From contig JALVAL010000098.1 in assembly GCA_027011205.1 (NCBI GenBank), forward strand, positions 1 through 37,038: 37,038 bases of DNA. Reading direction: 5' to 3'. Position 1 is the first letter of the stretch, and each line of letters starts with the position of its first letter. The notes under the pieces are model-generated. The model made no database searches. It was not told the DNA's origin and saw nothing but the letters and a program-made list of their open reading frames with translations. A program made the translations under genes and the position numbers. This DNA comes from Gammaproteobacteria bacterium. GTDB taxonomy: Bacteria; Pseudomonadota; Gammaproteobacteria; GRL18. Below are positions 1-37,038 of the stretch, piece after piece.

Positions 1-38
1 ACCTATACCAGTGAACAGGTAGAATAAAGTAAATCAGC

Positions 39-178
39 GTAACTGCTCAGCGTGTTTAGATTTTGTGCCAGTTCAAGGCATTTTCGCACGGAAAATGTGA
101 GCGTATATCAATACGTGACCATTTGAGTACGAAAATAACGCCGAAATGGTGCAAAAGATGAATACGCTGAGTAGTTAC
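39..178. mobile_element. MITE-like near-palindromic element with 8-bp flanking direct repeat
   Basis: The two halves are imperfect inverted copies of each other, mirrored about positions 108/109, where GTAT (103-106) faces ATAC (111-114). The outer ends read GTAACTGCTCAGCGT at 39 and, on the other strand from 178, GTAACTACTCAGCGT. By eye, 28 of the first 36 positions match without gaps, and the match continues inward with small indels. AAATCAGC occurs directly outside both ends (31-38 and 179-186), as expected for a target-site duplication. No ORF of useful size lies inside. The combination fits a non-autonomous transposable element, family not identified. It ends about 10 bp before the gshB ribosome binding site, so any older gshB promoter has been displaced upstream or replaced. 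Confidence 0.75.
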
Positions 179-197
179 AAATCAGCGAGGTAAATTT

Positions 198-1151
198 ATG
201 ACCATCAGGCTTGGTATTGTAATGGATCCCATTACATCTATTAATATAAAAAAAGACAGCAGCTTTGCCATGTTGCTGGAAGCGCAGCAACGCAACTATG
301 AAATACACTATCTGGAAATGCAGGATCTGTTTATTCAGGAAAACACCGCCTGTGCCAGAACTCGCCAGCTCCAGCTTAAAGACGATAACCAGAACTGGTT
401 CCAGTTCCTGACTGAACCGCAAACCATTGATCTGTCAGATCTGAATGTTATTTTAATGCGTAAAGATCCCCCTTTTGATATGGAATATATTTACGCTACC
501 TATATTCTGGAACTGGCAGAACAGCATGGGTCACTCATTGTTAATAAACCTCGTTCACTGCGCGATGCTAATGAAAAGCTGTTTACCCTGCAATTTCCAC
601 AATGTACTGTCCCAACACTGGTCAGCCGGAATAAAGATCAATTCAAACAATTTCTACAGCAGCACAAAGATATTATTGTAAAACCTCTGGGTGGTATGGG
701 CGGTCATTCCATTTTCAGAGTGACTGAAAACGACCCCAATCTGAATGTTATTCTGGAAACGGTAACAGGCCATGCCCGCCAGTATATTATGGCGCAGCGC
801 TTTATCCCGGAAATAACACAGGGGGATAAACGTATTTTAATGATTAACGGCACTCCGGTTGATTATGCTCTGGCACGCATCCCCCCAGAAGGTGAAACCA
901 GGGGTAACCTGGCGGCAGGCGGCAGGGGTGTCGGTATCCCGCTCACAGAACGGGATTACTGGTTATGCAAACAGGTTGCACCCCGCCTGAAGGAAATGGG
1001 CTTACTATTTGTCGGCATGGATGTCATTGGAGATTACGTCACCGAAATTAATGTCACCAGTCCGACCTGTATCCGCGAACTGGATGCCTTATATCAACTG
1101 AATATCTCTGCTTTGCTTATGGATGTTATTGAACAGCAGTTAGCTGCCTAG
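198..1151 (+). CDS. gshB: Glutathione synthetase GshB
   Basis: ATP-dependent ligase joining gamma-glutamylcysteine and glycine, the second step of cytosolic glutathione synthesis. At 317 residues it matches the usual bacterial length of about 316. The N-terminus (RLGIVMDPITSINIKKDSS) is the typical GshB opening. The ATP-grasp features are visible: VKPLGGMGGHSIFRV (glycine-rich nucleotide loop) and near the C-terminus DVIGDYVTEINVTSPTCIRE, which carries metal and substrate ligands. A short AGG at 188-190 lies seven bases before the ATG. It is the first gene of a compact plus-strand run reaching 8024; apbE follows after 8 bp. The MITE-like element at 39-178 forms its immediate upstream region. 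Confidence 0.96.
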   Translation: MTIRLGIVMDPITSINIKKDSSFAMLLEAQQRNYEIHYLEMQDLFIQENTACARTRQLQLKDDNQNWFQFLTEPQTIDLSDLNVILMRKDPPFDMEYIYATYILELAEQHGSLIVNKPRSLRDANEKLFTLQFPQCTVPTLVSRNKDQFKQFLQQHKDIIVKPLGGMGGHSIFRVTENDPNLNVILETVTGHARQYIMAQRFIPEITQGDKRILMINGTPVDYALARIPPEGETRGNLAAGGRGVGIPLTERDYWLCKQVAPRLKEMGLLFVGMDVIGDYVTEINVTSPTCIRELDALYQLNISALLMDVIEQQLAA

Positions 1152-1159
1152 AGTCTATT

Positions 1160-2251
1160 ATGCCGATTAAAATATTACCTGCTCGATTACTGTTCGTTGG
1201 ACTACTGACATTACTGATTTCCTGTCAGAAAACACCCGTAGCACAGGTTTATCAACAGCAGTTATTTGCTTTTGGTACTTTAATTGATATTTCCATTGTC
1301 ACTAAAAACTCTCAGCAGGCACAAGATGCCATTAGTGAAATCAGCAGCGAATTTGATCGACTGCATACCCAATGGCATCCCTGGCAAGGCGGAGAACTGG
1401 CACTAGTCAACCAGCAGCTGCCTGCATTAAAAGCCATTGCCATTTCAAATGAGCTGGCAGAACTTATTAAACAAAGTCAGACATTGTCACAACAGAGTGA
1501 GGGACTGTTTGATCCCGCCATAGGCAAGCTTATTCGCCTATGGCAGTTTGATCAGCTGGAAAAGGATAATTTTCAATTTCATCTCCCATCCCCCAAAGCG
1601 ATTCAAAGCATCGTTGACAGCAAACCGGAAATGGCCAACCTGAAACTGTTTAAAAATGCCGCAAACAGGAGCTTTCTACAATCCGATAATCCTTCAGTAA
1701 TACTGGATTTCGGGGCCTTTGCCAAAGGGGTAGCCATTGAAAAAATGCTAACTATTTTAAAAGCGCATCATATAGACAATGCACTGATTAATGCCGGCGG
1801 TGATTTAAAAGTTACAGGCTCTAAAAATCAGCATCCCTGGCGTATCGGCATTAAAAATCCACAAAATGCCCAGGATCCATCTCAGCCGGCCATCCTGGCA
1901 GCTATACAACTCAATAGCGGTGAAGCACTGTTTACCTCAGGGGATTATGAACGATTTTTTATTGCCAATGGGCGACATTATCACCATATTATTGACCCTC
2001 GTAACGGCTATCCCGGTCAGGGTGTTCGAGCCGTTACTATACTGGATACTGATGCCGGACGGGCTGATGCTGCTGCTACCGCTATTTTTCTGGCCGGTCC
2101 CAAAAAAGCCATGAATATTGCCCGTAAAATGGGTGTTACCCATCTGCTGTTAATTGATTCCGATAATCATATCTATCTGTCACCGGCAATGGCCAAACGT
2201 CTGGAACTACTGACAGAAAATTCAACCAGCATCTTCTCAACTCATGACTAA
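1160..2251 (+). CDS. apbE: FAD:protein FMN transferase (ApbE), lipoprotein
   Basis: Transfers FMN from FAD to a threonine or serine of extracytoplasmic flavoproteins such as NqrC, RnfG and other FMN-binding-domain proteins. The 363-residue protein opens with a lipoprotein signal whose lipobox ISC places the lipidated cysteine at residue 22, so it should be anchored on the outer face of a membrane. Family motifs are present: FAFGTLIDISIV, DFGAFAKGVAIEKM, NAGGDLKVTGS, HHIIDPRNGYPG and the metal/FAD-site segment DAAATAIFLAG. It lies 8 bp after gshB and overlaps the next gene by 8 bp. No protein with a flavinylation target (S/T-G-A-T type motif in an FMN-binding domain) was found nearby, so its substrate is encoded elsewhere. 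Confidence 0.95.
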   Translation: MPIKILPARLLFVGLLTLLISCQKTPVAQVYQQQLFAFGTLIDISIVTKNSQQAQDAISEISSEFDRLHTQWHPWQGGELALVNQQLPALKAIAISNELAELIKQSQTLSQQSEGLFDPAIGKLIRLWQFDQLEKDNFQFHLPSPKAIQSIVDSKPEMANLKLFKNAANRSFLQSDNPSVILDFGAFAKGVAIEKMLTILKAHHIDNALINAGGDLKVTGSKNQHPWRIGIKNPQNAQDPSQPAILAAIQLNSGEALFTSGDYERFFIANGRHYHHIIDPRNGYPGQGVRAVTILDTDAGRADAAATAIFLAGPKKAMNIARKMGVTHLLLIDSDNHIYLSPAMAKRLELLTENSTSIFSTHD

Positions 2252-2648
2252 TGCCCCTGGAAACGGAACAATCCACTTTAAAGGTACCGATATTATCATT
2301 CTACTACTGGCAGTACTATTGTGTGTGTGGCTGTATTTCAGCCTGTGGTTTGGTCAGGCTATTGGTAAGGCCGATACCTTAATAGTACAAATTGATGATC
2401 AATCTCCCACCGAATACTCGCTGAAGAACGACCGATTACTGAAATTTAATGGCCGGATCGGCACCAGCCTGATTGAAATAAAACAGGGCAAAGCCCGCTT
2501 TATCCATTCCTCCTGCCGCAACCAGTTTTGTGTGTTTCACGGCTGGTTAACCACCCCCGGAGATACTACCGCCTGTTTGCCTAACCGGATCAGTATCACC
2601 CTGAAGGGCTATGCCAGTGAATACGATGCTCTGGCCGGTGAACGCTAA
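2244..2648 (+). CDS. NusG domain II-containing membrane-anchored protein
   Basis: A 134-residue protein with one N-terminal membrane segment (about residues 14-34) followed by a small extracytoplasmic domain. The core, SSCRNQFCVFHGWLTTPG then ACLPNRISITL, has the cysteine pattern and the CLPN turn of the NusG domain II family; despite the name it is not a transcription factor. In other bacteria such proteins accompany ApbE and Gx-family proteins in flavin-based electron transfer loci; from memory the Listeria EetA protein is of this kind. The start overlaps apbE by 8 bp and the stop shares a base with the next start (TAATG), so all three genes should be translated together. The precise biochemical role is unknown. 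Confidence 0.85.
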   Translation: MTNAPGNGTIHFKGTDIIILLLAVLLCVWLYFSLWFGQAIGKADTLIVQIDDQSPTEYSLKNDRLLKFNGRIGTSLIEIKQGKARFIHSSCRNQFCVFHGWLTTPGDTTACLPNRISITLKGYASEYDALAGER

Positions 2649-3181
2649 TGAAACAACTGCATTTTATCACCACCCATGAAGATCACAGAGTTGCTCTGTT
2701 AGCAGCACTGGCCATTACTATTCATATTATAGAATCTGCATTTCCAACACCTTTACCGGGTATAAAACCGGGACTGGCTAACGTTATTACGCTGTTCTGT
2801 TTTATTCGATATGGCTGGAAAACGGCACTACAGGTCAGTCTGTTACGAGTGGTGATCAGCAGTCTGATCCTGGGCTCTTTTCTATCCCCGACATTTTTAC
2901 TCAGTCTGTCCGGTGCACTATTAAGTTTACTGAGCCTGTTACTGGTGCAATGGCCTTTTCGCCATCATTTAAAATATCAACCCAGTGCTATCGGTTATGC
3001 GCTTATTGCCTCCATAAGTCATATCAGTGGACAATTCCTGGTGGCATGGTACTTTTTTATACCCCATCCCGGCTTATTCAAACTATTACCCATTTTCATT
3101 ACTTTTGCCGTGCTACTTGGTTTGGTTAGCGGTATAATTACCCAGTTTTTAGTCGAACCATATAAAGCATTACCTGAATAA
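2648..3181 (+). CDS. Gx transporter family / heptaprenyl diphosphate synthase component I-like membrane protein
   Basis: A 177-residue, very hydrophobic protein with about five membrane segments. Segments such as HIIESAFPTPLPGIKPGLAN near the N-terminus, followed by ITLFCFIRYGWKTALQVSLLR, are typical of the Gx family, often annotated as heptaprenyl diphosphate synthase component I. The annotated enzyme activity is doubtful: this is a membrane protein of the ECF S-component type, not a prenyltransferase subunit. From memory, the Listeria protein EetB in the extracellular electron transfer locus belongs here and works with ApbE-type flavinylation. The start overlaps the NusG-II gene (TAATG), which ties the two together; tonB follows after 9 bp. 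Its transported compound, if any, cannot be read from the sequence. Confidence 0.82.
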   Translation: MKQLHFITTHEDHRVALLAALAITIHIIESAFPTPLPGIKPGLANVITLFCFIRYGWKTALQVSLLRVVISSLILGSFLSPTFLLSLSGALLSLLSLLLVQWPFRHHLKYQPSAIGYALIASISHISGQFLVAWYFFIPHPGLFKLLPIFITFAVLLGLVSGIITQFLVEPYKALPE

Positions 3182-3190
3182 ACATTCTCT

Positions 3191-4105
3191 ATGGCAAATA
3201 TAAAACCCGGTGCACTGCCTTATAATCATAACCGGATTCATCATAATGAAAGCCTGATCACCGCTTTTTTTATTGTGTTACTGGTTCATGGTGCCATTAT
3301 ATTCGGCATTAGTTTCACTATGCCTGAACCGCCTGCACCTCGTTCCACTCAAACTCTGGATATTGTTTTAGTTAAGACCCATGCAGAGAAAGCACCGGAA
3401 AAACCTGATTTTCTGGCTCAGGCCGATCAAATTGGCGGCGGTAATGTTAAGGATAAAACCAGACCCACCAGTAAAAATCCGGGTGAAACACCCAGTGAAG
3501 GTAATTTTATAAAAGATAAACCCACTGTTGCCCCTGCTCCTGAACCGATAAAGCCGAAACAGAAGTCCATTTTATCCAGCCACAAACCGGCTAAGAAAAA
3601 AGCCCCCAAACTGATTAAGAAAAAGAAACCCAAACCGGTGAAAAAACCCGACCTGGTGGCTGATTATGTAGCCGATCTGCAAAAACAGATTGTAGATATG
3701 GAAGCCGAACTGGATGAACAGCAGAAAATGTATGCCAAACGTCCCAAGGCCACCTATATTACAGCCTCTACAAGGCGAACCCCCGATGCCTTGTATTTAA
3801 AAGCCTGGACCAAAAAAATTGAACGTTTCGGTAATCTCAACTATCCTGATCAGGCAAGACGTAAAAAACTGGAAGGCCAGTTAATCCTGACCGTTGCACT
3901 GAGCCCTGATGGCAATATTATTGATGTTAAAGTCAGCAAATCATCAGGCCACAAAATTCTTGATGATGCCGCTCGACGAATTGTGGAACTGGCAGCGCCT
4001 TTTGCAAAAGTCCCGGATAATGTATTGCAGGGCAATAATCGTCTGGTGATCACCCGTACCTGGCAGTTTTCTCATGGTTCCGGAAATCGGTTTTCATATA
4101 AATAA
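3191..4105 (+). CDS. tonB: Energy transducer TonB
   Basis: Couples the inner-membrane proton gradient, through ExbB/ExbD, to TonB-dependent outer-membrane receptors. The 304 residues comprise a cytoplasmic tip, one membrane anchor (about 21-43), a long periplasmic Pro/Lys-rich linker (KSILSSHKPAKKKAPKLIKK and onward) and a C-terminal TonB fold with LNYPDQARRKKLEGQLILTV and KVSKSSGHKILDDAARRIVE. A short predicted coiled coil precedes that fold (DLQKQIVDMEAELDEQQKMY). No exbB or exbD lies next to it, so it must use partners encoded elsewhere. A tonB-family gene between gshB and yqgE is also known from Pseudomonas; the linker may span the periplasm without contacting a specific iron receptor. 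Confidence 0.92.
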   Translation: MANIKPGALPYNHNRIHHNESLITAFFIVLLVHGAIIFGISFTMPEPPAPRSTQTLDIVLVKTHAEKAPEKPDFLAQADQIGGGNVKDKTRPTSKNPGETPSEGNFIKDKPTVAPAPEPIKPKQKSILSSHKPAKKKAPKLIKKKKPKPVKKPDLVADYVADLQKQIVDMEAELDEQQKMYAKRPKATYITASTRRTPDALYLKAWTKKIERFGNLNYPDQARRKKLEGQLILTVALSPDGNIIDVKVSKSSGHKILDDAARRIVELAAPFAKVPDNVLQGNNRLVITRTWQFSHGSGNRFSYK

Positions 4106-4114
4106 AGAATTCAA

Positions 4115-4687
4115 ATGAATCTGACCAATCACTTAATTATTGCCATGCCCGGACTGGCAGATCCCATGTTTCAAAAGTCTGTCAGTTATATTTGTCAGCA
4201 TACAGATAAAGGCGCTATGGGACTTACTATTAATCGTCCCATTGAGGTTTCTTTTGCAGAGCTGCTTAAGCAACTGGATATACCACTAATAAATGACACT
4301 CTGTCCAGCCGTTTTGCCAGTACTCCTGTCTATCTGGGCGGGCCGGTAGAAACGGAGCATGGCTTTGTTTTACATTCCAGTGAACACCCGTCAGATTCCT
4401 GGGGCCAGTCTCTCAAAATTAATGATGATCTATCACTCAGTTCCTCCAGAGATATTTTACACGCTATTGCCAGTGGTGAGGGACCGGATCGATTTCTGAT
4501 AGCTTTAGGTTATGCCGGCTGGAGTGAAGGGCAAATTGAACGTGAAATGCAGGAAAATTCCTGGCTTAATGTTCCCGCAGATAATGATATATTATTTAAT
4601 ACCCCCTTTGATCAGCGCTGGAAAAGTGCAGCAATGAAACTGGGAATTGATATTCATCTTATTTCCGGTGATATCGGTCATGCCTGA
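4115..4687 (+). CDS. yqgE: YqgE/AlgH family protein
   Basis: A 190-residue member of the UPF0301 (YqgE/AlgH) family. The opening NHLIIAMPGLADPMFQKSVSYI and the following GAMGLTINRP are the family signature, as are YLGGPVETEHGFVLH and the ALGYAGWSEGQIERE segment near the C-terminus. The cytosolic protein has no agreed biochemical activity; in Pseudomonas the gene was named algH for an effect on alginate. It lies 9 bp after tonB and its end overlaps ruvX by 8 bp. The yqgE–ruvX pair is conserved in gammaproteobacteria, which suggests co-expression more than a shared mechanism. Confidence 0.95.
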   Translation: MNLTNHLIIAMPGLADPMFQKSVSYICQHTDKGAMGLTINRPIEVSFAELLKQLDIPLINDTLSSRFASTPVYLGGPVETEHGFVLHSSEHPSDSWGQSLKINDDLSLSSSRDILHAIASGEGPDRFLIALGYAGWSEGQIEREMQENSWLNVPADNDILFNTPFDQRWKSAAMKLGIDIHLISGDIGHA

Positions 4688-5162
4688 TCCCTCAGCAGAC
4701 TACCCGTCCCATGCCACCTTTCTGGGTTTTGACTACAGTACCAACAAAATCGGCATTGCTGTCGGACAACGCTTAACAGCCACTGCCACACCTCTGACGA
4801 CCCTCATCTCACACCATAAACGTATCGACTGGCAGGCAATTGAACAGCTCCTGTCCCAGTGGCATCCGACTGCACTGATTATCGGTCTGCCCTTAACTAT
4901 GGATGGCGAAGAGCAGGAAACCACAGCAGCGGTAAAATTTTTTGGCAAACAGCTCAATGAGCGGTACAATCTTCCAGTACATTATATGGATGAACGTCTG
5001 ACTTCTCGCGAAGCCAGTGAAATGCTGGGTTATGACGGCATCACCTCTCCCCGGCGTAAAAATAAACCCGGGAGAAAAGTAAAAAAACATCAGCAACTGG
5101 GGCATGATATTGATCAGGTTGCCGCACAACTTATTTTACAAAGCTGGTTAAGTTGTAATTAA
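4680..5162 (+). CDS. ruvX: RuvX/YqgF, Holliday junction resolvase-like 16S rRNA processing nuclease
   Basis: RNase H-fold nuclease of the YqgF family, implicated in 5'-end maturation of pre-16S rRNA. LGFDYSTNKIGIAVGQ carries the first catalytic aspartate, IIGLPLTMDGEEQETTAAV the second conserved region, and YMDERLTSREASEML a later acidic motif. The ATG at 4680 is chosen because it gives the normal short lead (MPDPSADYPSHATF) before the first strand and 160 residues in total. An in-frame ATG at 4647 would add 11 hydrophobic residues inside yqgE and is unlikely. The gene overlaps yqgE by 8 bp and pyrR follows after 29 bp. Confidence 0.93.
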   Translation: MPDPSADYPSHATFLGFDYSTNKIGIAVGQRLTATATPLTTLISHHKRIDWQAIEQLLSQWHPTALIIGLPLTMDGEEQETTAAVKFFGKQLNERYNLPVHYMDERLTSREASEMLGYDGITSPRRKNKPGRKVKKHQQLGHDIDQVAAQLILQSWLSCN

Positions 5163-5191
5163 CAAATTAATAATCTGGATAAAATAACGAA

Positions 5192-5722
5192 ATGACTGAC
5201 TCTGAAATGAACCTCGACCTGAAACAACTACTGGAAACAATGTATCAGGGCATCAGCAAAAAACTGCAAACTCTGGTACCAGAGGACGTTATTATGATTG
5301 GCATTCATACCGGCGGTTTCTGGATTGCTGAGAACCTCTATCAGCGCCTCAATCTGCCCACCCCCCTGGGCAGTCTGAACATCTCCTTCTATCGTGACGA
5401 TTTTACCAAAATCGGCCTGCACCCGGAAGTTAAACCTTCTCAGTTACCCGCAGGACTGGATGATAAACATATTATTTTAATTGACGATGTACTGTTTACC
5501 GGACGAACCATCAGAGCCGCCTTAAATGAAATATTTGATTATGGCCGTCCCGCATCTGTCACCCTGGCCGTTCTGCTTGATCGAGGTGAACGGGAACTAC
5601 CCATTTGTGCCGAAATTACCGGTCAGAAAATCAGCCTGAACCCCGATCAGCAAATCAAACTGAACGGTCCTGAGCCAATGAATCTGACCCTGGTACAGAA
5701 TCCTCTTGAGAATGTTTTATGA
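5192..5722 (+). CDS. pyrR: Bifunctional pyr operon regulator / uracil phosphoribosyltransferase PyrR
   Basis: PyrR-type phosphoribosyltransferase of 176 residues. The PRPP-binding loop is clear at residues 93-108 ([16 protein letters not shown]), with an upstream [14 protein letters not shown] segment and [11 protein letters not shown], all typical of PyrR. In Gram-positive bacteria PyrR binds pyr mRNA; in Pseudomonas it also regulates pyrimidine genes. Only 29 bp separate it from ruvX, so there is no room for a classical attenuator leader directly upstream. It overlaps pyrB by 4 bp (ATGA), which fits coordinated production with the aspartate carbamoyltransferase genes. Whether it regulates or only salvages uracil here is not visible. 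Confidence 0.94.
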
Positions 5723-6705
5723 TCAATAATAACATCCAGCTTGATGAACAGGGAAGACTCAAACATTTTCTGTCTATAGAAGGTCTGAAACGACAGCAGC
5801 TGGTCAGTATTCTGGATGCCGCAGAAACGTTTGCCAATGTGCAGGAACAGGCCGTTAAAAAAGTACCTCTGCTGAGAGGAAAAACCATTGTTAACCTGTT
5901 TTTTGAAGCCAGTACCCGAACCCGGACGACTTTTGAACTGGCAGCCAAAAGACTGTCAGCCGATGTCCTGAATATCAATATTAATACCTCTGCCACCAGC
6001 AAGGGGGAAAGTCTGCTGGATATGCTGCACAACCTGGAATCCATGCATTGTGATATGTTTATTGTGCGCCATAATCAAAGCGGTGCGGCACACTTTATTG
6101 CCCGGCATGTTTCCCCGCATATCAGTGTTATTAATGCCGGAGACGGATGCCATTCTCATCCCTCCCAGGCGATGCTGGATATGTTTACTATCCGTCGGCA
6201 TAAAAAAGAATTTGCGAATTTAAAAGTAGTGATTGTGGGCGATATTCTGCATTCCCGGGTAGCACGCTCCCAGATGCACGCACTGACTACTCTGGGTGTG
6301 AGTGAAATTCGTGTCGTGGGCCCCAAAACCCTGATCCCTGCCGGCATTAATACCTTTGGTGTACATGTTTATCATAATATGCAGGAAGCCATAATAGATG
6401 CTGATGTAATTATTATGCTGCGCCTGCAGAAAGAACGTATGCAGGGCGCTTTACTGCCCAGTGAAGATGAATATTATCATAACTATGGTCTGACCGAAAA
6501 AAAACTGTCCTATGCCAGACCCGATGCCATTGTAATGCATCCAGGCCCTATAAACCGCGGCGTTGAAATTGCCTCCAGCATTGCTGATGGTCCGCAATCC
6601 GTTATTCTGGAACAGGTGACCAATGGTATTGCAATCCGTATGGCTGTCATGTCGCAGACCCTAAGTCCCAGAACTGAAACAACTAAAACGGGGAGCACAG
6701 TCTGA
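5719..6705 (+). CDS. pyrB: Aspartate carbamoyltransferase catalytic subunit PyrB
   Basis: Catalyses carbamoyl phosphate plus aspartate to carbamoylaspartate, the committed step of pyrimidine synthesis. The 328 residues include the carbamoyl-phosphate motif [36 protein letters not shown], the active-site segment [18 protein letters not shown] and the C-terminal [13 protein letters not shown]. The extra N-terminal segment before [10 protein letters not shown] fits the class found with a pyrC' partner. It overlaps pyrR by ATGA and the downstream pseudo-dihydroorotase by TGATG, so the two subunits should be made in balance. No pyrI regulatory subunit is present. All catalytic motifs appear intact. 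Confidence 0.97.
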
Positions 6706-8024
6706 TGCCTGAAAGTCAGTTATTTAATCTGGTGCGCCAGTCAGAAACATACAATATCAGCATTATAAATGGCCGGATTATCGATCCCGCAAATAATATA
6801 GACAAGGTCATGGACCTGCATATCCAGGAGGGTAAAATCCTGACCCTGGGTGAAGCACCGGAAGATTTCAGTGCTCAGAAAACTATTGATGCTGCTGGCA
6901 GGGTAGTCTGTCCCGGTCTGGTTGATATGCGAGTCCGGCTGCGTGAACCGGGTCATGAAACCAAAGGCACCATAGCCTCAGAAACACGTGCAGCCGCTGC
7001 CGGCGGTGTCACTGCCCTGTGCTGCCCGCCTGATACTGATCCGATTATTGATAATGCCGCCATGGTAAAACTAATCCGCCTTAAAGCTGCCACCGAAGGG
7101 GTTACCAAAGTTTATACTCTCAGCGCCCTGACTCAGCAGTTGCAGGGAGAAAAGCTCAGTGAAATGCGTGAATTAAAAGATGCGGGCTGTGTCGGCACGA
7201 CCAATGCTCTGCATCCAGTCAAAAGCACACTGGTGATGCGCCGTGCTCTGGAATATGCTGCCAGCCACGATATTACGGTATTTATTCACGCTTTTGACCC
7301 CTGGCTCAGTAACGGCTGTGCTCATGAAGGCGTGGTAAGTACCCGGCTGGGTCTGGCCGGTATTCCTGACAGTGCAGAAACCATTGCTATAGCCAGGGAT
7401 CTGCAGTTAATTGAACTGATTGGTGCCAGAGCTCATTTTTGCCAGCTCTCCAGTGCCGGATCCATACAATTAATTCGTCAGGCACAGGAATCCGGTTTAC
7501 CGGTATCGGCCGATGTTACCGCCCATCATTTACACCTGACAGAAATGGATATTGGTTTTTTTGACAGCAATTGTCACGTCATCCCGCCGCTTAGAACTCA
7601 GCGTGATCTGGATGCCCTCCGTCAGGGGGTCAGTTCAGGTATATTAAGCTGTATAGTCTCGGATCATCAGCCGCATGACAGTGATGCCAAACTGGCTCCT
7701 TTTGCAGAAACCGAACCCGGCATCAGCAGCATTGAAACATTATTACCCCTGGCATTAAAGCTGACTGACAGTCATAACATGACGCTCAGTGAGATCATTT
7801 CCCGCCTGACCATACAGCCAGCACAGATCCTTAATATTCCAGAAGGAACTTTAGGGATTGGTAAAGATGCCGATGTCTGTATTTTTAACCCAGAAAGTTA
7901 CTGGCGTGTGGAAAAAGATAAATTTTTAAGCAAGGGTAAAAATACCCCTTTTCACGGCTGGGAATTAAAGGGACAGGTTGAGTTTACCATTAAGGCCGGA
8001 GAACTGGTGTATTCCCGGCAATAA
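6705..8024 (+). CDS. pyrC': Dihydroorotase-like non-catalytic subunit PyrC' (PyrX)
   Basis: A 439-residue amidohydrolase-fold protein of the dihydroorotase family, but the metal centre is broken. The usual HxH after the first strand is R76-V-R78 in GLVDMRVRLREPG, and the segment aligned with the metal/substrate region FSDDG reads TTNALHP (165-171). Later landmarks remain: FIHAFD, AHFCQLSS and SDHQPH. This is the pattern of the inactive PyrC' of Pseudomonas, which assembles with PyrB and is needed for aspartate carbamoyltransferase activity. The start overlaps pyrB (TGATG). An active dihydroorotase must be encoded elsewhere. It ends the plus-strand run that begins at gshB. Confidence 0.92.
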   Translation: MPESQLFNLVRQSETYNISIINGRIIDPANNIDKVMDLHIQEGKILTLGEAPEDFSAQKTIDAAGRVVCPGLVDMRVRLREPGHETKGTIASETRAAAAGGVTALCCPPDTDPIIDNAAMVKLIRLKAATEGVTKVYTLSALTQQLQGEKLSEMRELKDAGCVGTTNALHPVKSTLVMRRALEYAASHDITVFIHAFDPWLSNGCAHEGVVSTRLGLAGIPDSAETIAIARDLQLIELIGARAHFCQLSSAGSIQLIRQAQESGLPVSADVTAHHLHLTEMDIGFFDSNCHVIPPLRTQRDLDALRQGVSSGILSCIVSDHQPHDSDAKLAPFAETEPGISSIETLLPLALKLTDSHNMTLSEIISRLTIQPAQILNIPEGTLGIGKDADVCIFNPESYWRVEKDKFLSKGKNTPFHGWELKGQVEFTIKAGELVYSRQ

Positions 8025-8036
8025 TACGGGTAGTAA

Positions 8037-8072
8037 TTCCCATGCAAAGCATGGGAACTGGCATGGGAACTG
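8037..8072. repeat. Perfect hairpin plus 12-bp tandem repeat between convergent pyrC' and pilU
   Basis: TTCCCATGC at 8037-8045 and GCATGGGAA at 8049-8057 form a perfect 9-bp stem with an AAA loop. The right arm is part of a 12-bp unit, GCATGGGAACTG, present twice in tandem (8049-8060 and 8061-8072), so the left arm could pair with either copy. It sits in the 66-bp gap between two convergent genes and may act as a two-way transcription end, but there is no clean run of T on either side. Confidence 0.6.
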
Positions 8073-8090
8073 ATAGTGTAGTGTCCGATT

Positions 8091-9254
8091 TTATAAATTG
8101 AATCCGCCACCCCCAAACCCGGTATTTCTGTCTTCCCGGGTGTCTGTAAAACTGACGCCTTCCAGAGAAGAACCCATTGATTCCGAGGCTTCTTCATCAC
8201 CCAGTTTAATCATCAGACGCAGATCATTGGGCGAATCTGCATGATGCAGCGCATCTTCGTAGGTAATTGCTTCTGTACGGTATAAATCATATAGAGCCTG
8301 ATCAAAAGTCTGCATCCCTTCTTCGCGGGATTTTTTCATCACTTCTTTTAATTTGTGTATTTCACCATCACGGACATAATCTGAAATCAACGGTGTATTA
8401 AGCAGAATCTCAACCGCGGCTCGACGACCCTTGCCATCCGGGGTCGGGATCAACTGCTGGGCAACGAAAGCACGCATATTCAGGGATAAATCCATTAATA
8501 ATTGTGGTTTACGCTCTTCGGGAAAGAAGTTAATAATCCTGTCCAGCGCCTGGTTGGCATTGTTGGCGTGCAGGGTAGCCAGACAGAGGTGTCCTGTTTC
8601 AGCAAAGGCAATGGCGTGATCCATTGTTTCACGGGTTCGAATTTCACCAATCAGGATCACATCCGGTGCCTGCCGCAGGGTGTTTTTTAAGGCTACTTCA
8701 AAAGAATCTGTATCAATACCGACTTCCCGCTGGGTGATCAGACAGCCATCATGGTTGTGGACAAATTCAATGGGATCTTCAATAGTAATAATATGTCCGC
8801 TGCCATTTTTATTTCGATAACCAATCATGGATGCCAGCGAGGTAGACTTACCCGAACCGGTTGCTCCGACAAAAATAATCAGTCCCCGCTTGGTCATGGC
8901 CAGATCCTTAATAGTTTCCGGTAAGCGCAGTTCCTGGTAGGTTGGAATGGTGGTTTCAATACGCCGCAGCACCATCCCCACCTGACTGCGCTGCATAAAT
9001 GCACTGACCCGAAAACGCCCCACCCCGGAACGGCTGATCGCAAAGTTACACTCGTGTTCGGCATCAAACTGAGCACGCTGCTTATCATTCATGATCCCGG
9101 TCACAATCTGATGCACCTGGGTGGAATTTAAAGATTTTTTAGTCACTGGAGAAATTTTACCATTCACCTTCATGGCCGGAGCTGTACCCACAGTGATAAA
9201 TAAATCCGATGCTTTTTTATGCACCATTAATTTCAATAATGAATCAAAATCCAT
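8091..9254 (-). CDS. pilU: Type IV pilus retraction ATPase PilU
   Basis: Accessory hexameric retraction motor of type IV pili, working with PilT at the cytoplasmic base of the machine. The 387-residue protein has an N-terminal PAS-like domain (FDSLLKLMVHKKASDLFITVG), Walker A GATGSGKSTSLASM, the Asp-box IEDPIEFVHNHDGCLITQREVG, Walker B DVILIGEIRTRETM and the His-box GHLCLATLHANNANQALDRI. The acidic C-terminal tail with EASESMGSSLEGV and the HNHDG variant separate it from PilT. It follows pilT after 56 bp, on the same strand. The known role is in twitching motility, surface sensing and DNA uptake; dprA at 28070 is a possible functional partner in transformation. Confidence 0.95.
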   Translation of the reverse strand: MDFDSLLKLMVHKKASDLFITVGTAPAMKVNGKISPVTKKSLNSTQVHQIVTGIMNDKQRAQFDAEHECNFAISRSGVGRFRVSAFMQRSQVGMVLRRIETTIPTYQELRLPETIKDLAMTKRGLIIFVGATGSGKSTSLASMIGYRNKNGSGHIITIEDPIEFVHNHDGCLITQREVGIDTDSFEVALKNTLRQAPDVILIGEIRTRETMDHAIAFAETGHLCLATLHANNANQALDRIINFFPEERKPQLLMDLSLNMRAFVAQQLIPTPDGKGRRAAVEILLNTPLISDYVRDGEIHKLKEVMKKSREEGMQTFDQALYDLYRTEAITYEDALHHADSPNDLRLMIKLGDEEASESMGSSLEGVSFTDTREDRNTGFGGGGFNL

Positions 9255-9310
9255 CCGTTTTACCTTTATTTCTAGTTTATAGGGTCACTTTTATTTGTTC
9301 TTAACTCTTG

Positions 9311-10348
9311 TTACAGAAAATCATCCTTGTTAGCCGCATAAGTCTGAGCATCCGTTTTGGATATCTGACCCTGTGCCAATAATGTTTTCAAACATTGATC
9401 CAGTGTCTGCATACCAATCCCCTGACCGGTTTGAATAGCAGAGTACATTTGGGCAACCTTACCTTCGCGGATTAAGTTACGGATCGCCGGTGTACCAATC
9501 ATAATTTCATGAGCAGCAATTCGCCCACCGCCGTTTTTCTTTAATAATGTCTGAGAAATAACCGCACGCAATGATTCTGAAAGCATGGCTCGAACCATAT
9601 CTTTTTCAGCCGCTGGAAACACGTCAATAATACGATCTATGGTTTTTGCTGCTGAACTGGTGTGCAAGGTACCAAATACCAGGTGACCGGTTTCTGCAGC
9701 GGTCAGTGCCAGACGAATTGTTTCCAGGTCACGTAATTCCCCCACCAGAATAATATCCGGGTCTTCACGCAAAGCTGAGCGTAAGGCTTCATTAAATCCT
9801 AAAGTATCCCGGTGTACTTCACGCTGGTTGACCAGACACTTTTTACTTTCATGTACAAATTCGATGGGATCTTCTACCGTCAGAATATGTTCATAAATGG
9901 TATTATTCAAATTATCCATCATGGCCGCAAGGGTGGTTGATTTACCGGAACCCGTTGGGCCGGTAACCAGCACAATTCCACGTTTATTTTCGCAGATATC
10001 TTTGAAAATAGACGGACAGCCTAATTCCTCCAGAGTCAGAACATTCGATGGAATAGTACGAAACACGGCGCCAGCACCACGATTCTGATTAAACGCATTG
10101 ACACGAAAACGTGCCAGTCCCGGAACTTCAAAGGAGAAGTCAGTTTCCAGAAATTCTTCAAAATCCTTACGCTGTTTATCGTTCATAATATCGTACACCA
10201 TATCATGCACTTCACGATGTTCCAGCGGTGGGACATTAATACGGCGTATATCGCCATCCACACGAATCATAGGGGGTAATCCTGCAGACAGATGTAAATC
10301 AGAGGCATTATTTTTAGTACTAAAGGCAAGCAGTTCTGTTATATCCAT
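9311..10348 (-). CDS. pilT: Type IV pilus retraction ATPase PilT
   Basis: Main retraction motor that depolymerises the pilus. It is 345 residues, the standard PilT length. Visible motifs are the N-terminal NNASDLHLSAGLPPMIRVDGDI, Walker A GPTGSGKSTTLAAM, Asp-box VEDPIEFVH, Walker B PDIILVGELRDLETI, His-box GHLVFGTLHTSSAAKTIDRI and the retraction-specific AIRNLIREGKVAQM (the AIRNLIRE motif). It is the first gene of the pilT–pilU pair and is divergent from yggS, with 129 bp between them that must hold promoters for both. No pilus structural genes are in the window. Confidence 0.97.
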   Translation of the reverse strand: MDITELLAFSTKNNASDLHLSAGLPPMIRVDGDIRRINVPPLEHREVHDMVYDIMNDKQRKDFEEFLETDFSFEVPGLARFRVNAFNQNRGAGAVFRTIPSNVLTLEELGCPSIFKDICENKRGIVLVTGPTGSGKSTTLAAMMDNLNNTIYEHILTVEDPIEFVHESKKCLVNQREVHRDTLGFNEALRSALREDPDIILVGELRDLETIRLALTAAETGHLVFGTLHTSSAAKTIDRIIDVFPAAEKDMVRAMLSESLRAVISQTLLKKNGGGRIAAHEIMIGTPAIRNLIREGKVAQMYSAIQTGQGIGMQTLDQCLKTLLAQGQISKTDAQTYAANKDDFL

Positions 10349-10477
10349 AGTTGTTCGCTATATAATGGTTTATTATTCAAGGCTACTCAGCAGGAATTAC
10401 TGTATCTGGCTATGGCAGCTGTATTTTCGGGGGTGCCAAGTAATGACCTTATTTTTTAAATATCAGTATAGACCATA

Positions 10478-11170
10478 ATGAACAATACGTTAAACCAACT
10501 TGATCACATTAATCACCGGATTAAACAGGCTTTTAAAGACAGTGGACGATCGGATGCTGATAAATTCACCCTGCTGGCTGTCAGTAAACGTCATCCGGTG
10601 GAAAAAATTCTGTCTTTATACCAGCAGGGACAACGTGATTTTGGTGAAAGTTATGTCCAGGAAGCGGTGCAGAAAATACAGCAGACAGCCAGCTCGGATA
10701 TAGTCTGGCATTTTATTGGTCCCATACAATCCAATAAGACCCGAGATATTGCGCAAAATTTTCAATGGGTACATTCAGTGGATCGCCTTAAAATTGCACG
10801 CCGTCTCAGCGAACAACGTCCGGCACAGTTACCGGATTTGAATATCTGTCTGCAGATTAATATCAGTGATGAACCGCAAAAAGCTGGTTTTTCGCCCAAA
10901 GAAATCTTTAAACACCTTGAGAATATTGCTGACTTACCCCATTTAAAACTACGAGGTCTGATGGCAATTCCCAGAAAAACAACAGAGTTTGAGCAACAGC
11001 GTCTGGCTTTTCATCAGTTGAAAGAACTTCTGCAGACGCTGAATAAACAGTTTAAGCTTAGTATGGATACCTTATCCATGGGTATGTCCGGTGATATGGA
11101 GGCAGCCATAGCAGAAGGGGCTACCATCGTTCGAATTGGTACAGCCTTATTTGGTGCCAGAGAATATTAA
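10478..11170 (+). CDS. yggS: YggS family pyridoxal phosphate homeostasis protein
   Basis: Cytosolic PLP-binding protein with the fold of alanine racemase, no known enzyme reaction, important for vitamin B6 balance and amino-acid metabolism. The 230 residues contain the PLP-lysine segment LLAVSKRHPVEKI, GESYVQEAV, WHFIGPIQSNKT, LQINISDEPQKAGFS and the phosphate-binding C-terminus LSMGMSGDMEAAIAEGATIVRIGTALFG. The start at 10478 has no clear Shine–Dalgarno (the preceding bases are AGTATAGACCATA). The order pilT/yggS divergent, then proC and yggT, is conserved in Pseudomonas and relatives. Confidence 0.96.
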   Translation: MNNTLNQLDHINHRIKQAFKDSGRSDADKFTLLAVSKRHPVEKILSLYQQGQRDFGESYVQEAVQKIQQTASSDIVWHFIGPIQSNKTRDIAQNFQWVHSVDRLKIARRLSEQRPAQLPDLNICLQINISDEPQKAGFSPKEIFKHLENIADLPHLKLRGLMAIPRKTTEFEQQRLAFHQLKELLQTLNKQFKLSMDTLSMGMSGDMEAAIAEGATIVRIGTALFGAREY

Positions 11171-11227
11171 CTATTAGCAACATAAATAACTTTCAATACA
11201 CTTAAACGTAACTATTTCAGGAATTCA

Positions 11228-12067
11228 ATGATTAATAAGAAAATTGGTTTTATTGGTGCCGGTAATATGGCCTATAGCCTGATTGGCGGCTTAACAGCAA
11301 CAGGTGTCTGTGCACAGAATATCTGGGTCAGTGATCCCAATACTGATCAAACCGGACAACTGGCTCAACAGTTTGATTTACATATTGCGCAGAGCAATTC
11401 AGCACTGCTTCAGGCAGTGGATGTGGTTATTCTAGCCGTTAAACCGCAGCAATTATCTGTTGTCTGTCAGGAAATCAGCAGTATTGCACAATCTGAATCC
11501 CCCCTCTTTATTTCCATTGCTGCCGGGGTTTTATGTAAAGACATTGAACACTGGCTGGGCTGTGATTCCGGCCATCCACTGGCACTGGTACGTTGTATGC
11601 CTAATACCCCGGCATTAGTACAAAGCGGGGCAACAGCACTGTATGCCAATCAACAGGTCAGTGATGAACAGAGTATTTTATCCGAATCCATACTGCGTGC
11701 AGTGGGACTGACCTTATGGCTGGAAAAAGAATCCGATATGGATGCCGTCACTGCATTGTCCGGCAGTGGCCCGGCCTATTTCTTTCTGGTTATTGAAGCT
11801 CTGGAAAAAGCCGGTGTACAATTAGGGCTGGATAATAAAACCGCTCGCTTACTGGCTATTCAAACTGCCTTTGGTGCCTCTAAAATGGCTCTTGAAAGTG
11901 AAGATTCTGCCGCACAGCTAAGAAAAAAAGTGACCTCACCTGGAGGTACCACAGAAAAAGCGATTGGTATTTTACAGGAAGGTCAGCTGGAAGCACTGTT
12001 TTTAAAAGCTCTGCAGGGAGCCAAAGCACGTTCTATTGAACTGGCTGAGCTGTTAGGTACAAAATAA
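11228..12067 (+). CDS. proC: Pyrroline-5-carboxylate reductase ProC
   Basis: NAD(P)H-dependent reduction of pyrroline-5-carboxylate to proline. The 279-residue protein starts with the Rossmann motif GFIGAGNMAYSLIGGL, followed by AVKPQQL, RCMPNTPALVQSGATALY, the substrate-site helix region ALSGSGPAYFFLVIEAL and KVTSPGGTTEKAI near the C-terminus. It is full length and all motifs look intact. It lies 57 bp after yggS, a pairing that is widely conserved, and 81 bp before yggT. AGG just before the start (at 11219) gives a reasonable ribosome site. Confidence 0.97.
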   Translation: MINKKIGFIGAGNMAYSLIGGLTATGVCAQNIWVSDPNTDQTGQLAQQFDLHIAQSNSALLQAVDVVILAVKPQQLSVVCQEISSIAQSESPLFISIAAGVLCKDIEHWLGCDSGHPLALVRCMPNTPALVQSGATALYANQQVSDEQSILSESILRAVGLTLWLEKESDMDAVTALSGSGPAYFFLVIEALEKAGVQLGLDNKTARLLAIQTAFGASKMALESEDSAAQLRKKVTSPGGTTEKAIGILQEGQLEALFLKALQGAKARSIELAELLGTK

Positions 12068-12148
12068 GTTATTATAGTTTGCTAAATTATGCTGCATTAT
12101 TACCAGACAGGTTGATAAACATGTTAGATATTCAACAGGGGACTATCC

Positions 12149-12700
12149 ATGGATAACTTTTTCATCAGTGCAGGCAGTTATCTAATCAGTACCTTTTTTG
12201 GCATTTATATTATTATTGTGCTGCTGCGTTTTTTACTTCAGGTGGTTCGAGCCGATTTTTACAATCCCTTATCCCAGTTTATTGTCAAAGCCACCAGTCC
12301 GATATTAATTCCCATGCGCAGGCTTATTCCCGGTCTGTTTGGACTGGATGTCTCATCACTGATTCTGGCCTATATTCTACAGTATATTGAAAACATTCTG
12401 CTGTTTGCTGTCAGAGGTATTCCTGTCAGCCCGATATTTCTGCTCTGGCATAATATCGGCTCATTATTAATTCTGATTCTTTATATCTACTTTTTTGCCA
12501 TTCTGATTCAGGTGATTATCAGCTGGGTTAATCCTGGCACATATAACCCTGCCACCGCGTTGATTCATCATATTACTGAACCGGTCATGCGCCCTGCACG
12601 CAGAATTTTACCCCCTTTTTCAGGTCTTGATCTGTCTCCCATACTGGTTTTTATTGTCCTGAATCTATTGATTATGCTGGTACCCTCCATATTCGGGTAA
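12149..12700 (+). CDS. yggT: YggT family integral membrane protein
   Basis: A 183-residue inner-membrane protein built from two tandem YGGT repeats, each with two membrane segments. The repeat signatures are VVRADFYNPLSQFIVKATSPI with PMRRLIPG in the first half and ISWVNPGTYNPATALIHHIT with PARRILPPFSGLDLSPI in the second. Family members have been linked to osmotic stress or cell-division placement, but no biochemical function is settled. AGGGGA at 12135-12140 provides a good ribosome site. It closes the yggS–proC–yggT group; a 147-bp gap then separates it from the dynamin-like gene. Confidence 0.94.
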   Translation: MDNFFISAGSYLISTFFGIYIIIVLLRFLLQVVRADFYNPLSQFIVKATSPILIPMRRLIPGLFGLDVSSLILAYILQYIENILLFAVRGIPVSPIFLLWHNIGSLLILILYIYFFAILIQVIISWVNPGTYNPATALIHHITEPVMRPARRILPPFSGLDLSPILVFIVLNLLIMLVPSIFG

Positions 12701-12847
12701 GATTTTTCTCACTTTTGTTATTTTTTTTTCATATTTACTTAACAAATAGACATCAATCACATTATTAACTGCCAGCTATTTTATTCTATCTGCTATCCTT
12801 AACCTGATTACACAAGCTTTAATCTAAATTGATCAAAGAGATAGAAT

Positions 12848-14830
12848 ATGACAGAAGAAAACTTTTTCGACAATATCCATGCTTATGGGAAATGGAAAAG
12901 TAACCTGCTTGAAGCCATAGAAAATTTCCAGGACTGGCTGGACACCACTGGCCTGGAAGACAGTGAGCAAAGCCTGAAAATATATGAGACTCTGCAAACC
13001 CTGAAACACGACCGTATCACTCTGGCCTTTGTTGGTGAATTTTCACGCGGCAAAACCGAGCTCATAAATGCCATCTTTTTTTCTCAGTTCAAACGTCGTC
13101 TTCTGGCCAGTGAAGCCGGACGCACCACCATGTGCCCCACGGAGCTGTTTTATGATGTGGATGAACCTAAACCTTATATGCGCTTATTACCCATAGAAAG
13201 CCGGCTGGAAGACAATAGTATCTCTGAACAAAAGCAGAATCTGGTGAACTGGACCCATATTCAGCTGGATGTCTCCTCCCCTGACAGTATGGCCAGCTCC
13301 TTTGCCCAGATCACCAATACCAAAAAAGTGAAGGCCCGTGAGGCTAAGCGACTGGGACTGTATGATATTATTACCGATGACAACGGTACCGAACTATCTG
13401 ATCATGCCACGGTAGAAATTCCCATGTGGCGTCATGCCCTGATCAATTTCCCACATCCGTTTCTGGAGCAGGGGCTCTCTATTCTGGATACCCCAGGACT
13501 TAATTCCCTGGGTAATGAACCTGAACTGACTCTGAACATGCTGCCCAATGCCCAGGCCGCTATTTTCGTACTGGCTGCAGATACCGGGGTAACCCGTTCT
13601 GATATGGATATCTGGCGTCGTCATTTAAAAAGCTTTCGTCGTAATAACAATAGCGGTCTGGTTGTAGCACTGAACAAAATTGATACCCTCTGGGATGAAT
13701 TAAAAACCAGTCATGAAATTAAGGGCAGTATTCATAGAATGTGCTCCGAAACAGCCAAAACGCTGAATATCGACTCTAAACGGGTGTTTGCCATTTCCGC
13801 CCAGAAGGGTCTGATTGCCAGAGTTAAACATGATGAACAACTGCTCCGGGACAGCAATCTTGTGGCTATGGAAAATATTCTGTCTAATGAAATCCTGCCG
13901 CAAAAGGAACAACTGGTTCGTGATACTCTGATCACTGATATCAATGAAATGATGCACAGCTCCAAAGGTATTTTACTGACCCAGTTTAATTCCAGAAAAA
14001 AATCTATTGCGAGCCTGGGCGGCTTAAGCGGTAAAAATGAAAATATTATCCAGTTACTGCTGGAAAAAACCCGCGCAGAGCAGGCGGTTTACCATCGTAA
14101 TGCTAAAGCCCTGCAATCCAGTCGTCAAATTCTGTCGGGTCAGCATAATCGTCTTAAATCAATCATTGATCTTGAACGCCTGGATCAACAGGTCAATAAA
14201 GCCAGAACGCTAATGAAAGGTAGCTGGACCACTAATGGTATGAAAAATGCCATGAAAGCCCTGTTTGACGATATTAGCACCACTATGAATGATGCGGCCA
14301 AACAAACAGAACTGACCAACAGGCTGGTTAAATCTATTTACAACCGTTTCCAGAACCAGAATAAAGAAACAGGTATCAAACCCAAGCTGTTTTCCATTGC
14401 TTCCTATAAACAGGAAATTGATACTCTGTATGAGGATGCCGAAGAATACCGCACCAGTGTCTATTCCACTATGACCGAACAGAGTTTTGTGATTAAAAAA
14501 TTCTTTATTTCTCTGGTAAGCCGGGCACGTAATATTTATTACCAGCTTAATAAAGATGCTGATGACTGGGGTCGACGTGCTTTAACACCTTTAATTCGAC
14601 ACGTAAAAGCGCATAAAAAAGAACTTCAGTCCCGTCTGGAACAATTAAAGAAAGCCGGTCAGTCCCGGGATACTATCAGTGACAAAGTCAATGCGCTGAA
14701 AAAAGAAGCCAAGATTCTACAAAAACATCTGGTGGATATCAACAAAATACTGAGTACTGTTAACAGCCCTATGCCAGCAGTGATCCATGAGAAAAAAATA
14801 CCTGATAATGTCACTGCCATTCGCAGCTAA
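12848..14830 (+). CDS. Dynamin-like GTPase family protein
   Basis: A 660-residue large GTPase. The G1 P-loop is FVGEFSRGKTELINA (about 61-75), G2 is probably the threonine pair in GRTTMCPTE (about 96-104), G3 is ILDTPGLNS (about 212-220) and G4 is ALNKIDTLWDE (from about 274). The rest is charged and helical, with a probable coiled coil near the C-terminus (HVKAHKKELQSRLEQLKKAG, then NALKKEAKILQKHL). No membrane span is obvious, so membrane contact, if any, would be peripheral. Bacterial dynamin-like proteins remodel membranes or affect chromosome partition (for example CrfC) but this one is not close enough to name. dtd follows after 2 bp, so translation is probably coupled. Confidence 0.88.
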   Translation: MTEENFFDNIHAYGKWKSNLLEAIENFQDWLDTTGLEDSEQSLKIYETLQTLKHDRITLAFVGEFSRGKTELINAIFFSQFKRRLLASEAGRTTMCPTELFYDVDEPKPYMRLLPIESRLEDNSISEQKQNLVNWTHIQLDVSSPDSMASSFAQITNTKKVKAREAKRLGLYDIITDDNGTELSDHATVEIPMWRHALINFPHPFLEQGLSILDTPGLNSLGNEPELTLNMLPNAQAAIFVLAADTGVTRSDMDIWRRHLKSFRRNNNSGLVVALNKIDTLWDELKTSHEIKGSIHRMCSETAKTLNIDSKRVFAISAQKGLIARVKHDEQLLRDSNLVAMENILSNEILPQKEQLVRDTLITDINEMMHSSKGILLTQFNSRKKSIASLGGLSGKNENIIQLLLEKTRAEQAVYHRNAKALQSSRQILSGQHNRLKSIIDLERLDQQVNKARTLMKGSWTTNGMKNAMKALFDDISTTMNDAAKQTELTNRLVKSIYNRFQNQNKETGIKPKLFSIASYKQEIDTLYEDAEEYRTSVYSTMTEQSFVIKKFFISLVSRARNIYYQLNKDADDWGRRALTPLIRHVKAHKKELQSRLEQLKKAGQSRDTISDKVNALKKEAKILQKHLVDINKILSTVNSPMPAVIHEKKIPDNVTAIRS

Positions 14831-14832
14831 CA

Positions 14833-15270
14833 ATGATAGCACTTATTCAACGCGTTAGCTGGGCAAAAGTTGAAGTTGACCATCAGTTAATTGGGCAAAT
14901 AAAACAGGGGCTTCTGGTACTGGTGGGAATGCAGAAAACCGATCAGCAGGATCAGGCCGATAAGCTGCTGCACAAATTATTAAATTATCGTGTATTTTCT
15001 GACAGTGATGATAAAATGAACCTCAGTGTTACTGATATTCAGGGTGCTCTTTTACTGGTGCCTCAGTTCACACTGGCAGCTGATACTAATAAAGGCATGC
15101 GCCCCAGTTTCAGCTCTGCAAAAGCACCGCTGGAAGCAGAACAATTATTCAGCTATCTGCTGACACAGGCCCATACTCAATATTCCAGGATACAGTCCGG
15201 TCGTTTTGGTGCTGATATGCAGGTAACCCTGCTGAATGATGGACCGGTTACATTTTCACTTAATATTTGA
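14833..15270 (+). CDS. dtd: D-aminoacyl-tRNA deacylase Dtd
   Basis: Proofreading enzyme that hydrolyses D-aminoacyl-tRNA and glycyl-tRNA(Ala). The 145 residues match E. coli Dtd in length and begin MIALIQRVSWAKVEVD. The two cross-subunit active-site motifs are near LVPQFTLAADTNKGMRPSFS and at NDGPVTFSL. The first is normally SQFTL; here serine is replaced by proline (see findings). The second, with the Gly-cis-Pro pair, is intact. The gene starts 2 bp after the dynamin-like gene with no separate ribosome site, and a lipoprotein gene follows 9 bp later. Confidence 0.95.
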   Translation: MIALIQRVSWAKVEVDHQLIGQIKQGLLVLVGMQKTDQQDQADKLLHKLLNYRVFSDSDDKMNLSVTDIQGALLLVPQFTLAADTNKGMRPSFSSAKAPLEAEQLFSYLLTQAHTQYSRIQSGRFGADMQVTLLNDGPVTFSLNI

Positions 15271-15279
15271 TAACTGCTT

Positions 15280-15894
15280 ATGCTCGTAAAAAAATATAAT
15301 ACGGTAAACAAAGTTATTCCGCTATTACTAGTAATCTGTATGGTTATACTTCTACCGGCCTGCACTGCACCCAGACCTAAAACACCTATGGCGGTAGCTG
15401 AGGCTTTCTGGAATGCAGCTCTTGCCGGTGATATCGCTGGTGCAAGGCAATATCTGACACCAGAAAGCCAGGCTCATTTTAAAATCATCCTGCAAAGCAG
15501 TAAGGACTACGTTGAATTAGGTGAACAAAGTATTTCAGCCGACAGAGCAGAAATCCTGACCCGGCTGGTTCAATATCAGAGTAATCAAAATAAAGCACAA
15601 CGTACTGCACTAAGAACTATTTTAGTCAACCTCCAGGGACAGTGGCTGGTAGATTATAATCAGACCAGAGATTCTATGCTGGGCAGCGAGCTACAGTCCG
15701 CTCTGGATCATTTTTCCAGTACCATGAGAGAAACCATAAATAAAGGCATGATGGTCATGGAAGATTCTGTGCAGGAAGAATTAAAAGCAATGGAAAAATC
15801 CATCCGGGAACTTAATGAAGAAATGGATCAGGAACTGCAAAAACAACAGCAGAAGCAACAAGCTGACAGTAAACCGAAAACCACTACACTATGA
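15280..15894 (+). CDS. Small lipoprotein with NTF2-like (DUF4878-type) domain
   Basis: A 204-residue predicted lipoprotein. The signal sequence ends in LLPAC, making Cys28 the lipidation site. The mature part starts with TPMAVAEAFWNAALAGDIAGARQYL, the helix pattern of DUF4878/NTF2-like extracytoplasmic domains, and ends in a long charged helix (from about residue 150: SSTMRETINKGM through EEMDQELQKQQQKQQ) likely to be coiled coil. The family has no known reaction. It is the last gene of the dynamin–dtd group and overlaps the convergent methyltransferase gene by 6 bp. Confidence 0.75.
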   Translation: MLVKKYNTVNKVIPLLLVICMVILLPACTAPRPKTPMAVAEAFWNAALAGDIAGARQYLTPESQAHFKIILQSSKDYVELGEQSISADRAEILTRLVQYQSNQNKAQRTALRTILVNLQGQWLVDYNQTRDSMLGSELQSALDHFSSTMRETINKGMMVMEDSVQEELKAMEKSIRELNEEMDQELQKQQQKQQADSKPKTTTL

Positions 15895-16476
15895 CTTCTG
15901 AGCGACCAGCATGGCTTCATTTCTAATTCCCTTGCCGGTGTCTCCTAATAAACCTTCCTCCCGATAATAACGCAGGGTCAGTTCTGAAAACATTTGCTGC
16001 AGCTCATTAAGCTGCAGCCGGTATTGAGAATTTTCTGGCCTTTCCTGCTGCTTACTGGATGGCACATAGGTTTCCTGAGTAAAAGTCTGATAGAAAATAA
16101 GCCCCCCGGGTTTTAATGCCTGAATTAAAGCTGGAACCAGTTCCCGTACCAGAAAACGGCTCACCAGGATCACATCAAAGCTTGCGGCATCCGGCACTAT
16201 CTGGCAGATATCACATTGCCGGGTATTGATCAGCAATTGACGTTCACGGGCAAATTCCTGAACTTTTTCCACGGCCTTATCTGAAATATCCCAGGCGTGA
16301 CTCTGATAACCTAATTCTGCCAGCCGTAAGGCATTGCCTCCCAGACCACAGGCCAGATCCAGTGACCGGCCCTGCCCATCTAATAAATGCTGATTCAGTT
16401 CCAGCACGTCAATGACCTGATTGGGTACATGGATATTTTCATATCGCTCATTCCATTTTAATCTAAACTTATCCAT
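15889..16476 (-). CDS. Class I SAM-dependent methyltransferase
   Basis: A 195-residue methyltransferase. The SAM motif is LDLACGLGGNALRLAELGYQ followed by the acidic end of strand 2 in AWDISDKAVE; motif II/III regions are FDVILVSRFLVRELV and ALKPGGLIFYQTF. This profile is common to TehB-like and small-molecule methyltransferases, so the substrate cannot be named. The start at 16476 is chosen because its ATG shares a base with the trkH stop (TAATG) and gives the natural opening MDKFRLKWNERY. A longer reading from 16563 would run backwards through trkH. It ends the minus-strand operon and overlaps the convergent lipoprotein gene by 6 bp. Confidence 0.85.
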   Translation of the reverse strand: MDKFRLKWNERYENIHVPNQVIDVLELNQHLLDGQGRSLDLACGLGGNALRLAELGYQSHAWDISDKAVEKVQEFARERQLLINTRQCDICQIVPDAASFDVILVSRFLVRELVPALIQALKPGGLIFYQTFTQETYVPSSKQQERPENSQYRLQLNELQQMFSELTLRYYREEGLLGDTGKGIRNEAMLVAQKS

Positions 16477-17927
16477 TAACGTCTCCAGAATGACGGCGTG
16501 AGTATAACCAGCAAAGTAAAAATTTCCAGTCGCCCCAGCAGCATGGCAAAACACAGCACCCATTTTGAAAAATCATTAATACTCTGATAATTAGCGCCTA
16601 CATCACCCAGCCCCGGCCCGAGATTGTTTAAACAGGCTGCCAGAGCAGAAAAGGCAGTAACCTGATCCAGACCACTGGCCATTAATATCAGCATCATAAT
16701 ACTGAAACTGGCCACATACAATGCAAAAAATCCCCAGATGGCGTTACTGACATTTTCCGGCATAGCCTTGCCACCGATTTTAACCGGGATTTGAGCACTG
16801 GGATGGATTAGACGGAAAATTTCTCTTAAGCCCTGTTTAAATAACAGAATAAAACGGATCACCTTCATACCGCCGCCGGTAGAACCCGCACAACCACCCA
16901 CAAAACTGATAAACAGCAGCATTACCGGTAAAAATCCTGGCCAGTTATAATAATCTGCCGTGGTAAAACCTGCCGTAGTGCCAATGGAAATGGTCTGAAA
17001 AATACCATGATGCACAGAATCTCCCCAGCTTTCAAAGGTACTGGAGTAATGTAAATACAATACCGATATCATAGACGCGGTAGCCAGTATCATCAAATAA
17101 ACCTGAAACTCTACATCAGAAAAATAATGTTTAATACTGCGCATACGCAGAGCGCTGAAATGCAGGGCAAAATTAATACCGGCCACCAGCATAAATACCC
17201 CGGCAATAATCTCAATCAGCTCATTATTAAAATAACCAATGGAGGCATCATGGGTAGAAAAACCACCAATGGCCACGGTAGAAAAACTATGCCCTATGGC
17301 ATCAAACAAACTCATACCTGCCAACCAGTATGCCAGAGCACAGGTAATGGTTAAGCCTAGATAAATATACCACAGCGCTTTAGCAGTTTCGGTAATTCTA
17401 GGTGTCAGTTTGCTGTCTTTAACGGGTCCGGGAGTTTCGGCCCGATACAGTTGCATACCTCCAATACCCAGCATGGGCAGTACCGCTACGGCCAGTACAA
17501 TAATACCCATACCACCCAGCCATTGCAGCTGCTGACGATAATAAAGTATAGATTTCGGTAATTCATCCAGACCGGTAAAAACGGTTGCCCCGGTAGTGGT
17601 TAAAGCAGAAATTGATTCAAACAGAGCATCAGTAAAGCTGGCATGCAGACTATGAGACAGATATAAGGGCAGTGAACCCACCAGACCAAAAACGGACCAG
17701 AACAGTACCACTACAATAAAGCCGTCGCGAATTCTCAGCTCCTTGCGCATATTTTTTACTGGCAGCCAGACAAACAGACCCGTTAGCAAAATCACCAGGA
17801 AAGCATCAATAAAGGCGCTGATTTCTGTATCCTGATACCATAGTGAAACCACAACAGGCGGTATAACCGTAGTACTGAAAACCATTAACAGCAGGCCGAC
17901 TATGCGTAAAATAACGAGGGGTTGCAT
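16476..17927 (-). CDS. trkH: Potassium uptake protein TrkH, membrane subunit
   Basis: Ion-conducting subunit of the Trk potassium uptake system, 483 residues, the same length as E. coli TrkH. It has four M1-P-M2 repeats with filter-like segments: SALTTTGATVFTGLD, STVAIGGFSTHDAS, ISIGTTAGFTTADY and AACLNNLGPGLGDVG, and the charged intramembrane region GCAGSTGGGMKVIRF. All are complete. It follows trkA by 12 bp, and its stop overlaps the methyltransferase start (TAATG). TrkA, encoded just upstream, forms the cytosolic gating ring; both belong to the ntrYX operon here, hinting that potassium uptake is produced together with this two-component system. Confidence 0.96.
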   Translation of the reverse strand: MQPLVILRIVGLLLMVFSTTVIPPVVVSLWYQDTEISAFIDAFLVILLTGLFVWLPVKNMRKELRIRDGFIVVVLFWSVFGLVGSLPLYLSHSLHASFTDALFESISALTTTGATVFTGLDELPKSILYYRQQLQWLGGMGIIVLAVAVLPMLGIGGMQLYRAETPGPVKDSKLTPRITETAKALWYIYLGLTITCALAYWLAGMSLFDAIGHSFSTVAIGGFSTHDASIGYFNNELIEIIAGVFMLVAGINFALHFSALRMRSIKHYFSDVEFQVYLMILATASMISVLYLHYSSTFESWGDSVHHGIFQTISIGTTAGFTTADYYNWPGFLPVMLLFISFVGGCAGSTGGGMKVIRFILLFKQGLREIFRLIHPSAQIPVKIGGKAMPENVSNAIWGFFALYVASFSIMMLILMASGLDQVTAFSALAACLNNLGPGLGDVGANYQSINDFSKWVLCFAMLLGRLEIFTLLVILTPSFWRR

Positions 17928-17939
17928 GCTTAGTTTGGC

Positions 17940-19313
17940 CTATATAAAGGTGACAGCCACCTGAAAAAGCCGTTCCACATCAATAATATAACGTTTATCC
18001 ACCAGAAACAGAATCACATGGTCATCTGATTCAATAACCGTATCATGATGCACAATAATGACTTCACCATTACGGACAATAGCCCCGATAGTGGTTCCAG
18101 GCGGCAGTGGAATTTCTGCTACCGCACGACCAACCACCCTGGAGGTTTTATGGTCACCATGGGCAATAGCTTCAATCGCTTCAGCAGCCCCTTTACGCAG
18201 GGAATGCACCATTTCCACATCGCCTCGGCGGACATGAGCCAGCAAGCTGCCAATGGTCGCCTCCTGGGGTGAAATAGCAATATCAATTTCACCACTTTCC
18301 ACCAGATCCACATAGGCTGCCCGGTTAATCAGGGCCATCACCTTACGTGCCCCAAGGCGTTTAGCCAGTAAAGCAGACATAATATTGGCTTCATCGTCAT
18401 TGGTCAGCGCACAAAATACGTCCGTACCTTCAATATTTTCTTCAATCAGTAGTTCTTCATCAGACACGTCGCCCAGCAAAACAATGGTTTTTTCCAGCTC
18501 TTCGGACAGCATACGGGCATTGGCTGGATTATGGTCAATAATCTTAACGTGCAGACGTCCTTCAAGCGTTCGCGCCAGCCGCTGTCCGATATTTCCACCA
18601 CCGGCAATCATAATACGTTTAAACGGTTTATCCACCCGCCGCAGTTCCGACATCACTTTACGGGTATTTCGGCGATCTACAATAAAGAATACTTCATCAT
18701 TTTCTTCAATAATCGTATCACCTTTTGGGATCAGCGGACGTCCCTTACGATAAATCGCTGCAACCCGGGTATCAATATTGGGCATATGCTGACGGATTTC
18801 CTGCAATTCATGGCCCAGTAGAGGACCGCCCTTAAAAGCCCGAACGGCTACCAGCTGTACCTGCCCGCCAGCAAAATCCAGTACCTGCAGGGCACCTGGA
18901 TATTCAATCAGTCGTTTAATATAATCAGTGACCAGCTGCTCAGGACTGATCAATACGTCCACCGGTAGCGCATCATTGGTAAACAGTTCGGGATGGATTA
19001 AATATTGATTGGAACGTACCCTGGCAATTTTAGTGGGTGTGCGAAATATGGTATAAGCAACCTGACAGGCAATCATATTAGTCTCATCACTATTGGTGAC
19101 TGCAATCAGCATATCTGCATCATCACAACCGGCTTTTAACAGCACATTAGGATGAGAGCCTTTGCCTCTGACCGTACGAATATCCAGTCGGTCCTGCAAT
19201 ACCGCCAAGCCACGCCCGTCAACATCCACCACGGTAATATCATTGTCTTCACTGGCAAGATTTTCTGCCAGTGAAGAGCCCACCTGCCCGGCACCTAAAA
19301 TTAGAATTTTCAT
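17940..19313 (-). CDS. trkA: Trk system potassium transporter TrkA
   Basis: Cytosolic NAD(H)/nucleotide-binding gating ring protein of Trk. The 457-residue sequence is two RCK units in tandem: the first Rossmann motif is [19 protein letters not shown] at the N-terminus, the second [19 protein letters not shown] near residue 232, each followed by a TrkA-C domain ([17 protein letters not shown]; and a C-terminal domain with [21 protein letters not shown]). The length equals the usual 458. It lies 15 bp after ntrX and 12 bp before trkH on the same strand. Confidence 0.97.
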
Positions 19314-19328
19314 GATCGTCTTTCTATA

Positions 19329-20744
19329 TTATTTTGATTTACTGACAATTTTTTTGGCATCAATACCCAGAGATTTCATTTTACGATATAAATGGGTACG
19401 TTCAACACCTGCCAGTTGGGCTACTTTACCCACGCTGCCGCCTACCTCTATCAGTTTTTGCTCCAGATAGGATTTTTCAAACATTTCTCTGGCTTCTTTT
19501 AATGGATGATCAAACAGACTCTGCAGAGCGTCGCTACCTGAGCTTTGCAGCGCACCCAGACCAAATTCACCGGTGGAACTTTGATATTTCTGTGCCAGAA
19601 CTTCCTCAATTTCCTGCAAAGATATAGTTTCCTGATCAGAGACAATTAACAGCCTCTGCACCAGGTTTTTTAACTCCAGTAAATTACCCGGCCAGTTATA
19701 ATTACGCAGACGGTTTAAGGCCGCAATGGAAAAACTGCGGTAATTAAACTGTTCCTGCTGTACAAAACGATCCCGATAATAGTTCAGAATATCCGGCACG
19801 TCTTCACAATGGTTACGCAGAGGAGGAATACTGACCGGCAATACATTTAACTGAAAATACAGTTCCGCTTTAAATTTCCCTTCTTTAACCAGCTGTTCCA
19901 GTGAATAATGTGTCGCGGTAATTATCCGGCAGTTAAGTACAATCGATTCTGTACCACCCAGACGATGAAACTGACCGGTTTCCAGAGTGCTTAACAAACG
20001 CCCCTGAGTAGCCGGATCCATATCGCCAATATCATCAATATACAAGGTTCCCTTACCTGCCTGTTCCAGCAAACCATAATATATTCTGCCATCCTGCTCT
20101 GATCCAAACAGTTCACGGGCAGAATTATCCGGATCAAGAGTGGCCACCCCCAGTTCAATATAGGGCTGATCGTAACGTGGACTCAGACGATGCAGCAGAC
20201 GGGAATATTTACTTTTACCGCTGCCGGCTTCCCCGACAAACAGAACCCTTGAATCATGCTGGGCAATCTGTTCAATTTCCCGACGCAAATCCTGATTAAC
20301 CTGGCTCTTGCCCACCGGCTCATCCACCGTCATCAATTGCTGACGCATACCCTGGTTTTCTTTATCCAGTTTGTAGGCTTCCAGGGCATGTTCAACCGTC
20401 AGCAGCAGTTTTGCCAGCGACAACGGTTTTTCCAGAAAGTCATAGGCACCCAGCCGGGTAGCTTCAACAGCGGTTTCAACACTGCCGTGACCCGACATCA
20501 TAATTACTGGAAAACGACTGATTTCATCATTTTCTGCCCATTCTTTTAATAAGCTGATACCATCAATATCAGGCATCCAGATATCCAGCAGCACCAGTTC
20601 CGGCTCTCTTTTTTGAAAACTTTCCCTGGCCGCCTGACCATTTTCTGCAATGTCGACTTCATAGCCTTCATCCTGCAGGATCTCCTGCACCAGTTCACGG
20701 ATATCCGGTTCATCATCAACAACAAGTATATAGGCAGATGCCAT
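19329..20744 (-). CDS. ntrX: NtrX-family response regulator with degenerate AAA+ domain
   Basis: Response regulator partner of NtrY, 471 residues: receiver (1-120) with DDE at 10-12, phospho-acceptor Asp54 and Lys106; AAA+ region (about 145-370); Fis-type helix-turn-helix at the end (GGSVGKVAQLAGVERTHLYRKM). Walker A is intact (GEAGSGKS, 171-178). The sigma-54-contact GAFTGA loop is absent: ELFGSEQDGRIYYGLLEQA runs straight through the site. Walker B ends in DD rather than DE (238), the arginine-finger region is FKAELYFQLN instead of FREDLxxRLN, and the GNVREL sensor II arginine is leucine (GNLLEL). It probably binds DNA and nucleotide but should not activate sigma-54 RNA polymerase. It is 37 bp after ntrY. 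Confidence 0.88.
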   Translation of the reverse strand: MASAYILVVDDEPDIRELVQEILQDEGYEVDIAENGQAARESFQKREPELVLLDIWMPDIDGISLLKEWAENDEISRFPVIMMSGHGSVETAVEATRLGAYDFLEKPLSLAKLLLTVEHALEAYKLDKENQGMRQQLMTVDEPVGKSQVNQDLRREIEQIAQHDSRVLFVGEAGSGKSKYSRLLHRLSPRYDQPYIELGVATLDPDNSARELFGSEQDGRIYYGLLEQAGKGTLYIDDIGDMDPATQGRLLSTLETGQFHRLGGTESIVLNCRIITATHYSLEQLVKEGKFKAELYFQLNVLPVSIPPLRNHCEDVPDILNYYRDRFVQQEQFNYRSFSIAALNRLRNYNWPGNLLELKNLVQRLLIVSDQETISLQEIEEVLAQKYQSSTGEFGLGALQSSGSDALQSLFDHPLKEAREMFEKSYLEQKLIEVGGSVGKVAQLAGVERTHLYRKMKSLGIDAKKIVSKSK

Positions 20745-20781
20745 TTTTTTTCCTCAATAATAATTTTTTTAATTAGCTCTA

Positions 20782-22917
20782 TCAGGCAACCGGTAGTTTT
20801 ATAATAATTCTGGCACCGCCCTCAGAGGCATTTTCTGCAATGATAGAACCACCGTGTTCTTCAATAATTTTTTTTACAATAGCCAGCCCCAGACCAGTTC
20901 CCTTAGGCTTATTGGTCACATAAGGATCAAATATATTGGCCAGCATTTCCGGCGGAAAACCAGGTCCATTGTCGGATAATTCCAGTTCACACCAGTATTG
21001 ATTATTATGCTCCAGCAGATGGGTTTTGACCGTCAATACAATATTATCGTTTTTGCTGCTTGCTTCCAGTGCATTTTTAATCAAATTATGAAAAACCTGC
21101 CGTAAACGTCCCTGATCCACTTCTACCAGGGTGCCACTGATCCCCAGTTCCTGTTTTATAGTCAGTTTATCGCTGCCGCGATACAAATCAACTACTTCGG
21201 TCAATAAACTTTCAATATCCAGTGTCTGCATTTTCAGTTCAGGCATTTTAGCGTATTCTGAAAATGCCTTGACCATTTCCTTCATACTGTCCACCTGGTG
21301 AATAATTGTTGCTGTCAGGCGCTCCAGAGTTTCAGCATCTTGTTCATTCATGGTTTTCAGGTACTTATGGCGCAGACGTTCTGCCGATAGCTGAATAGGG
21401 GTCAGAGGATTTTTAATTTCATGAGCCAGACGTCTGGCCACCTCTCCCCATGCAGCATCTCTTTGCGCCTGCACCAGTGAGGTAACATTTTCAATAACAA
21501 TGACATAGCCGCCATCGGCCAGCGCAGTACCACGGCAAAGCAGATTTTTTCGACCATCCGATTCACTCAGGGTAACTTCCTCATTCCAGTGCTTTACCCG
21601 GTTCTGAATGGAACTCATAATCCTGCGCACCAGAGACTCAAGCTCCGGTTTTTCCCTGGTCAGCTGGAACAGAGACTGACCCAGATATTCATTGACATTA
21701 ATGCCCAGAATCACACTGGCTTCCGGATTGCTGGTACGGATCGCCTTATTCTCAGACAAACTGATGATCCCGGAGGACAAATTGCTTAACACGACTTCCA
21801 GATAATCACGCTGTCGTTTAGCCTGCTGGTGACTTTCTTCCAGAGCATTATGGGTTTGAGACAGGCGGCGCACCATTTTATTAAAGGACTGGATCAACAG
21901 ACCAAAGTCATCATCATTCAATAAAGGAATGGGTTTATGATATTCACCCTCCGCCACTGCCTTAGTGCCTTCAGCCAGATCACGAATCGGTTCTGCAATA
22001 CGTTTAGCCGAGAAAAAGGCTGCCCAGACCGCACTTAAAATACCTAATAGCAACACCAGAGACAGGGTCAGAGTAAAGCTGATTTTCAGTGGTTTGCGTA
22101 AATACACCAGACTCTTATATTCTGAATAGGCCTGTTGCACACTGGCCGCCAGACGGTGCTGACGTTCACTCAAAGGCGCCAGAGCCTGTAAGACCAGATA
22201 TTCTTTATCATTATTATATGGAATTCGCAGCAATATTCGAATCATTCGACTGGAGTTTTTACTCAGATCCACTACTACATGATCCCTGCCCTGCTGCAGA
22301 GGCAATAATAAATCTGAGCTGGGTAGATCCGGCACAATATCACCTTCCTCAATAGAACTGGAACCCAGAACACGACCTCCTGGCGTCATGAGCGTCACCT
22401 CGTCCATGCCGCCTTTTTCGCGTATTTCACTTAGCGAAACCACCGTTAAGGTACTCAGATCTTTAAGTGTTTCATCGGTCAGACGGCGCATTTGCCGCAG
22501 CAGGCTTTTTTTACGTTCATCCACAGCTGAACGGCTGAGTGTCAAGGCATCTTCCAGTGCCTTTTCAACAGTCACATCAAACCAGCTGTCAATACTGCGA
22601 TTGATAAACTGAATGGAAAAACTGTATACCACTAAGGCAGGGAAAATAGCCAGACTGACAAAAATAATAACCATTCTCAGTGTTAGACGTGCCCCAGCCA
22701 CATGCTGACGCAGCTGATGTAATAATCGCCAGGCCTGACGTGCAATCAGGAAGATCAGCATCACCAGAATGACCAGATTAACCGCCAGCAGCAGATAATA
22801 AAGCTGCTGAAACTGCTCTGCATCCATTGACGCACTATTAATCATACGCAGTGAGATTAACAGTAAAATAATCAGGATAAAGATGGCCAGAGGGCCGCTA
22901 AACACTTTTCTTATCAT
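20782..22917 (-). CDS. ntrY: NtrY-family membrane sensor histidine kinase
   Basis: Sensor kinase paired with the downstream NtrX-like regulator. The 711 residues hold three N-terminal membrane helices (about 5-25, 39-60, 82-105), an extracytoplasmic domain of about 170 residues, a fourth helix (about 280-300), a HAMP linker (AEPIRDLAEGTKAVAEGEY), a PAS domain (DYLEVVLSNLSSGIISLSE), the phospho-acceptor segment RRLAHEIKNPLTPIQLSAERL and an HATPase domain with NLIKNALEAS, DNGPGFP and GTGLGLAIVKKI. All kinase motifs are intact, in contrast to the worn AAA+ domain of its partner. It overlaps the DUF4390 gene by ATGA. NtrYX systems in other bacteria respond to nitrogen or redox state; the signal here is unknown. 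Confidence 0.93.
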   Translation of the reverse strand: MIRKVFSGPLAIFILIILLLISLRMINSASMDAEQFQQLYYLLLAVNLVILVMLIFLIARQAWRLLHQLRQHVAGARLTLRMVIIFVSLAIFPALVVYSFSIQFINRSIDSWFDVTVEKALEDALTLSRSAVDERKKSLLRQMRRLTDETLKDLSTLTVVSLSEIREKGGMDEVTLMTPGGRVLGSSSIEEGDIVPDLPSSDLLLPLQQGRDHVVVDLSKNSSRMIRILLRIPYNNDKEYLVLQALAPLSERQHRLAASVQQAYSEYKSLVYLRKPLKISFTLTLSLVLLLGILSAVWAAFFSAKRIAEPIRDLAEGTKAVAEGEYHKPIPLLNDDDFGLLIQSFNKMVRRLSQTHNALEESHQQAKRQRDYLEVVLSNLSSGIISLSENKAIRTSNPEASVILGINVNEYLGQSLFQLTREKPELESLVRRIMSSIQNRVKHWNEEVTLSESDGRKNLLCRGTALADGGYVIVIENVTSLVQAQRDAAWGEVARRLAHEIKNPLTPIQLSAERLRHKYLKTMNEQDAETLERLTATIIHQVDSMKEMVKAFSEYAKMPELKMQTLDIESLLTEVVDLYRGSDKLTIKQELGISGTLVEVDQGRLRQVFHNLIKNALEASSKNDNIVLTVKTHLLEHNNQYWCELELSDNGPGFPPEMLANIFDPYVTNKPKGTGLGLAIVKKIIEEHGGSIIAENASEGGARIIIKLPVA

Positions 22918-23621
22918 TGTGCCTGCTCCTGATGCTTTTGATTGCTGCTGTTATTATCAGCAAAAGTCACCGGCCATTGAAACCAGTTGCTTTCAAGACG
23001 CCATGCCGAAGACAGAGCAGCAATCTGTCGCAATGCCGGGGGCAGGTGATTAATATCCAGTAAAGTATGAATCCGGACAAAATAATGCTCTCCCGGATTG
23101 AGCTTTTTTCGTTTTATCAGGTGGGCGCCACGAATCGTCCCCAGCACGGCCAGAGCTTCTTTACGACTATTAAAGCTATAACGCTCATCATCGGCCAGAT
23201 TCTTAACCACATGAACATCCGTCAGTGGATGATAGCGCAACTCAAACAACTGCAAAGATTCCTTAACAATATCATTACGCCACCATGGTCGTTTACGATA
23301 CACCTGGACTTCTACTGCAATGGTCAGAGGTATACCATTTTCCAGCGCTTCAACCACCTGTTTGGTGAAATTCATGGTTAAATTCGCATCAATCAGAATA
23401 TCACCGTCTTTAGCATAGGTTTTTGCCGAGTTAACCAGAAATTTATTCTGTTCGCTGTATTGCGGCAGTAATTCAAATACCACAAAAATTGTTATAGAAG
23501 CCAGAGTCCCAATAAACAGCAGCAGAAAAAACTGCTTTTTTGAAACTGTTTTATCCGGCTTTTCTGTAAGCAATAGTTTTATGTCCCGGGATGATTCTTT
23601 ATTGCTCATTATCGTTTTCAT
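22914..23621 (-). CDS. DUF4390 domain-containing membrane-anchored protein
   Basis: A 235-residue protein with one N-terminal membrane segment (about 29-51) and a periplasmic DUF4390 domain, recognised from LVNSAKTYAKDGDILIDANLTM, LENGIPLTIAVEVQVYRKRPWW and a C-terminal FVRIHTLLDINHLPPALRQIA segment. The function is unknown, but the gene is regularly found between rsmB and ntrY, so a role in signal input to NtrY is a fair guess. The start is uncertain: ATG at 23621 (overlapping rsmB by 23 bp) or at 23609 (MSNKESSRD); neither has a strong ribosome site. The stop overlaps ntrY (ATGA). Confidence 0.85.
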   Translation of the reverse strand: MKTIMSNKESSRDIKLLLTEKPDKTVSKKQFFLLLFIGTLASITIFVVFELLPQYSEQNKFLVNSAKTYAKDGDILIDANLTMNFTKQVVEALENGIPLTIAVEVQVYRKRPWWRNDIVKESLQLFELRYHPLTDVHVVKNLADDERYSFNSRKEALAVLGTIRGAHLIKRKKLNPGEHYFVRIHTLLDINHLPPALRQIAALSSAWRLESNWFQWPVTFADNNSSNQKHQEQAQ

Positions 23622-24990
23622 CCACGCAGCGAGTCATCTGTTTTTCCAGCAGGGCATAATAAAAGCCATCCATACCCTGCTCTCCCGGCAGGATCTGTCT
23701 GCCCGCAGGCATAGCATAACCCCAGTTACCTGAAATGGGTATTTCTCCAGCATCTTTGAAACTGTCATTATTACGCTGCAGAAAATTCACTATCTGACGA
23801 TCATTTTCTTCTCTGAGTATGGAGCATGTTGCATACAGTAAACGTCCTCCCGGCTTTAACATAGCCCAGAGATTATCAAGTATTGCCGCCTGCAAAACCG
23901 TCAGGGCGGCAATATCGGCATCACGTCTGAGGACTTTAATATCTGGATGCCGGCGAATAACTCCGGTGGCTGAACAGGGTGCATCCAGTAATATTCGATC
24001 AAAAAGTCGGCCATCCCACCAGTCCTGTACACTGGCATCCGCTGCCAGCAGATGTAATTTTTGGGCTGAAAGATTCAGCCGCTGCCGGCTTTCCTCTACT
24101 CTTGACAGTCGCTCTGCACTGACATCCAGAGCCAGCAGTGAGTCTAATTGCGGCTGACTGTCCATTATATGCATGGTTTTGCCTCCCGGTGCGGCACAGG
24201 CGTCCAGTACCCGCTGCTGTGGTCCAACATCCAGCAGTAATGCGGCCAGTTGAGCCGCACCGTCCTGCACCGATACTCTGCCCTGACTGAATCCAGGCAA
24301 CTCATCCACTGGGCGGGCTTTGTCCAGAGTCAAAGTATGATTATAAACAGGACTTTGGGTACAGCCAATATTGAGCTGCTGCAGGGTTTGCTGATAGCTG
24401 AAAATATCTTCCTCAACATGTACTCTCAAGGTCATGGGTGGGCGTTGATTACCCGCCGCCAGAATGCTCTGGGGTGTCACTGATGCCTGTGGCCAGGCGG
24501 ATTTCTGCCAGGAAAGTTTAATGCGGGTGATCAGCCAGTCAGGATAGGCAAAGCGACTGGCATAAGATTTATCCAGAGAGCTGAGCAGCTCGGACTGTTC
24601 TCTTAAAAAACGTCTCAATACTGCATTCACCAGACCTTTAGCCCAGGCCTGCTGTAAATCTGCACAGGTATTCACCGTTTCCTTAACCACGGCATAATCC
24701 GCTTTATCTAAATACAGTATCTGATACAGTCCACAAAGCAATAGATAGTAAATAATTTTTTTCTTACCCCTGAGCGGCTTATCCAGCATTTTTTGCAAAA
24801 TAGCATCCAGCCGGTAATACCAGCGTAAAGTGCCGTAGCTGATTTCCTGAGCCAGCGGACGCTGCTGTTCTGCCAGTGGCTCCAGATATCGAGGTAATAA
24901 GGTGGCCAGAGACTGACCCGACTCCAGACATTCAAACACCACCAGCAGCGCCATTGCTCTAGGGGTCTTTTTAAGGGCCATTTTTAACAT
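23599..24990 (-). CDS. rsmB: 16S rRNA (cytosine(967)-C5)-methyltransferase RsmB
   Basis: Methylates C967 of 16S rRNA using SAM. The 463-residue protein has an N-terminal NusB-like RNA-binding domain (TPRAMALLVVFECLESGQSL, then LAQEISYGTLRW) and a C-terminal NOL1/NOP2/sun catalytic domain with DACAAPGGKTMHIMD, ILLDAPCSATGVIRRHPDIK and the nucleophile-bearing YATCSILREENDRQI. It is somewhat longer than E. coli RsmB (429). The first ATG (24990) and a second (24981, MALKKTPR) are both possible; neither has a clear Shine–Dalgarno. It follows fmt by 5 bp. Confidence 0.96.
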   Translation of the reverse strand: MLKMALKKTPRAMALLVVFECLESGQSLATLLPRYLEPLAEQQRPLAQEISYGTLRWYYRLDAILQKMLDKPLRGKKKIIYYLLLCGLYQILYLDKADYAVVKETVNTCADLQQAWAKGLVNAVLRRFLREQSELLSSLDKSYASRFAYPDWLITRIKLSWQKSAWPQASVTPQSILAAGNQRPPMTLRVHVEEDIFSYQQTLQQLNIGCTQSPVYNHTLTLDKARPVDELPGFSQGRVSVQDGAAQLAALLLDVGPQQRVLDACAAPGGKTMHIMDSQPQLDSLLALDVSAERLSRVEESRQRLNLSAQKLHLLAADASVQDWWDGRLFDRILLDAPCSATGVIRRHPDIKVLRRDADIAALTVLQAAILDNLWAMLKPGGRLLYATCSILREENDRQIVNFLQRNNDSFKDAGEIPISGNWGYAMPAGRQILPGEQGMDGFYYALLEKQMTRCVDENDNEQ

Positions 24991-24995
24991 AATGA

Positions 24996-25928
24996 TTAAA
25001 ACTTAACGTCCCGCAGACTCTGGCCATTAATAAAGTCTTTTACCAGGATTCGTTTTTTGCCCGGCATTTGTAACTCCAGCACTCTGACTACCCCCCCCCT
25101 GGCAATAATATCGATGCCTTCTGCAGATTCAGCAACAACCTGCCCCAGAGACGCATCTGACCTTTGAGATAATGGCTGCAGCCGCGCCTGCCAGAGTCGC
25201 AGCGACTTGCCATTATAGTCAGTATAGGCCACCGGCCAGCTGTTAAACGCCTGAATTTTACGGACAATATGAGCCGCATCTTCCTGTTGCCAGTCAATGC
25301 AGGCTTCCTGCTTGTCCAGCTTATGGGCATAAGTGGCCAGAGCATCATCCTGAGGCTGCGGCTGCAAACGATCAGCCGCCAGCTCACCCAACGTCTGTAA
25401 AATAGCAATGGATCCGAGTCCCGCCAGCTTATCATGCAGACTGCTGCCGGTATCTTCTGCGGTGATTTCACAGCTTTTAATATTCAGCATATCACCCGTG
25501 TCCAGCCCCTTATCCATTTGCATAATAGTGACCCCGCTTTCATGATCACCGGCAAGAATAGCTCTCTGAATGGGTGCAGCACCTCGCCATCGAGGTAATA
25601 TCGATGCATGAATATTCAGGCAGCCGTGACGGGGAGCCTGTAAGACAGTTTCCGGAAGGATCAGGCCATAAGCCACCACTACCATCACGTCTGCCTGCAA
25701 AGACTGCAGCTGCTGCTGTGCCTGCTCATCTTTCAGACTCAGGGGTTGATAAACCGGGATATCATGCGCCGCTGCCAGCGCTTTTACCGGGCTGGCTGTT
25801 AATTTACGTCCCCGGCCGGCAGGTCGATCAGGCTGGGTGTACACCGCAATGATTTCATGCTCGGAATCAAACAGGGTGTTCAGGGCAACGGCTGAAAATT
25901 CAGGCGTTCCGGCAAAAATAATTTTCAA
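24996..25928 (-). CDS. fmt: Methionyl-tRNA formyltransferase Fmt
   Basis: Formylates initiator methionyl-tRNA with 10-formyltetrahydrofolate. The 310-residue sequence opens KIIFAGTPEFSAVALNTLF and carries the catalytic Asn-His-Asp set in GCLNIHASILPRWRGAAPIQ and GLDTGDML. The C-terminal tRNA-binding domain includes VRKIQAFNSWPVAYTDYNGK. The gene is full length. It follows def by 12 bp, the classical def–fmt pair, whose products act at opposite ends of the N-formyl-methionine cycle. Confidence 0.97.
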   Translation of the reverse strand: MKIIFAGTPEFSAVALNTLFDSEHEIIAVYTQPDRPAGRGRKLTASPVKALAAAHDIPVYQPLSLKDEQAQQQLQSLQADVMVVVAYGLILPETVLQAPRHGCLNIHASILPRWRGAAPIQRAILAGDHESGVTIMQMDKGLDTGDMLNIKSCEITAEDTGSSLHDKLAGLGSIAILQTLGELAADRLQPQPQDDALATYAHKLDKQEACIDWQQEDAAHIVRKIQAFNSWPVAYTDYNGKSLRLWQARLQPLSQRSDASLGQVVAESAEGIDIIARGGVVRVLELQMPGKKRILVKDFINGQSLRDVKF

Positions 25929-25940
25929 ATCTGTTCCCTT

Positions 25941-26444
25941 TTACATCTTCTGACGCTGATGTTTTTCGAGTTTTTTTCGGATCCGCTCACGTTTAAGGCG
26001 GGACAGATAGTCAACAAATAACTTGCCCTGTAAATGATCAATTTCATGCTGAATACAGACCGCTAACAGGCCCTCAGTTGATAATTCCTGTTGTTTACCC
26101 CGGTTATCCAGATAGCGAACCACAACAGTTTCCGCCCGTTCTACTTCGGCATAAGTATCCGGTACAGATAAACAGCCTTCATCCATTTTCTCCTTACCCG
26201 AATGAGAGATAATTTCAGGATTGATCAGACATAAATGCTGATTTTTTTCTTCTGATATATCAATAACGATAATTTGTTCATGGACATTAACCTGTGTGGC
26301 AGCCAGACCGATTCCCGGTGCGGCATACATGGTTTCCAGCATATCATCTATCAGTTTGTTATGAGTTGAGGTAATATTTTTTACTGGTTTTGCTTTAGTT
26401 CGCAAACGCTCATCAGGAAAATGAAGGATTTCCAGTAGTGCCAT
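25941..26444 (-). CDS. def: Peptide deformylase Def
   Basis: Iron-dependent removal of the N-formyl group from nascent proteins. The 167-residue protein contains the three family motifs: [17 protein letters not shown] (metal-ligand cysteine) and [14 protein letters not shown] (two metal histidines and catalytic glutamate). Length and spacing match the E. coli enzyme (169). It is the first gene of the minus-strand run def–fmt–rsmB–DUF4390–ntrY–ntrX–trkA–trkH–methyltransferase, so its promoter should lie in the 476-bp gap that separates it from the divergent LysM gene. Confidence 0.97.
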
Positions 26445-26920
26445 AATTTAACATTCCCACACAATTTTACTTGTAATAATTTATTTTACCCAGCATCTCG
26501 TAAGGCCTCATCCTTAAGGCCGAGGATAGCATGAGGTGACAACTATTTTCCAAATACCTTGTCTTTTAAGGCGAGGTGCTGGATTTACCCGATTACATTT
26601 ATTACGCATTCATTTAAAAATGTATCAGCAACCAGTGCTTTTGCAAGCATCACCAGCTATATTAAAATGACGATTCTATCAAAAAATACAACTTTGATGA
26701 TACAAAAAGTGTTAACCAGGTTGGTAATTTTTATCAAAACACTTTATATTTAATAATAAACATTATAAACTTAATCTAATCTGTGGATTTTATTCATAAA
26801 TTTTAATTTTTTTACACAAGTTTTATGGTTTTATCCGGAACTCTTTACTAGAATCATCACAGGAGAACCTGCTTTATCAGGTTGTTACGCTTAAAGTGTC
26901 CAATGAATTTAGGGATTCAT
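26445..26920. other. Intergenic region between divergent def and the LysM gene
   Basis: This 476-bp AT-rich gap has no convincing gene; the one open frame of over 60 codons (26559-26753) has no ribosome site and resembles nothing. It holds the compound inverted repeat at 26490-26582, promoters for the two divergent genes (not placed with confidence) and a 6-bp hairpin AACCTG–CAGGTT at 26866-26883 in the leader of the LysM gene. Confidence 0.6.
26490..26582. repeat. 93-bp compound inverted repeat
   Basis: Outer arms CCAGCATCTCG (26490-26500) and CGAGGTGCTGG (26572-26582) are inverted copies with one mismatch. Inside them TTAAGG-type units recur: CTTAAGGCCGAGG near 26514 and TTTTAAGGCGAGG near 26565, and CCTCAT (26506) faces ATGAGG (26531). 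Weaker similarity continues outside the arms: GTAATAA appears in inverted orientation on both sides. It could be a worn mobile element or a structured RNA leader; its family is not recognised. Confidence 0.5.
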
Positions 26921-27997
26921 ATGAAAAACAATATCACATTACTGTCCATCATTGTCTTTGTTCTTATGCTTGGAGTCAGTACCTTTACACTGGCACAGAG
27001 CATTGAACTTAAACCGGGACATCCACAGCAATATACCGTTGTAAAAGGAGATACTTTATGGGATATATCCGGTAAATTTTTAACCAAACCCTGGTACTGG
27101 CCTGAAATATGGCAAATGAATCAGCAAATTGAAAATCCACATCTGATATATCCCGGTGATGTATTAACTCTGGTTTATGTTGATGGCAAACCCTACCTCT
27201 CTCATCATCGCGGCGGTAAGCGTACAGTGAAACTGAGTCCCACTACCCGGGTTGAAGAACTGGAACAGGCTATACCGACTATCCCTCTTGATATCATTGC
27301 CCCATATCTAACAAAAAACCGCATTATCAGCAATATTGAATACAGTAAACTGCCTTATATTGTCGGCATTAATGGCGGGCTGCTGTCTGCCGGTGCCGAT
27401 AACAAAATTTATGTCGTTGGTCTGAAAAAAAATGATAATCATCATACTTATGGAATCTACCGTGCAGGCAGAGCTTATAAAGACCCTGCCAATCCAGGAA
27501 AGGTTCTGGGTTATGAAGCAGTTTACCTGGGTGACGCCAGTCTTGAACGTTATGGAAATCCATCAACACTGTACATTCAGAAATCCAAAGCTGAAATTCT
27601 TAAGGGTCATCGCGTAATTCCTGTTGTTGAAGATAAAATGATCAATACCAGCTTTATCCCACACCCTACACGAGTAAACCGTCCCGGTAAAATTGTGGGC
27701 GTTTTAACCAGCGGTATTCAACCTGGAGTTATTATGGTTGGTGCCATGGACGTGGTTATTGTAGATGTGGGCCTTGCTGATGGAGTGGAAGTCGGCGATG
27801 TATTTAATATCTACAAAAGAGGCAAAGTTGTCAAAGATAAGATGCATTATAACAAGCAGATAAAATTACCTGATGAAATTAATGGTAACCTGATGGTATT
27901 CAGACCCTTTAAGCATCTAAGTTATGCTCTGGTCATGGATGCTCAGACAGCACTGAAAGTGGGCGATGTTATTCGCACACCCTTTGACGAACAATAA
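26921..27997 (+). CDS. LysM peptidoglycan-binding domain protein
   Basis: A secreted or periplasmic protein of 358 residues. A typical signal peptide (MKNNITLLSIIVFVLMLGVS followed by TFTLAQS) is followed by a LysM domain, QYTVVKGDTLWDISGKFLTK through IYPGDVLTLVY, with an inserted WYWPEIWQMN typical of this group. The remaining 270 residues form an uncharacterised region that recurs in orthologues next to dprA in many gammaproteobacteria. The ATG at 26921 is chosen for AGGGA five bases upstream and for the clean signal peptide; an in-frame TTG at 26882 would add 13 residues and spoil it. It is divergent from def and upstream of dprA. Confidence 0.9.
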   Translation: MKNNITLLSIIVFVLMLGVSTFTLAQSIELKPGHPQQYTVVKGDTLWDISGKFLTKPWYWPEIWQMNQQIENPHLIYPGDVLTLVYVDGKPYLSHHRGGKRTVKLSPTTRVEELEQAIPTIPLDIIAPYLTKNRIISNIEYSKLPYIVGINGGLLSAGADNKIYVVGLKKNDNHHTYGIYRAGRAYKDPANPGKVLGYEAVYLGDASLERYGNPSTLYIQKSKAEILKGHRVIPVVEDKMINTSFIPHPTRVNRPGKIVGVLTSGIQPGVIMVGAMDVVIVDVGLADGVEVGDVFNIYKRGKVVKDKMHYNKQIKLPDEINGNLMVFRPFKHLSYALVMDAQTALKVGDVIRTPFDEQ

Positions 27998-28007
27998 CAA
28001 CGCCCCG

Positions 28008-28044
28008 GGTATCTGTTCAGCGGCTTTTTGCCATAACAGATACC
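28008..28044. repeat. 10-bp stem hairpin between LysM gene and dprA
   Basis: GGTATCTGTT (28008-28017) pairs perfectly with AACAGATACC (28035-28044), and an inner GGC–TTTTT–GCC (28022-28032) could extend the fold. No T-run follows, so it is at best a weak terminator or an mRNA processing/stability element. Just beyond it TTATAAGC occurs twice, the second copy abutting the dprA start codon. Confidence 0.55.
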
Positions 28045-28069
28045 TGTTTATAAGCGCTACCTTATAAGC

Positions 28070-29212
28070 ATGGATGATTTATCATATCTACTGGCACTGC
28101 ACGGTGCTCCTGCTATCGGCCCTCACACTCTCAGCCAGCTCTACCATCTAAACTGTCCGATAAGTAAAATTTTTGAAGATCCTGAGCCGCTAAAAGATCT
28201 GGCATTGAAAAAAACACAATACCAGGCATTAATACAGGCTACTGCATCCCCAAACTGGAAAACAGTCGAGCAAACGCTGAACTGGGCAGAGCAGGAAAAT
28301 AATTTTATTTTACAGCTTAGTGATCCCCGATACCCTGAATTATTAAAGCTCATCCATTCACCGCCGCCCCTGTTATTTGTTAAAGGCCAGGCAGAAGTAC
28401 TCAATGCCATTCAACTGGCCATGGTGGGCAGCCGAAATCCCAGCATCGACGGCAGTGAAACAGCCTGGCAATTTGCCCATCATCTGGCTCAAAATGGGAT
28501 GCTGATCACCAGCGGTATGGCATTGGGTATCGATTCACAAAGCCATGCCGGTGCCTTAGCTGCTGCCGGTGGTAAAAGTATTGCCGTTGCCGGTACCGGT
28601 TTAAACCGGATATATCCGGCACGAAATAAAACAATGGCCTGGCAGCTCATTGAACAGGGTGCTATTGTTTCTGAATACCCTCTGGATACCGGACCGTTAA
28701 AAGCCAATTTCCCGCAGCGAAACCGCATCATCAGCGGTTTAAGTGTCGGTACTCTAGTGGTTGAGGCAGCCTTAAAAAGCGGCTCTTTAATTACTGCCCG
28801 GGATGCCCTGGAACAGGGCCGAGAAGTATTTGCCATACCCGGTTCTATTCATAACCCGCTGGCCAGGGGCTGTCACCAGCTGATTAAAGCAGGTGCTAAA
28901 CTGGTAGAAACCGCTGAGGATATCCTGGAAGAACTATCCAGCCTGATGCTGGCCTCACGCCTGTCCAGCAGTTCTGACAATCTCCCACCACCAGAACAGC
29001 AAAAAATTCCGGAAATTGACCCCTTACTGCCTAAAATTCAGCAGCAACTCCTTAAAAACATTGGCTTTTCACCTGTGCCAGTCGATCAGATTATCAATCG
29101 CTCCGGTCTCCATGCAGCAGATGTCAATGCCAATCTGGTTTTGCTGGAGATCAGTGATTATATCCAGTCTCATCCCGGCGGTCTGGTTTCACTCAAATCC
29201 ACCCGTCAATAG
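28070..29212 (+). CDS. dprA: DNA-processing protein DprA
   Basis: Loads RecA onto incoming single-stranded DNA during natural transformation. The 380-residue protein has an N-terminal helical domain (YLLALHGAPAIGPHTLSQL), the Rossmann-like core with MVGSRNPSIDGSETA, TSGMALGIDSQSHAGAL, AVAGTGLNRIYPARN and FPQRNRIISGLS, and a C-terminal winged-helix DprA-WH domain (IGFSPVPVDQIINRSGLHAADVNANLVLLEI). All core residues appear intact. No good ribosome site precedes the ATG. With pilT and pilU in the same window, a competence role is plausible but no uptake genes (comEC, comEA) are seen. Confidence 0.95.
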   Translation: MDDLSYLLALHGAPAIGPHTLSQLYHLNCPISKIFEDPEPLKDLALKKTQYQALIQATASPNWKTVEQTLNWAEQENNFILQLSDPRYPELLKLIHSPPPLLFVKGQAEVLNAIQLAMVGSRNPSIDGSETAWQFAHHLAQNGMLITSGMALGIDSQSHAGALAAAGGKSIAVAGTGLNRIYPARNKTMAWQLIEQGAIVSEYPLDTGPLKANFPQRNRIISGLSVGTLVVEAALKSGSLITARDALEQGREVFAIPGSIHNPLARGCHQLIKAGAKLVETAEDILEELSSLMLASRLSSSSDNLPPPEQQKIPEIDPLLPKIQQQLLKNIGFSPVPVDQIINRSGLHAADVNANLVLLEISDYIQSHPGGLVSLKSTRQ

Positions 29213-29313
29213 AGCGGTCATTTCGACATAGAGTACATTGACTTTCTTCTAATGTATGAATCCTTTACAATAAGCATCATGCCCAAAAAGACACCACAGG
29301 TTTTATAATTTTT

Positions 29314-29790
29314 ATGAAAACAGAAGTACTTGATATTTTAATGTATCTTTTTGAAACTTATCTGGACGATGAGGATGCCAATATTCCCAGCGAAAAGAGC
29401 ATTCGAAAGGAACTTAACAAAATTGGTTTTCAGGATACCAAAGTCACACAGGCATTTGACTGGCTGGATGATCTGGCGGTACTTAAAGATACCTATGCTG
29501 AAATCAACTCTCTGGACAACAGCAGTTTTCGCCTGTACAGCCCATTAGAAATAGATAAGTTTGATAAACAGGCCCGCGGTATACTGCTGGACCTGGTGGA
29601 ACTCACTGTTATCAGTCCCAGTCAACGTGAGATTATTATTGACAAGGCTCTGGCTCTGGATATTCCTCATATTGATGCTGAGCAGATGAAATGGGTGGTA
29701 TTAATGGTATTATTTAATCTCCCTGATTCCGCCGGCTCTTTTACCTGGTTACAGGATCTTTTATACGAAGAAACACCCCGTTTTCACTGA
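29314..29790 (+). CDS. smg: Smg family protein (DUF494)
   Basis: A 158-residue acidic cytosolic protein of the Smg family, the same length as E. coli Smg (157). The N-terminus MKTEVLDILMYLFETYLDDE and the later segment SPSQREIIIDKALALD are typical. No biochemical function is known. It lies between dprA and tsaC, the usual position, although E. coli and relatives also carry a topA-like zinc-finger gene between smg and tsaC; here tsaC follows after 10 bp. An AT-rich stretch of 101 bp separates it from dprA. Confidence 0.93.
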   Translation: MKTEVLDILMYLFETYLDDEDANIPSEKSIRKELNKIGFQDTKVTQAFDWLDDLAVLKDTYAEINSLDNSSFRLYSPLEIDKFDKQARGILLDLVELTVISPSQREIIIDKALALDIPHIDAEQMKWVVLMVLFNLPDSAGSFTWLQDLLYEETPRFH

Positions 29791-29800
29791 TAACTGCTTT

Positions 29801-30352
29801 ATGTCCCTGCAAATCCGTCAGGCAGTACACATTCTTAACCAGGGCGGCCTGATTGCTTATCCTACCGAAGCCGTCTATGGTCTGGGTTGTCTGGCCCATT
29901 TTACAGATACCATCCAGCAATTATTAAAACTAAAAAAGCGTTCTCCCAAAAAAGGCCTGATCCTGCTGGCATCTGACTTATCCCAGCTTAATGACTATAT
30001 TAAACCGCTTGATAATAGTACACTTGCCATGATTCAGGCCACCTGGCCCGGAGCAGTTACCTGGTTAGTGCCCGCCAGAACATTGATATCTGAGTTAATT
30101 CGAGGTCAGTCTCAATCCGTTGCAGTACGCATATCAGCACATCCCATCGTCAGAGAATTATGTCAGCAATGCAATACGCCCCTTATTTCCACCAGTGCTA
30201 ATATTAGCGGCCATCATATGACCTATTCGGCTTTTCAGGTTCGATTACAATTTAAAAACCGACTGGATTACATATTAAATGCGCCTTTAGGTGATGATGA
30301 TAAACCTTCTATTATTCGTGATGCCATCAGCAATAAAATTATCCGTAACTAG
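29801..30352 (+). CDS. tsaC: Threonylcarbamoyl-AMP synthase TsaC (YrdC/Sua5 family)
   Basis: Makes threonylcarbamoyl-AMP from threonine, bicarbonate and ATP, the first step of the t6A37 tRNA modification. The 183-residue protein shows GGLIAYPTEAVYGLGCLA, LKKRSPKKGLILLA, ATWPGAVTWLVPA, SVAVRISAHPIV and the STSANISG signature. Length agrees with single-domain TsaC (about 190) and excludes the longer Sua5 type. It is the last gene of the LysM–dprA–smg–tsaC group; its stop codon lies within the hairpin at 30350-30379. Confidence 0.96.
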   Translation: MSLQIRQAVHILNQGGLIAYPTEAVYGLGCLAHFTDTIQQLLKLKKRSPKKGLILLASDLSQLNDYIKPLDNSTLAMIQATWPGAVTWLVPARTLISELIRGQSQSVAVRISAHPIVRELCQQCNTPLISTSANISGHHMTYSAFQVRLQFKNRLDYILNAPLGDDDKPSIIRDAISNKIIRN

Positions 30353-30379
30353 TGTGCATCCGTTTATTGATGCACACTA
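30350..30379. terminator. Possible bidirectional terminator hairpin
   Basis: TAGTGTGCATC (30350-30360) and GATGCACACTA (30369-30379) make a perfect 11-bp stem with the 8-base loop CGTTTATT. The hairpin begins in the tsaC stop codon and lies between convergent tsaC and the ABC ATPase gene. No strong T-run follows on either strand, so the call as a terminator rests on the stem and position. Confidence 0.55.
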
Positions 30380-30439
30380 ACTAGAGCCTGTTACTCTCTC
30401 AGATATTCAGCTGAAAGAGCAATAGTCCCTGATTTAAAA

Positions 30440-31153
30440 TTAATAATTCAGAGTTAGTTTTCTAAAATAGTCCTTAATCTCTTCTACAGAAGCCGTCTGT
30501 ACAATCTTTCCAGCTTTCATAACCACTATGCGTGAGCCAATTTCTAAAGCCTCCTCACGATCATGGGTGACGTACAGGAGTACAAAACCAATACTTTGCT
30601 GTAGTTTCAGTATCTCTTTTCTAAGTCTTATATTCAGTTCCAGATCAAGACTGGAAAGTGGCTCATCCATCAGTAATACGTCTGGCTGTAATATTAACGC
30701 TCTGGCAAGAGCAACCCGCTGCTGTTGTCCACCCGATAACTCCGCTGGTCTGGAATCTATAAATGCCTCCATCTGCATAAGTCTTAATATCTCAACGATA
30801 CGTTGTTCCCGGTCTTTTTCCGGAACCCCTTTTGCCTTCAGGCCAAACGCCAGATTTCCTTTTACAGTAAGATGCGGCCAGAGAGCCAGATCCTGAAATA
30901 CCATGCCCAGATTACGCGCCTTTGGTTCTATTATAATTTTGCCCTCTGAGGCAACCTGTTGACCGCCAATTATTATCTGGCCCGAATCTGGTGCGATAAA
31001 GCCTGCCAGCAGTCGCAGTACCGTCGTTTTTCCACAACCAGAGGGCCCTAAAATAACAATGCGTTCACCGGTATCAATCTCCAGTGAAAAGTCACGTACA
31101 ACTGATTGCCCACTATAATGCTTGGAGACATTTTTAAACTCAATAAATTTCAT
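30440..31153 (-). CDS. ABC transporter ATP-binding protein (ferric iron-type family)
   Basis: Nucleotide-binding subunit of 237 residues: Walker A GPSGCGKTTVL, Q-loop GMVFQDLALWPHLTV, signature LSGGQQQRVALARAL, Walker B VLLMDEPLSSLD and switch histidine in THDREEAL. The family is that of FbpC/PotA/CysA importers, but the protein ends about 100 residues before the usual C-terminal TOBE domain, so it has no regulatory or anion-sensing module. Its ATG directly follows the permease stop (TGAATG), indicating translational coupling. It is the last gene of the ABC cluster and faces tsaC across a hairpin. The substrate is not readable. Confidence 0.9.
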   Translation of the reverse strand: MKFIEFKNVSKHYSGQSVVRDFSLEIDTGERIVILGPSGCGKTTVLRLLAGFIAPDSGQIIIGGQQVASEGKIIIEPKARNLGMVFQDLALWPHLTVKGNLAFGLKAKGVPEKDREQRIVEILRLMQMEAFIDSRPAELSGGQQQRVALARALILQPDVLLMDEPLSSLDLELNIRLRKEILKLQQSIGFVLLYVTHDREEALEIGSRIVVMKAGKIVQTASVEEIKDYFRKLTLNY

Positions 31154-32740
31154 TCAATTGTGTTCCTTAAGTTTAAGCACCATCCCTGCTATCCCCAAAG
31201 GCAATAGCGTAGCAATAATCAATATTACGCACAGGGCGGCAATGAGTTCCGTTGAACCATTTGCCATCAGTGTAAAGATACGTACCGGAAAGGTATCATA
31301 TCCTGGCGGATAAACCAGCATAGTAATCCCCATATCTCTCAGACAGAAAATATAAGCCACCAGCCAGGCTGCAAACAGCCCCCGCATGGCTAAAGGAGCC
31401 ACAATCAGGCTCAGACGCTGAAACCATCCTGCACCTGCAATCTGAGCAGCTTCTTCCATAGATGGGGGAATTTGAGCCAGTGTAGCTATGGTTATACGAC
31501 TGGTAAGAACCGTATATCGAGCCAGATACCCCAGAATAATAATGGCAGGTGTTGCATAAATAAAATTAGTCAATGGACGATTCCACAAATCAATCAGCCC
31601 AATCCCAATAACCGTACCGGACAGCGCAAAAAGAAAGACGGTCAGTGAATCAACAGCCCGCCAGAACCGAAAGGCCCTTGTATGAATTAGATAAGCTAAA
31701 AAAAAACCCAGCACACTGAGCATTGATGCACCTATAACCGCATAGCTAACGCTGCGCAGAAGGCTGCCACCCGCCCTGCTCAGAGCTTCTTTATAGGCCG
31801 CCACAGAAAACGATTGAAAAACCAGAACCAGCAGTGGTATCACAACAATACTGATACACAACAGTCCCACCATGGCCATAAGCCAGTTTCGGGCATTTCC
31901 CAGCCCAATGTTTAAAGCTTGCTCACTACCAGACACAGTGCGAATCTGATAGGTCTTGTCACGAAGAAACAGCCGCTCTGCAATAAGAACGAAAAAGGTA
32001 ATGACAATCAGTGGAACCGCTGCCGCTGTAGCGGCTCCAAAGTTATAAAAGGCCGAAAACTGTATAAAGCTTTCCACCGGAAAAACATCATAACGCAAAA
32101 ATGAGGGTACACCATACTCACCCAGGGTGAGTAGAAAAACCAGCATGGCTGCCAGTAAAACCCCGGGCAGAATAACGGGAACAGTAATCTCTTTAAGTAC
32201 CAGCGGCCAATTAGAGACAAGCATTCCCGCCTCTTCCAGACGCGGATTAATAGTCTTCAGATAGGTCATCGTCAGCAGTATAACGACAGGTAGAAAGGTT
32301 GAAAAAAGTACCAGTACACAGCCTGAGAGGCCAAAAAACCAGGAGGAAGTGGTATATGCCACAGTATGCCCCATTAACTGAGCCAGAAGCCCCTCCCGGC
32401 CCAGCAGATCAAACCAGGATATGGCACTTATATAGGGTGGTAACAACAGGGGGATCGTAAAAAGTACCGTAAACAGCCGCCGCAACGGCAAATCTGTTTT
32501 AATAAAAAGTATCCCCAGCGGCACCCCGATAATAGTGCTAAGCAGAGCAGTTAACAGAGACAAAGCTAAACTATGCCCCATCAATGTCCACTCCCGCCCG
32601 GAAGCTAATAAACCCTGATAAAAGGCCAGGCTGAAATGCCCGTCTACCATTATGCTGCTGGCAAACATGACCAGAAGAGGAAGCAGTCCTGTCAGCAGGA
32701 CAATAATAATAACCAGTATCAGCGTAATACGCTTACTCAT
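31154..32740 (-). CDS. ABC transporter permease, fused two-domain (FbpB/ThiP type)
   Basis: A 528-residue inner-membrane protein with about 12 membrane segments, made of two tandem binding-protein-dependent permease domains. Each carries an EAA-type ATPase-coupling loop: EEAGMLVSNWPLVLKEITVPVI in the first half and EEAAQIAGAGWFQRLSLIVAPL in the second. The fused layout is that of FbpB and ThiP permeases. The ATG at 32740 is chosen because it overlaps the stop of the binding-protein gene (TAATG); a start at 32755 would add five residues within that gene. Ferric iron, thiamine or phosphonate import would all fit this architecture. Confidence 0.9.
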   Translation of the reverse strand: MSKRITLILVIIIVLLTGLLPLLVMFASSIMVDGHFSLAFYQGLLASGREWTLMGHSLALSLLTALLSTIIGVPLGILFIKTDLPLRRLFTVLFTIPLLLPPYISAISWFDLLGREGLLAQLMGHTVAYTTSSWFFGLSGCVLVLFSTFLPVVILLTMTYLKTINPRLEEAGMLVSNWPLVLKEITVPVILPGVLLAAMLVFLLTLGEYGVPSFLRYDVFPVESFIQFSAFYNFGAATAAAVPLIVITFFVLIAERLFLRDKTYQIRTVSGSEQALNIGLGNARNWLMAMVGLLCISIVVIPLLVLVFQSFSVAAYKEALSRAGGSLLRSVSYAVIGASMLSVLGFFLAYLIHTRAFRFWRAVDSLTVFLFALSGTVIGIGLIDLWNRPLTNFIYATPAIIILGYLARYTVLTSRITIATLAQIPPSMEEAAQIAGAGWFQRLSLIVAPLAMRGLFAAWLVAYIFCLRDMGITMLVYPPGYDTFPVRIFTLMANGSTELIAALCVILIIATLLPLGIAGMVLKLKEHN

Positions 32741-33768
32741 TAATAGCCGATCCACTTTTTAAGAAAAGGTTGTATGGCCTGGAGTTTACGGGCAACACTG
32801 GCATAATCAATAGCCATGGTCTTAATTTGATCAATACGTTTAACTTCTGGAGGTGTTTTGACACCTCCATGCAAAGGGATCTGGGCACAGTCGGCAAAAG
32901 CCAGCTTGCCTTCTGTTTCCCTGGACAGCAGATAATCAATAAGCTTTCTGGCATTGTCCGGATGTGGCGCGCCTTTAATAAGCAGCGCGGCATTGGGTAC
33001 AATCAGAACTCCAATATCATCTTTTCCCTGATCCGGATAGATCATTTTAACGGCTTTGCCCTGTCTGATCCGGTTAACCACATCATCACTATCAACTAAA
33101 CTGAAATCAAACTCACCAGAAGCAACCAAATCAGCACTTTCACCGTTATCCGTGGATATTTTAATCTGGTTATACTTCATCTTCTGCATAAATGCCTTTG
33201 CCTTTTTATCTCCCCAAAGGGTAAAAAGCGCAGCCATCTGAGTTGTTGTTGTCCCAAAAAGAGGATTGGCTATAACTGCCTTCCCTTTCCATCGGGGGTT
33301 GATATAAGCAGAGACAGATTGTGGCGGTTTTAACACCCGACTGTTAACCACAAATACTCTGGCTCTGGCAGAAAAGCCGGTCCAGTAGCCTTGCGGATCT
33401 TTAAAAACAGCCGGAATATCTCCCGCATTAGGAGAAATATAAGGAGCACTAATTCCCCGCTGTTTAAGAACCTCGGCACGAATGGGCTCATTGGCCCAGT
33501 AAACATCAGCCTGAGGATTGTTTTTCTCGGCAATAAGACGATTCATAGTGCCGGTACTTTTGGCTTCCTCTGTATCATAAACCGGCTTAATCTGTATTCC
33601 GGTTTCAGCTTCAAAATCTTTAAGGACAGGTTCTGAAAATATCTGATCTTCAGAGACATAGACAACAACAGTCTGAGTATTTTCAGACTTTGCCATAAGA
33701 TGCCAAAAGACAATACCCGCTATTATGATAGAAAATATTATTAAAAGGGATATTAACTTGTTCATCAT
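32740..33768 (-). CDS. ABC transporter substrate-binding protein (FbpA-like, no Tyr pair)
   Basis: Extracytoplasmic solute-binding protein of about 342 residues. After a hydrophobic N-terminal segment (LISLLIIFSIIIAGIVFWHL) that may stay as an anchor, the body begins VVVYVSEDQIFSEPVLKDFEAETGIQI, typical of the class that includes FbpA. The adjacent-tyrosine iron ligands of FbpA are missing; the matching region reads FSLVDSDDVVNRIRQG. Iron chelation in the usual way is therefore doubtful, and another anion or a ligand complex is possible. The ATG at 33768 has TGAGA upstream; the earlier ATG at 33780 has none. It overlaps the permease gene by one base. Confidence 0.85.
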   Translation of the reverse strand: MMNKLISLLIIFSIIIAGIVFWHLMAKSENTQTVVVYVSEDQIFSEPVLKDFEAETGIQIKPVYDTEEAKSTGTMNRLIAEKNNPQADVYWANEPIRAEVLKQRGISAPYISPNAGDIPAVFKDPQGYWTGFSARARVFVVNSRVLKPPQSVSAYINPRWKGKAVIANPLFGTTTTQMAALFTLWGDKKAKAFMQKMKYNQIKISTDNGESADLVASGEFDFSLVDSDDVVNRIRQGKAVKMIYPDQGKDDIGVLIVPNAALLIKGAPHPDNARKLIDYLLSRETEGKLAFADCAQIPLHGGVKTPPEVKRIDQIKTMAIDYASVARKLQAIQPFLKKWIGY

Positions 33769-33861
33769 TAACATTCTCATTTTAGAATTGAAACAATATG
33801 CTCACATAGTCATTGACTAAACTACAAACATACAATAGATAAATGAAAAAATATTCAGCAC

Positions 33862-34908
33862 TTATAGATAATTCTTTTGTACCAGTATTTCTATATCAGG
33901 TAATGCAGACTGACCCTGCTCATTAAATAAGACCAGCATGGTTTGTGCAAGCTTTATCCAGTGCTGTTCAGATTGTTCCGTTATTTTTTTCAGGGCCGCC
34001 AATTTTTTATTTTTTAACCATTGCTGATAGGCATCCAGTAGTGACGGAAAAATTTCAAGCCGCATACCTTTAAAGTTTGCAAAGTAAAAATGGATCTGTG
34101 AGTCATCATTGTTTTCTATCAAACGAGGCAGGGTTGATAGAGCATCCGCAATATGGTCCTTCACTGCACGAGCCATAAATTCACTTTTTGAACGCGGCAG
34201 TTGGATAAGCATATCAGCCCATTGCGAACCAAGCATTGCACTAGACTGTATTTCACCTATTTCATGATACAAAACCGTATCAGCTTCCAGAGAGGCCAGT
34301 TGTTCTAAAGAAAGTTCAGGATTTTTTTCAAAGTTGTAACAGGACAGGGCTTTTGCCAGAGGATTTTCACCGTTATACCAATGGGATTCTTCATACTTTT
34401 CCCAGATAAAACGCTTTAAAGACTCCTTTCGAATAAAAATACACTGGTTCTGACTCATGCCCGGCGGTGCCGCCAGTTCTCGGGCGTATTCATGCCCGCA
34501 AATATAAAGCTGATAATCTTTATGACTGGTTTTACTTTCTAAATCGGCAAGAAAAAAAACCGGCTTGCCATAATTGCCATATCCTCCACTATAAATCAGA
34601 TTATCCTGCTCAAGAAAATTATTAATACCCGATGCATCATAGCAGGGCACGGCCTGTCCATTGAGGTAAATTTGACTGAAGGATTCTTGTTCCAGTTGAT
34701 CCCAATAGCTTTCTCTTGCCATTAACCACCGGCCAATATCGTCACTGGATAAATTCTCACCAAATGGAATTTTATGCTCCCAGCGATAGAACTCTCGCAT
34801 TTTTAGCAGATAAATACATAAAGTGTAATTACCGGCATATTGCGCATCAGAAATATGACAATTTCTAATGACCGTTTTTTTTAATTGTTCAAATGAGAGA
34901 TTCAACAT
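33862..34908 (-). CDS. Uncharacterised 348-aa protein with HEIGE motif
   Basis: I do not recognise this protein with confidence; it may belong to the uncharacterised family named after Sfum_1244, a match from memory only. It has no signal peptide or membrane segment and looks cytosolic. Visible features are an aromatic N-terminal part (LLKMREFYRWEHKIPFGE), a cysteine/histidine patch ICGHEYARELAAP (136-148), and YHEIGEIQSS with HEIGE at 215-219, which resembles a metal-protease HExxE but lacks a visible third ligand. It lies 93 bp upstream of the ABC binding-protein gene on the same strand, so it is probably co-transcribed and could serve metal handling. Codon use looks like that of its neighbours. 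Confidence 0.7.
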   Translation of the reverse strand: MLNLSFEQLKKTVIRNCHISDAQYAGNYTLCIYLLKMREFYRWEHKIPFGENLSSDDIGRWLMARESYWDQLEQESFSQIYLNGQAVPCYDASGINNFLEQDNLIYSGGYGNYGKPVFFLADLESKTSHKDYQLYICGHEYARELAAPPGMSQNQCIFIRKESLKRFIWEKYEESHWYNGENPLAKALSCYNFEKNPELSLEQLASLEADTVLYHEIGEIQSSAMLGSQWADMLIQLPRSKSEFMARAVKDHIADALSTLPRLIENNDDSQIHFYFANFKGMRLEIFPSLLDAYQQWLKNKKLAALKKITEQSEQHWIKLAQTMLVLFNEQGQSALPDIEILVQKNYL

Positions 34909-34916
34909 TATAAATT

Positions 34917-34944
34917 TTAATAGTTATTTTCAACTTTAGTTCAA
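34917..34944 (-). promoter_or_regulatory. Possible sigma-70 promoter for the 348-aa gene
   Basis: Read on the minus strand, TTGAAC (34939-34944) and TATTAA (34917-34922) are separated by 16 bp and lie just before the ATG at 34908. The -35 box overlaps the first bases of the inverted repeat element starting at 34940, so the element may have supplied it. No clear ribosome site follows. Confidence 0.35.
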
Positions 34945-35171
34945 CCTGGAAAAATCAGTCACCCTCTACTGCAACAGCCTTATACACTGAATCTAAAGGA
35001 TTTTTCAGAACATTTTGACTTCACCCGCACGGTGAGTGCGCCAAAGGAAGTGCCCCTGGGGTACGAATAAAGCCAAAATAACCGGTAAAACCCTTTAAAG
35101 AGCCATCAGCTGATAAAAAGTAGCACCTAAGTCTGTTTCGTAACGAGGTCAACTGATTTTTTCAGGTTGAA
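34940..35171. mobile_element. 232-bp MITE-like element with 20-bp terminal inverted repeats
   Basis: TTCAACCTGGAAAAATCAGT at 34940-34959 matches the reverse complement of 35152-35171 at 19 of 20 positions. The interior has no transposase frame, so the element would be non-autonomous or a deletion remnant. No target-site duplication is obvious outside the ends. The interior also carries interleaved palindromes at 35021-35040. The family is not identified. Confidence 0.65.
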
Positions 35172-35270
35172 GCCTGCTATACTCATTGTGCATTAGAGAC
35201 TATTGTTCTTGCATCAAATACCAGATTTTGGCCAATATTTTTATTACCTTATATCTATGGGGACTGGATG

Positions 35271-35290
35271 TCCAATATCGTCCAATATCT
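35271..35290. repeat. Tandem 10-bp repeat
   Basis: TCCAATATCG followed by TCCAATATCT, differing only in the last base, with a related GCCAATATT about 40 bp upstream (35231). It lies in gene-free DNA; no function is apparent. Confidence 0.5.
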
Positions 35291-35464
35291 ATAACACAGC
35301 AAAAAATATCAGGAGACTTCCGTAGTCAGAAAGAATTTTAAAAACTTTGAAATATTCTGTCATGTGCAGGGATATTTATCAACTGCCTAAAACGCAGGCT
35401 GAGTTTCAGTCATGCAATGGCACTTATTATGGTAACTATTCAACGTAATTTAAACTCCAATAGA

Positions 35465-35632
35465 GTATCAGTCTGCAGGGGGTAGTGTTTCCGGGGTTTA
35501 TAAAAAATATGGATGTTTTCGTTATCACAATGATAAAGACTTTTAGCAAATACAGGTTTTTAAAAAGCCCTAAACCGACACACGGATATGTACTTGAGCG
35601 CCCTCGTAAATACTGCCCCTGCAGACAGATAC
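35465..35632. mobile_element. 168-bp inverted-repeat-bounded element (possible MITE)
   Basis: GTATCAGTCTGCAGGGG (35465-35481) and CCCCTGCAGACAGATAC (35616-35632) are inverted copies with one mismatch. Similarity continues inward with one gap (TAGTGTTTCCGGGG against CAGTATTTACGAGG). Between them is AT-rich DNA with a perfect small hairpin TTATCA–TGATAA (35522-35536). There is no coding content and no clear flanking duplication, so it could also be a large structured regulatory repeat. Confidence 0.5.
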
Positions 35633-35665
35633 GGTAATGTATGCTGCATAGTTAGCTTATATTTT

Positions 35666-35698
35666 AAAAAAACCAGCAGATTTAATCTGATGTTTTTT
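35666..35698. repeat. Interrupted hairpin with A-run/T-run ends
   Basis: AAAAAAC on the left pairs with GTTTTTT on the right, and the centre CAGATT-T-AATCTG is a perfect palindrome; one bulge and one mismatch interrupt the stem. This shape could end transcription on either strand, shielding the FHA–GGDEF gene from the upstream element DNA. Confidence 0.45.
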
Positions 35699-35714
35699 GA
35701 TGAAAAGAATTACG

Positions 35715-35744
35715 CTGAAAGCAGCATATTTTTTCTGTTATAAT
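35715..35744 (+). promoter_or_regulatory. Likely sigma-70 promoter of the FHA–GGDEF gene
   Basis: A consensus -10 box TATAAT lies at 35739-35744, with CTGAAA (35715-35720, four of six consensus positions) 18 bp upstream as the -35 box. Transcription would begin near 35751, giving a leader of about 24 bases that holds AAGGAAG (35764-35770) before the ATG. Confidence 0.5.
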
Positions 35745-35774
35745 TGACAAATATTATGGTCATAAGGAAGTAAA

Positions 35775-36683
35775 ATGCGAAACACCAAGGATACCTATAA
35801 AACTACCGTTGCCTCTACCTTGAAACGATATGACGATATGTTCAAAAAACAGGCGTTATATTTACGTATCATCTACCCGGAATCTCAGTGCAAATGCTAT
35901 GAACTACAGGATAAACCCCTGACGATTGGCCGTGGTAATGATGCCGATATTAAACTCAATGATGATTTAATATCACGTAACCACTGTAAAGTTAGTATCC
36001 TCAACGATCAACTAATAGTAGAAGATCTGGGTTCCACCAATGGCACCCTGATAGATGGTAAAACGATCAGCTGCCAGGTTCTGAAATTCGATGAACGTTT
36101 ACAGGTTGGTCCCTATGTGATGAAAATAGAACATAAGGATCCCCATGAAGTGCAATTTGAGAAAAATCTGTTTACTGCAGCAACCACTGATGGCCTGACT
36201 GGTTTACTTAATCGCCGTTGTTTCAATGAACGTTCGCTACAGCAGCTTGAAAACTGTTCCAGTGAACAGCAACAGTTTTCACTGGTCATGCTGGATATTG
36301 ATCACTTTAAACAGATTAATGATTGTTATGGTCATCCTGCCGGAGATAAGGTAATCAAAAGCATTGCCGGTATGCTCAACAATAATAAACGTTGTAATGA
36401 TCTGATTGGACGTTATGGCGGTGAAGAATTTATAATGATGTTACCCCAGACTTGCAGCAAGGAAGCCGCTGCTTTTTGTGAACGTATCCGTAGTAATATT
36501 GAGAATCTGAGTATCCGCTATGAGGAACACCACATCCGTGTTACAGTTTCCATCGGTATTATCAGCCTGACAAGCAGCACTGAAAAAAACATGGAAACCT
36601 TAATCGAAATGTCGGACCATTGTTTATATCAGGCTAAAAATCAGGGCAGAAACCGTATTATACAAAACATGACACAAGATTAA
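35775..36683 (+). CDS. FHA domain–GGDEF diguanylate cyclase
   Basis: A 302-residue cytosolic protein. An N-terminal FHA domain (about 48-100) has the phosphothreonine-binding pattern LTIGRGNDADIKL, SRNHCKV and LGSTNGTLIDG. A GGDEF domain follows (about 134-300) with LDIDHFKQINDCYGHPAGD and the active-site GGEEF at 215-219; the inhibitory RxxD site is present as RCND (206-209). It should make cyclic di-GMP and be product-inhibited, with activity or location governed by binding a phosphothreonine protein. A strong ribosome site AAGGAAG precedes it. It converges with the gene at 36680, overlapping it by 4 bp. Confidence 0.94.
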   Translation: MRNTKDTYKTTVASTLKRYDDMFKKQALYLRIIYPESQCKCYELQDKPLTIGRGNDADIKLNDDLISRNHCKVSILNDQLIVEDLGSTNGTLIDGKTISCQVLKFDERLQVGPYVMKIEHKDPHEVQFEKNLFTAATTDGLTGLLNRRCFNERSLQQLENCSSEQQQFSLVMLDIDHFKQINDCYGHPAGDKVIKSIAGMLNNNKRCNDLIGRYGGEEFIMMLPQTCSKEAAAFCERIRSNIENLSIRYEEHHIRVTVSIGIISLTSSTEKNMETLIEMSDHCLYQAKNQGRNRIIQNMTQD

Positions 36684-37038
36684 CCAAGCATAGACTTTAT
36701 TTCACTGATAAATTTTTCTTTCTCTTTTTCTCTGGGTATATATTCTGCCAGTGCCTGATACAATTCTGAAGCAAACTGAGTTTTTTCTAACGTTCTTTGT
36801 AATAATAATGATGCCATCGGACCAATAAGATTCATTAGTTTTTTTTCCACAGTCATCAACTGTTCCCGGCTTATCTGGCTCACGGGTAATAAAGTGCTGC
36901 TGACAGGTTTTTTTTGAGCAAAAGCAACTGAGCTTTCTGGAATCGAGTCATTACCTTCCAACCGAATATCACAGCCTTTTATGTGCTCACCTGTCGACTG
37001 AACTTTATAATGTTCAGCTTGTTCATTCATTTCAGACA
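36680..37038 (-). CDS. C-terminal part of a protein running off the window; possible kinase or cyclase tail
   Basis: The frame is open from its stop at 36680 to the window edge. An ATG at 37030 exists, but there is no stop upstream of it within the window, so this may be the 3' end of a longer gene. The segment TVEKKLMNLIGPMASLLLQR followed by ELYQALAEYIPREKEKEKF resembles the helical tail found at the end of some bacterial Ser/Thr protein kinases and adenylate cyclases, from memory. If so, a kinase beside an FHA–GGDEF protein would be a natural pair. About the first 50 residues are low complexity and not informative. Confidence 0.55.
   Translation of the reverse strand, partial: SEMNEQAEHYKVQSTGEHIKGCDIRLEGNDSIPESSVAFAQKKPVSSTLLPVSQISREQLMTVEKKLMNLIGPMASLLLQRTLEKTQFASELYQALAEYIPREKEKEKFISEIKSMLG

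Follow-up and report, generated by a model that had tools for sequence, protein, structure and literature searches.

The 471-aa product of a gene within the 37,038-nucleotide stretch of DNA analyzed here (the window), which originates from an uncultured gammaproteobacterium, is the NtrX of an NtrYX/PlrPSR system, and it is proposed, with a probability of roughly 0.78, to act as a phosphorylation-controlled, sigma-54-independent DNA-binding regulator in which the AAA+ domain serves as a pseudo-ATPase scaffold. As the working parts of its motor were lost within a stepwise decay that extends across the lineage, the protein is almost certainly not the sigma-54 activator that it is annotated to be.

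The interval 19329 to 20744 given for this gene by an earlier, sequence-only reading is correct, with the gene encoded by the minus strand; over the same interval, the plus strand is riddled with stops. Pfam analysis of the product identified a receiver, a sigma-54 activator-type AAA+ domain, an AAA lid, and a Fis-type helix-turn-helix (HTH), as follows.

19329..20744, minus strand: ntrX (plrR-like) response regulator gene, 471 aa, frame 19332-20744 plus stop (open reading frame, profile searches, AlphaFold mean pLDDT 92)
20379..20735, minus strand: receiver domain, aa 4-122 (PF00072)
20583..20585, minus strand: phospho-acceptor D54, kept in 84/84 other gamma NtrX and 22/22 of its own family
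19818..20318, minus strand: AAA+ core, aa 143-309, degenerate (PF00158)
19602..19817, minus strand: AAA+ lid, aa 310-381 (PF25601)
19362..19490, minus strand: Fis-type HTH ERTHLYRKMKSLG, aa 419-461 (PF02954)

The PF00158 score of the ntrX product is 136 bits, compared with 215 to 254 bits for 12 canonical paralogs of the same genome, which encodes one RpoN together with 12 canonical sigma-54 activators and carries a canonical NtrC on contig C559. The nearest relatives of the host are metagenome-assembled genomes (MAGs), part of which are labelled invertebrate symbionts. In one genome of the same genus (G002, 99% complete), the sole match to the ntrX product is a distant paralog, representing either gene loss or an assembly gap. 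Among curated-family profiles, NF051870 (equivalog “nitrogen assimilation NtrX”) is the top match out of 114 families, with a score of 440 bits which lies below the 600-bit cut-off, so that the protein is not filed under the equivalog.

Read along the minus strand, the genes run def-fmt-rsmB-DUF4390-ntrY-ntrX-trkA-trkH; def, fmt, and rsmB are named by sequence reading.

20782..22917, minus strand: ntrY/plrS sensor kinase gene (NtrY_N, HAMP, PAS, HisKA, and HATPase_c; HEIKN box and ATPase boxes intact)
22914..23621, minus strand: DUF4390 plrP-like gene (PF14334, E 1.3e-41), sharing 4 bp with ntrY
23599..24990, minus strand: rsmB rRNA methyltransferase gene, the usual upstream neighbour (sequence reading; PMC13001219)
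17940..19313, minus strand: trkA, downstream neighbour (profile search)
16476..17927, minus strand: trkH, downstream neighbour (profile search)

Assignment to NtrX/PlrR of the NtrYX family is based on the position of the regulator gene directly after that of an NtrY-type kinase, on the presence of DUF4390 and rsmB upstream, and on NtrX being the best family and structure match. The HEIKN box of NtrY is of the type associated with bifunctional kinase/phosphatase enzymes, and residues D54, S84, and K106 of the receiver show no variation across 106 NtrX sequences; the earlier proposal of phosphorylation control is supported by these invariant receiver residues and by the adjacent, intact NtrY. 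Residues E448, R449, and K455 of the HTH are likewise invariant in NtrX. A promoter scan returned 25 sites, against 19.5 expected from shuffled sequence; published NtrX binding motifs, CAAN3-5TTG and GCAN9TGC, are very short and discordant between species. Elsewhere in the window, a 660-aa dynamin-family GTPase is encoded near the ntrX cluster on the plus strand (12848-14830), and positions 35775-36683 specify, by sequence reading, an FHA-GGDEF protein which is a possible diguanylate cyclase.

The motif states of the AAA+ domain were established by alignment against eight canonical enhancer-binding proteins (EBPs) of the host genome and 30 NtrC orthologs.

20073..20114, minus strand: L1 loop, aa 211-224, with a 5-residue deletion removing GAFTGA (EBP alignment)
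20031..20045, minus strand: Walker B LYIDD, with Asp238 in place of the catalytic Glu (alignments with EBPs and NtrC)
19851..19874, minus strand: arginine-finger segment FKAELYFQ, aa 291-298 (alignments with EBPs and NtrC)
19674..19688, minus strand: sensor II GNLLE, Leu356 for Arg (alignments with EBPs and NtrC)
19908..19916, minus strand: sensor I ATH, aa 277-279, as is standard in NtrC (NtrC alignment)
20211..20234, minus strand: Walker A GEAGSGKS, aa 171-178, retained (EBP alignment)
20148..20150, minus strand: switch Asn position, Gly199 (NtrC comparison)

Most of the losses read from the sequence alone were borne out by these alignments. Five residues are deleted at L1, where the protein reads ELFGSEQDG-----RIYYG and the canonical EBPs read ELFGHEKGAFTGA..., and no GAFTGA-like sequence occurs elsewhere in this protein or in any of 106 gamma NtrX. 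Walker B ends in DD (E238 to D), the arginine-finger region is altered at two positions (R292 to K and R298 to Q), and the sensor II arginine is leucine (R356 to L), while Walker A, D54, and the HTH are retained as claimed, as is K106. The switch asparagine (N64 of PspF), which had been overlooked, is Gly199 here and Asn in 30/30 NtrC. The supposed loss of sensor I, on the other hand, was discarded, since ATH is found in 4/8 own-genome paralogs and the histidine in 30/30 NtrC. A sequencing artefact was excluded by the occurrence of the same states in MAG relatives of 97% and about 80% identity. The E108D substitution in PspF reduces ATPase activity (PMC4132715), and the NtrC1 counterpart of R298 touches the gamma-phosphate in trans (PMC7175178). 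Although R-to-K and E-to-D are mild substitutions, which count against a dead motor, the combination of several changes makes normal hydrolysis unlikely, and ATP hydrolysis has probably been lost in this NtrX.

The degenerate AAA+ domain, which had been presented as though peculiar to this protein, proved to be the general appearance of gamma NtrX. The comparison covered 106 gamma NtrX (84 outside the protein’s own family and 22 within it) and the 30 NtrC orthologs; NtrX sequences were collected mostly by way of the neighbouring DUF4390 gene, with nine obtained from a protein search, and most of the sample is therefore independent of AAA+ similarity. GAFTGA is present in 0/84 of the other gamma NtrX versus 30/30 NtrC, and all six ATPase residues are kept in 6/84 versus 30/30. 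Among these 84, retention is lowest for R298 (17), followed by the Walker B Asp (30) and Glu (41), the sensor II Arg (63), R292 (70), and the Walker A Lys (70); within the own family, the Walker A Lys (K177) is kept in 22/22 and the Walker B D237 in 21/22. The least conserved positions of gamma NtrX include the switch Asn, the Walker B Asp, sensor I, and R298. Across 20 matched genomes, mean identity of the AAA+ core, which in NtrC is the domain of highest conservation, is 87% for NtrC versus 53% for NtrX, while that of the receiver is 67% versus 73%. Among the informative pairs, the receiver surpasses the AAA+ core in conservation in 171/171 for NtrX, whereas the core surpasses the receiver in 171/171 for NtrC, counts which describe a pattern and do not constitute a statistical test, as the pairs are mutually non-independent.

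Outside the gammaproteobacteria, the full ATPase set was found in 28/30 alpha NtrX and GAFTGA in 0/30, in a sample of best-scoring matches which is biased towards intact forms and in which the alpha label rests on passing the NF051870 cut-off. A second set of 20 sequences, drawn from further families within the phylum (one of the same class), contained 12 full sets, some with GAFTGA or GAFPGA. Among the NtrX-like proteins of family f186, L245 and L263 keep GAFTGA, and their siblings L246, L247, and L264 read GAFPGA. Three Desulfobacterales/Deltaproteobacteria regulators (L142, L143, and L144), with approximately 40% identity to the NtrX described here, possess GAFTGA or GSFTGA along with all ATPase residues and are possible relatives in the ancestral state.

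On an NtrX tree built with the motif columns left out, the intact KDERRR set is basal, being present in alpha (Brucella), delta (Desulfobacterales relatives), and early gamma branches (L112 and L120), and is followed by many later losses. The minimum number of changes is 8 for K177, 23 for D237, 15 for E238, 11 for R292, 14 for R298, and 19 for R356, under a parsimony in which loss and regain are inseparable and on a tree with many weakly supported deep branches. R298 was lost early, and R292, still Arg in the own-family members L030 and L032, was the last to change there. The own family probably lost its motor stepwise, with GAFTGA going first, then R298, E238, and R356, and R292 last.

AlphaFold modelling with 77 locus sequences returned a mean pLDDT of 92 and a pTM of 0.64, values which indicate that the domains, and not their arrangement, are confidently predicted. 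The top matches of a structure search were entries for Brucella NtrX, some of them bound to ATP or ADP (5m7n being best, with 38% identity), and the AAA+ part matched NtrC1, FlrC, and FleQ with target TM-scores of about 0.9; the AAA+ fold is, as predicted, kept. A nucleotide-gated sigma-70 regulator, as put forward in part by the earlier reading, would need ATP binding without hydrolysis; it is a sub-case of the pseudo-ATPase reading, with which its confidence overlaps, and is entertained tentatively. It is consistent with the Walker A GxxGSGK of 22/22 own-family members, with the P-loop glycines of gamma NtrX (94-100% kept, 89th-98th conservation percentile), with the Brucella crystals, and with the precedent of Rhodobacter capsulatus NtrC (PMC10274813), whose features of absent GAFTGA and retained Walker A are present in this NtrX. 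The retention of K177 and D237 in the own family counts against the pseudo-ATPase scaffold reading, as ATP binding may matter. Against nucleotide gating, 14/84 gamma relatives lack K177, which changed no fewer than 8 times on the tree, the domain is entirely absent in some relatives, and the loss of the switch Asn, Walker B Glu, and R298 implies that bound nucleotide could not be coupled as it normally is.

Conversion of the AAA+ domain to sense a different ligand, for instance c-di-GMP as in VpsR and FleQ, is unlikely. The P-loop pocket is retained and the structure search also returned VpsR, an EBP that is itself degenerate and has c-di-GMP-binding structures, but pocket residues are highly variable between families. 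The c-di-GMP motif of FleQ, LFRS, lies ahead of its AAA+ domain; an LFRS-type motif is absent, as read by eye, from aa 125-150 of this NtrX.

Genomes at the end of the series bear on two further alternatives. In G194 (98% complete), no RpoN was detectable in a search by two domains, and the sole PF00158 protein is an NtrX with FNPDQH at the six sites, its Walker A Lys gone; no other EBP is present, and the whole DUF4390-ntrY-ntrX-trkA cluster is retained (contig C23, locus L297). RpoN also occurs in 172/178 DUF4390 genomes, so that co-occurrence alone does not show sigma-54 independence. It was dropped as a general proof, as only G194 is clean among the six exceptions, several of which keep canonical NtrC or other EBPs and are probably assembly gaps. 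That the protein is a conventional sigma-54 activator whose contact loop has diverged and whose ATPase activity is weak could be imagined from the RpoN and 12 canonical EBPs of the host and from a 2025 survey which still places NtrX among the sigma-54 EBPs (PMC12194929). It is nonetheless highly improbable in view of the missing GAFTGA, the loss of both arginine fingers, catalytic Glu, switch Asn, and sensor II, and the NtrX of G194. The same genome argues against a dead NtrX subunit entering and modulating the rings formed by canonical EBPs, NtrC for example: such mixed oligomers, conceivable given the canonical NtrC of the host, have a similarly slight probability, since the trans residues of the subunit interface are lost and G194 keeps NtrX without any other EBP. 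The earlier suggestion that the protein is not an enhancer-binding sigma-54 activator is well supported by the deletion of GAFTGA, the loss of catalytic and trans residues, the lineage-wide decay, and the RpoN-less genome that keeps NtrX.

NtrX proteins without an AAA+ domain correspond to open frames of 230-240 aa, and the genomes encoding them here appear to be betas. On a receiver-plus-HTH tree, they are sister (support 96/91) to fully degenerate f100 forms of G122 and G233, whose six sites are A-R-L-N-S-M and A-R-L-N-L-S, respectively. This is the pattern expected of AAA+ excision after decay, of which a single such pairing is suggestive only. The NtrX of G122 (L298:3423-4715) is an orphan adjoining tatC. 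G114, in which RpoN is not detectable, encodes a 198-aa AAA+-less NtrX-like orphan beside rpoC (L296:3517-4113); a second excision is not claimed there, given this orphan context and an unsure, long-branched tree position. We consider it probable, if with some reserve, that gamma NtrX form a series in which an ATP-driven sigma-54 activator was first deprived of its contact loop, its hydrolysis machinery then eroding bit by bit and on repeated occasions until the domain disappeared altogether (beta type), with phospho-signalling and DNA recognition remaining fixed.

The dN/dS of the AAA+ core is 0.065 in own-family NtrX versus 0.013 in NtrC, with 0.02-0.05 for the other NtrX domains, figures which are rough as synonymous sites are near saturation; the NtrX AAA+ domain is under relaxed yet maintained purifying selection. 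Neutral decay of a non-functional gene, for which the approximately fivefold excess over NtrC might speak, has a negligible probability given values of 0.02-0.065 across all domains, invariant receiver and HTH motifs, a conserved operon, and the reported essentiality of PlrR~P in Bordetella (PMC13001219).

Under the preferred reading of a sigma-54-independent regulator with a pseudo-ATPase scaffold, NtrY would phosphorylate or dephosphorylate D54 of NtrX, its action presumably being modulated by the periplasmic DUF4390 partner, as gene context and the Bordetella system suggest. Phosphorylation would alter dimerization and DNA binding by the Fis-type HTH, which would activate or repress at sigma-70-type promoters. 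The AAA+ domain, with its fold and P-loop kept, would be a pseudo-ATPase, devoid of sigma-54 contact loop, arginine fingers, catalytic Glu, and sensor II Arg, and may function as a dimer or linker scaffold, possibly with static nucleotide binding. The sequence losses, their spread over the lineage, the conserved receiver and HTH, the gene context, and the predicted fold are findings of the analysis, whereas the loss of hydrolysis, the sigma-54 independence, the sigma-70 targets, and the scaffold role are what we infer for this NtrX.

If the proposed series from motor to absent domain is true, a motor-type regulator became a simple sigma-70-type response regulator via a pseudo-ATPase intermediate that is still extant. 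Databases label such proteins sigma-54 activators and regulon surveys count NtrX as one, whereas the present data argue otherwise for a whole class of bacteria; moreover, extant forms that run from an intact AAA+ to none at all render the role of the domain, once it no longer drives the motor, directly testable. NtrYX/PlrSR is relevant to envelope control, denitrification, and infection. The absence of GAFTGA from NtrX is already known, being recorded for Caulobacter (PMC10274813) and, as a table entry, for the gammaproteobacterium Thioalkalivibrio (PMC5744179), as is the absence of AAA+ from beta NtrX; no account of graded catalytic decay in gamma NtrX was found in the open-access literature.

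The closest system is PlrP-PlrS-PlrR of Bordetella, which shares the order rsmB-plrP-plrS-plrR-trkA-trkH, the DUF4390 partner, the HEIKN kinase, and the 4-bp plrP/plrS overlap, whereas the AAA+ domain, reported absent from PlrR/beta NtrX (PMC13001219), is present but degenerate here. Alpha NtrX of Brucella and Caulobacter has the same REC-AAA+-Fis architecture without GAFTGA and provides the best sequence and fold match (5m7n), but 28/30 alpha proteins keep the six ATPase residues, of which 4/6 are changed here, and this ntrX has no ntrBC neighbour. NtrC of R. capsulatus, which works with sigma-70 (PMC10274813), and of Caulobacter are also EBP relatives that lack GAFTGA and act at sigma-70 promoters; they belong, however, to another orthologous group, and the former needs ATP binding and the latter both Walker motifs. 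GAFTGA-defective homologs acting without sigma-54 are on record (PMC3162934), and VpsR, HupR, TyrR, and DhaR, none of them sigma-54 activators, resemble this NtrX in that respect but are not NtrX orthologs and have other partners and ligands. Finally, the NtrC of the same genome shares the REC-AAA+-Fis architecture and differs in that its GAFTGA and all catalytic residues are intact.
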